Shown here: positions 1 through 64,000 of the stretch, piece by piece
Layout of the letters: the number at the start of each line of letters is the position of its first letter
Position numbering within the stretch: position 1 is the first letter of the stretch
Source of the DNA: Pseudomonas morbosilactucae
Lineage (GTDB): Bacteria; Pseudomonadota; Gammaproteobacteria; Pseudomonadales; Pseudomonadaceae
Length of the DNA: 64,000 bases
Reading direction: 5' to 3'
NCBI RefSeq assembly: GCF_023241715.1
Contig: NZ_JALQCW010000008.1
Coordinates: 1 to 64,000 of the forward strand
Translations under genes and position numbers: made by a program
The notes under the pieces: generated by a model
What the model was told of the DNA's origin: nothing
Seen by the model: the letters and a program-made list of their open reading frames with translations, nothing else
Database searches by the model: none

Positions 1-13
1 CGAGCCTTGGTGC

Positions 14-298
14 CTAGAACACCCAACGCTGCTGACGGGGCGCCTCGTTCACAGGCTGAGCCTGGTCGACGGCCATCATGTGCATGGGTTGGGATTCGGC
101 CAGACGACTGCTCACCGAACTGAAATGGGTCTGGGTGGCGTGCTGCACCGGAGTGCGCTCCACCAGTTGCTGGCCGTGCTGCCAGCGTTCGAACTGCTGA
201 CCGCCAATCAGCGTCACCAACAGCGCCAGGCTGGCAAACAGCCCTTGCTGCACATGCAGTGGGGAAATACGCAATTGGGCAAGACGTTGGCGATTCAT
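14..298 (-). CDS. Small single-pass membrane protein, function unknown
   Basis: A 94-residue protein with a basic N-terminus, one hydrophobic segment at about residues 19-34 and a polar, Gln-rich remainder. The topology suggests a short cytoplasmic tail and a periplasmic C-terminal domain. The start is supported by GGGAGGAG seven bases upstream. I recognise no domain. It is divergent from algB and separated from it by 440 bases. The real gene call rests on the good ribosome binding site and the membrane-protein composition; the function is unknown. Confidence 0.6.
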   Translation of the reverse strand: MNRQRLAQLRISPLHVQQGLFASLALLVTLIGGQQFERWQHGQQLVERTPVQHATQTHFSSVSSRLAESQPMHMMAVDQAQPVNEAPRQQRWVF

Positions 299-738
299 CC
301 TGGAGCTCCTCCCACACTGGTGGTGATGTTGTTATGGAAGCCGGTGAAAGCGCTCCTCGATAACAGGGTTATTGCAGCCTGCATGCCAGCTTCAAAAGAA
401 GATAAATACTCAATAAAATCAATAACTTAATATCTATCGACAGACATGCCCGAGACGCATCCTGCACGATGGCCCCTGGTTGACCGTGCGAAATGCACGA
501 TCAGGCCCGCTGCGAATGAGCAAAACTTAAACAAAGGGAACTTTGCCGAGGCCTCGACGGCCTGATCCACACGCGAGGTCCCAAGGGCTTCTGGGCGAAA
601 CCCTAAAAATTTCAAACAATTGGCTATTTCGGGCGCAGATACCCAACCGGCGCCCCGGCGAATCAATCAGAATTAACATTGCAACTTGCCCGATTTTTCC
701 GGGACTAAAGAAGACTATTCATTAAAGGAGCCTGGGAC
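299..738. other. Intergenic region upstream of algB
   Basis: A 440-base gap between two divergent genes. It holds an AT-rich stretch around 395-435 and the algB ribosome binding site AAAGGAG just before 739. The short reading frames in it lack ribosome binding sites and family resemblance. It presumably carries the algB promoter, but I could not fix a -35/-10 pair with confidence. Confidence 0.5.
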
Positions 739-2084
<1,346 letters not shown>

Positions 2085-2094
2085 GCGCCCCCCG

Positions 2095-3879
2095 ATGAAA
2101 CTGGCGATGAAGCTGCGCACGCGACTGTTTTTAAGCATCTCGGCGCTGATCACCGTGGCCCTGCTCGGGCTGTCGCTGGGGCTGGTCAGCGTGATGCAGA
2201 TGGCCAAGACCCAGGAGTCGCTGATCCGCGACAACTTCATCACCCTGGACCTGGGTCTCAAGCTGCGCCAGTCCCTGGGCGACCACCTGATCATCATGCT
2301 CAGCGACACCCACGACCCCAGGGCCCTGGACGCCTCCAAACAGCACTACCTGCAGTTGCTGGACCAAGGCCTGGCCCATGAACAGCAAAGCCGGGTGGAC
2401 AGTGGCTTCCAGAAGGCCCGCAGTGACTACCTGGAATTCATCGACGCCTTCGAACGCAGTGTCGAGTCCAACGACAGCCGCACCAAGGACGAGCTGACCG
2501 CACGCTTCAACACCCTGCGCAGCGGCCTGATCAATGAGCACAAGCAGGCCCTGGACAACATCAATGAGCTGGAGCGCCAGGCCCACGAGCGTGCGTTGTT
2601 GGTGGCGGGGGTACTAGGGCTGGTGGGCGTGGCGGTGCTGATCATCGGCTTTATCACCGCTCACGGCATTGCCCGACGCTTCGGCGCGCCCATCGAGGCC
2701 CTGGCCAAGGCGGCGGATAACATCGGCCAAGGCAACTTCGAAGTGACCCTGCCTATTTCCTCGGCAGCGGAAATGAACCTGCTGACGCGCCGCTTCGGAA
2801 TCATGGCCGAAGCCCTGCGCCAACATCAGGCCACCAATGTCGATGAGCTGCTGGCCGGCCAACAACGCTTGCAAGCGGTGCTCGACAGCATCGACGACGG
2901 CTTGCTGATGATCGACCGCCAGGGCCGCCTGGAGCACCTCAACCCCGTAGCCCAACGCCAGTTGGGTTGGGACGAGGATCGCCTGGGCCAGGGCCTGGGC
3001 AGCGCCCTGCAACGCCCTGAGCTGGATGAACAACTGCAAATGGTGCTGCGCGGCGGCGGCCTGGAGCGGGTCCCGGAGGACCTGAGTATCGAGGTCGACG
3101 GCGAATCACGCCTGCTGACTTATAGCCTGACCCCAGTCAGCCACACCCAGGGCCATATTCTCGGCGCGGTGATGGTGCTGCACGATGTCACCGAGCAGCG
3201 GGCCTTCGAACGGGTGCGCAGCGAATTCGTGCTGCGGGCCTCCCACGAGTTGCGTACCCCCGTCACGGGCATGCACATGGCCTTCGGGCTGTTGCAAGAG
3301 CGCCTGCACTTTTCCGAGGAGTCCCGCGAGGCCGACCTGCTCAATACGGTCAATGAAGAGATGCAACGCCTGATGCAGCTGATCAACGACCTGCTGAACT
3401 TCTCTCGCTATCAGAACGGCCTGCAAAAACTCACGCTGGCCCCCTGTGACCTCGAGGACCTGCTGCAACAAGCCCGTGATCGCTTCAGCGAGCAAGCCCG
3501 TGAGCAGGACATCGAGTTGCTGATGGACCTGCAAACACCGCTGCCACGCCTGCACGCCGACCAGCCCCAGTTGGAACGGGTGCTGGACAACCTGATCGAC
3601 AATGCCCTGCGCCATACCCCCCGGGGCGGGCAGATCCAGCTGCAGGCACGGCGTCACGGAGAACGGGTAATCGTCAGCGTCGAAGACAACGGTGAAGGCA
3701 TCGCCTATGGCCAGCAAGGGCGGATTTTCGAACCCTTTGTCCAGGTCGGACGCAAGAAGGGCGGCGCGGGGTTGGGCTTGGCCTTGTGCAAGGAGATTGT
3801 GCAATTGCACGGCGGGCGCATGGGGGTCTATTCGCGGCCTGGGCAAGGCACCCAGTTCTACCTGGCCCTGCCGCTTTAG
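2095..3879 (+). CDS. kinB: KinB, sensor histidine kinase of the AlgB system
   Basis: Inner-membrane sensor kinase/phosphatase acting on AlgB. Order of parts: transmembrane segment at about 12-34, periplasmic helical region to about 165, second transmembrane segment at about 168-190, HAMP to about 245, PAS at about 255-370 (VLDSIDDGLLMIDRQGRLEHLNP), HisKA with SHELRTP and phospho-accepting His384, then an HATPase domain with N box (DNLIDNALRH), DNGEGI and GGAGLGLALCKEI. Length 594 residues agrees with P. aeruginosa KinB (595 residues, His385). Start at 2095 gives the family N-terminus; an ATG at 2107 is the alternative. It sits 10 bases behind algB and is surely cotranscribed with it. Intact, unlike its partner. 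Confidence 0.95.
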   Translation: MKLAMKLRTRLFLSISALITVALLGLSLGLVSVMQMAKTQESLIRDNFITLDLGLKLRQSLGDHLIIMLSDTHDPRALDASKQHYLQLLDQGLAHEQQSRVDSGFQKARSDYLEFIDAFERSVESNDSRTKDELTARFNTLRSGLINEHKQALDNINELERQAHERALLVAGVLGLVGVAVLIIGFITAHGIARRFGAPIEALAKAADNIGQGNFEVTLPISSAAEMNLLTRRFGIMAEALRQHQATNVDELLAGQQRLQAVLDSIDDGLLMIDRQGRLEHLNPVAQRQLGWDEDRLGQGLGSALQRPELDEQLQMVLRGGGLERVPEDLSIEVDGESRLLTYSLTPVSHTQGHILGAVMVLHDVTEQRAFERVRSEFVLRASHELRTPVTGMHMAFGLLQERLHFSEESREADLLNTVNEEMQRLMQLINDLLNFSRYQNGLQKLTLAPCDLEDLLQQARDRFSEQAREQDIELLMDLQTPLPRLHADQPQLERVLDNLIDNALRHTPRGGQIQLQARRHGERVIVSVEDNGEGIAYGQQGRIFEPFVQVGRKKGGAGLGLALCKEIVQLHGGRMGVYSRPGQGTQFYLALPL

Positions 3880-3888
3880 GGCGGGTGC

Positions 3889-5508
3889 TCAGGCTTCGTC
3901 GTCGATGCGCCGGGGCGCCAGTCTTCGCCCACGGGTAATCAACTCGATGAACTGCACGGCGCTCAGGGCATGGGCAAACAACCAACCCTGGCCGTAACTC
4001 ACGCCTTCGCTGCTCAACAGCAGAGCCTGGTCCTCGTACTCGATACCCTCAGCAATCACCTTGAGCTGCAGGGCATGGGCCATGCGGATAATATGCGGCG
4101 CCACGCCACTGCTGGCTGCATCGTGCCCCAGGGCGTCGATAAACGCCTTGTCGATCTTCAGGCAATCCACCGGCAGGCTTTGCAGGTAAGCCAGGCTGCA
4201 ATAACCGGTGCCGAAATCATCGATCAGCACCTGATGCCCCAAGTCCCTCAGGGCCTGCAAGTTGTCGCGGGCCACCACCACGTCGATCAGCCCACGCTCG
4301 GTCACCTCAAAGGCGATCTGCCGTGCCGCCACCTTGTGCAGGGCCAGCAGGCGGGTCATGACCAGGCCGATGCGCGGCACCATGACATCGCAGGCGGCCA
4401 GGTTGACCGAGATGTACAACTGCGGATTGGCCCGCAGCAGATGCCCCAGTTGCTCCAGCAAACGCTGCAGGACGAAATCGGTGATCTGGCGGATCTGCCC
4501 AGTGTTCTCGGCCAGGGGAATGAACAGGTCGGGGCTGGTCAGGGTGCCGTCCGGCCGCCGCCAGCGCAGCAGGGCCTCGGCGCCGACGCAGTGACGGCTG
4601 CTGAGGTCGAAGATCGGCTGATACAGGACCTGCAATTCGCCGCGACGCACCGCCCCCTGCAACTCTGCGCCCAATGACTGGCGCTGGCGCACCAACTGAT
4701 ACACCAGCCCGCCGATAAACAGCGACAACACCAGGCTCACCGGCAACAGCCACCACCAGTCATCAAGCATTTCCGCTTGCAGGCTGGCGCGCGGGGTAAT
4801 TAGCACCAGTTGGTACTCCGGGGTGCGAGTGGGCATCCGGTAGATCAACTGGGTCGGGGTCAATTGCAGGGCTTCGTGGTCGTTTCGCGGCCAGGCATCA
4901 GCCGGTGGCCAGGCCTGGGCCAGCCCCAGCACCGGGATGGCCCGGGTGCCGTGGTCGAGTACCACCATCAAGCTGCTACCCGCCGGCAGGTCCACCATGT
5001 CAGTCAAATGGCCGCGGGAGGTGGCGACGCGAAAGTTGCCGCGCCCGAGCATCAAGGCCGCCAGGTTTTCGTTGGGCTGGGTGGAGGTGTTGAGCCAGTA
5101 ACTGTAGGTTGGCCCGCGAATATCCGGGGCTCGCGCCGCCGCCAGGCTGTCCTGGCGCGGCCAGTTGGAACAGGCCTGGGTGGCATCGATATAGGCGGCT
5201 TCGTAAATGAAGCGATAGCTGAAACTGACCTGTTGCAGGGCCGCCACCATCTCGCCACTGCATTCTCGCAGCGGCTGGCGCTCCAGCTCGTCCAAGCCTT
5301 CACGCAGTTGGCCGAACAGCTGCTCAAGGCGTTCGAGGAAGCGCTGCCCCTGGGCATTCATTTGCTGGCTTTCGCGCTGGCGCGCCTGATGCATCGCCAG
5401 CCCTCCACTGCCGACCACCAGCAAGCCCGCACTCAGCACAGCCGCAAGCGTCGCCAATAACCAGGGGCGATGGAACCAAGTGCGCGAGGGCTCGCGAGCG
5501 GCGGGCAT
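3889..5508 (-). CDS. CSS-motif EAL-domain cyclic-di-GMP phosphodiesterase
   Basis: Membrane-bound enzyme expected to hydrolyse c-di-GMP to pGpG. It has two transmembrane segments (about 17-38 and 251-271) that enclose a periplasmic domain with Cys83 (ECSGEM) and Cys113 (QACSNW), the spacing and context of the CSS-motif family. The cytoplasmic EAL domain at about 285-530 keeps EALLRW (Glu311), DDFGTGYCSLAYL, KIDKAFID, AEGIE and the loop near QGW, so catalysis looks intact. There is no GGDEF domain. In E. coli, CSS-EAL enzymes such as PdeC are restrained or released by DsbA/DsbB-dependent disulfide formation (family knowledge). It is co-directional with ampDh2 (76-base gap) and further upstream dgcP and dsbA. 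It converges on kinB with a 9-base gap. Confidence 0.92.
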   Translation of the reverse strand: MPAAREPSRTWFHRPWLLATLAAVLSAGLLVVGSGGLAMHQARQRESQQMNAQGQRFLERLEQLFGQLREGLDELERQPLRECSGEMVAALQQVSFSYRFIYEAAYIDATQACSNWPRQDSLAAARAPDIRGPTYSYWLNTSTQPNENLAALMLGRGNFRVATSRGHLTDMVDLPAGSSLMVVLDHGTRAIPVLGLAQAWPPADAWPRNDHEALQLTPTQLIYRMPTRTPEYQLVLITPRASLQAEMLDDWWWLLPVSLVLSLFIGGLVYQLVRQRQSLGAELQGAVRRGELQVLYQPIFDLSSRHCVGAEALLRWRRPDGTLTSPDLFIPLAENTGQIRQITDFVLQRLLEQLGHLLRANPQLYISVNLAACDVMVPRIGLVMTRLLALHKVAARQIAFEVTERGLIDVVVARDNLQALRDLGHQVLIDDFGTGYCSLAYLQSLPVDCLKIDKAFIDALGHDAASSGVAPHIIRMAHALQLKVIAEGIEYEDQALLLSSEGVSYGQGWLFAHALSAVQFIELITRGRRLAPRRIDDEA

Positions 5509-5584
5509 TATTGGACATCCGAAGGATTACCAATCAGTTATAGCTGCTGATGAAGAAAGCGCGCAGACCGTCGGGCGGGCGTCA

Positions 5585-6364
5585 TTATTTTGTCTGGTTG
5601 AGCACCTGCAAAATAGCCGCGCTTTCAGCGTCCGGGGTGCCGTCGAAACGTGCCGGACGATAGTGCATCTGGAAGGCCGCTAGCACGTGGCGAGTCGCTA
5701 CATCCCACTCACCGGTCTGCGGCGTGCCATAACCCAGGTGCGCCAGCTGTTGCTGGAACCAACTGATACTCGGCAACTGGTTCGCGTAGAGCGCCTGCTG
5801 GGCGGCCACTGCCTGGGCATTGGGCCACTGGCCAAGGCCCGCTTCCGCCAGGCGCTTCCAGGGGAACAGCGGGCCCGGATCGAGCTTGCGCAACGGTGCA
5901 ATATCGCTGTGGCCGATGATGTGCTGCGGCGAGATGCGGTTGCGCTGGCTGATGTCTTTGAGCAGCACGATCAGGTTCTGGATCTGCGCTTCGCTGTAGG
6001 GGTACCAGAGGCGCCCGGTGGGCGTGTCGCGGAACCCCGGGTTGACGATCTCGATCCCGATGGAGCTGGAGTTGAGCCAGGTACGGCCCTGCCACTCGCT
6101 TTCGCCGGCGTGCCAGGCGCGGTAGTTCTCGTCCACCAGTTTGTAGACGGTCGCGGCCTTGTCATCGCCGATCAGGTAATGGCTACTGACCTGGCCATGG
6201 GTCAGCAAGGCCAGGGAGCGTTCCAGGGACGCGGAGGTGTAGTGCACCACGATGAATTGCGCGCGGTTGTCGAAGTTGACCGAGGGGTGGCTGGTGTCGA
6301 TCCGCGGGCCGCTGGCGCAACCGGCGAGAGCTAAAAGGGAGAAGGCGAGAGCAAGAAGTTTCAT
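5585..6364 (-). CDS. ampDh2: AmpDh2-type N-acetylmuramoyl-L-alanine amidase lipoprotein
   Basis: Zinc amidase cleaving the MurNAc to L-Ala bond in peptidoglycan or its fragments. Signal peptide with lipobox LAGC at about residues 13-16 indicates an outer-membrane or periplasmic lipoprotein, unlike cytosolic AmpD. The Amidase_2 domain shows FIVVHYTSAS with the first zinc His, GIEIVNPG, and GHSDIAPLRKLDPGPLFPW with the second His and the Asp ligand. A C-terminal peptidoglycan-binding-like helical domain covers about 190-255. Length 259 residues matches P. aeruginosa AmpDh2, which also neighbours kinB. Start at 6364 gives a proper signal peptide. Probable role in wall turnover and indirectly in AmpR/AmpC control. 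Confidence 0.92.
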   Translation of the reverse strand: MKLLALAFSLLALAGCASGPRIDTSHPSVNFDNRAQFIVVHYTSASLERSLALLTHGQVSSHYLIGDDKAATVYKLVDENYRAWHAGESEWQGRTWLNSSSIGIEIVNPGFRDTPTGRLWYPYSEAQIQNLIVLLKDISQRNRISPQHIIGHSDIAPLRKLDPGPLFPWKRLAEAGLGQWPNAQAVAAQQALYANQLPSISWFQQQLAHLGYGTPQTGEWDVATRHVLAAFQMHYRPARFDGTPDAESAAILQVLNQTK

Positions 6365-6467
6365 GGCAAGGGGCAGTACGCTGAAGACAGTAATGCAACA
6401 GTGTAACGGAATGCCCCCAGCCGAACCGGCAAAAGCGCGGCTTGATACAAAATTCGCTGGCTGCCCG

Positions 6468-8699
6468 TCAGCCCAATTCCACCCGGTTACGGCCGGCGTC
6501 TTTGGCCCGATACAACGCCTGATCGGCTCTTTTGATCACCAGATCGCCCCGTTCTCCCGGCTTGAAGGCGCTCACGCCAATGGACACGGTGATCGTCACA
6601 CGCTCGCCCTTGAAGTGAAACGGACAGGCTTCAATGGCCGCTCGCAAGGCTTCCAGCAACCGGCTGCCCACCGGCCAGGGCGTGTTGGGCATCAGCAGCA
6701 CAAACTCTTCGCCACCGAACCGGGCAATGAAATCGCTGCCCCGCAGCCGTTTGCGCAACACGCTGGCGATGATCTTCAGCACCTTGTCGCCGGCCAGGTG
6801 GCCATAGTTGTCGTTGATGCGCTTGAAGTGGTCCAAGTCCAGCATCGCCAGCAACAGCGTATTGCCGTGCTGCTGCCACTGGCTGACTTCGTGCTCCAGG
6901 CGTTCGCTCCAAGCGGCGCGATTGGGCAAGCCGGTGAGGGGGTCGATCAGGGCTTTCTGCCGCTGTTCTTCCAGGTGCTCACGGTAACCCTGGGCCTCCT
7001 GCTCCATGCTTGAGACCCGCTCCGCCAGGCTTTGCAAGCGTGTGGCGACTTCTCGCTCACGCTCGTCGCGCTGCTTCTGGTGCTGGTCCATGGTGCCTAG
7101 CAGCCCTTCCAGATGACTCTCCAGCACCTGCTTGAGGTCATCCAGGTCGGCGGCTTCCTGGACGCTGCTTTGCAGGCCATCGACCTGCTCGCGAATCTGG
7201 TTGTCCATGGCTCGGGCGGCGGAATGGCTTTCGGCATGCCCTTCGCTGGCGGCCTGCAGATTGTTCTGGAAAGACTCCAGGCGCTCATTGAGCTGCTTGA
7301 GGTAAGTCTCGAATTCATGCTGGCCACTGTCGGTGATCGCCAGCATCAGCACGGCCAGGTCATCGAGGATCGGCAGCAGTTCGTACCAATTCAGGCCGTG
7401 CTCCAGGCGATCGCGCATGGCTTCCGCCTGGGGCCGATGGCGTTCGGGCAGGCTCAGGTCATCCAAGAGCCCCAGCAAGGTGCTTTCGATGTGCTTGGCC
7501 ACCGAGCTGTAGGACGGTTCTGGCGAGTCCGGCAGGGCGTAGAGCACGTCCTCTTCAGGCTGTTCAGGGTCGATCGCCGCCAGGGCTTCGGCCATGACCG
7601 CCGGCAGGGGCAGGCTGTCGAGCAGCGCCACGGACGGCGTACTGCCCTCGGTCGCCGGTGAAGGCGGGAGCAGTTCGTCAGGATTGAGCAACGCTTCCGG
7701 TGTCGGCTCCGGGGAGGCCACGGCAACAGGTGCGGGCGGCTCGGCTGGCGGGCTTTGCGCTTGATCGGCCTCGACAACAGACGCTACCACCACGGGTTCG
7801 GGCTGCAGCACCGGAGGTACAAAGGCCGTGACCTGCGCCGCCGGCGGTGCTTCCGCAAGCGGTTCGGGGGCTGTCGAGCAGGGCGGCGCGGGCGTAGGTT
7901 CTGGTTCTGGCTCTGGCTCTGGCTCTGGGTCGAGCTCAGGCAATGCCTCGATGCCGGGCTGGATCGGAGTTGTAGCCGGCAGTGGGTCCATGACCGACGG
8001 TACCGGTGTCACCGAGGCCGGTTTGGCAGGCACCGAATCGGGCGGCGGATCAAACGCAGGCATCACATCGTCGGCGTCTTCATCGTCATCCGGCGATGCT
8101 GATGGCGATGGCTTTGCTGCGGGGGTCGAGATCGACGCCGGGGTTTCGCTGACAGCGTCTTGCGAATCTGCCTCACGGGCGCCGAACAAGCGCTGGAGGA
8201 ACCCGGGGCGGTTCGTCTCCTCCTCAGGATTGTCCAGCACGCTCAGGGCCTGACCCTGCAAGCCACTGAGCTCGCCCAGAAGCAGGGGAATCTCTCGAGC
8301 CTGGCCGACCCGACTGTCCAATTGCTTGGCGAACTTCTTCAGCGGGCGGCTGACTTCCCGGGGCAGTGGCAAAGCCTGAAGCTGAGTGACCAGGGCCGTC
8401 AGGGCGCTGCTCATCTGATTCATTCGGGTTTCGCGGCGCTGCTCGGAGTCGAGCACGGCTTTTTCCAGGCGCGGCAACAAGGCTGCCAGGCCCGCATCCA
8501 TGTCGTCGCTACGCACCACGTCGCGCATTTCCTTCATGCACTGGTCGACGGCGCGGTCAGTCCCTTCTGCCGCCAGGGTGCTGCGCACCAAGCCACGGCG
8601 CAGCAAGTCGAGGCGGGCATCCCAACGACGCTCGAGCTTTTCCTGTTGTTCGATGCTTTTAAGGTATTTCTCTTTCCAGCGCTGGGCGTCGTCGCTCAT
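6468..8699 (-). CDS. dgcP: DgcP, diguanylate cyclase with proline-rich linker and coiled coil
   Basis: Makes c-di-GMP from two GTP. N-terminal helical region (1-165), a long Pro/Ala/Glu-rich disordered linker (about 175-385) with a Pro-Glu dipeptide run, helical region with coiled coil (about 450-590), then a GGDEF domain. The active site is GGEEF at about 662-666, and the RGSD I-site lies five residues before it, so product inhibition is likely. No membrane segment is visible. The P. aeruginosa orthologue (PA5487, same position between ampDh2 and dsbA) is reported as a polar protein dependent on FimV (from memory). Its ATG overlaps the stop of the EEP gene by four bases, so translation is probably coupled. 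The linker is encoded partly by a hexanucleotide repeat near 7897-7926. Confidence 0.93.
7897..7926. repeat. Hexanucleotide repeat coding for Pro-Glu dipeptides inside dgcP
   Basis: Two copies of GGTTCT followed by three copies of GGCTCT on the plus strand, five in all. On the coding strand each unit encodes Glu-Pro, giving a PEPEPEPEP run in the disordered linker. Gains or losses of a unit would keep the reading frame. Confidence 0.85.
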
Positions 8700-9574
8700 T
8701 CATCGGATCCGCGAGGGGCAGTGCTCAACACGGGGAGGGCATCGGCCGTGAGCAAACCCGGCAAACGAATCTCTACCGCGACCGGCAGGTGATCGGAAAT
8801 GGGTTGGGCCAGGACTTCGACACGCTCCAGGGTCAGGCTGGGGCTGAGCAGAATGTGGTCCAGGCAGCGTTGGGGGCGCCAACTGGGAAACGTCGCTTCC
8901 AGTTGTGGCGCAAGCAAACCAAGGTCGCGTAAGGGCGAGTGCTCCAGCAGGTCGCTGGCGTGGGTGTTCATGTCACCCATCAATACCTGATGCCGGTAGC
9001 CGCCGATCAGCTCGCGGATATACGCAAGCTGCCGGGTGCGGGTTCGAGCCCCCAGCGCCAGGTGCATCATCACCACCACCAGTGCTTCAGGGCCTTCGCC
9101 GAAACGCACGAGAATCGCCCCCCGGCCTTTGGGGCCAGGCAGCGGATGATCTTCAATCGCCCAGGGCTTCAAGCGACTGAGCACGCCATTGCTGTGCTGG
9201 CCCAGGCGTCCCAGGTTACGATTGAGTTGTTGATACCAATAGGGGAAGGCACCCAGCTGGGCCAGGTGTTCCACCTGATTGACGTAGCCTGAACGCAGGC
9301 TACCGCCATCGGCTTCCTGCAGGGCCACCAGGTCGAAGTCGCCCAGCAGGTTGCCGATTTTTTGCAGATTGTCGGCACGCCCGGTGTGGGGCAGCAGGTG
9401 CTGCCAACCACGGGTCAGGTAATGACGATAACGCTCGGTGCTGATACCGACCTGGATGTTGAAGCTGAGTAAACGTAAACGGCTATCGGCCGGCAGCCCA
9501 GTCGACGTCAGATGATGCTCGTTGACCTGCGCATCATGCAGGCCAACCAGCCGTTCATTACCCCAGCGCGACAT
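8696..9574 (-). CDS. Endonuclease/exonuclease/phosphatase family protein
   Basis: A 292-residue metal-dependent phosphodiesterase of the EEP superfamily. Visible motifs are LLSFNIQVG near residue 35, ALQEADGGS (metal-binding Glu), GDMNTHASD (catalytic Asp/Asn) and the C-terminal [11 protein letters not shown] (Asp-His). No signal peptide or membrane segment is seen, so it is probably cytosolic. The substrate is not evident. It lies between dsbA (13-base gap) and dgcP (four-base overlap), the same place as PA5488 in P. aeruginosa, so it is probably cotranscribed with both. Confidence 0.88.
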
Positions 9575-9587
9575 GGCGGGGCGCCGC

Positions 9588-10217
9588 TTACTTGGCCGCT
9601 CGCTCTTTGGCGATCAACTGATCGGCCACGCTCAACACGCCTTCAGGACCACCGGCGCTGCCGAGATCGAAGCGGTATTTGCCATTGACAACCATGGTCG
9701 GCACACCAGAGATCTGATAGGCCTGGGCCTTCTTCTTGGCGTCCTCGACTTTGCCTTTGACGGCGAAGGAGTTGTAGGTGCTGAGGAACTTGCCCTTATC
9801 GATGCCTTCACCCGCCAGGAAGTCAGCCATTTCTTCCGGCGTGGCGAGTTTCTTGCCACCGTGGATGGCTTCGAATACCGCCTTGTGGACGTTGTGTTCG
9901 ACGCCCATGGCTTCCAGGGTGATGAACAACTGGCCGTGAACGTTCCAGATACCGCCGAACATCGCCGGAATACGCACGAAGTTCACGTCGGCAGGCAGTT
10001 TTTCAACCCATGGATTGATGGTCGGCTCAAACGCATAGCAATGGGGGCAGCCGTACCAGAACAGCTCGACGACTTCGATCTTGCCAGGCACCGCAACCGG
10101 AACGGCGCTGCTCAACTCAACAAATTGTTTACCGGCTACAAGGGGCTCGTCGGCTTGAGCGGTCACGCCAAACAGGCTGGCGGTGACGAGAGCGGCGCTG
10201 AGGATCAGATTACGCAT
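9588..10217 (-). CDS. dsbA: DsbA, periplasmic thiol:disulfide oxidoreductase
   Basis: Introduces disulfides into exported proteins and is reoxidised by DsbB. Signal peptide at about 1-22 ends at AQA. The thioredoxin fold carries the active-site CPHC in FWYGCPHCYAF, and the cis-proline is in GVPTMVVNG. Length of 209 residues is typical. The start is supported by AGGAG six bases upstream. It heads a tight gene group with the EEP gene and dgcP, so disulfide formation and c-di-GMP synthesis genes are probably on one transcript. Confidence 0.96.
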   Translation of the reverse strand: MRNLILSAALVTASLFGVTAQADEPLVAGKQFVELSSAVPVAVPGKIEVVELFWYGCPHCYAFEPTINPWVEKLPADVNFVRIPAMFGGIWNVHGQLFITLEAMGVEHNVHKAVFEAIHGGKKLATPEEMADFLAGEGIDKGKFLSTYNSFAVKGKVEDAKKKAQAYQISGVPTMVVNGKYRFDLGSAGGPEGVLSVADQLIAKERAAK

Positions 10218-10310
10218 GCTTTACTCCTGAACAATTAGGTCGCCTCGCGCGACCTGGCTTCAGACAGGTCATGGCGGGCTTGAGTTCGCTAGTGTAGCGG
10301 CAGACGCCAT

Positions 10311-10338
10311 AAAAAAGGGCGGCCTGAGCCACCCTTTA
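10311..10338 (-). terminator. Intrinsic terminator after the cytochrome c4 gene
   Basis: On the minus strand a stem of AAGGGTGGC with GCCGCCCTT and a short TCAG loop is followed by six T. It lies between the stop of the c4 gene (10415) and the dsbA start (10217), so the c-type cytochromes and dsbA are probably separate transcription units. Confidence 0.7.
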
Positions 10339-10414
10339 TGTTTGCACCGTCAGATTAATCGACCATTAACATCGCCGCCATCATGCGCCAGCGACGATGC
10401 CGACCAGGCGCGTT

Positions 10415-11020
10415 TTAGTGCAGACCTTGAATGTAGCTGGATACCGCTTCGATGTCCTTGTTGCTCAGCTTCGCCGCGATGCTGCGCATGATCATGGTGT
10501 CGCCATCGTTGGTGCGGTTGCCTTCACGGAAGTCGGTCAACTGCTTGACCACGTACTGCGCGTGCTGGCCACCCAAGTGAGGGAAACCGGCCGCTGCGTT
10601 GCCCGTGCCGTTAGGCGAGTGGCAACCGGTACAGGCCGGCATGCCCTGGTCCAGCTTGCCACCTCGAAACAGCTCTTCACCGCGAGCCACGACCTTGGGA
10701 TCCGCAGCCCCGACGCTGCCTTTCTGGCTGGCGAAGTAGGCGGCGATGTCGGCCATGTCCTGATCACTCAGGTTGGTCAGCAGGCCGGTCATTTCCAATA
10801 CTTGGCGCTTGCCGGACTTGATGTCGTGCAACTGCTTGTTCAGGTAACGCTCACCCTGACCCGCAAGTTTTGGAAAGTTTGGCGCCATGCTATTCCCGTC
10901 AGGGCCGTGGCAGGCGCCACAGACAGCGGCTTTCGCCTGACCGGCAGCAGCATCGCCTGCAGCATGGGCAACACCTGTGATACCCAAGGTCAACAGCAGA
11001 CTCACGATTAATTTGTTCAT
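10415..11020 (-). CDS. cc4: Cytochrome c4, periplasmic di-heme electron carrier
   Basis: Signal peptide at about 1-20 (ends HAAGD), then two class I cytochrome c domains. Heme sites are CGACH (first domain) and CTGCH (second domain); axial methionines fit NSMAPNFPKLAGQ and the region near MIMRSIAAKL. Total 201 residues, normal for c4. In Pseudomonas it passes electrons from the bc1 complex to cbb3 and related oxidases (family knowledge). It follows the small cytochrome gene by 46 bases, in the same direction. Confidence 0.93.
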   Translation of the reverse strand: MNKLIVSLLLTLGITGVAHAAGDAAAGQAKAAVCGACHGPDGNSMAPNFPKLAGQGERYLNKQLHDIKSGKRQVLEMTGLLTNLSDQDMADIAAYFASQKGSVGAADPKVVARGEELFRGGKLDQGMPACTGCHSPNGTGNAAAGFPHLGGQHAQYVVKQLTDFREGNRTNDGDTMIMRSIAAKLSNKDIEAVSSYIQGLH

Positions 11021-11066
11021 CAGCTAATCCAACTACGGCTAAGGGTTAAAGAGTTATGGACCGGGA

Positions 11067-11357
11067 TCACTCGCTCATCCACTGGATGATGACTTGGTAA
11101 TCCTCGGCACTGCAGTCCATGCACAAACCACGCGGCGGCATCGCCTTGAAACCCTGGGTTACGTGTTGCACCAGCGTCTCCATACCTTGCGCCAGCCTCG
11201 GCGCCCAAGCTTCCTGGTCGCCCTTGCGGGGCGCCGTGGGTAGTTGGCCGGAATGACAAGCCCCACAAACACGGTTGTACACAGCTTCCGGATCCTGTGT
11301 AGCCTGAGCGCTGTAAAGCGGCATCAAGACACCGGCAGCTAGCAGCCATTTCGTCAT
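11067..11357 (-). CDS. Small c5-like mono-heme cytochrome
   Basis: A 96-residue secreted protein. The signal peptide ends near QATQ, a single heme-binding CGACH sits at about residues 32-36, and the likely axial Met is in KAMPPRG. The added CMDC near residue 79 resembles the cysteine pair of cytochrome c5. It precedes the c4 gene and is divergent from engB, probably sharing a promoter region of about 190 bases. It corresponds by position to PA5491. Confidence 0.88.
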   Translation of the reverse strand: MTKWLLAAGVLMPLYSAQATQDPEAVYNRVCGACHSGQLPTAPRKGDQEAWAPRLAQGMETLVQHVTQGFKAMPPRGLCMDCSAEDYQVIIQWMSE

Positions 11358-11551
11358 AAAACGACCTATTCAGGGTTGAGAGCGTGTTGCGTTCTAATGC
11401 GCAATCAAGGTCTGTCGCTCTCGTGAACTTCGCCCTACGCTGGGACAAAGCACACACAAAATCTGCGGCATTATATACTGGCGCTACTGAAACGGAAACG
11501 ACACCGCTTGCCGCACCCATTCTCGGCACCGCCCCTATTCTCGGAAATCCC

Positions 11552-12196
11552 ATGCAACTGAAAAACCCCATCCTCGGCCTGTGCCAACAGTCCACCTTCA
11601 TGCTCAGCGCTGCCAAAGTCGACCAGTGCCCAGACGATGAAGGCTTTGAAGTGGCCTTTGCCGGCCGTTCCAACGCCGGCAAGTCCAGCGCCTTGAACAC
11701 CCTGACTCACGCCAGCCTGGCGCGGACCTCGAAAACTCCGGGCCGCACACAGCTGTTGAACTTCTTCAAGCTAGACGACGATCGCCGTCTGGTCGACCTG
11801 CCCGGCTACGGTTACGCAAAAGTACCTATCCCGCTCAAGCAGCACTGGCAGCGTCACCTGGAAGCCTATCTGGGCAGCCGCGAGAGTTTGAAAGGCCTGA
11901 TTCTGATGATGGACATCCGTCATCCAATGACCGACTTCGACTTGCTGATGCTCGACTGGGCCGTCGCCAGCGGCATGCCCATGCACATCCTGCTGACCAA
12001 AGCCGACAAGCTCACCTACGGCGCCGCCAAGAACACCTTGCTCAAGGTGCAGGCAGAAATTCGTAAAGGCTGGGGCGACACCATCACCATCCAACTGTTC
12101 TCCGCCCCAAAGCGCATGGGCCTGGAAGAGGCCTACACTGTGTTGGCGGGCTGGATGGAACTGGCAGACAAAGGCGCCGAAGAAGCAGAGGCCTGA
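11552..12196 (+). CDS. engB: EngB (YihA/YsxC), ribosome-assembly GTPase
   Basis: Essential GTPase needed for 50S subunit assembly. The G1 motif GRSNAGKSS, the G2 region with [10 protein letters not shown]3 DLPGYG, G4 TKADK and G5 near FSAPK are all present. The start is taken at 11552 (MQLKNPILG), giving 214 residues as in other pseudomonads. The frame is open upstream to 11384, but that extension has no family resemblance. It is divergent from the cytochrome genes and convergent with the ErsA sRNA. Confidence 0.94.
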
Positions 12197-12333
12197 GAGG
12201 GACAAACCTAAAATGGCCTGTGTGGTGAGCAGGCAAGGCAAAAATGGGCGGGAAAGCGGAGTTTAGGGGCCTAAATGAGCATTTCCCGCCTGTTTTTAAC
12301 GCCGCATGATCGCCACACAGGCAATTTTCGGGC

Positions 12334-12464
12334 AAAAAAAACCCCGGACTTCGTATGGGGAGGGGGAAGTTCGGGGTTCAAGTTCCGGACCGCTAGGGCG
12401 GGGTCCAGATATCTGCCAACACTTAACACAACATAGGAGCATCGAAGGGCTTCACCAGCCATTC
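12334..12464 (-). ncRNA. ersA: ErsA small regulatory RNA (Spot 42-position sRNA)
   Basis: Located downstream of polA and opposite engB, exactly where E. coli has spf and P. aeruginosa has ErsA. A transcript from about 12464 to the end of the T-run at 12334 would be about 131 nt; ErsA is about 132 nt (from memory). The 3' end is a strong hairpin followed by eight T. The apical loop of the terminator stem exposes CCCCCTCCCC, suited to pair with Shine-Dalgarno sequences. A second hairpin is formed by GGACC and GGTCC around 12387-12406. In P. aeruginosa ErsA represses algC and oprD and depends on sigma-22 (established knowledge). The 5' end is inferred from the promoter. Confidence 0.82.
12342..12376 (-). 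terminator. Rho-independent terminator of ersA
   Basis: On the minus strand CCCCGAACTT pairs with AAGTCCGGGG (one G-U pair), followed by eight T at 12341-12334. Confidence 0.85.
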
Positions 12465-12470
12465 AGTAAC

Positions 12471-12499
12471 TCTGAGTCGGCTTTCACTGAGTTAGTTCC
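12471..12499 (-). promoter_or_regulatory. Sigma-22 (AlgU/RpoE)-type promoter of ersA
   Basis: On the minus strand GGAACTA (12499-12493) is followed after 17 bases by TCAGA (12475-12471), close to the sigma-E/AlgU consensus GAACTT and TCTGA. It would start transcription near 12464, giving an RNA of the expected ErsA length. Confidence 0.7.
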
Positions 12500-12562
12500 G
12501 CAGCGCTGCAAAAACTATTGGAAATAACCAATAAAATGTTCTGCGCTAATAGCCCTTCGCCA

Positions 12563-12595
12563 GTTTTTACCGCGACACCCTGCCGCGGTAAAAAC
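12563..12595 (-). terminator. Terminator downstream of polA
   Basis: Perfect 12-base inverted repeat GTTTTTACCGCG / CGCGGTAAAAAC with a nine-base loop, starting 24 bases after the polA stop. The A/T ends make it usable from either side. It separates polA from the ersA promoter. Confidence 0.75.
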
Positions 12596-12619
12596 CGCTC
12601 AAAGCCCTGCAAAAGCGCG

Positions 12620-15421
12620 TTAGTGAGCCTCGTCCCAGTTGTTACCCACGCCCACTTCCACCAATAGCGGTACATCCAGGGTTGCCGCACCGCTCATGTA
12701 GCCACGGATTTCTTCGCGAACCTGGTCCACCAAGTCTTCACGGACCTCCAGGACCAGTTCGTCGTGCACCTGCATGATGACTTTGGCGTCCAGGCCCGAC
12801 GCGGCCAGCCATTGATCCACCGCCACCATGGCCTTTTTGATGATGTCCGCCGCAGTGCCCTGCATCGGCGCGTTGATCGCCGTACGCTCGGCGCCAGCGC
12901 GTTCCTGAGGTTTGTTGGAGTTGATCTCGGGCAGGTACAGCCGACGCCCGAAGAACGTTTCCACATAGCCTTGATCCGCCGCCTGGGCGCGGGTGCGCTC
13001 CATGTATTCGCGAACCCCCGGGTAGCGCGCAAAGTAGGTGTCGATATAGGCCTTGGCTTGCTTGGTGTCGACGCCAATATCCTTGCCGAGCTTCTGTGCG
13101 CCCATGCCGTAGATCAGGCCGAAGTTGATGGCCTTGGCGCTGCGGCGCTGGTCAGAGGTGACGTCCTTGAGCTCAACCTTGAACACTTCCGCTGCAGTAG
13201 CGGTGTGCACGTCGAGGTTATTGCGGAAGGCATTGAGCAGGCCCTCGTCCTTGGACAGGTGAGCCATGATTCGCAGCTCGATCTGCGAATAGTCCGCCGC
13301 CAGCAGTTTGTAGCCCTTCGGCGCGATAAACGCCTGACGGATACGCCGCCCTTCAGCGGTGCGCACGGGGATGTTCTGCAGGTTCGGATCACTGGAAGAC
13401 AAACGCCCGGTGGACGCCACGGCCTGGTGGTAAGAGGTGTGGATGCGACCGGTGCGCGGGTTGATCTGCTCCGGCAGGCGATCGGTGTAGGTGCTTTTCA
13501 GCTTGCTCATGGAGCGGTACTGCATCAGCACCTTAGGCAGCGGATAGTCATCTTCCGCCAGCTTGGCCAGCACCTCTTCGGCGGTGGATGGCTGGCCCTT
13601 GGCGGTCTTCTTCAGCACCGGCAAACCAAGCTTTTCGTAGAGGATCGCACCCAGTTGCTTGGGTGAGCCGAGGTTGAATTCTTCACCGGCGATCTCGAAC
13701 GCTTCACGCTCAAGCGCCACCATCTTGTCGCCAAGCTCGATGCTCTGCACGCCCAGCAACTCGGCATCCACCAACGCCCCCTGGCGTTCGATGCGTGCCA
13801 GTACCGGCACTAACGGCATTTCAATGTCGGTCAAGACACTGGCCAGGGTCGGGATCGCGGCCAGTTGCTGGTGCAGGTTCTGGTGCAGACGCAAGGTCAC
13901 GTCCGCATCTTCAGCGGCATAAGGACCGGCCTGTTCCAGGGCGATCTGGTCGAAAGTCAGCTGCTTGGCACCCTTGCCGGCGATGTCCTGGAAGCTGGTG
14001 GTAGCGTAATCCAGGTACTTCTGGGCCAGGCTGTCCATGTCATGACGGGTCGCTGTGGAGTTGAGCACATAAGACTCAAGCATGGTGTCGAACGCAACAC
14101 CCTGCACGTTGATACCGTTGGCCTGGTCGCCGCCGATGGCGCAGTTGGCCAGGATGTTCATGTCGAACTTGGCGTGCTGGCCGACCTTGAGCAGCTGCGG
14201 GTCTTCCAGCAACGGCTTCAAGGCCAGCAGCACGGTGTCGCGGTCCAATTGGTCCGGCACACCGATATAGGAATGGGTCAGCGGGATATAGGCGGCTTCG
14301 CCTGGCTGTACGGCGAACGACAAGCCCACCAACTGCGCCTGCTGCGCATCGATACCCGTGGTTTCGGTGTCGAAGGCTATCAGCTTGGCGCTCTTCAACT
14401 TCGCCAGCCAGGCGTCGAAACGCGCTTGGTCGAGGATGGTTTCGTACTGCACTTCGACAGCCACCGGCGCCTCGGCTTCGGCAGGCGCCGACTCATCGAC
14501 CGCCAGTTCCCCCTGAGCCACGCCACTCAGCTCGACGCGCTTGGCATCGCGTTGCAAGTCATCGAGCCAACTCTTGAACTCCAGCACGCTGTAGAGCTCG
14601 GCCAGTTTCTCGCGGTCGGGCTCGCCCAAATGCAGGTCGTCCAGGCCCACGTCCAACTCCACATCGACCTTGATGGTCGCCAGACGGTAAGAGAGGAAGG
14701 CCATTTCTTTGTGTTCTTCGAGCTTGGCCGGCAGGGTCTTGGCCCCACGGATCGGCAAGGTCGGGACGATATCGAGCTGCTCGTACAACTCCTTCAGGCC
14801 ACCGTTGACCCCCACCAGCAGGCCGGAAGCGGTCTTGGGACCAATGCCCGGCACGCCCGGGATGTTGTCGGAGGAGTCGCCCATCAGCGCCAGGTAATCG
14901 ATGATTTGCTCGGGAGCGACGCCGAATTTCTCCTTCACGCCCTCCACATCCATGCTGCTACCGGACATGGTGTTGACCAAGGTAATGTGCCCGTCGACCA
15001 ACTGCGCCATGTCTTTGTCGCCGGTGGAGATCACCACCGGTCGGTTAGCCGCCGCGCTGCTGCGGGCCAGGGTGCCGATCACGTCGTCCGCCTCTACGCC
15101 TTCAACGCACAACAGCGGGAAGCCCAGGGCGATCACGCTGGCATGCAGCGGCTCGATCTGCACCCGCATGTCGTCGGGCATGCTGGGGCGGTTGGCTTTG
15201 TAGTCAGCGTACATGTCGTCGCGAAAGGTCCCGCCCTTGGCGTCGAACACCACGGCGAACGGGCTGTCCGGGTACTGCTTGCGCAGGCTCTTGAGCATGT
15301 TCAACACGCCCTTCACCGCGCCGGTGGGCAGGCCTTTGGAGGTGGTCAGCGGCGGCAACGCGTGAAACGCGCGGTACAGATAAGAAGAACCGTCCACCAG
15401 GACGAGGGGGGCTTGGCTCAT
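12620..15421 (-). CDS. polA: DNA polymerase I
   Basis: Gap filling, Okazaki fragment maturation and repair polymerase, 933 residues. The N-terminal 5' nuclease covers about 1-290 (DGSSYLYRAF, EADDVIGTLA, GDSSDNIPGVPGIGPKTA). The 3'-5' exonuclease domain at about 330-520 keeps FDTETTG, so proofreading looks intact. The polymerase domain has motif A (AADYSQIELRIMAHL), motif B (RRSAKAINFGLIYG) and motif C (QVHDELVLEV). Start at 15421 (MSQAPLVLVDG) is the family start; an in-frame TTG at 15433 and GTG at 15427 are also possible. A terminator and ErsA follow. Confidence 0.95.
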   Translation of the reverse strand: MSQAPLVLVDGSSYLYRAFHALPPLTTSKGLPTGAVKGVLNMLKSLRKQYPDSPFAVVFDAKGGTFRDDMYADYKANRPSMPDDMRVQIEPLHASVIALGFPLLCVEGVEADDVIGTLARSSAAANRPVVISTGDKDMAQLVDGHITLVNTMSGSSMDVEGVKEKFGVAPEQIIDYLALMGDSSDNIPGVPGIGPKTASGLLVGVNGGLKELYEQLDIVPTLPIRGAKTLPAKLEEHKEMAFLSYRLATIKVDVELDVGLDDLHLGEPDREKLAELYSVLEFKSWLDDLQRDAKRVELSGVAQGELAVDESAPAEAEAPVAVEVQYETILDQARFDAWLAKLKSAKLIAFDTETTGIDAQQAQLVGLSFAVQPGEAAYIPLTHSYIGVPDQLDRDTVLLALKPLLEDPQLLKVGQHAKFDMNILANCAIGGDQANGINVQGVAFDTMLESYVLNSTATRHDMDSLAQKYLDYATTSFQDIAGKGAKQLTFDQIALEQAGPYAAEDADVTLRLHQNLHQQLAAIPTLASVLTDIEMPLVPVLARIERQGALVDAELLGVQSIELGDKMVALEREAFEIAGEEFNLGSPKQLGAILYEKLGLPVLKKTAKGQPSTAEEVLAKLAEDDYPLPKVLMQYRSMSKLKSTYTDRLPEQINPRTGRIHTSYHQAVASTGRLSSSDPNLQNIPVRTAEGRRIRQAFIAPKGYKLLAADYSQIELRIMAHLSKDEGLLNAFRNNLDVHTATAAEVFKVELKDVTSDQRRSAKAINFGLIYGMGAQKLGKDIGVDTKQAKAYIDTYFARYPGVREYMERTRAQAADQGYVETFFGRRLYLPEINSNKPQERAGAERTAINAPMQGTAADIIKKAMVAVDQWLAASGLDAKVIMQVHDELVLEVREDLVDQVREEIRGYMSGAATLDVPLLVEVGVGNNWDEAH

Positions 15422-15495
15422 GAGCACGATCAACCTTTTCGGCGGGTCCGGCGCTAGAATAGCGGGACCGTTGACGACAAAGGGACAAGGTTATC

Positions 15496-15783
15496 ATGCG
15501 CACACTGAATCGCTTGCTGCTGGCCGGCTTGATTGCAATCGTACCCTTGGCAGCGATTGCGGCGGAGGATGCGCCTTCAGCGGATCCGGACGTCACCATT
15601 CGCACGGAAGGCGACAAGACCATTCAGGAGTACCGCCAAAACGGTTTCCTGTACGCCATCAAGATCACACCCAAGGGCGGTAAACCCTACTTTCTGGTGC
15701 GTGCTGATGGCTCCGACGGCAACTTCATCCGCTCCGACCAGCCCGATATGCTGATCCCGGCGTGGAAAATTTTTGAGTGGTAA
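15496..15783 (+). CDS. DUF2782 small periplasmic protein
   Basis: A 95-residue protein with a cleavable signal peptide (about 1-22, ends IAAED) and the compact DUF2782 domain with YRQNGFLYAIKITPKGGKPYFL. Function unknown. It is divergent from polA (74 bases between the two starts) and 62 bases upstream of thrB, in the same order as in other pseudomonads. Ribosome binding site AAGG lies before the ATG. Confidence 0.88.
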   Translation: MRTLNRLLLAGLIAIVPLAAIAAEDAPSADPDVTIRTEGDKTIQEYRQNGFLYAIKITPKGGKPYFLVRADGSDGNFIRSDQPDMLIPAWKIFEW

Positions 15784-15845
15784 ACCGCTCTTGACTTCAA
15801 TTGGCGCTGGCTCGACTGCGGCGCCCGTACTGGCAGTTTTTAACC

Positions 15846-16796
15846 ATGTCTGTGTTCACCCCCCTGGCTCGGCCCGAGCTGGAAACCTTTCTCGCCCCCT
15901 ACGGGCTCGGCCGCCTGCTCGATTTCCAGGGGATTGCCGCTGGTAGCGAAAACACCAACTTCTTCATCAGCCTGGAACAGGGCGAGTTCGTCCTGACCCT
16001 GGTCGAGCGCGGCCCGGTCCAGGAAATGCCGTTCTTCATCGAGCTGCTCGACGTGCTGCATAACGCCGACCTGCCAGTGCCCTATGCGCTGCGCACCACC
16101 GACGGCGTGGCCCTGCGGGAACTGGCAGGCAAGCCGGCGCTGCTGCAACCACGCCTGGCAGGCAAGCACATCAAGGAAGCCAACGCCCAGCATTGCGCCC
16201 AGGTCGGCGAGCTGCTCGGCCACCTGCACGTGGCCACCCAAGACAACATGATCAAGCGCAAGACCGATCGCGGCCTGGACTGGATGCAGGCCGAGGGCGC
16301 GCAACTGCTGTCCCACCTGAACCCTCAGGCCCAGGACCTGCTGCAACGGGCACTGGATGAAATCGTCGCGCAGAAAGTCGCGATCCTGGCGCTGCCCCGG
16401 GCCAATATCCACGCCGACCTGTTCCGCGACAACGCCATGTTCGAAGGCACGCACCTGACCGGGCTCATCGACTTCTACAACGCCTGCTCGGGGCCGATGC
16501 TCTACGACGTGGCCATTGCTCTGAACGATTGGTGCTCGGACGCTGATGGCGTGCTCGACGGCCAGCGGGCGCGGGCCTTGCTCGGCGCCTACGCGGCACT
16601 GCGGCCGTTCACCGCGGCGGAGGCCGAGTTGTGGCCGACCATGCTGCGCGTGGCTTGCGTACGCTTCTGGCTGTCGCGACTGATCGCCGCCGAAAGCTTC
16701 GCCGGCCAGGACGTGCTGATTCACGACCCCATGGAGTTCCAGCAGCGTCTGGCCCAGCGCCAACAGGTGCACCTCGCGCTGTCGTTTGCCCTCTGA
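15846..16796 (+). CDS. thrB: Homoserine kinase
   Basis: Phosphorylates L-homoserine on the way to threonine. It belongs to the aminoglycoside-phosphotransferase-like ThrB family rather than the GHMP type. The catalytic loop NIHADLFRDNAMF and the metal-binding LIDFYNACSG segment are present. Length of 316 residues is normal. Start at 15846 (MSVFTPLARPELETF) fits the family; the frame is open upstream to 15801 without resemblance. It is convergent with znuA. Confidence 0.93.
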   Translation: MSVFTPLARPELETFLAPYGLGRLLDFQGIAAGSENTNFFISLEQGEFVLTLVERGPVQEMPFFIELLDVLHNADLPVPYALRTTDGVALRELAGKPALLQPRLAGKHIKEANAQHCAQVGELLGHLHVATQDNMIKRKTDRGLDWMQAEGAQLLSHLNPQAQDLLQRALDEIVAQKVAILALPRANIHADLFRDNAMFEGTHLTGLIDFYNACSGPMLYDVAIALNDWCSDADGVLDGQRARALLGAYAALRPFTAAEAELWPTMLRVACVRFWLSRLIAAESFAGQDVLIHDPMEFQQRLAQRQQVHLALSFAL

Positions 16797-16803
16797 AATG
16801 CAT

Positions 16804-16890
16804 CGCGGGCAAGCCCGCTCCTACAGATTCGTGTCGCCCGCCACCATGGGAACGACCCCTCGTTTGTAGAAGCGGGCTTGCCCGCGAAAA
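16804..16890. repeat. REP pair (REPIN) of the GCGGGCTTGCCCGC class
   Basis: Two inverted REP palindromes, 16804-16825 (GCGGGCAAGCCCGC with CTCCTAC) and 16865-16890 (TGTAGAAGCGGGCTTGCCCG), separated by 39 bases between the convergent thrB and znuA genes. Typical Pseudomonas REPIN layout. Confidence 0.85.
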
Positions 16891-16911
16891 GCGCTGCGCA
16901 ACAATCCCGGC

Positions 16912-17841
16912 TTAAAGCTGTTCCAGGCAGCCTGCCAGGTCATTCCCCAGCTTATCCAGCACCTGCTCATAGCCCTGGGCTGTAGCTGGCGTGTACCCGC
17001 CCAGCGCATCCAGCTCCGCCAGTGTCACCGGCAAGCCCGCCACCAGGGTTTCGGCCAACCGAGGGCGCAACGGCGGCTCGCTGAACACACAGGTCTTGCC
17101 CACTTCCTGCAGGCGCGTGCGCATCGCCGCCACGTGCTGCGCGCCTGGCTGCACCTCGGCGGCCACGCTGAAGACACCGGCATGCTTCAGGCCATAGGCG
17201 TCTTCGAAGTAATCGAAGGCTTCGTGGAAGACGAAGTAAGGCTTGCCGGCGACCCGGGCCAGGCGGCTTTTCAAGCGCCCGTCCAGGGCATCCAGGCGCT
17301 CATCGAACGTCTTGAGGTTGCTGGCATAACGCGAAGCATTGGCCGGGTCGGCTGCACTCAAGTCAGCAGCCATACGGGCAGCAATGACACGGGCGTTGAC
17401 GGTGGACAACCACAGGTGGGCATCCAGGCTGCCCGGGCGGTGATCGTGATCATGCTCGTCGGCTTCGTCCGCATGGGAATGGCTGTCTTCGGCAAAACGC
17501 CGCAGCTTCATGCCCGGCAGGTCTTGCACCGCCACCGACGGCAGGCTCCGGCCTTTCAAGACGCGGGGCAGAAAGCCTTCCATGTCCGGGCCGATCCAAT
17601 AGAGCAGCTCCACCGCCTGCACCTTGCGCACATCGGACGGCCGCAACGCGTAGTTATGCGGCGATGCACCCGGCGGCAACAGCACTTCAGGCACGGCGAT
17701 ACCGTCCTGTACTGCGGCGGCAATCAATTGCAGGGGTTTGATGCTGGTCAGCACCCGCACCTCGGCTTGAGCGGCACCCATCACGGACCACGCGAGGATA
17801 AAAGCGACAAAAAGGCTAAAAAGTCTGGACACGATGGACAC
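16912..17841 (-). CDS. znuA: ZnuA, periplasmic zinc-binding protein of the ZnuABC importer
   Basis: High-affinity zinc-binding protein that delivers Zn(II) to ZnuB. It has a signal peptide of about 25 residues ending AQA and a cluster A-I solute-binding fold with metal-ligand histidines in GASPHNYALRPSD and in the DAHLW region. A His/Asp-rich loop (SHSHADEADEHDHDH) at about 126-140 is characteristic of ZnuA. The start is a GTG at 17841; another GTG at 17832 is equally possible. It is divergent from zur, with a likely Zur operator between them. Confidence 0.94.
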   Translation of the reverse strand: MSIVSRLFSLFVAFILAWSVMGAAQAEVRVLTSIKPLQLIAAAVQDGIAVPEVLLPPGASPHNYALRPSDVRKVQAVELLYWIGPDMEGFLPRVLKGRSLPSVAVQDLPGMKLRRFAEDSHSHADEADEHDHDHRPGSLDAHLWLSTVNARVIAARMAADLSAADPANASRYASNLKTFDERLDALDGRLKSRLARVAGKPYFVFHEAFDYFEDAYGLKHAGVFSVAAEVQPGAQHVAAMRTRLQEVGKTCVFSEPPLRPRLAETLVAGLPVTLAELDALGGYTPATAQGYEQVLDKLGNDLAGCLEQL

Positions 17842-17858
17842 TCGAAGAGGCGAGAACG

Positions 17859-17874
17859 GGTAACATAATAACGT
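17859..17874. promoter_or_regulatory. Putative Zur box between znuA and zur
   Basis: The 57-base gap holds GGTAACATAATAACGTC, an imperfect palindrome of GTTAT / ATAAC type resembling Zur boxes (GTTATA-ATAAC family). It is suitably placed to repress both znuA and zur-znuCB when zinc is sufficient. The match is partial and was judged by eye. Confidence 0.5.
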
Positions 17875-17898
17875 CTCTCACAAACCTCGTCGCCGCTC

Positions 17899-18381
17899 AT
17901 GCCTAAAACACCCCTTGCCAGCCGTCCCCACGACCACTCTCACTGCGTGCACAGCGCACTGTCTGAGGCCGACGCCCTGTGCGCCCGGCAAGGCTTGCGT
18001 CTGACGGCCCTGCGCCGGCGGGTGCTGGAGCTGGTCTGGCAGAGCCACAAGCCGCTGGGCGCCTACGACATCCTCGCGGTACTCAGCGAGCAGGACGGCC
18101 GCCGCGCCGCGCCGCCCACCGTGTACCGGGCCCTGGACTTCCTTCTGGAAAACGGCCTGGTGCACCGCATTGCATCCCTCAACGCCTTCGTCGGCTGCAA
18201 CCACCCGGAACATGCACACCAGGGCCAGTTCCTGATTTGCCGGGAATGCCACGCCGCCATCGAGCTTGAACAAAAAACCATCAGCGACGCGATTGTCCAC
18301 AGCGCCCGCGACGTCGGCTTCGTGGTGGAAGGCCAGACCGTGGAAGTGGTCGGCCTCTGCTCGGGTTGCCAGGGGGCTTGA
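17899..18381 (+). CDS. zur: Zur, zinc-responsive Fur-family repressor
   Basis: A 160-residue Fur-family regulator. The winged helix is at about 25-100 ([39 protein letters not shown]). The metal region has [23 protein letters not shown] with a CxxC, and a C-terminal CSGC forms the second pair of structural-zinc cysteines. It represses zinc-uptake genes when loaded with zinc. Its TGA overlaps the ATG of znuC by one base, so it is translated with the transporter it controls. Confidence 0.94.
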
Positions 18382-19166
18382 TGAGCACTGCGTTGATCCG
18401 CCTCGAGCAGGTCGCGGTGACCTTTGCCGGGCAAAACGTCCTGGATAACATCCAACTCAGCGTCGAGCCGGGGCAGATCGTCACCCTGATCGGCCCCAAC
18501 GGCGCCGGAAAGACCACCCTGGTTCGGGCCGTGCTCGGCCTGCTCAAGCCCGACAGCGGCAGCGTTTGGCGCAAACCCAAACTGCGAGTCGGCTATATGC
18601 CGCAGAAGCTGCATGTCGACCCGACCTTGCCGCTCTCGGTGCTGCGCTTTTTGCGCCTGGTGCCGGGCGTGGACCGCACCCGCGCCTTGGCGGCGCTCAA
18701 GGAAGTGGGCGCCGAGCAGGTGATCGACAGCCCGGTGCAAAGTGTTTCCGGCGGTGAAATGCAGCGTGTGTTGCTGGCCCGGGCGCTGCTGCGCGAACCC
18801 GAACTGCTAGTGCTCGACGAGCCGGTGCAAGGGGTCGACGTGGCAGGCCAGGCCGAGCTCTACAGCCTCATCACACGCCTGCGCGACCGCCACGGCTGCG
18901 GCGTACTCATGGTCTCCCACGACCTGCACCTGGTGATGAGCACCACCGACCAAGTGGTGTGCCTGAACCGTCACGTCTGCTGTTCCGGGCACCCGGAGCA
19001 GGTCAGCGGCGACCCGGCCTTTGTCGAACTGTTCGGCAAGAACGCGCAAAGCCTGGCGATCTATCACCACCACCACGACCACGCCCATGATTTGCACGGG
19101 TCAGTGGTTGCCGAGGCCCCGACCGGCCACGCCCATGTTCACGGAGAAAGCTGCAAGCATGGCTGA
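18381..19166 (+). CDS. znuC: ZnuC, ATPase of the zinc importer
   Basis: ABC ATPase of 261 residues. Walker [10 protein letters not shown], signature VSGGEMQRV, Walker [13 protein letters not shown] and the H-loop SHDLHLVMS are all present. The C-terminal tail of about 40 residues is very rich in His ([10 protein letters not shown] and [12 protein letters not shown]), suggesting zinc binding or sensing on the cytoplasmic side. The start at 18381 overlaps the zur stop; the znuB start overlaps its 3' end by eight bases. Confidence 0.94.
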
Positions 19167-19947
19167 TTTTCTGCTCTACGCCCTGCTTGCAGGCCTGGCC
19201 CTGGCGCTGGTTGCCGGCCCGCTGGGGTCCTTCGTGGTCTGGCGGCGCATGGCCTATTTTGGCGACACCCTGTCCCACGCCGCGCTGCTCGGCGTGGCCC
19301 TGGGCTTCCTGCTGGACATCAGCCCGGCTGTGGCCGTGACCGTCGGCTGCCTGCTGCTGGCGGTGTTGCTGGTGACCCTGCAACAACGCCAACCCCTGGC
19401 ATCCGACACGCTGCTGGGGATTCTCGCGCCCAGTACCCTGTCCCTGGGCCTGGTGGTACTAAGCTTCATGCATGAAGTGCGCATCGACCTGATGGCCTAC
19501 CTGTTTGGCGACCTGCTGGCGATCAGCCCCGGCGACCTGGCCTGGATCCTCGGCGGCAGCGCCGGGGTGCTGTTGCTGCTGGTGTCCTTGTGGCGACCGC
19601 TGTTGGCGATCACCGTGCACGAGGAACTGGCCAGGGTCGAAGGCCTGCCCGTGGCCTCCCTGCGCCTGGCGTTGATGCTGCTGATCGCGGTGGTGATTGC
19701 CGTGGCGATGAAGATCGTCGGCGTTTTGCTGATCACCTCGCTGCTGATCATTCCAGCGGCAGCAGCCCAGCGCCACGCCCGGTCGCCGGAGCAGATGGCC
19801 TTGGGCGCGAGCCTGCTGGGCATGCTCGCGGTATGCGGCGGGCTGGCCCTGTCCTGGTTCAAGGACACCCCGGCCGGGCCGTCGATTGTGGTCACCGCCG
19901 CCGCACTGTTTCTGCTGAGTTTTGTTCTGCCCCGTCGAGGGGTGTAG
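19159..19947 (+). CDS. znuB: ZnuB, permease of the zinc importer
   Basis: ABC-3 family membrane permease of 262 residues with about seven hydrophobic segments, starting [20 protein letters not shown]. The conserved region [21 protein letters not shown] near the N-terminus is typical of the family. Start at 19159, within the end of znuC; the upstream open frame is the antiparallel-free extension inside znuC and is not used. Completes zur-znuC-znuB; znuA is divergent. Confidence 0.93.
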
Positions 19948-19984
19948 ACTTGCTCGCTTTTTGCGCAATTAGAGAGTCGCAGGA

Positions 19985-20704
19985 ATGAAGCCGTTCGCCT
20001 CCCGTTATCTGCTCCTTGTTGCATTTTCCCTGCTGCTGGGAGCCTGCCAAAGCACGCCGCCCGCGGCCACCCAGGTCCCGGACGCACGGGCCACGGCCAT
20101 CGCGCAGCTGGAACAAAACATCGCCAGCAGCGAGTTGGCCACCGCCGAAGACCAACTGGCAGCGTTGCAGGCCCAGTCGCCCAACGATCCGCAGCTTGAG
20201 CAATACCAGCGCCAGCTGGCCGAAGCCTATTTGCAGCGCAGCCAGATCGTCCTGCAAAAAGGTGACGTCAACGCCGCCGCTACGGCCCTGAGCCGTGCCC
20301 GGGCGCTGATGCCCAAGGCGCCGGCCCTGACCGGTGGCGTCAACAGCGCCATCACCCACGCTCGCAAAGCCGAGCTGGACCAGGCCGAGGCCGCCCTGAA
20401 AGCCGCCGAAGCCCGCCCAGTGGCCAAAGTGATCGACCCGACGGCGGAAAGCACCACCATTGCGCTGAACATCCGCGATATCAAGCAACTGCGCCGACAA
20501 CTGGACGCGATTGCCACCGATGTCGTGAATTATGAGTGTGAAGTGAGCATCCAGGCGCCCCGCACCCAGGATTACCCGTGGCTGGCCACGCTGCTGAGCA
20601 AGCGGGTGAAGAAACTGGACAGCACCTTCGACCTGAAGATCGAGCGCCAGATCCTGCGGCACATTCCCGCACAAATGGTGCTGATCCCACGCAAGGCGCA
20701 ATAA
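19985..20704 (+). CDS. Conserved lipoprotein with helical repeat region
   Basis: A 239-residue protein with a lipoprotein signal (lipobox LLGAC, Cys at about residue 20). Residues 30-150 are Ala/Gln/Leu-rich helices resembling tetratricopeptide-like repeats (AEDQLAALQAQSPNDPQLEQYQ, AAATALSRARALMPKAPAL). The C-terminal 80 residues are of mixed structure with one Cys. No enzyme motif is visible. It lies 37 bases after znuB and corresponds by position to PA5502. Function unknown; a zinc link is possible only from location. Confidence 0.8.
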   Translation: MKPFASRYLLLVAFSLLLGACQSTPPAATQVPDARATAIAQLEQNIASSELATAEDQLAALQAQSPNDPQLEQYQRQLAEAYLQRSQIVLQKGDVNAAATALSRARALMPKAPALTGGVNSAITHARKAELDQAEAALKAAEARPVAKVIDPTAESTTIALNIRDIKQLRRQLDAIATDVVNYECEVSIQAPRTQDYPWLATLLSKRVKKLDSTFDLKIERQILRHIPAQMVLIPRKAQ

Positions 20705-20748
20705 CGCCCAGGGTCGCCAGCCCGGGCTGGCCGACCCCGGCACGCTCT

Positions 20749-22887
20749 TTAGGCCGGCACGGCCTTGGCTTTCGCCTCCCTGTCCCAGACCCGATGCTCA
20801 GCCATCGCGGCAAACAACGCTTTGAACAGCTGGGCATCCTTGCCAACGATCAAGCCGGCATCCTCCTCCAACCTCAGCACATCCAGCAATTGCCCGGCAT
20901 CCCCGTGCAGGGCGATAGCCTTGAGGTGCTTGTAGGCTTCCAGCAGGTAATGCAGGGCCACGCCATCGCTGCTCAGCGCCTTGATCGAGGCCGCACCACC
21001 CGGCACAAACACCGCATCAAACGCCACCGACGGCAGCCCCTCCATCGAGGCATCCACCGGCAACTGTTTGCCATCGGCGGTGGTCACTGGCGCCGAGGTC
21101 GGGCCAAGCAACTTGGCATGGGCCCCTTCGGCTTTCAGGGCCTGCTGAAAAGCGCTGATCGCCGCCCCATCGACGCCATTGGCCGCCAGAATTGCTACTT
21201 TTCGGGTTTTTATACCGCCCGGCAGCAAGTTGACCTGGCTCAACGCCGGCGAGCGCGCCAACGAGGTCTTGCGCTCGGCCACCGTGGGCGCTTTCGGCGC
21301 TGGCAGGCCGAGGTTCTGGGCCACACGGCCGGCCAGTTCAAGGTCGATATTGGCGAGGATCTCATTCACCTGCCGCTCACGGATCCACAAGCGCTCGACC
21401 TTGCCCAACTCAAAGCTGTAGGCCGCGATGATGTGCTCCTGCTCGTGCTTGCTCATGCTCTTGAAGAACAGCCGGGCCTGGGAGAAGTGATCGCTGAACG
21501 ACTCACTGCGCTGGCGAATCTTGTGGGCGTCGATCCGTTCGTTGTAACTCTCAAAACCGCCATCCTGTGCGGCCGCCGGCGTTTCCTTCGGCCAGCCGCC
21601 ATCGATGGAGTTGGGCTCGTAAGACGCTCGCCCCTTGTCGATGGTGGTGCGGTGCATGGCATCGCGCTGGCCATTGTGGAAGGGAGCCACTGGCCGGTTG
21701 ATCGGCAGTTCGTGGAAGTTCGGCCCACCCAGGCGGCTGATCTGCGTGTCGGTGTAGGAAAACAACCGGCCCTGCAGCAGTGGGTCATTGGAGAAGTCGA
21801 TACCCGGCACGATATGCCCCGGGCAGAAGGCGACTTGCTCGGTCTCGGCGAAGTAGTTGTCCGGGTTGCGGTTAAGCACCATTTTGCCCAGGGGCGTGAT
21901 GGGCACCAGCTCCTCGGGAATCAGCTTGGTGGGGTCGAGAATGTCGAAGTCGAAACTGTGCTCGTCCTCTTCGGCGATGATCTGTACGCCAAATTCCCAT
22001 TCCGGGTAATCCCCCCCTTCGATGGACTCCCACAAGTCCCGCCGATGGAAGTCGGTGTCCTTGCCGGCGAGCTTCTGCGCTTCATCCCAGACCAGGGAAC
22101 AGGTGCCCACCGTTGGCCGCCAGTGGAACTTGACGAAGCTCGACTGGCCCTCGGCATTGATCAGGCGAAAGGTGTGCACGCCAAACCCCTGCATGCTGCG
22201 CAGGCTTTTCGGAATGGCCCGGTCGGACATGGCCCAGATCACCATATGGGCCGATTCGGGCTGCAGGGAGACGAAGTCCCAGAAGGTGTCGTGGGCCGAA
22301 CCGCCGGTGGGTATTTCGTTGTGGGGCTCGGGCTTCACCGCGTGTACAAAGTCGGGAAACTTGATGGCGTCCTGAATGAAGAACACCGGCATGTTATTGC
22401 CCACCAAGTCGAAGTTGCCCTCGTCGGTGAAGAACTTCACGGCAAAACCGCGCACGTCACGCACCGTATCGCCGGAACCGCGAGGCCCCTGCACGGTGGA
22501 AAAGCGCACAAACACCGGGGTCTGCTTGGTCGGGTCAGAAAGGAACCCGGCCTTGGTCAGGGCCGAGTGGTTGCCGTAGCTTTGGAAGTAGCCATGGGCG
22601 CCCACGCCGCGCGCATGGACGATGCGCTCGGGGATCCGCTCATGGTCAAAATGGGTGATTTTCTCCCGCATGATGAAGTCTTCCAGCAACGAAGGCCCGC
22701 GGGCACCGGCTTTCAGGCTGTTCTGGTTATCGGCGATCTTGACGCCCTGGTTGGTGCGCAACGCCTGTTCGGTGGCATCGGAACGGAAGGGCTCCAGGCT
22801 CTCCAGCTTGCTGTTGCTATTGCCCCGATCCAGGGTGTCAGTCCCGGCCAGCTGGCTTTTGCGGGCGCTTGGCTTCTTGGTACTCAT
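20749..22887 (-). CDS. katE: KatE, large-subunit monofunctional catalase (HPII type)
   Basis: Decomposes hydrogen peroxide to water and oxygen. A clade 2 catalase of 712 residues: catalytic His in [11 protein letters not shown], the Asn motif in [13 protein letters not shown], heme-ligand Tyr in [14 protein letters not shown], and a C-terminal class I glutamine amidotransferase-like domain from about residue 560 ([21 protein letters not shown]). The start at 22887 (MSTKKPSAR) has GAGGAG upstream; the frame continues to 22911. In PAO1 katE lies elsewhere (PA2147), so its place between the PA5502-like gene and metN is a local feature. Stationary-phase control is typical for the family. Confidence 0.94.
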
Positions 22888-22914
22888 CAGACAAAAACTC
22901 CTCGTGTGCAAAAT

Positions 22915-22967
22915 CCCGGGCGAACCCGGGCTTCATGAGCAAGTTGTCCAGGCACGGTACCTGGACA
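22915..22967 (-). promoter_or_regulatory. Two stem-loops in the leader of katE
   Basis: Upstream of katE, minus strand: TGTCCAGG and CCTGGACA (22967-22945) form an 8-bp stem, followed by CCCGGG-TTCG-CCCGGG (22930-22915), a 6-bp GC stem with a TTCG loop and then ATTTT. The second ends about 28 bases before the start codon. These could be an operator, an attenuator-like hairpin or an mRNA stabiliser. Confidence 0.45.
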
Positions 22968-23155
22968 CTTTGGAGTGGCTAAGTAGTGACTGATGAGCGA
23001 AGAGCACCGTTCCTTTTTTATGACCTTTGATCGCGTTATTGCCAAATGGAAGGATGATCGCGAAATAAATGCTAAGAACCTCTATACGGACAGGCTAAAA
23101 TGCCCGCCCGGCTTACCGCTGACCCCTTTTCAACGCGCCCCACAAGGTTCGCTAC

Positions 23156-24163
23156 GTGATCGAGTTTCAAGACGTCCATAAAACCTACCGGGTTGCCGGC
23201 AAGGATATTCCCGCCCTGCATTCGACCAACCTGCGGGTCGAAAACGGCCAGGTGTTCGGCCTGATCGGCCACTCCGGGGCGGGTAAAAGCACCCTGTTGC
23301 GCCTGATCAACCGCCTGGAAAACCCCAGTGGCGGCAAGATCATCGTCGACGGCGAAGAAGTCACCGCCCTCAACGCCAACGGCCTGCGCCGTTTCCGCCA
23401 GCAGGTCGGGATGATTTTCCAGCACTTCAACCTGCTGGCGTCCAAGACCGTGGCCGACAACGTCGCCCTGCCACTGACCCTGGCCGGCGAACTGTCCCGC
23501 AGCGAGATCGACAAGCGGGTCACCGAATTGCTGGCCCGAGTCGGCCTGGCCGACCACGCCAAGAAGTACCCTGCCCAGTTGTCCGGCGGCCAGAAGCAGC
23601 GCGTCGGCATCGCCCGCGCCCTGGCGACCAAGCCGAAAATCCTCCTGTGCGACGAGGCCACCAGTGCCCTCGACCCGCAAACCACGGCGTCGGTCCTGCA
23701 ACTGCTGGCCGAGATCAACCGTGAGCTGAAGCTGACCATTGTGCTGATCACCCACGAAATGGATGTGATCCGCCGCGTCTGCGACCAGGTGGCGGTAATG
23801 GACGCTGGGGTCATCGTCGAGCAAGGCTCGGTGGCCGAGGTGTTCCTGCATCCCAAGCACCCGACCACCAAGCGCTTCGTCCAGGAAGACGAGCAGATCG
23901 ACGAAAGCGAACAGCGCGACGACTTTGCCCACGTGCCTGGGCGCATCGTGCGCCTGACCTTCCAGGGCGACGCCACCTACGCGCCGCTGCTGGGCACCGT
24001 GGCCCGCGAAACCGGTGTGGACTACAGCATCCTCGCCGGGCGCATCGACCGCATCAAAGACACCCCTTACGGGCAATTGACCCTGGCCGTGACCGGCGGT
24101 GACATGGAAGCGGCCTTTGCCCGCTTCACCGCAGCGGACGTCCACATGGAGGTGCTGCGCTGA
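23156..24163 (+). CDS. metN: MetN, ATPase of the D/L-methionine importer
   Basis: ABC ATPase of 335 residues with a GTG start. Walker [11 protein letters not shown]-loop region MIFQHFNLL, signature LSGGQKQRV and Walker [13 protein letters not shown] are present. A C-terminal NIL domain (about 260-335) is the methionine-sensing regulatory domain of this family, so transport is expected to be inhibited by internal methionine. The stop overlaps the metI start by one base (TGATG). Confidence 0.94.
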
Positions 24164-24828
24164 TGGATACCTTCTTCGCCAACATCGACTGGCTGGAAAT
24201 CTGGCTGGCCACCGGCGACACCCTGATGATGCTCGGCGGTTCGCTGCTGTTCACCGTGCTCCTGGGCCTGCCCCTGGGCGTGCTGCTGTTCCTCTGCAGC
24301 CCGCGCCAATTGCTCGAGCAAAAGAACCTCTACGCGCTGCTGTCGCTGGTGGTGAACATCCTGCGCTCGCTGCCGTTCATCATCCTGCTGATTGTGATGA
24401 TCCCCTTCACGGTGCTGATCACTGGTACGTCCCTGGGCGTCGCCGGGGCCATTCCGCCGCTGGTAGTGGGCGCCACACCGTTCTTTGCACGCTTGGTGGA
24501 AACCGCCCTGCGTGAAGTGGACCGCGGCATCATCGAGGCCACCCAGTCCATGGGCGCCACCACCCGCCAGATCATCACCAATGCCTTGCTGCCAGAAGCC
24601 CGCCCGGGCATCTTTGCAGCCATCACCGTGACCGCGATCACCCTGGTGTCCTACACCGCCATGGCCGGCGTTGTGGGTGCCGGCGGCCTCGGCGACCTGG
24701 CGATCCGTTTCGGCTACCAGCGTTTCCAGACCGATGTGATGGTGGTGACGGTGATCTTGCTGTTGGTGTTGGTTCAGGTTCTGCAAACCGTCGGCGATAA
24801 GCTGGTGGTGCACTTTTCCCGCAAATAA
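24163..24828 (+). CDS. metI: MetI, permease of the methionine importer
   Basis: A 221-residue inner-membrane permease with five hydrophobic segments. The EAA loop that contacts MetN is seen as EATQSMGATTRQIITNALLP. Translation is probably coupled to metN through the one-base overlap. metQ follows 48 bases later. Confidence 0.94.
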   Translation: MDTFFANIDWLEIWLATGDTLMMLGGSLLFTVLLGLPLGVLLFLCSPRQLLEQKNLYALLSLVVNILRSLPFIILLIVMIPFTVLITGTSLGVAGAIPPLVVGATPFFARLVETALREVDRGIIEATQSMGATTRQIITNALLPEARPGIFAAITVTAITLVSYTAMAGVVGAGGLGDLAIRFGYQRFQTDVMVVTVILLLVLVQVLQTVGDKLVVHFSRK

Positions 24829-24876
24829 ATGCAATGCCGGCGCCCGGGACCGGGCGTCTTACAAGGAGCTTGTTCG

Positions 24877-25650
24877 ATGAAAAAACTACTCGTCGCTTTC
24901 GCAGCCGTGGCCGCGTTTTCCGCCCACGCCGCCGAAACCCTGACCGTGGCCGCCACACCGGTGCCCCACGCCGAGATCCTGGAATTCGTCAAACCGGCCC
25001 TGGCCAAAGAAGGCGTGGACCTCAAGGTCAAAGTCTTCACCGACTACGTGCAGCCCAACGTGCAAGTGGCCGAGAAACGCCTGGACGCCAACTTCTTCCA
25101 GCACCAGCCGTACCTGGATGAGTTCAACAAGGCCAAGGGCACTCACCTGGTGAGCGTTGCCGGCGTGCACCTGGAGCCCCTGGGCGCCTACTCCAACAAG
25201 GTCAAGAAACTCGACGAGCTGCCAGGCGGCGCCAACGTAGTGATCCCCAACGACGCCACCAACGGCGGCCGTGCCTTGCTGCTGTTGGCCAAGGCCGGGC
25301 TGATCAAGCTCAAGGACTCGAACAACATCCTGTCCACCGTCAAAGACATCACCGAGAACCCGAAAGACTTGAAGTTCCGTGAACTGGAAGCCGCCACCAT
25401 TCCCCGCGTGCTGACCCAGGTCGACCTGGCGCTGATCAATACCAACTACGCCCTGGAAGCCAAGCTGGACCCGTCCAAGGACGCCCTGGTCATTGAAGGC
25501 AACGACTCGCCTTACGTGAACATCCTGGTAGCCCGTCCTGACGACAAAGACTCGGACGCCATGAAGAAACTGGTCGCCGCCCTGCACAGCCCGGAAGTGA
25601 AGCAATTCATTCTCGAGAAATACAAAGGCGCGGTACTGCCAGCCTTCTAA
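24877..25650 (+). CDS. metQ: MetQ, methionine-binding protein
   Basis: NlpA-family solute-binding protein of 257 residues. The signal peptide (1-19, ending SAHA) lacks a lipobox cysteine, so it is predicted to be a free periplasmic protein rather than a lipoprotein as in E. coli. Family motifs: VAATPVPHAEILEFVKP, NFFQHQPYLDEFN, YSNKVKKLDELPGGANVVIPND. Start at 24877 with AAGGAG eight bases upstream. Last gene of metNIQ, followed by REP sequences and a terminator. Confidence 0.94.
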   Translation: MKKLLVAFAAVAAFSAHAAETLTVAATPVPHAEILEFVKPALAKEGVDLKVKVFTDYVQPNVQVAEKRLDANFFQHQPYLDEFNKAKGTHLVSVAGVHLEPLGAYSNKVKKLDELPGGANVVIPNDATNGGRALLLLAKAGLIKLKDSNNILSTVKDITENPKDLKFRELEAATIPRVLTQVDLALINTNYALEAKLDPSKDALVIEGNDSPYVNILVARPDDKDSDAMKKLVAALHSPEVKQFILEKYKGAVLPAF

Positions 25651-25659
25651 CAACCTTAG

Positions 25660-25720
25660 GCGCTGGCTTGCCAGCGATGCGCCGCTCAAGAGCGCTATCG
25701 CCGGCAAGCCGGCTCCTACA
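25660..25720. repeat. REP pair (REPIN) of the GCCGGCTTGCCGGC class
   Basis: Two inverted palindromes, CGCTGGCTTGCCAGCGAT at the left and ATCGCCGGCAAGCCGGCTCC at the right, about 20 bases apart, between the convergent metQ and sco genes. Confidence 0.85.
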
Positions 25721-25734
25721 CGTTGTAGAAACAC

Positions 25735-25763
25735 AAACGGGGCGCCTCAGGGCGCCCCGTTTT
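25735..25763. terminator. Bidirectional terminator between metQ and sco
   Basis: Perfect 12-base inverted repeat AAACGGGGCGCC / GGCGCCCCGTTT with a four-base loop, flanked by A and T runs, between two convergent genes. It can serve both metQ and the cytochrome oxidase cluster. Confidence 0.85.
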
Positions 25764-25783
25764 ATTTGCGGCGGTTCTTCCGC

Positions 25784-26419
25784 TTACGGGCGTTGCAACA
25801 TCACCGGCAACTGGGCCACCAACTTCTGGTTGTTCAGCGGCGCACGGATAAAGCCCCGCTGGGTGCCGTCCGGGCCGATCACCGCCAGGTTGCCGCTGTG
25901 GTCCACGGTGTAGTTGGGTTTGCTGGTGTCCGCCGGAATAAACGGGATGCTCACCGCATTGGCCAGCTTCTGCAGATCTTCCACCGAAGAGGCGGTCAGC
26001 CCCTGGAAGTCCTTGTCGAAATAGCCCAGGTACTGCTTGAGCTGCTGCGGCGTATCACGATGGGGGTCGACGCTCACCAGCACCACCTGCAGCTTGTCCA
26101 CCGCCTCCTTGGGCAGCTCGCTCTTGATCTGCCGCAGTTGGGCCAAGGTGGTGGGGCAGATGTCCGGGCAGAAGGTGTAACCGAAGAACAGCAGCGACCA
26201 CTTGCCCTTGAGTTCATCGATCACCACCGGCTGGCCATTCTGGTCCGTCATCTTCACGCTCGGCAGATTGCGGCTTTGCGGCAGCAGGATAATCCCGGCG
26301 TCGATCAACGCAGTGGGGTCGCCCTGGCCCTTGCCGGACAGCACTTTGTTAACGGTCAGGCCCAGTACCAGGGCCACCAGCGCCACAAGAATAAAGACGG
26401 TTTTCTGAGTTCGAGTCAT
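25784..26419 (-). CDS. SCO1/SenC copper chaperone for cytochrome oxidase
   Basis: Delivers copper to the CuA site of subunit II. A membrane-anchored thioredoxin-like protein of 211 residues: N-terminal anchor at about 8-25, copper motif CPDIC in [15 protein letters not shown], and the conserved His in TVDHSGNL. The ATG at 26419 overlaps the cyoE stop by four bases, so it is the last gene of the heme/copper assembly group. The frame is open far upstream, but only in the shadow of cyoE. Confidence 0.93.
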
Positions 26420-27315
26420 AGGGTCAACAATAGGTAGTGGTCTACGAGCAGGGCGATGAACAGCAGGAACAAGTAATAAATAGAGTACTTGAAGGTGTTG
26501 ATCGCCGCGTGCGGCCGAGTGCCACGGTACAGTACCCAGGCCCATTGCAGAAAGCGCGCACCCAATCCCAGGGCACACACCAGGTACAACACGCCGCTCA
26601 TGTGGATCACGAACGGCAGCAGGCTGACCGCCAGCAGGGCAAAGGTGTAGAGCAGGATATGCACCTTGGTGTAATGCTCGCCGTGGGTCACCGGCAGCAT
26701 GGGGATATCGGCCTTGGCGTACTCCTCCTTGCGGTGAATGGCCAGGGCCCAGAAGTGCGGCGGGGTCCAAGCGAAGATGATCAGTACCAGTAACAGCGGC
26801 TCGGCACTGACATGCCCGGTGGCCGCCACCCAGCCGAGCAGGGGCGGGGCGGCGCCGGCCAGGCCACCGATCACAATGTTCTGCGGGGTCGCGCGTTTCA
26901 GAAAGCCGGTGTAGATCACCGCGTAACCGAGCAGGGAAGCCAAGGTCAGCCAGGCAGTCAGCGGGTTGGTGAACGCCAGCAACAGGGCCTGGCCGGCTAG
27001 GGCCAGGAGCAGGGCGAAGGTCAGGGCCGCGCTCGGCGAAACCCGGCCCTGGGCCAGCGGGCGTTTGTGGGTCCGGGCCATCACCGCATCGATGCGCCGA
27101 TCCACCACGTGGTTGACCACCGCCGCGCCCCCCGCGCACAAGGCGATCCCCAGGTTGCCGAACACCAGCACCGTCCAGGGCACGCCGGCGCGGGTGGCGA
27201 GGAACATGCCGACCAGGGAAGTGATCAGCATCAACACCACCACCTTGGGCTTGGTCAGCTCCAGGTAGTCGCGCCAGATCGCCTGGCCCGCCCGTTCACC
27301 GATCAGAGTCGCCAT
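26416..27315 (-). CDS. cyoE: Protoheme IX farnesyltransferase (heme O synthase)
   Basis: Adds a farnesyl group to heme b to give heme O, the precursor of heme A. UbiA-family membrane protein of 299 residues with about nine hydrophobic segments. The prenyl-diphosphate/Mg motif is [19 protein letters not shown]. The start has AAGGAGAG upstream and lies 13 bases inside the end of ctaA. Together with ctaA it supplies heme A to the aa3 oxidase encoded upstream. Confidence 0.94.
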
Positions 27316-28382
27316 GGCAGCTCTCCTTTTAAGGTTATGAGCCCGGCCACGTGTTTACGTGGGCTGAGGCGCCAGCCAAAGGGCCGTTGGTCCTTGACCC
27401 GGACCAGGCTGGTGCGGGCGTGGTAATTGACCAGCACCAGGGTCAGCAACAGCGCCGCGCCCCCGGCGTTGTGGGCCACGGCTACCGGCAGCGGCAGGTG
27501 GAACAGCACGTTGCTCACCCCCAGGGTGATCTGCACCCCGAGGGCCAGCAGCACCAACCCGGCCAGGCGGGTCATACCCACGTGTCGCAACTGCCAGGCC
27601 AGCCCCAGCAGCACCAGGGTCACCACCAGCGCACCGATGCGATGGGTCAGGTGAATGGCGGTGCGCGCCTCGCTGTCGAGCTGGCCGCCCAGGTAGTTGG
27701 GGCCGATGTGCTGGGTCAGGTGAAAGCCGTTGGCAAAATCCGCCGCCGGCCACCACTGGCCGTGACAGGTGGGCAAGTCGATACAGGCCACCGCCGCATA
27801 GTTGGAACTGACCCAGCCGCCCAGGGCGATCTGCCCGATCACCAACACCAAGCCGGCCGTGGCCCAATATTGCAGGCGCCGCGGCACAATCAACGCCGGC
27901 AACACCCCGGACAACCGCAAGGTCAGCAGGAACAATAGGCTCAAGGTGGCAAAGCCGCCGAGTAAATGCGCAGTGACCACTTGCGGCCAGAGCTTGAGGG
28001 TCACCGTCCACATGCCGAAGGCCGCCTGGGCAAACACCACCGCCAACAGGAACAACGGCAGTTTCAAGGGCTGCCCGGGGTACTGCCGATGACGCCAGGC
28101 GCGTGCCGCCAACAACACGATCAACAGCCCCAGGGTGCCGGCGAAGTAGCGGTGGACCATCTCGTTCCAGCCTTTATGAGCCTCCACCGGCGTGTCGGGG
28201 AAATGCAGCTCGGCATGGGCCAACTGGGCTTCGCTGGCGGGCACGCTGATAAAGCCGTAGCAGCCGGGCCAATCCGGGCAGCCGAGGCCGGCGTGCGTCA
28301 GCCGAGTATAGGCACCGAGCAGCACCACAATCAGCGCCAGCAAGGTGGCAAACAACGCGAGGCGAAATCCAGGTTTGGCCAT
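27303..28382 (-). CDS. ctaA: Heme A synthase (COX15/CtaA family)
   Basis: Oxidises heme O to heme A. A 359-residue membrane protein with about eight hydrophobic segments. The N-terminus has [21 protein letters not shown], typical of COX15/CtaA; conserved His residues are at the ends of helices ([38 protein letters not shown]). The start has AAGGG upstream. It overlaps cyoE by 13 bases and follows the PA0111-like gene by 10 bases. Confidence 0.93.
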
Positions 28383-28392
28383 GACGATGCCC

Positions 28393-28986
28393 TTATCCGA
28401 TGTTCGACAGTTTCAGCAGGTGGCGCAGGTCGTTAAGCAAGTCCTTGCCGTTGACCCGGGCGTCGTAGCGCAGCACCAGGTTGCTGTGGGGGTCGACGAT
28501 CCACAGCTGCGGCGCCTCTTGCTCATGGGCGCCCTTGATAAAAGTCGGCAGGTCCAGGGGGTAGCGCTGCAACTGCGGGTACTCACGCGCCAGCGTGGCC
28601 TGGTAGTTGGCACTCAAGGGCTGGGCGCTGGCCAGGGCATGGCTGGCCCGGGATGCATCGCGCCCCAGGGCGACTTGGATCTGCCGCGCCAGGTACACCA
28701 GTTGCTGGCAATCCTCGGCACAGCCCTTGGGCGCGGTCACCAGGATCTGCCAGCGCTCCTCGTCGGCCTGTACGCCGATCTGGGCGCGGGTCTGGCCGTT
28801 ACCGATCAGCTCACCGTGGTAGCTGCGGCTTTCCGGCACCCAGAACTGCAGCTTGTACATGCCGGTGGCGAGGACCATGGGGCCGATCACCATGGCCAGG
28901 ATCAGGATCAGTTGCCAGCGCCCGCGACGCCGGCTCTGCGGTGCCGACGGCTCAGACATGTTGGTTGGATTGATGGCCGTTCCCAT
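28393..28986 (-). CDS. Membrane-anchored protein of the cytochrome oxidase cluster (PA0111-like)
   Basis: A 197-residue protein with one hydrophobic segment at about 24-45 and a soluble domain outside the membrane. The C-terminal part (PQLWIVDPHSNLVLRYDARVNGKDLLNDLRHLLKLS) resembles the end of SCO-type thioredoxin folds, and Cys residues occur in GCAEDCQQLV. It is therefore possibly a copper-chaperone relative; this is inference. Start at 28986 with GGGAG upstream overlaps the SURF1 gene by 35 bases; an ATG at 28959 without a ribosome binding site is the alternative. Confidence 0.82.
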   Translation of the reverse strand: MGTAINPTNMSEPSAPQSRRRGRWQLILILAMVIGPMVLATGMYKLQFWVPESRSYHGELIGNGQTRAQIGVQADEERWQILVTAPKGCAEDCQQLVYLARQIQVALGRDASRASHALASAQPLSANYQATLAREYPQLQRYPLDLPTFIKGAHEQEAPQLWIVDPHSNLVLRYDARVNGKDLLNDLRHLLKLSNIG

Positions 28987-29692
28987 GCGGTTTCTCCCTT
29001 GCGTTGTGCCAGCCGAGATAGAGGTAGAGCGCAAACAAAGCCAGGGCCATGGCGAACCACTGCACCGCGTAGCCCAGGTGTTTTTCCGGCCCCATGGCCA
29101 CCACCGGCCACTGGGTGAGGTAGGCGCCCGGGCCGGATTCCTGGCGCACTTCGTAAGCAAAACCGCTGCGGCCCAACTCACTCCAGAGCTTGCCCGGCTC
29201 CACCGCCGTCACCAGCCGGGGCCAGCGGGCGCCGGCCGGATCGGCGTGCAGTTGAAAGGTCGCGCCCGGGGCGACATAGACCCAGGCATCCAGGCTTACC
29301 GGCTGCTCCGGGGTGCTGAACACCGGTGGCGTGCGCCGGTCAGGCCAGGGCAACCAGCCGCGATTGAGCAGCAACCAGTTTCCGCTGGCCTGGTCCTGAA
29401 AGGGTTGCAGCAACTCCACGCCGACCTGGCCGTCGTGCTGGCGGTTGTCCAGCAGCACGCTGTGCTCGGGATCAAAATGACCGTGCAAGCGCACCCGGCG
29501 GAAGGCCGGATCCTGAACACTTAGCAGCTCATGCACCGACAGTGGCTCGGCGGCCCGGCGCTCGGCGTAACTGGCCAGCAGCTCGCGCTTCTGCTCGCCA
29601 CGACTCAGTTGCCAAAACCCCAGGGCCACCAGGATGGGCAGCAGCAACAGCACCACCAGGCTCGGCGCCAGGCCGGGGCGAAAGCGCTTCAT
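28952..29692 (-). CDS. SURF1-family cytochrome oxidase assembly protein
   Basis: Helps insert heme A into subunit I. A 246-residue protein with a transmembrane helix at each end (about 10-28 and 212-230) and a periplasmic domain between them. Motifs LGFWQLSRGEQK, VLLDNRQHDGQVGVELLQP and NRGWLPWPDRR are typical. The start codon has no clear ribosome binding site. It precedes the PA0111-like gene with an overlap. Confidence 0.92.
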   Translation of the reverse strand: MKRFRPGLAPSLVVLLLLPILVALGFWQLSRGEQKRELLASYAERRAAEPLSVHELLSVQDPAFRRVRLHGHFDPEHSVLLDNRQHDGQVGVELLQPFQDQASGNWLLLNRGWLPWPDRRTPPVFSTPEQPVSLDAWVYVAPGATFQLHADPAGARWPRLVTAVEPGKLWSELGRSGFAYEVRQESGPGAYLTQWPVVAMGPEKHLGYAVQWFAMALALFALYLYLGWHNAREKPHGNGHQSNQHV

Positions 29693-29764
29693 GTGGGCGC
29701 CGTAAAGTGCGCAGATCGACTCGCTATACTGCTGTTCATCGTCATTCCCCCCGGGAGTCCCGCC

Positions 29765-29968
29765 ATGCTCAAAGCAGCGATCGTCCTGATGCTGATTGCC
29801 ACGGTTATCAGCCTGTTCAGCGGCCTGTTCTTTTTGGTCAAGGACGACAGCGGCTCCAAGCGCGTGGTCAATCTGCTGACCGTTCGGGTGTGCCTGGCCG
29901 CGATCACCGTGGGCTTGATCGCCTGGGGTTTCTTCAGCGGCCAGTTGGTCTCACACGCCCCCTGGTAG
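29765..29968 (+). CDS. DUF2909 twin-transmembrane protein
   Basis: A 67-residue protein made almost entirely of two hydrophobic helices (about 4-23 and 41-60) joined by a charged loop DDSGSKRVVN. The start at 29765 has GGGAG eight bases upstream. It lies on the plus strand, between and opposite to the oxidase genes, divergent from SURF1 and meeting the coxC stop with a seven-base gap. The family is found next to cytochrome oxidase genes in Pseudomonas (family knowledge), so a role in oxidase assembly or stability is likely but unproven. Confidence 0.82.
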   Translation: MLKAAIVLMLIATVISLFSGLFFLVKDDSGSKRVVNLLTVRVCLAAITVGLIAWGFFSGQLVSHAPW

Positions 29969-29975
29969 CGGCGTT

Positions 29976-30863
29976 TCAGAGCACGTAGACAAAGACGAAC
30001 AGCCCGATCCACACCACATCGACGAAGTGCCAATACCAACTCGCGGCCTCAAAGCCGAACTGGTGCTCGGCGTCGAAATGCCCGCGCAGGATGCGCATCA
30101 GCATCACGAACAGAATCAGCGTGCCGATGGTCACGTGGGCACCGTGGAAACCGGTGAGCATGAAGAAGGTCGCGCCATACACCCCCGATCCCAGGGTCAG
30201 CCCCAGTTCTTTGTAGGCATGGATGTATTCCTCGGCCTGGAAACCAAGGAACGCGCAGCCGAGCAGGACGGTCAGCGCCAGCCAGATTTTCAGCGCGCCG
30301 CGATGACCTCGTTTCAAGGCATGGTGGGCGATGGTCACCGTGACGCTGGAACTCACCAGAAGAACGGTGTTAAGCAGCGGCAGGCCCCAGGGGCTGATGG
30401 TGCCCTTGGGCGTAGGGAAGAGTTTGGGGTCGGGGTTATTGAGCAGCGGCCAGACGAACTCGAAGTTCGGCCACAGCATATGGGCCAGGCCCTTGCTGCC
30501 TTCCCCGCCCAGGGCTGGCCCGGAGATATGGCGCACGTAAAACAGCGCACCGAAGAAGGCGATGAAGAACATCACCTCGGAGAAGATGAACCAGCTCATG
30601 CCCCAGCGGAACGAGCGGTCGAGCTGGGCGCTGTACAAGCCGGAACGGCTTTCCTTGATCACCGCCCCGAACCAGCCGAACAGCATGTAGGCCAGCAACA
30701 GGCCGCCGACAAAGAAGATCAGCGGGCCATGGGATTCCGGACGCGCCGCCTTGAGGTCGTTGAACCAGGTCGCCAGGCCAAACACGGTGACGAACATGCC
30801 CACCGTCGCGATGATCGGCCACTTGCTCTGGGCGGGAACGTAATAGTGCTCATGAGTCGCCAT
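29976..30863 (-). CDS. coxC: Cytochrome c oxidase subunit III
   Basis: A 295-residue, seven-helix subunit of the aa3 oxidase. Conserved features include SRSGLYSAQLDRSFRWGMSW, FFIAFFGALFYVRH, a Glu-containing helix near EVMFF, and FHGAHVTIGTLIL and SWYWHFVDVVWIGLF at the C-terminus. The ribosome binding site is AAGGAG. It is 35 bases downstream of ctaG in the same direction. Confidence 0.94.
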   Translation of the reverse strand: MATHEHYYVPAQSKWPIIATVGMFVTVFGLATWFNDLKAARPESHGPLIFFVGGLLLAYMLFGWFGAVIKESRSGLYSAQLDRSFRWGMSWFIFSEVMFFIAFFGALFYVRHISGPALGGEGSKGLAHMLWPNFEFVWPLLNNPDPKLFPTPKGTISPWGLPLLNTVLLVSSSVTVTIAHHALKRGHRGALKIWLALTVLLGCAFLGFQAEEYIHAYKELGLTLGSGVYGATFFMLTGFHGAHVTIGTLILFVMLMRILRGHFDAEHQFGFEAASWYWHFVDVVWIGLFVFVYVL

Positions 30864-30897
30864 TGATTGTTCTCCTTATCGGGCACGCTAGAACGTC

Positions 30898-31455
30898 TTA
30901 ACCACCGGTCTTGGCAGTGACCGCCACAGGTGGATGACGCGCGGTGATATCGAACAGCGTGTAAGCCAGCGTCAGGTGCTTCACATCCTTGGGCATGTCA
31001 CGGTCCACGATGAAGCGCACCGGCATCTCGATCTTTTCACCGGGCTGCAACACTTGCTGGGTGAAACAGAAGCATTCGGTCTTGTGGAAATACATCGCCG
31101 CGCTGCTCGGTGAAATGCTCGGCACCGCCTGAGCGCTCATCGGGCGATCGCTGGGGTTATGGGCGATAAACACCATTTCGTTCACCGCTCCGGGGTGGAC
31201 CACGATGTCATCGGACTTGGGGTAGAAGTCCCAGACCATGTCGATGGCGTTGGTTGACAAGAACTGCACCCGCACCTGGCGCGATGCGTCGACCTGCTGC
31301 CCCTGGTCCGCGTACTGGCCGCCGGTCTTGCCGTTGATGCCCAGGGCCTTGCACATCACGTCGTAGATCGGCACCAAGGCGAAACCGAAGACAAACATCG
31401 CCACCACCACCAGCAACAGGCGCGTCACCAGCTTCTTCAGCGAGATTTCGGCCAT
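30898..31455 (-). CDS. ctaG: CtaG/Cox11, copper chaperone for the CuB site
   Basis: Inserts copper into the CuB centre of subunit I. A 185-residue protein with one N-terminal membrane anchor (about 10-30) and a periplasmic domain. The copper-binding CFCF lies in KTECFCFTQQVLQPGE, and LGINGKTGG and MPVRFIVD are family motifs. The start has GGGGAGG upstream. It lies between coxA and coxC. Confidence 0.94.
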   Translation of the reverse strand: MAEISLKKLVTRLLLVVVAMFVFGFALVPIYDVMCKALGINGKTGGQYADQGQQVDASRQVRVQFLSTNAIDMVWDFYPKSDDIVVHPGAVNEMVFIAHNPSDRPMSAQAVPSISPSSAAMYFHKTECFCFTQQVLQPGEKIEMPVRFIVDRDMPKDVKHLTLAYTLFDITARHPPVAVTAKTGG

Positions 31456-31480
31456 TTCAACCTCCCCGGGTAGGAGCTGT

Positions 31481-33076
31481 TCATTTCACTTCCGGCGGCG
31501 TGGTGAAGGTGTGATACGGCGCAGGCGAAGGAATGCTCCATTCCAGCCCTTCGGCCCCATCCCACGGTTTGGCCGGTGCCGGCTTGCCGCCACGGATGCA
31601 CTTGATGACGATGAACAGGAAGAAAATCTGCGTAGCGCCAAAGGTGAAGGCACCGATGGACGAGACCATGTTGAAGTCGGCGAACTGCAGGTTGTAGTCC
31701 GGGATCCGTCGCGGCATCCCCGCCAGCCCGACGAAGTGCATGGGGAAGAACGCCATGTTCATGCCCACGAAAGACAGCCAGAAGTGCAGCTTGCCCAGGG
31801 TTTCGTCATACATATGCCCGGTCCACTTCGGCAGCCAGTAATAGGCCGAAGCGAAGATCCCGAAGATCGCCCCCGGCACCAGCACGTAATGGAAATGCGC
31901 CACCACGAAGTAGGTGTCCTGGTACTGGAAGTCCGCCGGGGCGATAGCCAGCATCAAGCCGGAGAAGCCGCCGATGGTGAACAGAATGACGAAGGCCACA
32001 GCGAACAGCATCGGCGTCTCGAAGGTCAGCGAGCCCTGCCACATGGTGCTGACCCAGTTGAACACCTTGACCCCGGTGGGCACGGCGATCAGCAGGGTCG
32101 CGTACATGAAGAACAGTTCGCCCACCAACGGAATGCCCACCACGAACATGTGGTGCGCCCAGACAATAAACGACAGGAAGGCGATGGAGCCCGTGGCATA
32201 GACCATCGAGGTGTAGCCAAACAACGGCTTGCGGCTGAAGGTCGGAATGATCGAGCTGACAGCGCCGAAGGCCGGCAGGATCATGATGTACACCTCGGGA
32301 TGCCCGAAGAACCAGAACACATGCTGGAACAGCACCGGGTCGCCGCCGCCGGCAGCACTGAAGAAGCTGGTGCCGAAGTGAATGTCCATCAGCATCATGG
32401 TCACGCAGCCAGCCAGCACCGGCATCACTGCGATCAACAGGAACGCGGTGATCAGCCAGGTCCAGACGAACAGCGGCATTTTCATCAAGGTCATGCCCGG
32501 GGCACGCAGGTTGAGGATGGTGGCGATCACGTTGATCGCGCCCATGATCGAACTGATGCCCATCAAGTGGATGGCGAAGATAAAGAAGGTCACGCTTTCC
32601 GGGGCGTAAGTGGTGGAGAGCGGGGCGTAGAAGGTCCAGCCGAAGTTCGGCCCGCCACCGGGCATGAACAGGGTCGAGACCAGCATCAGAAAGGCTGCCG
32701 GCAACAGCCAGAAGCTGAAGTTGTTCATCCTCGGCAGGGCCATGTCCGGCGCCCCGATCATCAGCGGGATCATCCAGTTGGCCAGCCCGACAAAAGCCGG
32801 CATCACCGCGCCGAAGACCATCACCAGGCCGTGCATGGTGGTCATCTGGTTGAAGAACGCCGGCTCGACGATCTGCAGCCCGGGCTGGAACAGCTCGGCG
32901 CGGATCACCATGGCGAAGGAGCCACCGAGCAGGAACATGCAGAAGCTGAACCACAGGTACAGGGTCCCGATGTCCTTGTGGTTGGTGGTCAGAACCCAGC
33001 GCATCAGGCCCTTGGCCGGGCCATGGGCGTGGTCATCATGGCCGGCGTGGCCGTGGTCATCGATCACTGCACTCAT
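31481..33076 (-). CDS. coxA: Cytochrome c oxidase subunit I
   Basis: Catalytic subunit of an aa3-type oxidase, 531 residues, twelve hydrophobic segments. Heme a and CuB ligands can be seen: MTTMHGLVMVFG (His of heme a), WFFGHPEVYIMILPAFG (His with cross-linked Tyr, CuB), VWAHHMFVVG (CuB His pair) and VAHFHYVLVPG (heme a3 and heme a His). The glutamate of the D/K proton path is in GHPEVY. The start has AGGAG upstream. It follows coxB by 82 bases. Confidence 0.96.
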   Translation of the reverse strand: MSAVIDDHGHAGHDDHAHGPAKGLMRWVLTTNHKDIGTLYLWFSFCMFLLGGSFAMVIRAELFQPGLQIVEPAFFNQMTTMHGLVMVFGAVMPAFVGLANWMIPLMIGAPDMALPRMNNFSFWLLPAAFLMLVSTLFMPGGGPNFGWTFYAPLSTTYAPESVTFFIFAIHLMGISSIMGAINVIATILNLRAPGMTLMKMPLFVWTWLITAFLLIAVMPVLAGCVTMMLMDIHFGTSFFSAAGGGDPVLFQHVFWFFGHPEVYIMILPAFGAVSSIIPTFSRKPLFGYTSMVYATGSIAFLSFIVWAHHMFVVGIPLVGELFFMYATLLIAVPTGVKVFNWVSTMWQGSLTFETPMLFAVAFVILFTIGGFSGLMLAIAPADFQYQDTYFVVAHFHYVLVPGAIFGIFASAYYWLPKWTGHMYDETLGKLHFWLSFVGMNMAFFPMHFVGLAGMPRRIPDYNLQFADFNMVSSIGAFTFGATQIFFLFIVIKCIRGGKPAPAKPWDGAEGLEWSIPSPAPYHTFTTPPEVK

Positions 33077-33158
33077 GCCCTGTCTCCTGCAAACGGGTGG
33101 GCTGGACGCTCAAGGGCACTGCACCCCGAGCGGTTGCGGAAATACCCAATAAGCCGGC

Positions 33159-34285
33159 TCATTGGCTTTCCGCCTGTTTCAGCGCCAGCACTTCTTTTGG
33201 CGTGACCATGTCGCCCTTGTTGTTGCCCCAGGCGTTGCGCTCGTAAGTGACGACCGCAGCGATATCGACTTCCGACAACTGCTTGCCGAAGGCGCCATGG
33301 CGGTGCCCGGCTTGCCGTGGAAGACGATGCTCAGGTGAGCCTCCTTGGGCCCGGTGGCGATTTTCGAGCCTTTGAGGGCCGGGAACATGGGCGGCAGGCC
33401 CTGGCCTTCCGCCTGGTGACAGGCAACGCAGGTGGTGTGGTAGATCTTGTCGCCGCGCGCCACCAACTCGTCGAGGGTCCATTCCTTGCTGGTCAGTTCC
33501 TTGAGCTTGGCGGCTTCGGCTTTGCGCTCGCCCATCCAGGTGTCGTAGTCGGCTTTAGTCTTGACCTCGACCACGATCGGCATGAACCCATGGTCCTTGC
33601 CGCACAGTTCGGCGCACTGGCCACGGTAGATGCCGGGCTTGTCGACCCGGGTCCAGGCCTCGTTGACGAAGCCGGGGATGGCGTCGCGCTTGACCGCAAA
33701 GGCCGGCACCCACCAGGAGTGGATCACGTCGGCCGCCGTCACCAGAAAACGCACCTTGGCGCCCACCGGCAGCACCAGCGGCTGGTCCACTTCCAACAGG
33801 TAGTGCTCGCCTTTGACGGCCTGGTTATGGATCTGCTCGGCGGGGGTGGCCAGGTTGCTGAAGAACTCCACGTCCTGGCCCAGGTATTTGTAGTGCCATT
33901 TCCATTGGTAGCCGGTGATCTGGATGTCCACGTCCGACTCGCTGGCGTCGTACATCTTGATCAGGGTCGCGGTGGCCGGCACAGCCATGGCCACCAGGAT
34001 CAGGAAGGGGATGATGGTCCAGAGAATTTCGACCGTGGTGCTTTCGTGGAACTTGGCGGCCACCTGCCCGGTGGAGCGACGGTGAACGATCATCGACCAG
34101 AACATCGCGCCGAAGACAATGATGCCTATCACCACACAGATCCAGAAAATGGTCATGTGCAGATCGAAGACCGCGTGGCTTATTTCGGTCGCTCCAGGCG
34201 CCATATTCACGGTCCAGGCGGCGTTCGCCTGGCTGAATATCGACCACAACAGGAGGCCCATCCAGACTTGTGGATGTCGCATCAT
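33159..34285 (-). pseudogene. coxB: Cytochrome c oxidase subunit II with fused cytochrome c domain, frameshifted near the C-terminus
   Basis: Electron entry subunit. The signal peptide ends at SQANA, two membrane helices cover about 40-65 and 85-108, and the CuA domain carries the motif CAELCGKDHGFM with a further His in VIHSWWVP. A C-terminal cytochrome c domain has heme site CVACH, making it caa3-like. One base is missing near 33291-33296 (GGCGCC): the reading frame should pass from PGTAMA to AFGKQLSEVD but instead runs out of frame to a stop at 33179. The correct continuation is open to 33159 and ends KEVLALKQAESQ. Restored length is 375 residues. As written, the CuA and heme sites survive, but about 46 C-terminal residues, including any axial Met in TAMAAFG, are altered. 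I suspect a sequence error. Confidence 0.88.
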
Positions 34286-34658
34286 TGCGGGTTCCCCTTA
34301 TCGTTCTTGTTATCCCGTAGGCTTAACGCCTGCGGCCAAGGGAGCGGCTGCCTAGACTACGAACTTAAACCGCCGAGCCTTCGCTGCACGGGCAGCAGGG
34401 CGTCATCAGCTAACTTCATACAAGGCCGAGTATAGACAGCGAGTTCGACCTCGCAACGCAGGGGGGCAAATCAGCAAAAACAGCATGGACAGGCCACACA
34501 AGCCACGAAAAGAGGGGGGTTGGCAGAGGAAGATGGCAATTCGATATAACCGCCATGACTAAGCATGAAATAATTATGACAAATGCGTCTTAGCCGATTT
34601 TTTGATCAGGCTAACTTATGTCTGCCCTCTTTAATTGCCCATGGTCCCTGGAGTTTTC
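34286..34658. other. Intergenic region between coxB and the PA0104-like gene
   Basis: A 373-base gap between divergent genes, so it should hold promoters for the oxidase cluster and for the gene at 34659. It becomes AT-rich around 34535-34610. AAGGGG before the coxB ATG is the only site I can assign. No small gene, repeat or terminator was recognised. Confidence 0.5.
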
Positions 34659-35309
34659 ATGAACACCGCCGCGTTGCGCGAGCAAATCCGACTGGCCCAG
34701 CAACACGAAGCCAGCACAGGCCAATTGACGCGTCAATTGGAAACCCAACTGCCTCACTTGCACCCCGCCATCCAACTGCCTGATGTCGACGCCAACGGCG
34801 TGATGACCCGTTTTGTCGCCGCGTATATCGACCAAGTGCCCGACCTGCTCGACGCTGCCAACGAGGTCGCCCGCGAGGCCGGCATCGAATCGCAGATCAA
34901 GCCGGTACTGAAAATTGCCGAGCAGTTCTTTATCCAGCCGCCGGCCATCATGGACGGCCATGTCGGCCTCGATAGCCTGCTGGACGAGGCCTACCTGGCT
35001 CACCGCCTGGTGGAAGAGGTCAACGATCTCTACATCAAACACTTCGGCCAGCCGCTGATCCCTCTGGACACCACGGTCGCCAACCTGATCGCCCACCAAC
35101 TGATCGGCGAAGACTTCGCCAACCAACTGGATGAAGCGGTGCACCACGCCGTGGACGCCATGCTCGATGAAGACAGCTTCGCCCTGGAGTCGGTGGAAGC
35201 CTACCGCGACAAGCTCGCCAGCCCGGACACCGAAGCCGCCTGGAAACGCTGGCCGTGCCTGTCACGCCAACTGGGTGTGGAACTGGAACTGGACCAGCCT
35301 GCCGCCTGA
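34659..35309 (+). CDS. Conserved protein of unknown function (PA0104-like)
   Basis: A 216-residue soluble protein, acidic and mostly helical, with no signal peptide or membrane segment. It begins MNTAALREQIRLAQQHEAST and ends ELELDQPAA. No catalytic motif is evident; a single Cys is in RWPCLSRQLG. The start has GGAG upstream. It keeps the same place, between the oxidase and the SulP/carbonic anhydrase genes, in P. aeruginosa. Divergent from coxB and convergent with sulP. Confidence 0.8.
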   Translation: MNTAALREQIRLAQQHEASTGQLTRQLETQLPHLHPAIQLPDVDANGVMTRFVAAYIDQVPDLLDAANEVAREAGIESQIKPVLKIAEQFFIQPPAIMDGHVGLDSLLDEAYLAHRLVEEVNDLYIKHFGQPLIPLDTTVANLIAHQLIGEDFANQLDEAVHHAVDAMLDEDSFALESVEAYRDKLASPDTEAAWKRWPCLSRQLGVELELDQPAA

Positions 35310-35349
35310 ATCACAGCCCACATGACCCGGGCTGATTGAACCCAAAACG

Positions 35350-35381
35350 CGTGGCGAGGGGGCTTGCCCCCACTCGCCACG
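35350..35381. repeat. REP-like palindrome, GAGGGGGCTTGCCCCC class
   Basis: GTGGCGAG and CTCGCCAC flank GGGG-CTTG-CCCC, forming a strong hairpin between the convergent genes at 34659 and sulP. It belongs to a second REP class and may also act as a terminator. Confidence 0.7.
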
Positions 35382-35391
35382 AAGGGTGCAC

Positions 35392-36948
35392 TCAGCGCCC
35401 GCCGGTATCGACCGCAACCATCGCCCGCCCCGACCCCACGCCCGTGGTGGTGGTCAAGCGTCCCTCCAGGCGCCGCTTCAAGCCTCGCTCCTCGATCAAC
35501 AGCCGGTTGCCCTTGGCGCTGTTGGCCCGTGCCCATTCCTCCAGCAATTCCAGGCAGGAATGATCGATGTAGTTCAGGTTATTCAGCGGTACGTGCACGG
35601 TGGTGCCCGCCGGGATGGTCCCCAGAACCCGGGTCAACGCCGGCACTTTGAGAAAGGTCGCCGCCCCCACCAGTCGCAACTCCATCTCACCAGGCTCTGG
35701 CAGGTCGATCAGGCTGATTTTCAAGCGCGAGGCTTTCCAGGCCAGCTGGGCCAGGGTCAGGCCGAAACCAATCAGTACCCCGGTGAGCAAGTCGCTGAAG
35801 ATAATCGCCAGGGCCGTGACCCCGTAGATCAGCATCGGCATCCGCCCGTAACGTCCCAGGCCACGGAAAGCCTTGAGGTCCACCAGTTTGAAACCGGTGT
35901 AGACCAGCACCCCGGCCAGGCTCGCCACCGGAATGCTTTGCAGCACGCTGGACAGCAACAGCACAAAACCCAGCAGCCACAAACCATGGAAAATCGCCGA
36001 ATAACGTGTCGTCGCCCCCGCCTGGACATTGGCCGAACTGCGCACAATGACGCCGGTCATGGGCAACGCCCCTAGCAATCCGCAGAGCATATTGCCGACG
36101 CCTTGGGCCGAGAGTTCGCGGTCAAAGTCCGAACGCTGGCCGCTGTGCATGCGGTCCACAGCAGCGGCCGAAAGCAGGGTTTCAGCGCTGGCGATAAAGG
36201 CCACGGCGAAGGCCGCGATCAATAACTGCGGATCCGCCAGGTTGAGCAGGTCGCTGGGGCGCAACCAGTCGATGGCCTCGGCCAGGTTTTCCGGCACGTT
36301 GACCCGGTTTACCTGCAACGCCAGGACCAGGCTTACGCAGGTCGCCGCCCCCACGCCAAGCAAGGCGCCCGGGATAAAACGCAGCGCCTGGGGGCGAAGT
36401 TTTTCCCAGAGGTACATCACCGCGATGGTGCCCAGCCCCAATGCCCCGGCCTGCCAGCCCAGGCTCGGCAAGGCCTCGGCCACCGCCCCCGGGAAGCCCG
36501 CCAGGTTATCCAGCCCCGAGGCATTGGGCTTGGCGTCGAGCATCACATGGACCTGGGACAGCACGATCAACACACCAATCCCCGCCAACATGCCGTAGAC
36601 CACCGCCGGCGCCGTGACCCGGAACCAGCAGCCCAGGCGCAAACGCCCGGCCAAGAGTTGCAGGAAGCCCGCCAGCAGCAGGATTGGTCCCAACATCACC
36701 ACCCCGTGCTGGCGCACCAATTCGAACACCAGCACCGCCAGCCCGGCGGCCGGGCCGCTGACCTGCAGGGGAGAGCCGGCCAGCCAGCCCACCACCAGCC
36801 CGCCGATGATCCCGGTAATCAAGCCCTTGGCCGGCGGCAGGCCCGAGGCAATGGCGATCCCCATGCATAGGGGCAGGGCCACCAGAAACACCACCACGGA
36901 CGCCATCAGCTCCCGTGGCAAAACCGCTTTGAGTTGTGCTGCACGCAT
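35392..36948 (-). CDS. SulP-family anion transporter paired with carbonic anhydrase
   Basis: A 518-residue membrane transporter with 10-12 helices. Family motifs: FLVALPLCMGIAIASGLPPAKGLITGIIGG near the N-terminus, IASAETLLSAAAVDRM, and GALPMTGVIVRSSANVQAGATTR. A C-terminal STAS-like domain (about 430-510) ends the protein. The start at 36948 (MRAAQLKAVLPREL) has GGGAG upstream; the frame continues to 36996. It is 91 bases downstream of a beta carbonic anhydrase on the same strand, which favours bicarbonate as substrate, although sulfate cannot be excluded. Confidence 0.9.
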   Translation of the reverse strand: MRAAQLKAVLPRELMASVVVFLVALPLCMGIAIASGLPPAKGLITGIIGGLVVGWLAGSPLQVSGPAAGLAVLVFELVRQHGVVMLGPILLLAGFLQLLAGRLRLGCWFRVTAPAVVYGMLAGIGVLIVLSQVHVMLDAKPNASGLDNLAGFPGAVAEALPSLGWQAGALGLGTIAVMYLWEKLRPQALRFIPGALLGVGAATCVSLVLALQVNRVNVPENLAEAIDWLRPSDLLNLADPQLLIAAFAVAFIASAETLLSAAAVDRMHSGQRSDFDRELSAQGVGNMLCGLLGALPMTGVIVRSSANVQAGATTRYSAIFHGLWLLGFVLLLSSVLQSIPVASLAGVLVYTGFKLVDLKAFRGLGRYGRMPMLIYGVTALAIIFSDLLTGVLIGFGLTLAQLAWKASRLKISLIDLPEPGEMELRLVGAATFLKVPALTRVLGTIPAGTTVHVPLNNLNYIDHSCLELLEEWARANSAKGNRLLIEERGLKRRLEGRLTTTTGVGSGRAMVAVDTGGR

Positions 36949-37039
36949 GACAATTCTCCCGAAGTTTTCTTCAGGCATGGCGAAGCCAGACCGCACAAAA
37001 GGCAGTCATGGCTTGAACCACACAGGTCGTTAGGAGGAT

Positions 37040-37774
37040 TTAGAAGCGCGCTTTGGGCGTCGCAACCGGCACCGGATGGCTGCCATCAAGCGGCAGGAAA
37101 CAGCCTTGATCGGCGTCGTAGGCCTTGATGGCGCTGGTTTCGATGTCGTACACCCAGCCGTGGATGTACAACTGGCCGTTAGCCATGCGCGAAGCCACGG
37201 AAGGGTGGGTGCGCAAATGCTGCAACTGGGCGATGACGTTTTCTTCGGTCAGCACATGCATGCTGGCGCTTTCGTCGGCGCAATCACAGTTTTCATGAAC
37301 CATGGTCTTGGCCACTTCGGCATGACGCAGCCAGGCTTTGACCGTGGGCATTTTTTCCAGGCTTTGCGGGTTGAGCACGGCGCGCATGGCGCCACAGTCC
37401 GAATGCCCGCAAACAATGATGTGATGCACCCCAAGAGCCAGCACCGCGTACTCGATGGCGGTGGAGACGCCACCGTTCATCTGTCCGTAGGGCGGCACCA
37501 CGTTGCCGACGTTACGGGTAACGAACAGGTCGCCGGGGGAACTCTGGGTAATCAGCTCTGGAACGATGCGCGAGTCCGCGCAGGTAATGAACATCGCCCG
37601 GGGTTGCTGGGCGGTGGCGAGTTTTTTGAAGAGCTCTTCCTGTTGCGGAAAAACCTCGTGATGAAAACGCAAAAAACCCTCAACGATATTTTGCAGCGCT
37701 GCATCGGCGCTTTCGGCGCCCTGGCTGGGGGCTGAAGCCGATGCAGCCAATGGCTGTTTATCCTTGTCACTCAT
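37040..37774 (-). CDS. Beta-class carbonic anhydrase
   Basis: Interconverts CO2 and bicarbonate. A 244-residue protein with zinc ligands in CADSR and in GHSDCGAMRAV (His and Cys), and the Asp/Arg dyad in CADSR. The N-terminal 25 residues are polar and low in complexity (QPLAASASAPSQGAE); no signal peptide is seen, so it is cytosolic. The start has AGAGGA upstream. It is the first gene of a probable two-gene unit with sulP. Confidence 0.94.
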   Translation of the reverse strand: MSDKDKQPLAASASAPSQGAESADAALQNIVEGFLRFHHEVFPQQEELFKKLATAQQPRAMFITCADSRIVPELITQSSPGDLFVTRNVGNVVPPYGQMNGGVSTAIEYAVLALGVHHIIVCGHSDCGAMRAVLNPQSLEKMPTVKAWLRHAEVAKTMVHENCDCADESASMHVLTEENVIAQLQHLRTHPSVASRMANGQLYIHGWVYDIETSAIKAYDADQGCFLPLDGSHPVPVATPKARF

Positions 37775-38007
37775 GATTCATCCTCTTTGACGGATTAGGT
37801 GAATTTTCCAGATTTATCCGGCAGGACGCCAGTGATTGATTAAAAAACAACCAGACCGCCCATCGCGACCTGTGGGTCACTTGGTGAACAAGGTAGCGGC
37901 AAAAACTTAACTCAAACTGAACGGAGGGCTCTAGATCGCCACTATTGCCTCTGCAAAAACGTGACCAGCCTGTCCGGGGCAGCCCTTAAACCTTAGGCCA
38001 TGGGCTG

Positions 38008-39065
38008 CTAGAGCAATGACATCTGCCCGCCTGGCGGACAAAAGGCCGTGCAATCCAGGTTGAAGTTGTCACGACGATCAAGCCCCAAGCGCTTGCTGGC
38101 TTTGGCAAAACGCTGGGCCAGAAGTTCGGCGAAGGGGCCTTCACCGCGCATCCGTGCACCAAAGCGGCTGTCGTACAGTTCGCCGCCACGGGTCTGGCGG
38201 ATCAGGCTCAAGACATGGGCGGCGCGCTGGGGATAATGCGCCAACAGCCATTCCTCGAACAGCGGCGCCACCTCCAGCGGCAACCGCAGCATCATATAGG
38301 CCGCGCTTTGCGCGCCGGCGCCTTGGCTTCACTGAGCAGGCTCTCCAACTCGCTGTCATTGATCATAGGGATCATCGGCGAACACAAGACCCCCACCGGA
38401 ATCCCCGCCTCGCGCATCACCCGGATCGCCCGCAACCGGGCCTTGGGCGCCGCCGCACGGGGCTCGAGGAAGCGTTTGAGCTCATCGTCCAGGGTGGTCA
38501 GGCTGATCATCACCGCCACCAGCCGTTGCTGCGCCAACTCGACCAGCAGGTCCAGGTCCCGCAGGATCAGCGACCCCTTGGTGACAATGGTCACCGGATG
38601 GCGATAGCGCAGCAGCACTTCCAGGGTGCGCCGGCTGAGCTGCTGTTCACGTTCGATGGGCTGATAGGGATCGGTGTTGGAACCCAGGTTGATCGGCGCG
38701 CAGCGATAACCCGGCTTGGACAACTGCTGCTCCAGCAGCGCGCCGGTGTTGCTCTTGGCGATCAGCTTGGTCTCGAAATCCAGCCCCGGCGACATATCCC
38801 AATAAGCATGGCTGGGCCGTGCGTAGCAGTAGATACAGCCATGCTCGCAACCGCGATAGGGGTTGATCGAGCGGTCAAAGGGCAGGTCCGGCGACTGGTT
38901 GCGGGTGATGATGGTCTTCGCCGTTTCAAAACGGACTTCCGTGCCTTGGGTCAGCGGCACTTCCTGATACCAGCCATCGTCCTCGGCCACCGAGCGGTGG
39001 GCGGCAAAACGGTTGTGCGGGTTGCTCGCAGTGCCGCGACCGCGGGGAGGTAAAGGGGTAAACAT
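38008..39065 (-). pseudogene. Radical SAM protein of the PA0069/Rv2578c family, frameshifted
   Basis: An iron-sulfur radical SAM enzyme. The cluster motif is CEHGCIYCYARPSH (CxxxCxxC), with PYRG before it and IVTKGSLILRD, VMISLTTLDDELKRFLEPRA and GVLCSPMIPMIND after it. One base is missing at GGCGCC near 38317-38322: the frame reads SEAKAPARKARPI and stops, while the expected SEAKAAGAQSAAYMMLRLPLEV continues in the other frame to 38008. Restored length is 352 residues. The start at 39065 has GGAG upstream within a long palindrome that contains a LexA box. P. aeruginosa PA0069 is an SOS gene (from memory), which fits. Possible sequence error rather than a true pseudogene. Confidence 0.85.
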
Positions 39066-39079
39066 GGACGGCGCTCCAT

Positions 39080-39099
39080 TACTGTATGCACATACAGTA
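39080..39099. promoter_or_regulatory. LexA (SOS) box upstream of the radical SAM gene
   Basis: TACTGTATGCACATACAGTA is a palindrome with CTG-N10-CAG spacing, a close match to the LexA box. It lies 14 bases before the start codon and is embedded in a longer inverted repeat with 16-base arms (39073-39088 and 39091-39106). Expected to place the gene under SOS control. Confidence 0.85.
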
Positions 39100-39341
39100 A
39101 TGGAGCCAGATTTATCTGACCAGCACCGCCCGACCGAAACCCCGTGACCTTCAGGGCACCGGTTCGCCTGGGCCTTGATCCTTGCCACCATCGAAGCGGG
39201 TGCAAACCGTCACGAAAGACCGGAAAAGCCCCCTGAAACCGGCGACTTCACGAATCTTTGACGAACGCCTCACGGGCCTTTGACTGCCCGAGGCCGAAGC
39301 TGCCTGGCATCCGCCTATCCCTCATCTACGGCTCACTGCGC

Positions 39342-39998
39342 ATGTCCAGAACCCGCGTCCTCCCTGCTCTCTGTTTGTCATTGTTGGCGCTGCTCGCGTG
39401 GCCACAGGTGCAGGCTGCCTCCACGCCCTCGACCCGCCCGGAACAATGGGCGCAGCCGGTGGAGGTGCAATACAACCTGTATCAGATGTCGCCCACCCTC
39501 TATCGCAGCGCCTTGCCCGACAAAGGGGCGGTGCCGTTGCTGGAAAAACTCAAGGTGGGGACGGTAATCACCTTCCTGCCGGAGTCCGATGCCGACTGGC
39601 TGTCGAGCCCGGGGATCAAGCAGGTGCAATTGCCTTATCGGACCAACCATGTGGACGATGCCGATGTGCTGGCGGCGTTGCGGGCCATTCAAGAAGCCGA
39701 GAGCCAAGGCCCGGTGCTGATGCATTGCAAGCACGGTTCCGATCGCACAGGGTTGATGTCGGCGATGTACCGAGTGGTGGTCCAGGGCTGGAGCAAAGAG
39801 GACGCCCTGAATGAAATGACCCAGGGCGGGTTCGGCGAAAGTACCCACTTCAAGGACAGTGTTCGCTACATGATGCAGGCCGATGTCGACAAACTGCGTA
39901 GCGCATTGGCCAATGGCGATTGCAGCACCAGCGTGTTTGCCACCTGCTCGGTCAAAAGTTGGCTATCGACCGTCAGCGCCAGCAAACCCGCCCATTGA
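39342..39998 (+). CDS. tpbA: TpbA, periplasmic dual-specificity/tyrosine phosphatase
   Basis: A 218-residue exported phosphatase with a signal peptide at about 1-28 (ends VQAAS). The catalytic P-loop HCKHGSDRTG carries Cys and Arg of the CX5R motif, and the general-acid region is around YRTNHVDDAD. YNLYQMSPTLYRSALP and the C-terminal ANGDCSTSVFATCSVKSW match P. aeruginosa TpbA, also 218 residues. There TpbA dephosphorylates the diguanylate cyclase TpbB and lowers c-di-GMP (established knowledge). No tpbB lies nearby. It is divergent from the radical SAM gene. The start at 39342 gives a good signal peptide. Confidence 0.88.
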   Translation: MSRTRVLPALCLSLLALLAWPQVQAASTPSTRPEQWAQPVEVQYNLYQMSPTLYRSALPDKGAVPLLEKLKVGTVITFLPESDADWLSSPGIKQVQLPYRTNHVDDADVLAALRAIQEAESQGPVLMHCKHGSDRTGLMSAMYRVVVQGWSKEDALNEMTQGGFGESTHFKDSVRYMMQADVDKLRSALANGDCSTSVFATCSVKSWLSTVSASKPAH

Positions 39999-40007
39999 CC
40001 GCCGCGA

Positions 40008-40071
40008 TAGGAGCTGGCGTGTCAGCGATAGCGTCCTCAGGACCGCCATCGCCGGCAAGTCGGCTCCTGCC
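40008..40071. repeat. REP pair (REPIN), degenerate left half
   Basis: ATAGGAGCTGGCGTGTCAGC on the left and CATCGCCGGCAAGTCGGCTC on the right, inverted, between the convergent tpbA and yheV genes. Both halves carry mismatches in the stem. Confidence 0.75.
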
Positions 40072-40113
40072 AAAACCGCGTCACCAGTGCAGACAGCCCG
40101 CCCCCTTACGGGG

Positions 40114-40395
40114 TTATTCGGGCTTTTTCTTGAGCTTGGGGTTGGGGAAGAACTGCACCGCCTGCACCTTGGTATCCGGCACTTTCAACGCTGTGGTGTT
40201 GACCCGCGTGCCCAACTCCTTGGGCACCGACAACCCCTGTTCATTCAGGGTGTCGGCATAACCGCAGGCCACGCACTCACGGTGGGGCACGCCGTCTTCG
40301 CTCCACATCATCAGCCGGTCCGGCTCACTGCACGCCGGGCAAACCGCCCCGGCGATAAAACGTTTCTTGGTCGTGGTCACGGGTGCATCACTCAT
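40114..40395 (-). CDS. YheV-family zinc-ribbon protein
   Basis: A 93-residue protein with two zinc-knuckle pairs, CPAC at about 19-22 and CVAC at about 40-43, separated by a short loop, and a basic C-terminus KLKKKPE. The start overlaps the prlC stop by four bases (ATGA), the same linkage as prlC-yheV elsewhere in gamma-proteobacteria. Function unknown. Confidence 0.88.
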   Translation of the reverse strand: MSDAPVTTTKKRFIAGAVCPACSEPDRLMMWSEDGVPHRECVACGYADTLNEQGLSVPKELGTRVNTTALKVPDTKVQAVQFFPNPKLKKKPE

Positions 40396-42443
40396 GCTGC
40401 GGCGTCCTCGCTCAGGCCGCTGTGGCGCAAGAGTGCGTCAATCGACGGGGCGCGTCCGCGGAAATCGACGAACAGCACCATCGGCGCCTGGGAACCGCCA
40501 CGGGCCAGGATCGCCTCGCGGAAGGCACGACCGGTCTGCGGGTTGAGCACGCCGTCTTCCTCGAACTTGGAGAAGGCATCCGCCGACAGCACTTCAGCCC
40601 ACTTGTAGCTGTAGTAACCGGCCGCGTAGCCGCCGGCGAAGATGTGCGCAAAGCTGTTGGGGAAGCGGTTGTAGGCTGGCGGACGCATGACCGAGACCTC
40701 GTCACGCACGCCTTCGAGCACCTGCAGCACGCTGCGGCCATCACCGTGGGTGGCGTGCAGTTCGAAGTCGAACAGCGAGAACTCCAGCTGGCGCACCATC
40801 ATCAGGCCGGACTGGAAGTTCTTCGCCGCGAGCATTTTCTGCAGCAGGTCCTGGGGCAGGGGTTCGCCGCTTTCGTAGTGACCGGAGATCAGCGCCAGGC
40901 CTTCCGGCTCCCAGCACCAGTTCTCCATGAACTGGCTCGGCAGCTCCACCGCATCCCAGGCCACGCCGTTGATGCCGGAGACGCCAGCGTGCTCGACCCG
41001 GGTCAGCAGGTGGTGCAGGCCATGGCCAAATTCGTGGAACAGGGTGGTGACTTCGTCGTGGGTCAGCAGCGCCGGCTTGCCGCTCACGGCTGGAGTGAAG
41101 TTGCACACCAGGTTGGCCACTGGGTTCTGCAAGGTGCCTTCCAGGGTGCGCCGACGATCACGGGCGCCGTCCATCCAGGCACCGCCACGCTTGTTGGCGC
41201 GTGCGTACAGGTCGAAGAAGAAACGCCCGACGTGCTGGCCGTTTTCCTTGATTTCAAACAGGCGGACATCCGGGTGCCAGGTGTCGAAGCCCTTCTGCTC
41301 GGCAATCTCGATGCCGTACAGGCGCTGGACAATGGCGAACAGGCCGCTCAGCACCTTGTCGATCGGGAAGTAGGCGCGCAGGGCTTCCTGGGCCACGCTG
41401 TAGCGCTGCTCGCGGAGTTTTTCACCGTAGAAACCGCTGTCCCAGCTTTGCAGGTCCGGGCAGCCTTGTTCGGCGGCGTAGGCCTTGAGCTGCTCCAAGT
41501 CCTGGGCGGCGAACGGCTTGCTGCGCTTGGCCAGGTCCCGCAGAAAGCTCAGCACTTGGTCGCTGGATTCGGCCATCTTGGTGGCCAGGCTCAACTCGGA
41601 GTAACTGGCGAAACCCAACAGCCGGGCCAATTCCTGGCGCAGGTCGAGGATCTGTTCCATCACCGGGCCGTTATCATTCTGACCGGCGTTCGGGCCTTGG
41701 TCCGACGCACGGGTGCAGTAGGCGCCATAGACTTCTTCGCGCAGGGCGCGGTCTTCGGCGTAGGTCATCACGGCGTAGTAACTAGGGAATTCCAGGGTAA
41801 TCAGCCAGCCGTCCAGGTCCTTGGCTTGCGCGGCGGCAGCCATTTGCGCCTTGGCCGAATCGGTCAGGCCGGCCAGGGACGCTTCGTCGGTGACGTGCTT
41901 GGTCCAGGCCTGGGTGGCATCGAGCAACTGGTTGGAGAAGCGGCTGCCCAGCTCCGAGAGCTTGCTTTGCACTTCGGCATAACGCTGCTGTTGCTCGGGC
42001 GGCAGGTCGATACCCGACAGGCGGAAATCCCGCAGGGAATGTTCCAGGATGGTTTTTTGCGCAACGTCGAAGGTCGCGGCTTCCGGGCCATTGGCCAGGG
42101 CTTCGAAGGCCTGGAACAGCTCACGGTTCTGGCCCATTTCGGTGGAGTAGGCACTCAACGCCGGCAGGCACGCTTCATAGGCTTCACGCAGTTCTGCGCT
42201 GTTGCACACGGCGTTCAGGTGGCTGACCGGGCTCCAGGCGGCGCCCAGGCGATCATTCAGCTCGTCCATGGCCAGCACCAGGCCGGCCCAGGTCGGCTGC
42301 TGGCCTTGGCTCTTGAGGATTTCAGCGATGGCAACCCGGTTGTCCGCCAGGATCTGTTCGATGGCCGGTTGCACATGCTCGGCACGGATCGCCGAGAACG
42401 GCGGCAGGTCGTAGGACTGTAGAAGAGGGTTGTTCAGGCTCAC
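40392..42443 (-). CDS. prlC: Oligopeptidase A
   Basis: Cytosolic M3-family zinc metallopeptidase that degrades short peptides, including cleaved signal peptides. The zinc motif HEFGHGLHH lies at about 470, with the third ligand Glu in the helix ending SGINGVAWDAVELPSQFMENW. The start is a GTG at 42443, preceded by AAGG eight bases away, giving 683 residues; another GTG at 42452 would add three residues. Downstream yheV overlaps by four bases. It is divergent from the gamma carbonic anhydrase gene. Confidence 0.93.
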   Translation of the reverse strand: MSLNNPLLQSYDLPPFSAIRAEHVQPAIEQILADNRVAIAEILKSQGQQPTWAGLVLAMDELNDRLGAAWSPVSHLNAVCNSAELREAYEACLPALSAYSTEMGQNRELFQAFEALANGPEAATFDVAQKTILEHSLRDFRLSGIDLPPEQQQRYAEVQSKLSELGSRFSNQLLDATQAWTKHVTDEASLAGLTDSAKAQMAAAAQAKDLDGWLITLEFPSYYAVMTYAEDRALREEVYGAYCTRASDQGPNAGQNDNGPVMEQILDLRQELARLLGFASYSELSLATKMAESSDQVLSFLRDLAKRSKPFAAQDLEQLKAYAAEQGCPDLQSWDSGFYGEKLREQRYSVAQEALRAYFPIDKVLSGLFAIVQRLYGIEIAEQKGFDTWHPDVRLFEIKENGQHVGRFFFDLYARANKRGGAWMDGARDRRRTLEGTLQNPVANLVCNFTPAVSGKPALLTHDEVTTLFHEFGHGLHHLLTRVEHAGVSGINGVAWDAVELPSQFMENWCWEPEGLALISGHYESGEPLPQDLLQKMLAAKNFQSGLMMVRQLEFSLFDFELHATHGDGRSVLQVLEGVRDEVSVMRPPAYNRFPNSFAHIFAGGYAAGYYSYKWAEVLSADAFSKFEEDGVLNPQTGRAFREAILARGGSQAPMVLFVDFRGRAPSIDALLRHSGLSEDAAA

Positions 42444-42545
42444 GGTTGGCACCTTGGCTGGAAGAAACGTAGCGCCATCTTAATTACAATCGATGCCAAC
42501 CGCAGCTATCGACCCCATTAATAAATGTCAGAGAGGCAACCCCAC

Positions 42546-43091
42546 TTGGCCATTCGCACTTACCAGAACCTCACGCCGAGCCTCGGCGAACGGGCCTTCG
42601 TCGACAGCTCGGCGGTGGTGATCGGCGACGTCGAAATCGGCACCGACAGCTCCATCTGGCCGCTCACGGTGATCCGCGGCGACATGCACCGCATCCGCAT
42701 CGGCGCCCGCACCAGCGTGCAGGACGGCTGCGTACTGCACATCACCCACGCCGGACCGTTCAACCCCGACGGCTTTCCGCTGCTGATCGGTGATGACGTC
42801 ACCGTCGCCCACAAGGTCATGCTCCATGGCTGCCAGATCGGCAGCCGGATCCTCATCGGCATGGGCAGCATCGTCATGGACGGTGCAGTGGTCGAAGACG
42901 AGGTGATCATCGGCGCCGGCAGCCTGGTGCCGCCGGGCAAACGCCTGGAAAGCGGCTTCCTGTATGTGGGCAGCCCGGTGAAAGCCGTGCGCCCGCTGAC
43001 CGACAAGGAGCGTGCGTTCTTCACCTACAGCGCCGCCAATTACGTGAAACTCAAGGACCTGCACCTGGCCGAAGGCTACGACCGTCCCTGA
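42546..43091 (+). CDS. Gamma carbonic anhydrase family protein (YrdA type)
   Basis: A left-handed beta-helix protein of about 181 residues with hexapeptide repeats. Zinc-ligand histidines are in DGCVLHITHAG and VAHKVMLHGCQIG. The start is uncertain: a TTG at 42546 has GAGAGG nine bases upstream and gives the family N-terminus (AIRTYQNLTPSLGE); an ATG at 42525 would add seven residues but has no ribosome binding site. YrdA relatives often lack detectable anhydrase activity (family knowledge). The HAD gene follows by 28 bases. Confidence 0.9.
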   Translation: MAIRTYQNLTPSLGERAFVDSSAVVIGDVEIGTDSSIWPLTVIRGDMHRIRIGARTSVQDGCVLHITHAGPFNPDGFPLLIGDDVTVAHKVMLHGCQIGSRILIGMGSIVMDGAVVEDEVIIGAGSLVPPGKRLESGFLYVGSPVKAVRPLTDKERAFFTYSAANYVKLKDLHLAEGYDRP

Positions 43092-43119
43092 CCTTTTGCC
43101 CCACTGCCCAGGAAACCCC

Positions 43120-43770
43120 ATGCATTACCAAACCGTTCTGTTCGACCTCGATGGCACCCTGACCGACCCCCGCGAAGGCATTACCCGCTCGATCCAGTTC
43201 GCCCTGGGCAAACTGGGGATCGACGAGCCAGACCTGACCAAGCTCGAACACTTTATCGGCCCGCCTTTGTTGCAGGCCTTTATGCAGTTCTACGACTTCG
43301 ACGAGGCCCGGGCCTGGGAGGCGGTGAATTTCTACCGCGAGCGCTTCAAGGTCACCGGTCTCTATGAAAACCGCGTGTTCGACGGCGTCACGCCGCTGCT
43401 GGAAACCTTGAGCGGGCAGGGCCGACAGCTGTACATCGCCACCTCCAAGCCTTGGGTATTCGCCCGGGAAATCGCCCGGCACTTCGATTTTGCCAAGCAC
43501 TTCAAGGTGATCTACGGCAGCGAGCTGGATGGCACCCGCACCGACAAAGTGCAGTTGATCGCCCATCTGCTGGCCGAAGAACACCTCGACCCGGCCAGCA
43601 CCCTGATGATCGGCGACCGCAAGCACGACCTGATCGGCGCCCAGCGCAACGGGCTGGACGCGGCGGCGGTGGGCTACGGGTTTGGCAGCCGTGAGGAATT
43701 GACCGCCGAGGCGCCGGCCTATCACTTCGAGACCCTGGCCGAGCTGCATCAGGCGTTTTTACGGAGCTAG
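43120..43770 (+). CDS. HAD-family phosphatase (phosphoglycolate phosphatase-like)
   Basis: A 216-residue HAD hydrolase of subclass IA. Motif I FDLDGTLTD with the nucleophile Asp, motif II YIATSKP, the conserved Lys region RTDKVQLI, and motif IV MIGDRKHDLIGA are present. The alpha-helical cap lies between about 15 and 80. Substrate unknown; Gph-like activity is a guess from the family. Start at 43120 (MHYQTVLFDLDG) has AGGAAA upstream. It converges on the peptidase gene with a three-base gap. Confidence 0.9.
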   Translation: MHYQTVLFDLDGTLTDPREGITRSIQFALGKLGIDEPDLTKLEHFIGPPLLQAFMQFYDFDEARAWEAVNFYRERFKVTGLYENRVFDGVTPLLETLSGQGRQLYIATSKPWVFAREIARHFDFAKHFKVIYGSELDGTRTDKVQLIAHLLAEEHLDPASTLMIGDRKHDLIGAQRNGLDAAAVGYGFGSREELTAEAPAYHFETLAELHQAFLRS

Positions 43771-43773
43771 GGT

Positions 43774-44868
43774 TTAGGGAGCTAGGGCGAAGCTCTCGCC
43801 GGCCAGCCTCGCCAGGGCCGCCTTGCGTTGCTCGATCGGCAAGCGCCCGAGCTGTTCCACGGCGGTGTAGAACGCCGGCCAATCCCCCTTCACCTGGGCG
43901 AACAACGCGGCGAACGCCGGCACCCATTGGTCGTACAGGCCAAAGGGCAGCAAGCGCGCGTTGTTCAATGGGGCGTCGATCCAGGCGTCGTAGCGCTTGG
44001 AGCCGCCCCACCGGTGATCCCGCCGTTGGCGATAGTCTTGCCGCAGACGGTCGAACTCCGCGGCCTTGCGCTGGCGCATTTGCTCGGCAGGCAAGGGCAG
44101 GGCGTACAGCTGCCCCAGGCGCTTGCGGCAATCGAGCAGCAACTGGATAAACTCATCGCGCTGACGCCGATCCCCTTCAGCCAAGGGCGGCAGGCCGCGA
44201 TAAGCACGCCATTGCCGGGTGCCTTCCTGCTCGACAAAGTTGGCAAAGGACTCGTTGAACTCGGTGTCGTCCTGCACATAAAAGCGCTGATGTGCCAGTT
44301 CGTGGAAGATCAGGGTCGCCAGACGCTCATCCCCCCAATGCAGCATCGAACTGATGATCGGGTCATTGAACCAACCCAGCGTGGAATACGCCTCCACCCC
44401 GCCTATCGACACGTCCATGCCTTGCTGCTGTTGCAGCGCCGCTTCCCCGCGCGCGGCGCCCTGGCTGTAATAGCCGCGATAGGCCACGCAACCGGCAATC
44501 GGGAAGCAATGGGTTTGCGGGCTCAGGGAAAACTCCGCCGTGGCGAACACATTCCACACCACATAGGGCCGGCCGATGTCGGCAAACAGGCGATAGCTCT
44601 GATTGTCCGGCAGGTGCAGGTGCTGGCTGGCGAAGGCCCGGGCTTTTTGCGACTGGGCCAGGTGGGCCCGCAATTGCGGGTCGCGAGCGGGGTCGTCGAG
44701 CACCTGTTGCACCGGCGTACGCGCCCGCAACAACTGCCACTGGCCGCTGGCCAACTGCCCGTAATAGCCCAGGCTGGAACAACCGTTGAGCAACAAAAGC
44801 ACCAGGCCCGGAAACAAAAGACGCAAAACGGGATCAAGTAACCCATGGCTTGAACGCGGCCTAGTCAA
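43774..44868 (-). CDS. Lipoprotein predicted aminopeptidase (COG4324 type)
   Basis: A 364-residue protein with a lipoprotein signal: hydrophobic stretch LLFPGLVLLLLNGC, Cys at about residue 30. The zinc motif HELAHQ is in TLIFHELAHQRFYVQDDTEFNESFANFVEQEG, so a gluzincin-type metallopeptidase is likely. The start is taken as TTG at 44868 with GGAGG ten bases upstream, because an ATG nearer the site stops after five codons. It is divergent from two small lipoprotein genes. Location would be the inner face of the outer membrane or the periplasm. Confidence 0.82.
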   Translation of the reverse strand: MTRPRSSHGLLDPVLRLLFPGLVLLLLNGCSSLGYYGQLASGQWQLLRARTPVQQVLDDPARDPQLRAHLAQSQKARAFASQHLHLPDNQSYRLFADIGRPYVVWNVFATAEFSLSPQTHCFPIAGCVAYRGYYSQGAARGEAALQQQQGMDVSIGGVEAYSTLGWFNDPIISSMLHWGDERLATLIFHELAHQRFYVQDDTEFNESFANFVEQEGTRQWRAYRGLPPLAEGDRRQRDEFIQLLLDCRKRLGQLYALPLPAEQMRQRKAAEFDRLRQDYRQRRDHRWGGSKRYDAWIDAPLNNARLLPFGLYDQWVPAFAALFAQVKGDWPAFYTAVEQLGRLPIEQRKAALARLAGESFALAP

Positions 44869-44927
44869 ATCGAATCATCCTCCGAGGGTCTGCCCGCCAG
44901 ACTATCTCGCCTGCCTGGAGTTTCGCC

Positions 44928-45341
44928 ATGCGCGTGTTGCTGTTGACCACTGGATTGCTCGCCCTGAATGGCTGCGCCAGCCTGCCCGACCCCGATCCGA
45001 CGCAAGCCTGGATCGACCTCGCTGCCCACCAGGACAGCACCCTGCAAGCCCTGGAAGTGGACGAAAAGACCGCCGTCGATAAACGTTATTTCGAAGTCCA
45101 GCCCGGCAACCATCAATTGACCGTGCGCTACCAGTTCGCCGTGGCGCCGACCAATATCGGCCCCGAGGCCCAACCGCTGTGGCGCGACTGTCAGTTGAAC
45201 CTGACCTTCAACGACTTCAACGCCGGCCAGCGCTACCAACTGCAGGCCGGGGCCATCGGCTGGCGCCCGTGGGCCAAGCTCTACGACGAACAGCGCAAAC
45301 TGGTGGGCAGCGGACAACCGGCAGGCTGTCAGCGCAGTTGA
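44928..45341 (+). CDS. Small lipoprotein, first of a paralogous pair
   Basis: A 137-residue lipoprotein with lipobox LNGC (Cys at about 16). The mature part has LPDPDPTQAWIDLAAH, VDKRYFEVQPGNHQLTVRYQF and GQRYQLQAGAIGWRPWAKLY, shared in outline with the gene at 45384. The F-V-PG-H-LTVR segment resembles PEGA-like surface domains. Function unknown. It is divergent from the peptidase gene. Confidence 0.82.
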   Translation: MRVLLLTTGLLALNGCASLPDPDPTQAWIDLAAHQDSTLQALEVDEKTAVDKRYFEVQPGNHQLTVRYQFAVAPTNIGPEAQPLWRDCQLNLTFNDFNAGQRYQLQAGAIGWRPWAKLYDEQRKLVGSGQPAGCQRS

Positions 45342-45383
45342 TCGGCGTTATGCTGAGCCCTTCGCGTCCCATCGGCCGACATC

Positions 45384-45803
45384 ATGCGCCCGCTCCTGCT
45401 GCTTTTCGCCCTCACCACCCTGACCGCCTGCTCCAGCCCCTTGCCCAGCGCCGACCCGCAACAGGCCTGGGTCGACCTGATCACCCGCACCCCGGGCGGC
45501 AAGCTGGTAATGGCCGAACGGCTGGACAAGCAAAAACTCACCGACGGGCGCTATTTCCAGGTCAGCCCCGGCAGCCATGAACTGACGGTGCGCTTCGATT
45601 TCGAAGTGCCCGGCAGCGGCATGAGCGGCATGAACAGCCCGCAAGAACGCCTCTGCTACCTGACCTTGAACTACGACCGGTTCGAGGCCGGCCAGCGTTA
45701 CCTGCTGGAAGCCCGCTCGCTGACCTTCACCCCCAGCGCCCGGCTGTATAACCCGCAACGCCAGGTGGTGGCCGAAGAGCGCCTGATCCACTGCGTGCCC
45801 TGA
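45384..45803 (+). CDS. Small lipoprotein, second of a paralogous pair
   Basis: A 139-residue lipoprotein with lipobox LTAC (Cys at about 16). It shares with its upstream neighbour the pattern DPxQAWxDL, Lxxxx-RYFxVxPGxHxLTVRxxF, CxLxxxxxxFxAGQRYxLxA and AxLYxxxxxxV, so the two arose by tandem duplication. It follows 42 bases after the first gene and converges on a DUF1161 gene with a six-base gap. Function unknown. Confidence 0.82.
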   Translation: MRPLLLLFALTTLTACSSPLPSADPQQAWVDLITRTPGGKLVMAERLDKQKLTDGRYFQVSPGSHELTVRFDFEVPGSGMSGMNSPQERLCYLTLNYDRFEAGQRYLLEARSLTFTPSARLYNPQRQVVAEERLIHCVP

Positions 45804-45809
45804 GTGGGT

Positions 45810-46043
45810 TCAGCGATCGTTCTTCTGATAGATGATCTTCTTGGTGCCGTTTTCACAGCTGCCGACCACCATGTTGTTGTCGTGGACTTCGTCATTGCTG
45901 ACGATTTCCAGGGTGTAGGACGCCACGCCCTGGGCCTGGATCTTGGCTTCGATCTCGGCCTTGAGTTCTTCACAGGGCTTGGGGGCCGCCAGGGCCGACG
46001 TGGCCAGTGCGCAACAAACTACCGCCAAGGCAAAACGTTTCAT
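45810..46043 (-). CDS. DUF1161 periplasmic protein (copy 1)
   Basis: A 77-residue secreted protein with a signal peptide ending SALAA, then PKPCEELKAEIEAKIQAQGVAS and GSCENGTKKIIYQ. Two cysteines in the mature part could form one disulfide. The start at 46043 gives the correct signal peptide; the frame is open further upstream. A paralogue lies at 48664. Function unknown. Confidence 0.85.
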   Translation of the reverse strand: MKRFALAVVCCALATSALAAPKPCEELKAEIEAKIQAQGVASYTLEIVSNDEVHDNNMVVGSCENGTKKIIYQKNDR

Positions 46044-46207
46044 GATGTACCGCTCCCTTGCTGCAGCGCCCATACCCATGAGCTGAAGCTGCAGACACTT
46101 TGTCTGACTGCCTTTTGACCAAGCGAGTTCTGAGCCCACGCACATTCAGCTGAACCCCGCGCCCGATGCCGGGCTCGAAGAGGGTGAATAGCACAATAGG
46201 CGCGCAC

Positions 46208-46867
46208 ATGAACTGGCAACTGGTGGAATGGCTACGCGAATACAAGGATCCCCTGACACTGCTAGTGAGCGTTGGCACCCTGGTGGTGTGGATTCTCTAT
46301 GCACAACTGCTGCTCAACAATTACCAGCGCCAGCGGCGCCCGCGCATCATCATCAACCGTGGCGCCGGCAAAGGCATCGGCTCGCTGTGCCTGATCAGCA
46401 ACATGAGCGCCGAACCGATCTTCATCAACCAGATCGTGTTGCGGCTCAACACCAGCCAAGGCCCGCTGTGCTGCGATGTCACTGATATCCGCGAAGAGAG
46501 CAAGGGCGAGATCGAACAGGACCTGATCCTGCACAAGGCCACGCGCCAAGGGCCGTTGCGCACGGGCGACTTCACCCACATCGGCACCTTCGCCACCTTG
46601 ATCCAGCGCCTGGCGCTGCTGCACGACATCCCCATGCAGGGGCACCTGCCCGATGCAGCCTGGCGTTTTCTCGACCTGGAAATTCGCGTGATCGCCTTCT
46701 ACGGCTCAGACAAACACGCCATCGGCGCACGCCGAACTTTCAACTTGGGGGAAGCCGCGGAGGGCGGTTGCCAGTTGTTCGCCCAAAGCCGCGAAAGCCA
46801 GCAATACAACTCACGCTGGCAACGGCGCCAGGTGCGGCGTCATTGGATGCTGGATGTGGAGGGTTGA
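46208..46867 (+). CDS. Membrane-anchored protein of unknown function
   Basis: A 219-residue protein with one N-terminal membrane segment (about 19-37, LLVSVGTLVVWILYAQLLL) followed by a soluble domain with RRPRIIINRGAGKGIGSLCLISNMSAEPIFI. The Gly-rich segment is not a Walker motif. No known domain was recognised. Start at 46208 (MNWQLVEWLREYKD). Divergent from the DUF1161 gene and convergent with osmC. Confidence 0.75.
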   Translation: MNWQLVEWLREYKDPLTLLVSVGTLVVWILYAQLLLNNYQRQRRPRIIINRGAGKGIGSLCLISNMSAEPIFINQIVLRLNTSQGPLCCDVTDIREESKGEIEQDLILHKATRQGPLRTGDFTHIGTFATLIQRLALLHDIPMQGHLPDAAWRFLDLEIRVIAFYGSDKHAIGARRTFNLGEAAEGGCQLFAQSRESQQYNSRWQRRQVRRHWMLDVEG

Positions 46868-46924
46868 CCAGCCGGCCATCGCCGACATGTTGTCGGCAAT
46901 GGCCGTGCAGGCCGAGTAGGGTCT

Positions 46925-47356
46925 TTAGCTGACCAGGGTCGCGTCGAGGCTGATCTTGGCATTCAGAACCTTGGACACTGGGCATCCTTCCTTGGCCTTG
47001 GTGCTCAACTCTTCGAATTGCTGCTGGCTGGCGCCGGGGATTTTCGCCTTGAGGATCAGGTGCACCGCCGTAATCGCAAAACCGCCGTCGACCTGGTCCA
47101 GGGTGACTTCTGCCTGAGTGTCGATGCTGTCGGCTTTCAAGCCGGCGTCACCGAGAATCATGGAAAACGCCATGGAGAAACAACCCGCATGGGCGGCGCC
47201 GATCAGCTCTTCCGGGTTGGTGCCCTTGCCCCCTTCAAAGCGCGCCTTGAAGCCATAAGGCGCTTCACGCAGGACTCCGGTTTCAGTGGAAATCGAACCG
47301 ATGCCGGTTTTCAGGTCACCTTCCCAATGAGCCGATGCTTTCTTTTTGATACTCAT
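46925..47356 (-). CDS. osmC: OsmC-family organic hydroperoxide reductase
   Basis: A 143-residue thiol peroxidase. The two catalytic cysteines are in AAHAGCFSMAFS and EGCPVSKVLN. Other motifs are WEGDLKTGIGSI and TNPEELIGAAHAGC. The length and the MSIKKKASAHWEGDL start are typical of OsmC rather than Ohr. The ribosome binding site is GAGGAG. Detoxifies organic peroxides, usually induced by osmotic stress and stationary phase. Confidence 0.94.
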   Translation of the reverse strand: MSIKKKASAHWEGDLKTGIGSISTETGVLREAPYGFKARFEGGKGTNPEELIGAAHAGCFSMAFSMILGDAGLKADSIDTQAEVTLDQVDGGFAITAVHLILKAKIPGASQQQFEELSTKAKEGCPVSKVLNAKISLDATLVS

Positions 47357-47598
47357 ATCCGTCTCCTCAAGAACCGACGCGACGGGTGGCGCGCCATTGG
47401 TTTGTGCTGCTCAAAGGTCTGAGGATAGAAGGACGGGCAAAGTTCACCCGGGTATTCCAAGCCATTTATCGGCGAGCAATTCACAGCCTGCTATTGAATC
47501 TCGGGTATATGCCCACATTGCATAGAACTGACTTATAGAATTCGCCAGGTTTTGCCGCCCACGACAAACGCCTGCGCAGCCATTGGAGAAGCAGGCTT

Positions 47599-48600
47599 AT
47601 GAAACCGCTGTCCGAGATCAAGTTTTCCACCCTCGACCTGGTGCCCGTGCGTGAAGACGGCAGCCCGGCGCAATCCCTGCGCAATTCCCTGGACCTGGCG
47701 CAACACGTAGAGAAGTTCGGCTACACGCGCTTCTGGGTCGCCGAGCACCACAACATGGACGGCATCGCCAGTTCCGCGACCTCGGTGCTGCTGGGCTACC
47801 TGGCCGGCGGAACCTCGAGCATTCGCGTCGGCTCCGGCGGGGTGATGCTGCCCAACCATGCGCCGCTGGTGATCGCCGAGCAGTTCGGCACCCTGGAAAG
47901 CCTCTACCCGGGGCGCATCGACCTGGGCCTGGGCCGCGCCCCGGGGTCCGACCAGATGACCGCCCGCGCCCTGCGCCGGGAACGCTCCGGCAGCGCCGAC
48001 GACTTCCCCGAAGACGTTGCCGAACTGATGGCCTACCTCGGCCCACGCAGCCCGGAACAACGGGTGATCGCCGTGCCGGGCACCGGTACCAACGTCCCGG
48101 TCTGGCTCCTGGGTTCGAGCCTGTTCAGCGCGCAACTGGCCGGTGAGCTCGGCTTGCCTTATGCCTTTGCCTCGCATTTCGCCCCGCGCTACATGCACGA
48201 GGCGATTCGCGTGTACCGCAATCACTTCAAGCCTTCGGCGGTGCTCGACAAACCTTACGTGATGCTCGGCGTGCCCCTGGTGGCCGCCGACACCGACGAG
48301 CAGGCCGACTACCTGGCGACCTCGGTGTACCAGCGCATCCTCGCCCTGATGCGCGGCCAGAGCCTGGTGCAGCGCAAACCGGTGGCGTCCATGGACGGCC
48401 TGTGGCTGCCCCACGAGAAAGAAGCGGTGGCCAGCTTCCTTGGCCTGGCCATGGTCGGCAGCCCGGCGAAGATCCGCGCCAAGCTGGAAGTGTTGATCGA
48501 ACAGACCGGCGCCGATGAGCTGATTTTCACCTGCGACCTCTACGAACACGCCGACCGCGTGCACTCCTACGAGCTGCTGGCGCAAATAATGAAAGGCTGA
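47599..48600 (+). CDS. LLM-class flavin-dependent monooxygenase (luciferase-like)
   Basis: A 333-residue TIM-barrel protein of the bacterial luciferase superfamily, of the MsnO8/YhbW type. Family motifs: [83 protein letters not shown]. Uses reduced FMN from a partner reductase; substrate unknown. The start has GGAG about 12 bases upstream. A bidirectional terminator follows. Confidence 0.92.
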
Positions 48601-48616
48601 GGCCGCTTTCAGGCCT

Positions 48617-48645
48617 AAAAAAACCGACGCCATGGCGTCGGTTTT
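48617..48645. terminator. Bidirectional terminator between LLM and DUF1161 genes
   Basis: CCGACGCCATGGCGTCGG (48624-48641) is a perfect palindrome, flanked by seven A and four T, between two convergent genes. It serves both strands. Confidence 0.88.
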
Positions 48646-48663
48646 CTTTGCGCGGCAGAAACG

Positions 48664-48888
48664 TCAGCCGCGTTTGTAGACGATCTCCTTGGAGCCGGCT
48701 TCGCAGGTGCCTACCACTTTGCCGTCAGCAGCCGCGCCTTTATCGACCACTTCCAGCGAATAGCCTGACGCACCCTTGGCGTCGATCTTCGCGGCGATTT
48801 CGCTTTTCAGCTCGTCACACGGCTTGCCTGCAGCAAGGGCTGTTCCCGCAAGGCTCAACAGCGCTGCAGCTAATACTAGTTTTTTCAT
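48664..48888 (-). CDS. DUF1161 periplasmic protein (copy 2)
   Basis: A 74-residue secreted protein. The signal peptide ends TALAA, then GKPCDELKSEIAAKIDAKGASG and GTCEAGSKEIVYKRG. Same architecture as the copy at 45810 and about half identical by eye. The start has AGGGA upstream. Function unknown. Confidence 0.87.
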   Translation of the reverse strand: MKKLVLAAALLSLAGTALAAGKPCDELKSEIAAKIDAKGASGYSLEVVDKGAAADGKVVGTCEAGSKEIVYKRG

Positions 48889-49020
48889 CGGTCACATTCC
48901 CTGGTCGGATCAAAAGGGTCAGCATTTACGCCGGCCTGACTGAGGCTCAAGACATGTAGCGCTTTGCCATTTCCTATGGCACTCGGCCAGCGCACAAGTT
49001 CAAGAGCCTAGACCAAGGCT

Positions 49021-49236
49021 TCAACTATTGGCAATTCGGAAGCCCACCTTGAGGGTGACCTGGAAGTGCGCGGCTTTGCCGTCCTTGATATGGCCCCGGG
49101 TGTCGATGACTTCGAACCACTCCAGGTGCTTGATGCTCTTGTGAGCCTCGGCCAGCGCATTGTTGATGGCCTCCTCGATGCTGGTCGGGGAGGAGCCGAC
49201 CAGCTCGACTTTCTTATAAGTGTGGTGATCAGTCAT
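49021..49236 (-). CDS. Dodecin, flavin-storage protein
   Basis: A 71-residue protein matching dodecins: [44 protein letters not shown] and the C-terminal [16 protein letters not shown]. The Trp near residue 40 is the flavin-stacking residue of the family. Forms hollow dodecamers that sequester FMN or riboflavin. The start has AAGGAGAG upstream. Its neighbours osmC, the flavin monooxygenase and the DUF883 gene suggest a stress or flavin context. Confidence 0.93.
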
Positions 49237-49393
49237 AACGCTCTCCTTTTTTGGCTGTGAAGACAGCCTAGCAGTGATTGTTGCTATTTCCTGTGGCGCC
49301 CGGAACGCAGTGAAGTTCAGATTTTCTGCACTTTCGCCGCACCCCGCAGTCGGAACCTACACACGCCAATCATCACCCTGCAGGAGAGCCGAC

Positions 49394-49720
49394 ATGGCCA
49401 ACACCTCGTTACGCAAAGCCTCACTGGAAAGTATGGAAGCCGAGATCTCCAGCCTGCTCAAATCCCTGGAGAGCCTCAAGGACGACGCGTCTGACGAGTC
49501 GCGTAAAACCCTCAAGGCCTTGAAAGGCAATGCCGAGAACGCGCTGAAGCATTCGCGCAGCCTGCTCAGCGATGCCTATGAAGAAGTCAAAGTGAAAACC
49601 CGTGAAACCGGGATCGCCACCCGCGACTACGCCCAGGAACACCCTTGGACCACCGCCGGCGTTGCGGTCGGGGCGATTGGCCTGCTGGCCGCTTACCTGT
49701 TGTGCAAACGCGGCGACTAA
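49394..49720 (+). CDS. DUF883 family (ElaB/YqjD-like) membrane-tethered protein
   Basis: A 108-residue protein: a long amphipathic helix ([27 protein letters not shown]) followed by [29 protein letters not shown], the C-terminal anchor of the ElaB/YqjD family. E. coli relatives tether ribosomes to the inner membrane in stationary phase (family knowledge). Start at 49394 has CAGGAG upstream. It converges on trpI with overlapping stop codons. Confidence 0.88.
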
Positions 49721-50610
49721 GCCGTCTGGCCCAGCTCGTGCCTGAGCCATTGGGCCAATTGCCGGGCGCGCCCGTCTGCGGCGCGCTTGGGTAGCCACAG
49801 CGCCAGTTGCCCCGGGGTGTCACAAAACCCCCACGGGGCAACCAGGCGTCCAGCCCGCAAGTCTTCGGCCACCAATGGCTCGGGTGCAATCGCCACCCCC
49901 AGCCCGGCCACCGCCGCTTCCAACAAATAATACAAATGCTCGAAACCTTGCCCGTAATTCAGGGCCTGGGCATCGAGGCCGTTGTGCTGCGCCCAACTGG
50001 GCCAGGCCTGGCGGCGGGACGTGGTGTGCAGCAAGGGTTCGTTGAGCAATGCCTCGGCCGGGGCCTGGCGCAGCGCCTCGTAACGGGCATAACGCGGGCT
50101 CAACACCGGGCCGATGCGCTCGCGGGCCAGTTCATAGACCTGCATGTCGGCCGGCCAAGGGGGTTCGGCGAACACCAACAGGGCGTCGAGCCCTGGGCGG
50201 CGCGGGTCGAGGTCACCTTCGCCGGCGGACAAATGCAGGCGCAGGTCCGGCAAGTCGGCGTTCAAGCGCCCCAGCCGGGGAATAAACCAGCGCGCCAGCA
50301 AGCTGCCGGAGCAGCCGAGGACGAACGGCGCATCCACGCCGCCCTGGGACAACTCGGCGCACACCCCGCGCACGCGCTCGAACGCCTCACTACTGACGTC
50401 CCGCAGACGCAGCCCTGCATCTGTGAGTTTCAGGCCGCGCCCATCTTTGATGAACAGGCTCACGCCCAAGTGCTCTTCAAGCACCTTCAACTGCCGGCTT
50501 ACGGCACCGTGGGTCACGTGCAGTTCTTCGGCAGCCTGGCTGACGCTGTTCAGGCGGGCGGTGGCTTCGAAGGCGCGGAGGGCATTCAGAGGGGGCAGGT
50601 CGTGGCTCAT
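49717..50610 (-). CDS. trpI: TrpI, LysR-type activator of trpBA
   Basis: A 297-residue LysR regulator. The helix-turn-helix at about 18-50 is [32 protein letters not shown]; the ligand domain contains RWFIPRL and [12 protein letters not shown]. It is divergent from trpB with a 114-base gap, exactly as in P. aeruginosa and P. putida, where TrpI binds indoleglycerol phosphate and activates trpBA (established knowledge). No good ribosome binding site precedes the ATG. Length and sequence closely match TrpI. Confidence 0.93.
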
Positions 50611-51959
<1,349 letters not shown>

Positions 51960-51960
<1 letters not shown>

Positions 51961-52772
51961 TGAGCCGCCTGCAAACCCGCTTCGCGCAGCTTAAAGAACA
52001 GAATCGCGCCGCCCTGGTGACCTTCGTCACCGCCGGCGACCCGAACTACGACACCTCCCTGGCGATCCTCAAGGGCTTGCCGGCCGCGGGTGCCGACGTG
52101 ATCGAGCTGGGCATGCCCTTCACCGACCCAATGGCTGACGGCCCGGCCATCCAGCTGGCTAACATCCGCGCCCTGGGTGCCAAGCAGAACCTGGCGAAAA
52201 CCCTGCAGATGGTTCGCGAATTCCGCGAAGGCAACAGCGACACGCCCCTGGTGCTGATGGGCTACTTCAACCCGATCCACCACTATGGCGTGCCGCGCTT
52301 TATCGCCGACGCCAAGGCTGCCGGTGTGGACGGGCTGATCGTGGTGGACATGCCACCGGAGCACAACAATGAGCTGTGCGACCCGGCCCAGGCCGCCGGC
52401 ATCGACTTTATCCGCCTGACCACGCCGACCACCGACGACGCCCGTCTGCCCAAGGTGCTCGACGGCAGCTCCGGCTTTGTCTACTACGTCTCGGTCGCCG
52501 GGGTAACCGGTGCCGGCGCCGCCACCCTGGAACATGTGGAAGAAGCCGTGGCCCGCCTGCGTCGCCACACCGACCTGCCGATCAGCATCGGTTTCGGCAT
52601 CCGCACCCCGGAGCAGGCCGCTGCCATCGCCCGCTTGGCGGACGGTGTGGTCGTGGGCTCGGCGCTGATCGACCACATCGCCAATGCCAGCACTCACGAG
52701 CAGGCCGTGGACGGCGTGTTGAGCCTGTGCGCGGCGCTGTCCGAGGGCGTGCGTCAAGCCCGGGTCAGCTGA
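51960..52772 (+). CDS. trpA: Tryptophan synthase alpha chain
   Basis: Cleaves indole-3-glycerol phosphate to indole and glyceraldehyde-3-phosphate. A 270-residue TIM barrel with catalytic Glu in [15 protein letters not shown] and catalytic Asp in [12 protein letters not shown], and phosphate-binding loops at GVTGAGA and GFGIRTPEQ. The start overlaps trpB by one base. A terminator follows. Confidence 0.97.
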
Positions 52773-52833
52773 AGGTAAAGTTCCTGATACAGAGGAATTA
52801 GCACCCGATGCCACAGACTAACTAGCAAGACCG

Positions 52834-52866
52834 AGGGGTTCAGGACCAGGTTCTGAACCCCTTTTT
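52834..52866 (+). terminator. Terminator of trpBA
   Basis: AGGGGTTCAG pairs with CTGAACCCCT across a nine-base loop, followed by five T. It lies 62 bases after the trpA stop. Confidence 0.88.
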
Positions 52867-52893
52867 GCTGTTCGCGCTGTGAGGAAAGACCTG

Positions 52894-53349
52894 ATGAAAA
52901 TGCCCAAACGTCTGATTGCCGGTCTCGGTGTGCTGATGCTCAGCGCCAGCCCGCTGATGAACGCCATGGCCGATCAACGCGGCGACAATGATCGCGGTGG
53001 CGATCGTGGCGGCCCGCAGCAGGAACAACGGGACAACCGGGGTAACGATCATCGCGGCCCACAGAATGATCGCCGTGGCGGCCCGCCCAAGGACTTCGGC
53101 CCGGTGCGCCAGACCATCCGCGACAACCATGGCTACTTCGTCCGCGGCGCGCCGCCACCGCCCGGCATCCACTTGGTGCGTGGCCAGCCGCTGCCCCGGG
53201 GCTACTACGGCGAACGCCTGGACAACCGCGCCCTGAACCATCTGCCACGCTACCAGGGCTACGAATGGCGGCGCATGGGCGGCGATATCGTGCTGATCGC
53301 CATTGGCAGCGGCATCGTCTATGAGATTCTCGACGGCGTGCTTAACTGA
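52894..53349 (+). CDS. CigR/RcnB-like secreted protein
   Basis: A 151-residue exported protein: signal peptide at about 1-26 ending NAMAD, then a disordered Arg/Asp/Gly/Gln-rich stretch (DQRGDNDRGGDRGGPQQEQR), then a compact C-terminal part with YLPR-like YFVRGAPPPPGIHLVRGQPLPRGYYGERLDN and GYEWRRMGGDIVLIAIGSGIVYEILDGV. This layout fits the RcnB/CigR family; CigR is a Salmonella virulence regulator, RcnB a nickel/cobalt homeostasis protein (family knowledge). The start at 52894 has GAGGA upstream. The C-terminal hydrophobic segment could be a membrane helix. Own promoter after the trp terminator. Confidence 0.78.
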   Translation: MKMPKRLIAGLGVLMLSASPLMNAMADQRGDNDRGGDRGGPQQEQRDNRGNDHRGPQNDRRGGPPKDFGPVRQTIRDNHGYFVRGAPPPPGIHLVRGQPLPRGYYGERLDNRALNHLPRYQGYEWRRMGGDIVLIAIGSGIVYEILDGVLN

Positions 53350-53401
53350 TCACTTTTCGTACAGCTCACCCACCGGCTCCCACAATCCGCCCTGTGCCCT
53401 T

Positions 53402-53424
53402 GTAGGAGCCGGCTCGCCGGCGAT
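53402..53424. repeat. Single REP, GCCGGCTCGCCGGC class
   Basis: GTAGGAGCCGGCTCGCCGGC, one copy, between the convergent CigR-like and DOPA-dioxygenase-like genes. Confidence 0.8.
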
Positions 53425-53433
53425 CCCCCGCCC

Positions 53434-53760
53434 TCAAAAACCCGATAGATCCAACGGCCGCATCGCCCCCATCCACAGGGCATGCTCGGTGTGGTCCAGC
53501 AGGTCATTGCCCGTATTCGGGTGCAAGAACACCACCAGCCCCTTGCGATTGAGCGCCAGCCACGGCAACACCACGGCCAGGTACTGCGGCTCGAACGCCA
53601 ACTGGCAGCTCCAGTCCGGGTGCGGGCCCACCGGCCGCTCATGCACCCGGCCCATCTTCAACGGAAACAACTGCGCAGCCTGTTCACACAAGGACCGGGC
53701 CTGCTCGATGGTGCTGGCGTCGAAGTAGACGTGGGCGTGGTAGCCCTTGATACGTTGCAT
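53434..53760 (-). CDS. DOPA 4,5-dioxygenase family protein
   Basis: A 108-residue protein with KGYHAHVYFD at the N-terminus and HPNTGNDLLDHTEHALWMG at the C-terminus, the His-rich metal-binding pattern of the DOPA-dioxygenase/aromatic-ring-opening family. The start is taken at 53760 (MQRIKGYHAHVYF); an open frame continues upstream without resemblance. The physiological substrate in bacteria is not established. It lies downstream of the LysR gene of the choline-sulfate group, with a 59-base gap, in the same direction. Confidence 0.87.
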   Translation of the reverse strand: MQRIKGYHAHVYFDASTIEQARSLCEQAAQLFPLKMGRVHERPVGPHPDWSCQLAFEPQYLAVVLPWLALNRKGLVVFLHPNTGNDLLDHTEHALWMGAMRPLDLSGF

Positions 53761-53819
53761 AAGAACCCTCGGAAGAAAGCCGAACCCGGCTATGGTGCCA
53801 CGACTCGCCGGGGATGCGC

Positions 53820-54770
53820 TCAGACCGCAATCGACGGCAGCCCGACGCCATTCAGCGACTGGGCACTGCCAGCCTGCTCGGTCATCAGCCAATCGACGAA
53901 CTGCTGGATCAGCACACTGCGGCGTTTGCGCTGGGGCAACACCACGTAATAGCCGTAGGTGGAGATCACCGTCTCGGCCAGCGGTCGGCACAGCAGGCCC
54001 TGTTCCAACAAGTTATCCACCAGGTGCCGCCAGCCAATGGCCACGCCCTGGCCGCCGATCGCCGCCTGGATCAACAGCGTGTAGTTATCAAAGCGCAACT
54101 GCCCGGGCGCGGGCGGCGTGCTGATGCCCAGTTCGCGAAAGACCCCGCTCCAGTCAAACCAGTGGCTGCTGTTCTCGCCCCGCAGGTGCAGCAACGGCCA
54201 TTCCAGCAACGCCTGGGCGGGCAGGGGCGCGGCCCGGTCCTTGAGCAGCGCGGGGCTGCACACTGGGAACACTTCCTCGCTGAACAGCCAATGGCTCTGG
54301 CCCTGCTTGAAGCGGCCGTCACCGAACAGCACCGCCACGTCGATATCGCTGCGCAGCATGCTGTGGCTGCGCTCGCTGGTAACCAGGCTGACATCCACCT
54401 GCGGGTTGGCTTCATGAAAGCGATGCAGGCGTGGCATCAGCCAGTAGGCGGCGAAGGCGAAGTCGGTGGCCACGTGCAGCACCTCGTGCTGGTGCTGGGC
54501 ACTGATGGCGCTGAGGCCCGCGTCGATGCTCTGCAGGCCGGCCTGCACCTGCTCGAACAGAACCGTCCCGGCCTCGGTGAGCTCGATACCGCGGTAGATC
54601 CGATCGAACAAGCGGGTGCCCAGTTGCTCCTCCAGCCGCTTGATCTGCTGGCTGATGGCCGGTTGGGTGGTGCCCAACTCCACGGCAGCGGCGGTGAAAC
54701 TGCGTTGCCGCGCCGCCGCTTCAAAGGCACGTAACAGGTCCAGGGACAGGTTACCAAGGGCGTCATACAT
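53820..54770 (-). CDS. LysR-type regulator of choline-O-sulfate utilisation
   Basis: A 316-residue LysR protein. The N-terminal helix-turn-helix is RQRSFTAAAVELGTTQPAISQQIKRLEEQLGTRLF, followed by an effector domain with HVATDFAFAAYWLMPRLHRF and GGQGVAIGWRHLVDNLL. It is divergent from betC with a 114-base gap, the arrangement of the choline-sulfate regulator family in Pseudomonas (PA0032-like). Likely senses choline-O-sulfate or choline; this is inferred from context. Confidence 0.87.
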   Translation of the reverse strand: MYDALGNLSLDLLRAFEAAARQRSFTAAAVELGTTQPAISQQIKRLEEQLGTRLFDRIYRGIELTEAGTVLFEQVQAGLQSIDAGLSAISAQHQHEVLHVATDFAFAAYWLMPRLHRFHEANPQVDVSLVTSERSHSMLRSDIDVAVLFGDGRFKQGQSHWLFSEEVFPVCSPALLKDRAAPLPAQALLEWPLLHLRGENSSHWFDWSGVFRELGISTPPAPGQLRFDNYTLLIQAAIGGQGVAIGWRHLVDNLLEQGLLCRPLAETVISTYGYYVVLPQRKRRSVLIQQFVDWLMTEQAGSAQSLNGVGLPSIAV

Positions 54771-54884
54771 AAGCAGGGCTTATCCTAGTCATTGCCGCGT
54801 ATGGGCTTTACCGCGAATGGCAGGGGTTTCATCCTCAATCGCAGCACTTTCGCATAACCATCGACTATGGAATGCCGCGAATAC

Positions 54885-56399
54885 ATGAAGCGCAAGAACA
54901 TTCTTTTCATCATGGCCGATCAAATGGCCGCGCCCTTGTTGCCGTTCTACGGTGCCTCCCCGATCAAGCTGCCCCACCTCAGCCGCCTGGCGGCCGAAGG
55001 CGTGGTGTTCGACGCCGCCTATTGCAACAGCCCACTGTGCGCCCCGTCGCGCTTCACCCTGGTCAGCGGCCAGTTGCCGAGTAAGATCGGCGCCTATGAC
55101 AACGCTGCGGACTTTCCCGCCGATGTGCCGACTTACGCCCACTACCTGCGCCGCCTGGGTTATCGCACCGCGCTCTCGGGAAAGATGCATTTCTGCGGCC
55201 CGGACCAGTTGCACGGCTATGAGGAACGCCTGACCAGCGACATCTACCCCGCCGACTACGGCTGGGCGGTGAACTGGGACGAGCCCGACGTGCGCCCCAG
55301 TTGGTACCACAACATGTCCTCGGTGCTGCAGGCCGGCCCTTGCGTGCGCACCAACCAGTTGGATTTCGACGAAGAGGTGGTGTTCAAGGCCCGGCAATAC
55401 CTGTTCGATCACATCCGCGAAGACGGCGACCAGCCGTTCTGCCTCACCGTGTCCATGACCCACCCCCACGACCCGTACACCATTCCCAAGGCCTACTGGG
55501 ACCTGTACCAGGACGCCGACATCCCCTTGCCGCAGACCCCGCCGCAAGACAGCCAAGACCCCCATTCCCAGCGTCTGCTCAAGGTCTACGACCTGTGGGA
55601 CAAGCCACTGCCTGTGGATAAGATTCGCGATGCGCGCCGGGCCTACTTCGGGGCGTGCAGCTACATCGACGACAACGTCGGCAAACTCCTGCAAACCCTT
55701 GAAGAAACAGGCCTGGCCGAGAACACCATCATTGTCTTCTCCGGCGACCACGGCGACATGCTCGGCGAGCGCGGCCTCTGGTACAAAATGCACTGGTTTG
55801 AAATGGCCGCCCGGGTGCCGCTGCTGATCAGCGCGCCGGGGCAGTTCGCCGCCGGCCGGGTCAGCGCCGCGGTGTCCACGGCCGACCTGCTGCCCACCCT
55901 GGTGCAACTGGCCGGCGGCGAGCTGCAGCCGGGCCTGCCCTTGGATGGCCGCTCCCTGGTCCCGCACTTGCAGGGGCAGGGCGGCCACGACGAGGTGTTC
56001 GGCGAGTACATGGCCGAAGGCACCATCAGCCCACTGATGATGATTCGTCGCGGCGCCTACAAATTCATCTACAGCGAAGATGACCCTTGCCTACTCTTCG
56101 ATGTGCACAACGACCCGCGTGAGCAGGAAGAACTCAGCCAGTCGCCGGCCCATCGATCACTGTTCGCGGCCTTCCTCGCCGAAGCCCGGGCCAAGTGGGA
56201 CATCCCGGTCATCCGCCAACAGGTGCTTGCCAGTCAGCGCCGCCGGCGTTTCGTCGCCCAGGCGCTGACCCTGGGTACGCTGAAGAGCTGGGATCACCAG
56301 CCCCTGGTCGACGCCAGTCAGCAATACATGCGCAACCACATCGACCTCGATGACCTGGAGCGCAAGGCTCGTTATCCACAACCCTGCCAACACCAATAA
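54885..56399 (+). CDS. betC: Choline-sulfatase
   Basis: Hydrolyses choline-O-sulfate to choline and sulfate, feeding glycine betaine synthesis and sulfur supply. A 504-residue type I sulfatase with the formylglycine signature CAPSR (Cys52 in NSPLCAPSRFTLVSG), metal ligands in IMADQMAAP and SGDHGDMLGERGLW, and the C-terminal NHIDLDDLERKARYP tail of choline-sulfatases. No signal peptide, so it is cytosolic. Start at 54885 (MKRKNILFIM); an ATG at 54867 adds six residues. Maturation requires a formylglycine-generating or anaerobic sulfatase-maturing enzyme that is not in this window. Confidence 0.95.
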   Translation: MKRKNILFIMADQMAAPLLPFYGASPIKLPHLSRLAAEGVVFDAAYCNSPLCAPSRFTLVSGQLPSKIGAYDNAADFPADVPTYAHYLRRLGYRTALSGKMHFCGPDQLHGYEERLTSDIYPADYGWAVNWDEPDVRPSWYHNMSSVLQAGPCVRTNQLDFDEEVVFKARQYLFDHIREDGDQPFCLTVSMTHPHDPYTIPKAYWDLYQDADIPLPQTPPQDSQDPHSQRLLKVYDLWDKPLPVDKIRDARRAYFGACSYIDDNVGKLLQTLEETGLAENTIIVFSGDHGDMLGERGLWYKMHWFEMAARVPLLISAPGQFAAGRVSAAVSTADLLPTLVQLAGGELQPGLPLDGRSLVPHLQGQGGHDEVFGEYMAEGTISPLMMIRRGAYKFIYSEDDPCLLFDVHNDPREQEELSQSPAHRSLFAAFLAEARAKWDIPVIRQQVLASQRRRRFVAQALTLGTLKSWDHQPLVDASQQYMRNHIDLDDLERKARYPQPCQHQ

Positions 56400-56414
56400 T
56401 GTAAGGGGAAGCGC

Positions 56415-57332
56415 ATGCAAAGGTTATCCACAGCACTGACGCTCGGGCTCCTGGCCCTGGGCAGCGCATCGGCCTGGGCCGACTCGTGCGAGACGGTGAA
56501 AATGGCCGATCCGGGCTGGAGCGACATCGCCGCAACCAACGCCATCACCGGGTTCCTGCTGGACGGCCTGGGCTACAAGGCCAAGGTCGACACCCTGGCG
56601 GTGCCGATCACCTTTGGCGGCCTCAAGGACGGCCAGGTGGATGTGTTCCTGGGTAACTGGATGCCGGCGCAGCAGGGCTTCTACGACAAGTTCGTGGCCA
56701 ATGGCGATGTCACTCAACTGGCCAAGAACCTCGACGGCACCGAGTTCACCCTGGCCGTGCCGGACTACGTCTGGGACGCGGGGGTGCACGACTTTGCCGA
56801 CCTGAACAAATTCGCCGACAAATTCGAGAAGAAGATCTACGGCATCGGCTCCGGCGCCCCGGCCAATATCTCGCTGCAGGAGATCATCAAGAAGAACGAC
56901 TTCGAACTCGGCCAGTGGAAGCTGGTGGAATCCAGCGAGCAGGCGATGCTGGCCGAAGTGTCGCGGGCGGTGAAAAAGCAGAAGTTCGTGACCTTCCTCG
57001 GCTGGACCCCACACCCGATGAACGTGCAGTTGAACATGCATTACCTCAAGGGCGGCGAGAAGTACTTCGGCGACACCGGCAGTGTCTACACCCTGACCCG
57101 CAAAGGTTATGCACAGGCCTGCCCGAATGTTGGCAAGCTGCTGACCAACCTGAGCTTCACCCAGGAGATGGAGAACAGCATCATGTCCGAGGTGGTGAAC
57201 AAGAAAGTCAGCAATGCGGTAGCGGCCAAGGCCTGGATCAAGGCCAACCCGGCGGTGCTGGACAAGTGGCTGGACGGGGTCAAGACCCTGGACGGCAAAG
57301 ACGCGTTGGCGGCGGTAAAGGCCAAGCTGTAG
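56415..57332 (+). CDS. choX: Choline ABC transporter substrate-binding protein
   Basis: A 305-residue periplasmic binding protein of the OpuAC/ProX family. The signal peptide ends ASAWA, then DSCETVKMADPGWSDIAATNAI, GNWMPAQQGFYDKF and FLGWTPHPMNVQLNMHYLKGG; the tryptophans build the aromatic box for a quaternary amine. The start has AAGGGGAA upstream and is 15 bases after betC. No cognate permease or ATPase is present, so it probably works with a transporter encoded elsewhere, as orphan binding proteins do in P. aeruginosa (inference). It may bind choline or choline-O-sulfate. Confidence 0.9.
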   Translation: MQRLSTALTLGLLALGSASAWADSCETVKMADPGWSDIAATNAITGFLLDGLGYKAKVDTLAVPITFGGLKDGQVDVFLGNWMPAQQGFYDKFVANGDVTQLAKNLDGTEFTLAVPDYVWDAGVHDFADLNKFADKFEKKIYGIGSGAPANISLQEIIKKNDFELGQWKLVESSEQAMLAEVSRAVKKQKFVTFLGWTPHPMNVQLNMHYLKGGEKYFGDTGSVYTLTRKGYAQACPNVGKLLTNLSFTQEMENSIMSEVVNKKVSNAVAAKAWIKANPAVLDKWLDGVKTLDGKDALAAVKAKL

Positions 57333-57462
57333 ATCGAGGCGCACCGTTCGCCCTGTGACCGTCGCCGACCGGCGGCCGCCCCAGGCGAACGGCCTTTGGA
57401 ACTTGCACCCCAATCGCTGACACGCCACCCTGACGCTCCATTTCCCCACACCGCGAGGACCC

Positions 57463-59034
57463 ATGGCCTGGCCCAACCGCCACTCCCTCTTGCCGTTCCT
57501 GAGCTGGCTGCCGCAACAAACCCGCGCCAGCGTCGGCCGCGACCTGCTGGTGGGTCTGAGCGGTGCCATCCTCGCTTTACCGCAATCCATTGCCTACGCC
57601 CTGATCGCCGGCCTGCCCCCGGAGTACGGCCTGTACGCAGCCATTGTCCCGGTGTTGATTGCCTGCCTCTGGGGCTCGTCCTGGCACCTGATCTGCGGGC
57701 CCACTGCGGCCATTTCCATCGTCCTCTACGCCAGCGTCAGCCCCCTGGCGGTGCCGGCGTCCCAGGACTACATCACGCTGATCCTGTTGCTGACCTTTCT
57801 TGCCGGGGTTTTCCAATGGCTGCTGGGCATGCTGCGTTTCGGCGCCCTGGTGAACTTCGTCTCCCATTCCGTGGTGCTGGGTTTCACCCTGGGCGCTGCG
57901 GTGGTGATCGCCCTCGGCCAGTTACCCAACCTGCTGGGGCTGGACCTGCCCAGCCAGGCCACCGCCCTCAATAGCCTCAACAGCCTGCTGGAGCACCTGC
58001 ATGACCTGGATAAACCCTCGCTGCTGCTGGGTCTGGGGACCCTGGTTGTCGGGGTCGGACTCAAGTTGCTGGTGCCGCGCTGGCCGACATTGCTGATCAC
58101 CCTGGTGCTCAGCAGCCTGGTGGTCTGGCTGTGGCCGGCCCTGTTCGGCCACGTGAAGCTGGTCAGCGCCTTCGTCGGCCACCTGCCGCCCTTGAGCCCG
58201 CTGCCATTGCTGGACCTGGAGATGATCCTGCGCCTGCTGCCCAGTGCGGTGGCGGTGGGCATGCTCGGCCTGGTCACCAGCCTGTCGATCGCCCGCTCGC
58301 TGTCGGCACGCTCCGAACAACTGCTGGACGCCAACCAGGAGGTCCGCGCCCAGGGCCTGTCGAACATCATCGGCGGATTCTTCTCCGGCTACCTGTCTTC
58401 CGGCTCGTTCACCCGCTCCGGGCTGAGCTACGACGCCGGCGCCCGCTCGCCCCTGGCCGGGGTGTTTTCCGCACTGTGGGTGGCTTCGTTCGCGGTGGCC
58501 GGGGCCGGGCTGATTGCCCATATCCCGATCCCGGGCATGGCCGCGAGCATTCTTCTGATCTGCTGGGGGCTGGTGGACCACCGGGGCATTCGAGCCCTGT
58601 TCCGGGTCAGCCGCGCTGAGTTCGTGGTAATGAGCCTGACCTGCGTCGCCACCTTGCTCCTGGAGCTGCAAACGGCGATCTATGCCGGGGTGCTGGCGTC
58701 ACTGTTCTTCTACCTCAAGCGCACTTCCCAGCCGCGGGTGCAGCAGTGGCGCGAGGGTGATGAGGACATTCTGCGGGTGGGGGGCTCGATCTTCTTTGGC
58801 GCCAGCCATTACCTGCAAGTGCGCATGCAGCGCTGCCAGGCCCCGAAGCTGGTGATCGATGCCCAGCACATCAACTTCATCGACTATTCCGGGGTGGAAA
58901 TGCTCCACCAGGAAGCCCGCCGGCTGTTACGCCAACGCCGTAGCCTGACCTTGCGCCGCGCCCGGCAACCGGTGATGGAGGAATTGATCAAGCTGGAAGG
59001 CCCGGAGAAATGCCCGATCCGTTTTGAAGATTGA
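57463..59034 (+). CDS. SulP-family anion transporter of the choline-sulfate cluster
   Basis: A 523-residue membrane protein with 10-12 hydrophobic segments and a C-terminal STAS domain (about 410-515, ending LVIDAQHINFIDYSGVEMLHQEARRL). N-terminal motifs LVGLSGAILALPQSIAYALIAGLPPEYGLYAAIVP and GPTAAISIVLYA are typical SulP, more sulfate-permease-like than the copy at 35392. It lies 130 bases after choX, in the order betC-choX-sulP seen in P. aeruginosa (PA0031-0029). It may export or import sulfate, or carry choline-O-sulfate. Confidence 0.9.
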   Translation: MAWPNRHSLLPFLSWLPQQTRASVGRDLLVGLSGAILALPQSIAYALIAGLPPEYGLYAAIVPVLIACLWGSSWHLICGPTAAISIVLYASVSPLAVPASQDYITLILLLTFLAGVFQWLLGMLRFGALVNFVSHSVVLGFTLGAAVVIALGQLPNLLGLDLPSQATALNSLNSLLEHLHDLDKPSLLLGLGTLVVGVGLKLLVPRWPTLLITLVLSSLVVWLWPALFGHVKLVSAFVGHLPPLSPLPLLDLEMILRLLPSAVAVGMLGLVTSLSIARSLSARSEQLLDANQEVRAQGLSNIIGGFFSGYLSSGSFTRSGLSYDAGARSPLAGVFSALWVASFAVAGAGLIAHIPIPGMAASILLICWGLVDHRGIRALFRVSRAEFVVMSLTCVATLLLELQTAIYAGVLASLFFYLKRTSQPRVQQWREGDEDILRVGGSIFFGASHYLQVRMQRCQAPKLVIDAQHINFIDYSGVEMLHQEARRLLRQRRSLTLRRARQPVMEELIKLEGPEKCPIRFED

Positions 59035-59064
59035 GGTTTTTATCGGAACGGGGATCAAGCCCGT

Positions 59065-59257
59065 AATCGCTGGCAAGCCAGCGCCTACAAATGGGCAGCC
59101 TCAGAACCGTAGGAGCCGGCTTGCCGGCGATGGCGATGTTGAAGGCGCTATCGCTGGCGAGCCAGCGCCTACAAATGGGCGGCCTCAGAACCGTAGGAGC
59201 CCGGCTTGCCGGCGATGGCGATCTTGAGGGCGCTATCGCTGACGCGCCAGCGCCTAC
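59065..59257. repeat. Array of five alternating REP palindromes
   Basis: REP cores at 59066-59087, 59109-59137, 59149-59172, 59193-59222 and 59234-59256 alternate in orientation (GCTGGCAAGCCAGC type and GCCGGCTTGCCGGC type). The pair plus spacers repeats with a period of about 84-85 bases, a little over two copies. It lies between the convergent sulP and aroE genes. Confidence 0.9.
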
Positions 59258-59267
59258 ACAGGGCGTG

Positions 59268-60089
59268 TCAGAGGGCCAGTTGGCGGCGCAGTTCGGCCAG
59301 CACCGGGGCGCTGTCCGGGCGGACGCCGCGCCACAGGTAGAAGGCTTCCGCCGCTTGTTCGGCCAGCATTCCCAGGCCATCCAGCGCCGCCACCGCGCCG
59401 TGTTCAGTGGCCCAGCGACAGAACGGCGTGGGCTCCTTGCCGTACATCATGTCGTAGCAAACGGTGTGGCCGGGCTCGATCAGGCTGCTGGCAATCGGTG
59501 GCAGGTCGCCGGACAGGCTGGCCGAAGTGGCGTTGATAATCAGGTCCACCGACTCCTCCAACCAATCGAAGCCGCTGGCCGATACCGGCCCCAAATCAGC
59601 GAACAGCTCAGCCAGCAACTCGGCCTTGGCCACGGTACGGTTGGCGATCACCACCGACGCCGGTTGCTCGGCCAGCAACGGCTCCAGCACCCCACGCACT
59701 GCGCCGCCGGCCCCCAGCAACAAGATGCGCTTGCCCTTGAGGCTGACACCGGCATTCACCGTCAGGTCGCGCACCAGGCCGGCGCCGTCGGTGTTGTCAC
59801 CCAACAGGCGGCCGTCGGCGAGCTTACTCAGGGTGTTGACCGCGCCAGCACGCTGGGCCCGTTCGCTGAGGGTATCGGCCAGGCGATAGGCGTCTTCCTT
59901 GAACGGTACGGTGACGTTGGCGCCCCGGCCCTCGGCGAAAAACGCCTGGGCGCAGCCGACGAAATCATCCAGGGGCGCCAGCAAGGTGTTGTAGTCCAGT
60001 TGCTGGCCGGTCTGCTCGGCAAACAGCCGATGGATCAGCGGCGACTTGCTGTGGCCGATCGGGTTACCAAAAACGACGTACTGATCCAT
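59268..60089 (-). CDS. aroE: Shikimate dehydrogenase
   Basis: NADP-dependent reduction of 3-dehydroshikimate, aromatic amino acid pathway. A 273-residue protein with [17 protein letters not shown] (shikimate-binding serines), the catalytic Lys in [11 protein letters not shown], Asn/Asp residues in [11 protein letters not shown], and the nucleotide loop [13 protein letters not shown]. The start has AAGGGGTGAG upstream. It is 79 bases downstream of hemF, same strand, with a REP between. Confidence 0.96.
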
Positions 60090-60133
60090 CTCTCACCCCT
60101 TTTGCTCAGCGCCCACCTGCAGCCGCAGCCCGT

Positions 60134-60156
60134 TCGCCGGCGAGCCGGCCCCTACA
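60134..60156. repeat. Single REP between hemF and aroE
   Basis: TCGCCGGCGAGCCGGCCCCT followed by ACA, one copy of the GCCGGC class in the 79-base gap between hemF and aroE. Confidence 0.75.
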
Positions 60157-60168
60157 GTGGGTAAGCGA

Positions 60169-61110
<942 letters not shown>

Positions 61111-61254
61111 CTACGCGGCGCCAGGGGTGCAGCGGTGGGCCGGCGCAAATGGGCGCGTAGCATAACACCGCGCCAGGGTCTGCCACAGTTGACGACGGTC
61201 AAGCAGAGGAGTCCGATAGAGCACTTTCGCGACACGACCGAGGAGAAATTGCAG

Positions 61255-62232
61255 ATGGCCAAACGTATCCAGTTCCGTGCCCATGGCGGCCCCGAAGTGC
61301 TTGAGTATGTCGACTACGTCCCCGCCGAGCCTGGCCCGCAACAGGTTCGCGTCAGCAACAAGGCCATTGGCCTGAACTTTATCGACACCTATTTCCGCAG
61401 CGGCCTCTACGCGCCGCCAGCCCTGCCTTCGGGCCTGGGGGCTGAAGGTGCCGGGGTGGTCGAGGCCGTGGGCAGCGAGGTCAGCCAGTTCAAGGTCGGC
61501 GATCGTGTGGCCTATGGCAGCGGCCCCCTGGGCGCCTACAGCGATGTGCATGTGCTGCCGGCAGCCAACCTGGTGCACCTGCCGGACGCCATCAGCTTTG
61601 AGCAGGCCGCCGGGGTCATGCTCAAGGGCCTGACCGTGCAGTACCTGTTGCGTCAGACCTATGAACTGAAGGCCGGTGAAACCGTGCTGTTCCACGCCGC
61701 TGCCGGGGGCGTGGGTTCCCTGGCCTGCCAGTGGGCCAAGGCCCTGGGCGTGAAGCTGATCGGTACCGTCAGCTCGCCGGAAAAAGCCGCCATCGCCAAA
61801 TCCCTCGGGGCTTGGGAAACCATCGACTACAGCCATGAAGACGTGGCCCAACGGGTGCTGGAATTGACCGATGGCAAGAAGTGCCCGGTGGTCTACGACG
61901 GCGTCGGCAAAGACACCTGGCTCACCTCCCTGGACTGCCTGGCGCCGCGCGGGCTGATGGTCAGCTTTGGTAATGCGTCAGGGGCCGTGGACGGGGTGAA
62001 CCTGGGGATTCTCTCGGCCAAGGGCTCGCTGTACGTAACCCGGCCGACCCTGGCGACCTACGCCAACAATGCCGAAAACCTGCAACACATGGCCGATGAT
62101 CTGTTCGCCATGATTGCCAGTGGCAAGCTGAAGATCGAGATCGGCCAGCGCTTCCCACTGGCAGACGCGGCCAAGGCCCACGTGGAGTTGTCGGCGCGGC
62201 GTACGACCGGCTCGACCATCCTGCTGCCTTGA
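61255..62232 (+). CDS. qor: NADPH:quinone oxidoreductase (zeta-crystallin-like)
   Basis: A 325-residue medium-chain dehydrogenase/reductase of the QOR type, without structural or catalytic zinc cysteines. Motifs: AIGLNFIDTYFRSGLY, LGAEGAGVVEAVGSEV, the NADPH loop AAAGGVGSLACQWAKALG, YSHEDVAQRVLELT and YVTRPTLATYA. Start at 61255 (MAKRIQFRAHGGPEVLEYV) has GAGGAG nine bases upstream. One-electron reduction of quinones. It is divergent from hemF. Confidence 0.93.
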   Translation: MAKRIQFRAHGGPEVLEYVDYVPAEPGPQQVRVSNKAIGLNFIDTYFRSGLYAPPALPSGLGAEGAGVVEAVGSEVSQFKVGDRVAYGSGPLGAYSDVHVLPAANLVHLPDAISFEQAAGVMLKGLTVQYLLRQTYELKAGETVLFHAAAGGVGSLACQWAKALGVKLIGTVSSPEKAAIAKSLGAWETIDYSHEDVAQRVLELTDGKKCPVVYDGVGKDTWLTSLDCLAPRGLMVSFGNASGAVDGVNLGILSAKGSLYVTRPTLATYANNAENLQHMADDLFAMIASGKLKIEIGQRFPLADAAKAHVELSARRTTGSTILLP

Positions 62233-62236
62233 GGGT

Positions 62237-62283
62237 TATCGCCGGCAAGCTGGCTCCTAAGGGAGCCGGCTTGCCGGCGATGC
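62237..62283. repeat. REP pair (REPIN) between qor and tsaC
   Basis: ATCGCCGGCAAGCTGGCTCC and GGAGCCGGCTTGCCGGCGAT face each other with a four-base spacer, a nearly perfect 40-base hairpin between convergent genes. It may also end transcription. Confidence 0.88.
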
Positions 62284-62286
62284 TTG

Positions 62287-62844
62287 TTACGAAGGCCGCA
62301 CCACCTTGCCGGTGGCCAGATCCCGAATCAGGCTCGGGTTCTTGCGGCCACCCAGGTTGCCCCCCAGCACCAGGTCCAACTGCCCGCGGAAGTACTGCTC
62401 GATGCGAATCCGCGTGCGCGCCGCCGGGCGCCCTTGAGGGTTGGCCGAGGTGGAAATCAGCGGCCCTACCAAGGAACACAACTCACGGACTTGAGGATGG
62501 TCGCTGACCCGCAGCGCCACGGTGTCGTGCACCCCGGTGATCCACTCGGGCAGCAAATCCTGATGGGGCACCAGCCAGGTATTGGGCCCCGGCCAGGTGC
62601 TGGACATGCGCTCGATCCAGGTGTCGGGGAAGTCCTCGAAGAGGAAATCGAATTGACGGATGTTGTCGGCAATCAGGATCAGGCCCTTATCCACAGACCG
62701 GGACTTGATCGCCAATAACCGATCCACCGCCTCTTCGTTCCACGGATCACAGCCCAGGCCCCACACCGCTTCGGTTGGATAGGCAATCACCGCCCCTGCG
62801 CGAATTTCTCGTGCGGCTTGCTGCACACGCCAACTGCTGACCAT
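62287..62844 (-). CDS. tsaC: TsaC (YrdC/Sua5 family), threonylcarbamoyl-AMP synthase
   Basis: Makes threonylcarbamoyl-adenylate for the t6A37 modification of ANN-decoding tRNAs. A 185-residue YrdC-domain protein with [61 protein letters not shown] and [14 protein letters not shown]. It lacks the Sua5 C-terminal domain, as expected for TsaC. The start has GGAG upstream. It is downstream of dprA by 54 bases, same strand. Confidence 0.95.
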
Positions 62845-62898
62845 TGCTGATTCTCCGGATAAAAGCTGTGCGCAGTTTACCGATCTTGCCCGTAAAGC

Positions 62899-63999
62899 CT
62901 AGCGGATACGCGCAAACCAGCGACCGTTTTCGCACACCGCGCGACCCTCGATCTCAAGTTCCGTCAGGGCCGCCAGAACAGTGGGCAATGCCCAGCCCAT
63001 AGCGGCGGCCAGGGCTTCGCTGCTGTGGGGCGCGGCGTGCAACAGCGCCAGCAAGGGATGCTCCGGCGCCGACGGCACACTGACCGGCCCCACGTTCTGC
63101 CAGCCCCGCAAGGCCTCAAGAATGTGTTCGATGGTTTCCACCAGCACCGCACCGTCACGAATCAATTGGTGGCAACCCCGGGCGCCGGGGTGGTGGATGG
63201 ACCCGGGAATGGCGTACACCTCGCGCCCTTGTTCCGCCGCCAGGCGCGCAGTGATCAGCGAACCGCTGGCGACACTGGCTTCCACCACCAGCACACCGAG
63301 GGACAGACCGCTGATGATCCGGTTGCGCCGCGGGAAGTGGTCGGGCAGGGGTGGCGTGTCCAGGGGGAACTCGGAAATCACCGCGCTGCCGCGATCGATC
63401 ATCGCTTCGGCCAAGGCTCGGTGGCGCTGTGGATAAAGTTTTTCCAGACCGGTGCCCAACACCGCTACGGTCTGGCCACCCACGGCCAACGCCGCCTGAT
63501 GAGCCGCACCGTCGATGCCCAGGGCCAGGCCGCTGGTGATGACAAAACCGGCGGCGGCCAGCTCGCGGGAAAACGCCGTCGCGGTGTCCAGGCCCGGTCG
63601 CGATGCGCGCCGGCTACCGACCATCGCCAGTTGCGGTTTTTCCAGGATTTCCGGGGCGCCGGCCACGAACAGCAGCGGCGGGGCGTCGGGCAACTCGGCG
63701 AGCAAGGCCGGGTAGCCGGGCTGGCCCAACATCAGTAAATGCTGGCCCGGACGCTCCAGCCAGGCCAGTGCATGGCTTGCGCCGTCCCGCACCTGGGCAC
63801 TGCGCCGGGCCTCGGCGCAGGCCGCCGGCAACCCCAGAGACCGCCAGGCGGCATCCGGTGCACTGAGGGCTTTGGAGGCCGAGCCGAAGGCGTGCAGCAA
63901 GCGTTGAAAGCGCGCCGGCCCAAGCTCGGGCAGACGGTGCAGACGTAAACAGGCTTCGAGTTCCGCAGGGGAAATCGTCGCCGGGACAGACGCAGTCAT
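62899..63999 (-). CDS. dprA: DprA (Smf), DNA-processing protein for natural transformation
   Basis: Loads RecA on incoming single-stranded DNA. A 366-residue protein: N-terminal SAM-like region (ELEACLRLHRLPELGPARFQRLLHAFGS), Rossmann fold with LAMVGSRRASRPGLDTA, TSGLALGIDGAAHQAAL, AVLGTGLEKLYPQRHRALAE, FPRRNRIISGLSLGVLVVEASVASGSLITARLAAEQGREVYAIPGSI, and a C-terminal winged helix (LLALLHAAPHSSEALAAAMGWALPTVLAALTELEIEGR). The start codon ends one base from the window edge, so the upstream region is not visible and a longer start cannot be excluded, but the length fits the family. Confidence 0.94.
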   Translation of the reverse strand: MTASVPATISPAELEACLRLHRLPELGPARFQRLLHAFGSASKALSAPDAAWRSLGLPAACAEARRSAQVRDGASHALAWLERPGQHLLMLGQPGYPALLAELPDAPPLLFVAGAPEILEKPQLAMVGSRRASRPGLDTATAFSRELAAAGFVITSGLALGIDGAAHQAALAVGGQTVAVLGTGLEKLYPQRHRALAEAMIDRGSAVISEFPLDTPPLPDHFPRRNRIISGLSLGVLVVEASVASGSLITARLAAEQGREVYAIPGSIHHPGARGCHQLIRDGAVLVETIEHILEALRGWQNVGPVSVPSAPEHPLLALLHAAPHSSEALAAAMGWALPTVLAALTELEIEGRAVCENGRWFARIR

Positions 64000-64000
64000 C

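Follow-up and report, generated by a model that had tools for sequence, protein, structure and literature searches.

The window, the whole stretch of 64,000 nt analysed here (Pseudomonas morbosilactucae contig NZ_JALQCW010000008.1, assembly GCF_023241715.1, forward strand positions 1-64,000), contains a CSS-motif EAL (CSS-EAL) gene whose product is, on balance, probably a redox-tuned phosphodiesterase of the PdeC type, which a DsbA-made disulfide would damp, with DsbA acting in trans and the gene owing its position near dsbA mainly to descent. The minus strand carries, in this order, dsbA, a gene of the endonuclease/exonuclease/phosphatase (EEP) family, dgcP, an amidase gene, and the CSS-EAL gene, followed by a convergent kinB-like gene. 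The features are as follows.

2095..3879, plus strand: kinB-like sensor kinase gene; 9 bp from the CSS-EAL gene and convergent with it
3889..5508, minus strand: CSS-EAL gene for a predicted phosphodiesterase of 539 aa, with a CSS domain (46-248, periplasmic) and an EAL domain (282-513)
5170..5172, minus strand: Cys113 codon (position computed from the ORF start), in a Cys-Ser-Asn triplet; aligns with PdeC Cys106
5260..5262, minus strand: Cys83 codon (position computed from the ORF start); aligns with PdeC Cys75
5517..5544, minus strand: conserved 28-nt block ahead of the CSS-EAL gene; -10-like GCTATAA, then GGAT near the start codon
5585..6364, minus strand: AmpDh2-like N-acetylmuramoyl-L-alanine amidase gene; 259 aa, peptidoglycan-binding domain
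6386..6408, minus strand: promoter-like block CGTTACACTGTTGCATTACTGTC ahead of the amidase gene, from an alignment of 80 intergenic regions
6468..8699, minus strand: dgcP; 743 aa, DGC-associated coil (PF20975) and GGDEF domain with a GGEEF motif
8696..9574, minus strand: EEP-family gene; 292 aa
9588..10217, minus strand: dsbA; 209 aa, CPHC active site
10291..10298, minus strand: promoter-like GCTACACT upstream of dsbA (consensus GTTACACT), from an alignment of 79 intergenic regions
10311..10336, minus strand: terminator-like hairpin and T run 3' of the cytochrome c4 gene, setting dsbA apart; recognised by eye and conserved, absent from the terminators listed by the pattern scan

A previous sequence-only reading had placed dsbA, dgcP, and the CSS-EAL gene in one co-directional block of 6.3 kb, with dsbA-EEP-dgcP nearly free of gaps. 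The open reading frames agree with the strand and the span (3889-10217, all on the minus strand) and with the tight packing, dsbA and the EEP gene being 13 bp apart and the EEP gene and dgcP overlapping by 4 bp. What that reading omitted is the amidase gene, which separates dgcP from the CSS-EAL gene, with gaps of 103 bp on the dgcP side and 76 bp on the CSS-EAL side. The distance from dsbA to the CSS-EAL gene is about 4 kb.

Domains and cysteines of the CSS-EAL protein

Pfam assigns residues 46-248 to the CSS-motif domain PF12792 (99.2 bits; cut-off, 23) and residues 282-513 to the EAL domain (203.4 bits). Hydrophobic segments at about 17-40 and 251-272, identified by eye, flank the CSS domain, and a low-confidence structure model has helices at 15-75 and 254-288. 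The motifs EALLR, SVNL, EVTE, DDFGTGYCSL, LKIDK, AEGIE, and GQGWLF are intact and invariant or nearly so across 110 aligned rows, and they include the catalytic EAL signature residues. The gene is under purifying selection: in five pairings of the window with near relatives, dN/dS ranges from 0.09 to 0.13 in the CSS domain and from 0.04 to 0.08 in the EAL domain.

At E 0.01, a PDB sequence search with the protein finds no CSS domain of solved structure, and all of the 45 matches listed begin at residue 263 or later, which places them in the linker and the EAL domain. For the CSS domain, AlphaFold was run twice, on shallow alignments of 55 and 48 rows, and the models reached mean pLDDT values of 61.6 and 51.2; as both are poor, the models were set aside and nothing is concluded from them.

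Translation and Pfam boundaries confirm the two cysteines to which the sequence-only reading had pointed: the protein has cysteines at positions 83, 113, 307, 373, 437, and 449, and only Cys83 and Cys113 fall within the CSS domain. The label of a CSS-motif protein holds for the domain and not for a literal Cys-Ser-Ser triplet, which at Cys113 reads Cys-Ser-Asn. The triplet is CSN in 73, CSS in 20, and CTN in 2 of the 95 orthologues, and since PF12792 still strongly matches the window protein with its CSN, we do not treat the third serine as essential.

The orthologues (59-100% identity) come from a genus sample of 149 genomes, which overlaps in part with a set of 80 named loci. Both cysteines are retained in 94 of the 95; Cys113 is kept in all of them, and Cys83 is replaced once, by a tyrosine, in orthologue G037, whose open frame is intact. 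The residues flanking the cysteines are variable, for example, at positions 84, 85, 112, and 116. Exactly two cysteines occur in the periplasmic stretch in 132 of 135 aligned rows and one in a single row, the other two rows being fragments that do not cover this stretch. With the EAL motifs intact and the pair conserved and aligned with that of PdeC, the cysteine part of the earlier interpretation appears well supported; the refuting outcome it had named for this part, a pair that orthologues do not share, did not occur.

Proposed redox control by analogy with PdeC

Escherichia coli PdeC (YjcC) likewise consists of a CSS domain followed by an EAL domain, and its Cys75 and Cys106 are the counterparts of Cys83 and Cys113. 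The EAL domains are identical at 103 of 231 positions, whereas identity in the CSS domains is only 34 of 192 and the window protein has CSN in place of CSS. That the two pairs align although CSS identity is this low is one of the grounds for favoring a redox role. The activity of PdeC and its redox control are demonstrated, according to a review (PMC8846402); for the window protein, both are predicted.

By analogy, the CSS-EAL gene would encode an inner-membrane c-di-GMP phosphodiesterase in which Cys83 and Cys113 form an intramolecular periplasmic disulfide, made by DsbA, and the EAL domain would be damped while this disulfide is present. Reduction of the pair, or a shortage of DsbA, would leave the enzyme more active and lower the c-di-GMP level. 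We infer from PdeC that the disulfide forms, that DsbA makes it, and in which direction it acts. DsbA would reach the protein in trans, as it does other exported proteins.

A link between CSS domains and DsbA is already in print for other Pseudomonas enzymes, namely the P. aeruginosa CSS-EAL proteins PA2200 and Arr (PA2818), which PMC10960818 ties to DsbA and DTT effects. Our literature search found no study of the present CSS-EAL enzyme. The YfiR and HmsC systems are similar in that a periplasmic disulfide state governs c-di-GMP output (PMC8846402 and PMC13101516); there, however, a separate periplasmic regulator controls synthesis, whereas the window protein carries its own CSS domain and would act on breakdown. 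Phenotypes of dsb loss elsewhere mostly run opposite to the expectation for a dominant PdeC-like enzyme. In P. aeruginosa, Salmonella, and P. fluorescens (dsbRS/dsbDEG), loss of dsbA or other dsb genes is reported to increase biofilm, dye binding, or c-di-GMP, the effect in the first two being on biofilm or c-di-GMP; none of these studies addresses the window protein.

The strongest competitor, which we nevertheless regard as rather improbable, is that the Cys83-Cys113 disulfide is always formed and simply stabilizes the CSS domain, the cue being a ligand or protein partner instead. A pair that is almost never lost would fit this, as would the 75 of 203 periplasmic positions that are invariant in 110 rows, far beyond the needs of a bare redox switch and suggestive of a second sensory or partner role. 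Removal of the cysteines from PdeC, with which the window cysteines align exactly, argues the other way: it lowered matrix production further, i.e., it raised activity, according to the same review (PMC8846402). The G037 orthologue, with an open frame and no Cys83, also speaks against an obligatory structural bond.

As an intact enzyme widely conserved in Pseudomonas, the CSS-EAL protein of a PdeC-type reading would offer a simple case for the generality of such redox control, and two cysteines with one dsbA about 4 kb away would make a simple test system. The natural Cys83-to-Tyr orthologue and the lineages that have lost the gene are ready comparisons.

Gene neighborhood and transcription units

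The sequence-only reading had further suggested a local circuit in which envelope redox state sets c-di-GMP breakdown while DgcP makes the messenger. In such a circuit, dsbA, dgcP, and the CSS-EAL gene would be held together because envelope redox state jointly sets c-di-GMP synthesis and breakdown, through co-expression or shared control. Such a dedicated circuit is plausible, and we consider it unlikely. In its favor, besides the tight dsbA-EEP-dgcP packing, 93 of the 95 CSS-EAL orthologues follow dgcP downstream at a distance of 0.9-3.8 kb and share its strand, and the spacing from the amidase gene is nearly constant (77-80 nt in all 80 named loci). Gene order is identical in all 78 assessable named loci, two having been left out as their fetched contigs stop before the EEP gene and dsbA. 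A predicted operon is also in print: a 2024 study (PMC10960818) places P. aeruginosa dsbA with the cyclase gene dgcH and proposes potential co-regulation. We infer that this dgcH is the dgcP of other authors.

Against the circuit stand the intervening amidase gene and the promoter-like boxes, themselves conserved, that precede the amidase and CSS-EAL genes and, together with the box before dsbA, suggest about three transcription units. The 28-nt block, probably the promoter and ribosome-binding region of the CSS-EAL gene itself, is conserved across 81 aligned sequences (1-3 mismatches to the window in 74 of the 80 named loci, 5-10 in the remaining 6), and GCTATA[A/C] occurs within 80 nt upstream of the gene in 92 of 93 orthologues. 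The amidase block is mostly at least 90% conserved per column over the 80 intergenic regions, with exceptions such as L049. Conserved promoter-like blocks in the 103- and 76-bp gaps are evidence against simple co-transcription from dsbA to the CSS-EAL gene. This reading is based on conservation and is independent of our sigma-70 and terminator pattern scan, which gave no excess over shuffled sequence.

The distribution of the genes also weakens the circuit. DgcP is present in 148 of the 149 genomes, and 53 of these have no CSS-EAL orthologue, showing dgcP to be independent of the CSS-EAL gene, whose presence changes at least nine times on the locus tree. Among the matches listed, 33 other CSS-motif genes were picked for sharing a contig with dgcP, and for all 33 the linear distance to dgcP exceeds 2.1 Mb, so a CSS enzyme need not adjoin dsbA. 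In E. coli, pdeC has soxS and soxR beside it, and the 7 kb of sequence covered there contains no dsbA, whereas the window gene is near dsbA. In P. aeruginosa the gene order is kinB, ampDh2, PA5486, dgcP, PA5488, and dsbA, and no EAL gene is known at that place. In three genomes of another genus group of the sample (g3), no amidase or kinB-like gene is found within about 10 kb downstream of dgcP, which does not fit this order; the group was accordingly rejected as that of P. aeruginosa.

Slightly more doubtful than the circuit is a genus-level module in which DsbA, DgcP, and a disulfide-gated phosphodiesterase would be kept adjacent, so that the oxidizing capacity of the envelope sets c-di-GMP turnover at one place and the CSS-EAL gene is lost wholesale where this control is abandoned. 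Least likely are chance neighbors that share an inherited gene order and no regulatory relation: the region running from cytochrome c4 to algB, including genes without a known c-di-GMP role, is indeed widely conserved, and the distant CSS-motif genes fit as well, but orthologues keep their spot despite repeated gene loss, and DsbA would be expected to oxidize exported cysteine pairs regardless of where dsbA sits. Under the preferred PdeC-type reading, the CSS-EAL gene would stand beside dsbA-EEP-dgcP in an old Pseudomonas arrangement held mainly by descent and would probably be transcribed from its own promoter, the weight of this old synteny being uncertain.

Among 244 genomes of the order searched at E 1e-70, no CSS-EAL orthologue appears outside the genus; three extra-genus matches with 32-34% identity were rejected as orthologues. 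In an even sample of 114 genomes across the class, a CSS-motif match occurs only in the window's own genome, and a DsbA-like protein occurs in 100.

The window DsbA matches the Pfam DSBA family and solved DsbA chains at E values down to 6.5e-100, and its CPHC is present in all 78 loci; the EEP protein has no solved relative at E 0.01 in the PDB sequence search. With its PF20975 coil and a GGDEF domain of the active type, encoded next to dsbA-EEP, the cyclase belongs with DgcP. Like the window protein, DgcP of P. aeruginosa (PA5487) is a GGDEF enzyme conserved in Pseudomonas, with a role in attachment and c-di-GMP level described in PMC9355167, PMC7033161, and PMC5478681. The N-terminal half of DgcP is variable: in many genomes the best match is confined to roughly residues 230-743 of the window protein.

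The CSS-EAL enzyme and its cysteine pair

The CSS-EAL protein carries a CSS-motif domain at residues 46-248 and an EAL domain at residues 282-513, both far over the Pfam cut-off. The motifs of the EAL domain are intact, 110 rows drawn from the loci show them conserved, and the CSS domain holds, out of six cysteines in the protein, only Cys83 and Cys113. Both coincide exactly in the alignment with Cys75 and Cys106 of PdeC, the CSS-EAL phosphodiesterase of Escherichia coli K-12, although the two proteins are identical at just 34 of 192 CSS positions. Conservation of the pair across Pseudomonas, a check named by the sequence-only reading, is borne out, with both cysteines kept in 94 of the 95 orthologues found in a 149-genome Pseudomonas sample. 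Two orthologues (G148 and G080) are fragmented across two or three frames, and their cysteines were read piecewise. At the second cysteine, 73 orthologues read CSN, 20 CSS, and 2 CTN. The 110-row set and a further 135-row set (124 distinct sequences) overlap each other and the 95 orthologues, and these counts are not independent.

When the window was compared with near relatives (five comparisons), the dN/dS ratios formed from the computed dN and dS were 0.09-0.13 in the CSS domain and 0.04-0.08 in the EAL domain, low values which indicate that the gene is under purifying selection. Judged by its sequence, the product is an intact, conserved PdeC-type enzyme at a conserved position, and the analogy makes redox control of it likely. 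As the review PMC8846402 summarises the CSS/PdeC mechanism, activity is low with the disulfide in place, the protein with free thiols dimerises and is active, and so is a proteolysed form. One natural orthologue (L191, genome G037) has a tyrosine at position 83 and retains Cys113, and so provides an existing variant on which to test the switch idea.

A conserved place downstream of dgcP

The genes are, in order of transcription:

11020-10415, minus strand, cytochrome c4 gene
10217-9588, minus strand, dsbA
9574-8696, minus strand, endonuclease/exonuclease/phosphatase-family gene (EEP), between dsbA and dgcP
8699-6468, minus strand, dgcP
6364-5585, minus strand, amidase gene with a peptidoglycan-binding domain
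5508-3889, minus strand, CSS-motif EAL gene, last of the six

The sequence-only reading had the genes, strand, and cysteines right, as well as the nearly gapless spacing of dsbA, EEP, and dgcP, but was incomplete in omitting the amidase gene. A kinB-like gene is convergent with the CSS-EAL gene, and 9 bp separate the two. The names cytochrome c4, dgcP, kinB, algB, and AmpDh2 are taken to apply here; the domains come from Pfam. An algB-like regulator gene (712-2081, plus strand) is broken into two frames with the junction near 1281-1290, and the match is unbroken over at least 430 residues in all 80 named relatives; the split is a genuine mutation of the strain or else an artefact of sequencing.

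The amidase gene precedes and the kinB-like gene follows the CSS-EAL gene in all 80 named Pseudomonas loci (the best 80 of at least 579 confirmed relatives), with the kinB-like gene 2.5 kb distant in L082 and 0.7 kb between dgcP and the amidase gene in L021. Both dsbA and EEP keep their place and the shared strand in all 78 named loci where they could be assessed. The 149-genome sample shares some genomes with the named loci, both collections spanning the genus; DgcP is present in 148 of its genomes, and 96 have a CSS-EAL match at E 1e-60, of which the G026 match was dropped as a paralogue of only 34%, leaving the 95 orthologues. These lie downstream of dgcP on the same strand, 0.9-3.8 kb off, in 93 cases; in G023 the distance is 44.6 kb and the strand opposite, and in G080 a fragmented orthologue lies about 18 kb away. 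A search of 244 genomes of the order gave no orthologue beyond the genus.

The identity of DsbA to the window is bimodal: 11 of the 78 named loci have about 92-96% and the other 67 have 67-77%, whereas that of EEP holds near 90%. In the DsbA tree, the six window-type rows of 91 fall into one group (98), discordant with the locus tree. Recombination may have replaced dsbA, perhaps together with a stretch of the cytochrome gene.

Upstream boxes and turnover of the gene

The intergenic alignment shows a conserved block, CGTTACACTGTTGCATTACTGTC, in the 103 bp dgcP-amidase gap, and a conserved 28-nt block starting GCTATAAC in the 76 bp amidase-CSS-EAL gap. All 80 named loci have 77-80 nt in the latter gap by a measure that counts the stop codon; the 28-nt block differs from that of the window by 1-3 mismatches in 74 of these and by 5-10 in 6. 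GCTATA[A/C] occurs at most 80 nt upstream of the gene in 92 of 93 orthologues (the two fragmented ones excluded). With fewer than 11 mismatches, the block is absent from the 19 long-enough sites among 31 without the gene; the bare 7-mer is present in two of the 31 (L114 and L139), either by chance or as a trace. A GTTACACT-type box lies upstream of dsbA, as does a hairpin that resembles a terminator. A generic promoter/terminator pattern scan gave no more matches than in shuffles. The genes from dsbA to CSS-EAL probably form three putative transcription units, with read-through between them possible. The GGAT beside the CSS-EAL start may form part of a short hairpin, ATCC-TTC-GGAT (5517-5527), and is similar to RsmA/CsrA-type GGA sites; post-transcriptional control at this candidate site is conceivable.

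The locus was retrieved for all 53 dgcP-bearing genomes without an orthologue. In 31, the amidase gene is followed by the kinB-like gene within 300 bp, 30 of these intervals being empty sites, and the other 22 loci are rearranged or incomplete. In the remaining one of the 31, L127 (genome G106), the 229-bp gap between the amidase and kinB-like genes contains a decayed CSS-EAL remnant with about 31 recognisable EAL residues, a direct sign and a snapshot of gene loss. A tree of 91 loci compared 38 with the gene (the window, 23 carriers from the 149-genome sample, and 14 of the 80 named loci) with the 53 without; G023, G080, and the remaining carriers were excluded. The distribution of the gene on this tree requires 9 or more changes, where shuffled labels average 29. 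Since this is a fast tree in which two long branches meet, we infer from it only that presence is clustered and has changed repeatedly.

Adjacency and the proposed circuit

The adjacency of the CSS-EAL gene to dsbA-dgcP is real and conserved. DsbA would oxidise exported cysteine pairs irrespective of where dsbA is located, and 33 other CSS-motif genes, taken from the matches listed and chosen for sharing a contig with dgcP, are all more than 2.1 Mb away from dgcP when measured linearly (0.98 Mb or more on circularised contigs, some sizes being rounded). The orthologue, in contrast, holds its place by dgcP in nearly every genome carrying it. Taken together, the adjacency is therefore modest evidence for a circuit, and the candidate local dsbA/dgcP/CSS-EAL circuit proposed earlier is unproven.

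The general idea of disulfide-controlled CSS enzymes and a dsbA/cyclase operon is not new, being already in print in PMC8846402 and PMC10960818. The latter proposes CSS disulfides to control P. aeruginosa PA2200 and Arr, describes a screen that yielded both dsbA and PA2200, and notes that dsbA shares a predicted operon with a gene for a diguanylate cyclase, which it calls dgcH. No study among the papers listed in the literature searches names this CSS-EAL orthologue. Loss of dsbA in P. aeruginosa raises basal biofilm (PMC10960818) and, in work cited there, c-di-GMP; Salmonella dsbA and dsbB mutants form more biofilm (PMC4143323), and P. fluorescens dsbRS/dsbDEG mutants bind more Congo red (PMC13101516). 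These phenotypes are opposite to the prediction from a dominant PdeC-like enzyme and speak against the simple reading, so in those hosts the net sign may be determined by other disulfide-dependent proteins such as YfiR, a suggestion of PMC13101516.

A second CSS-EAL gene of the same genome (L204, 4248-5941, G000:C144) is broken over two frames, and in a same-species genome (L205, 4019-5173, G071:C13) its frame stops at 384 aa with similarity continuing beyond. If this breakage is real, the window copy would be the sole CSS-EAL gene with an intact frame in the strain.
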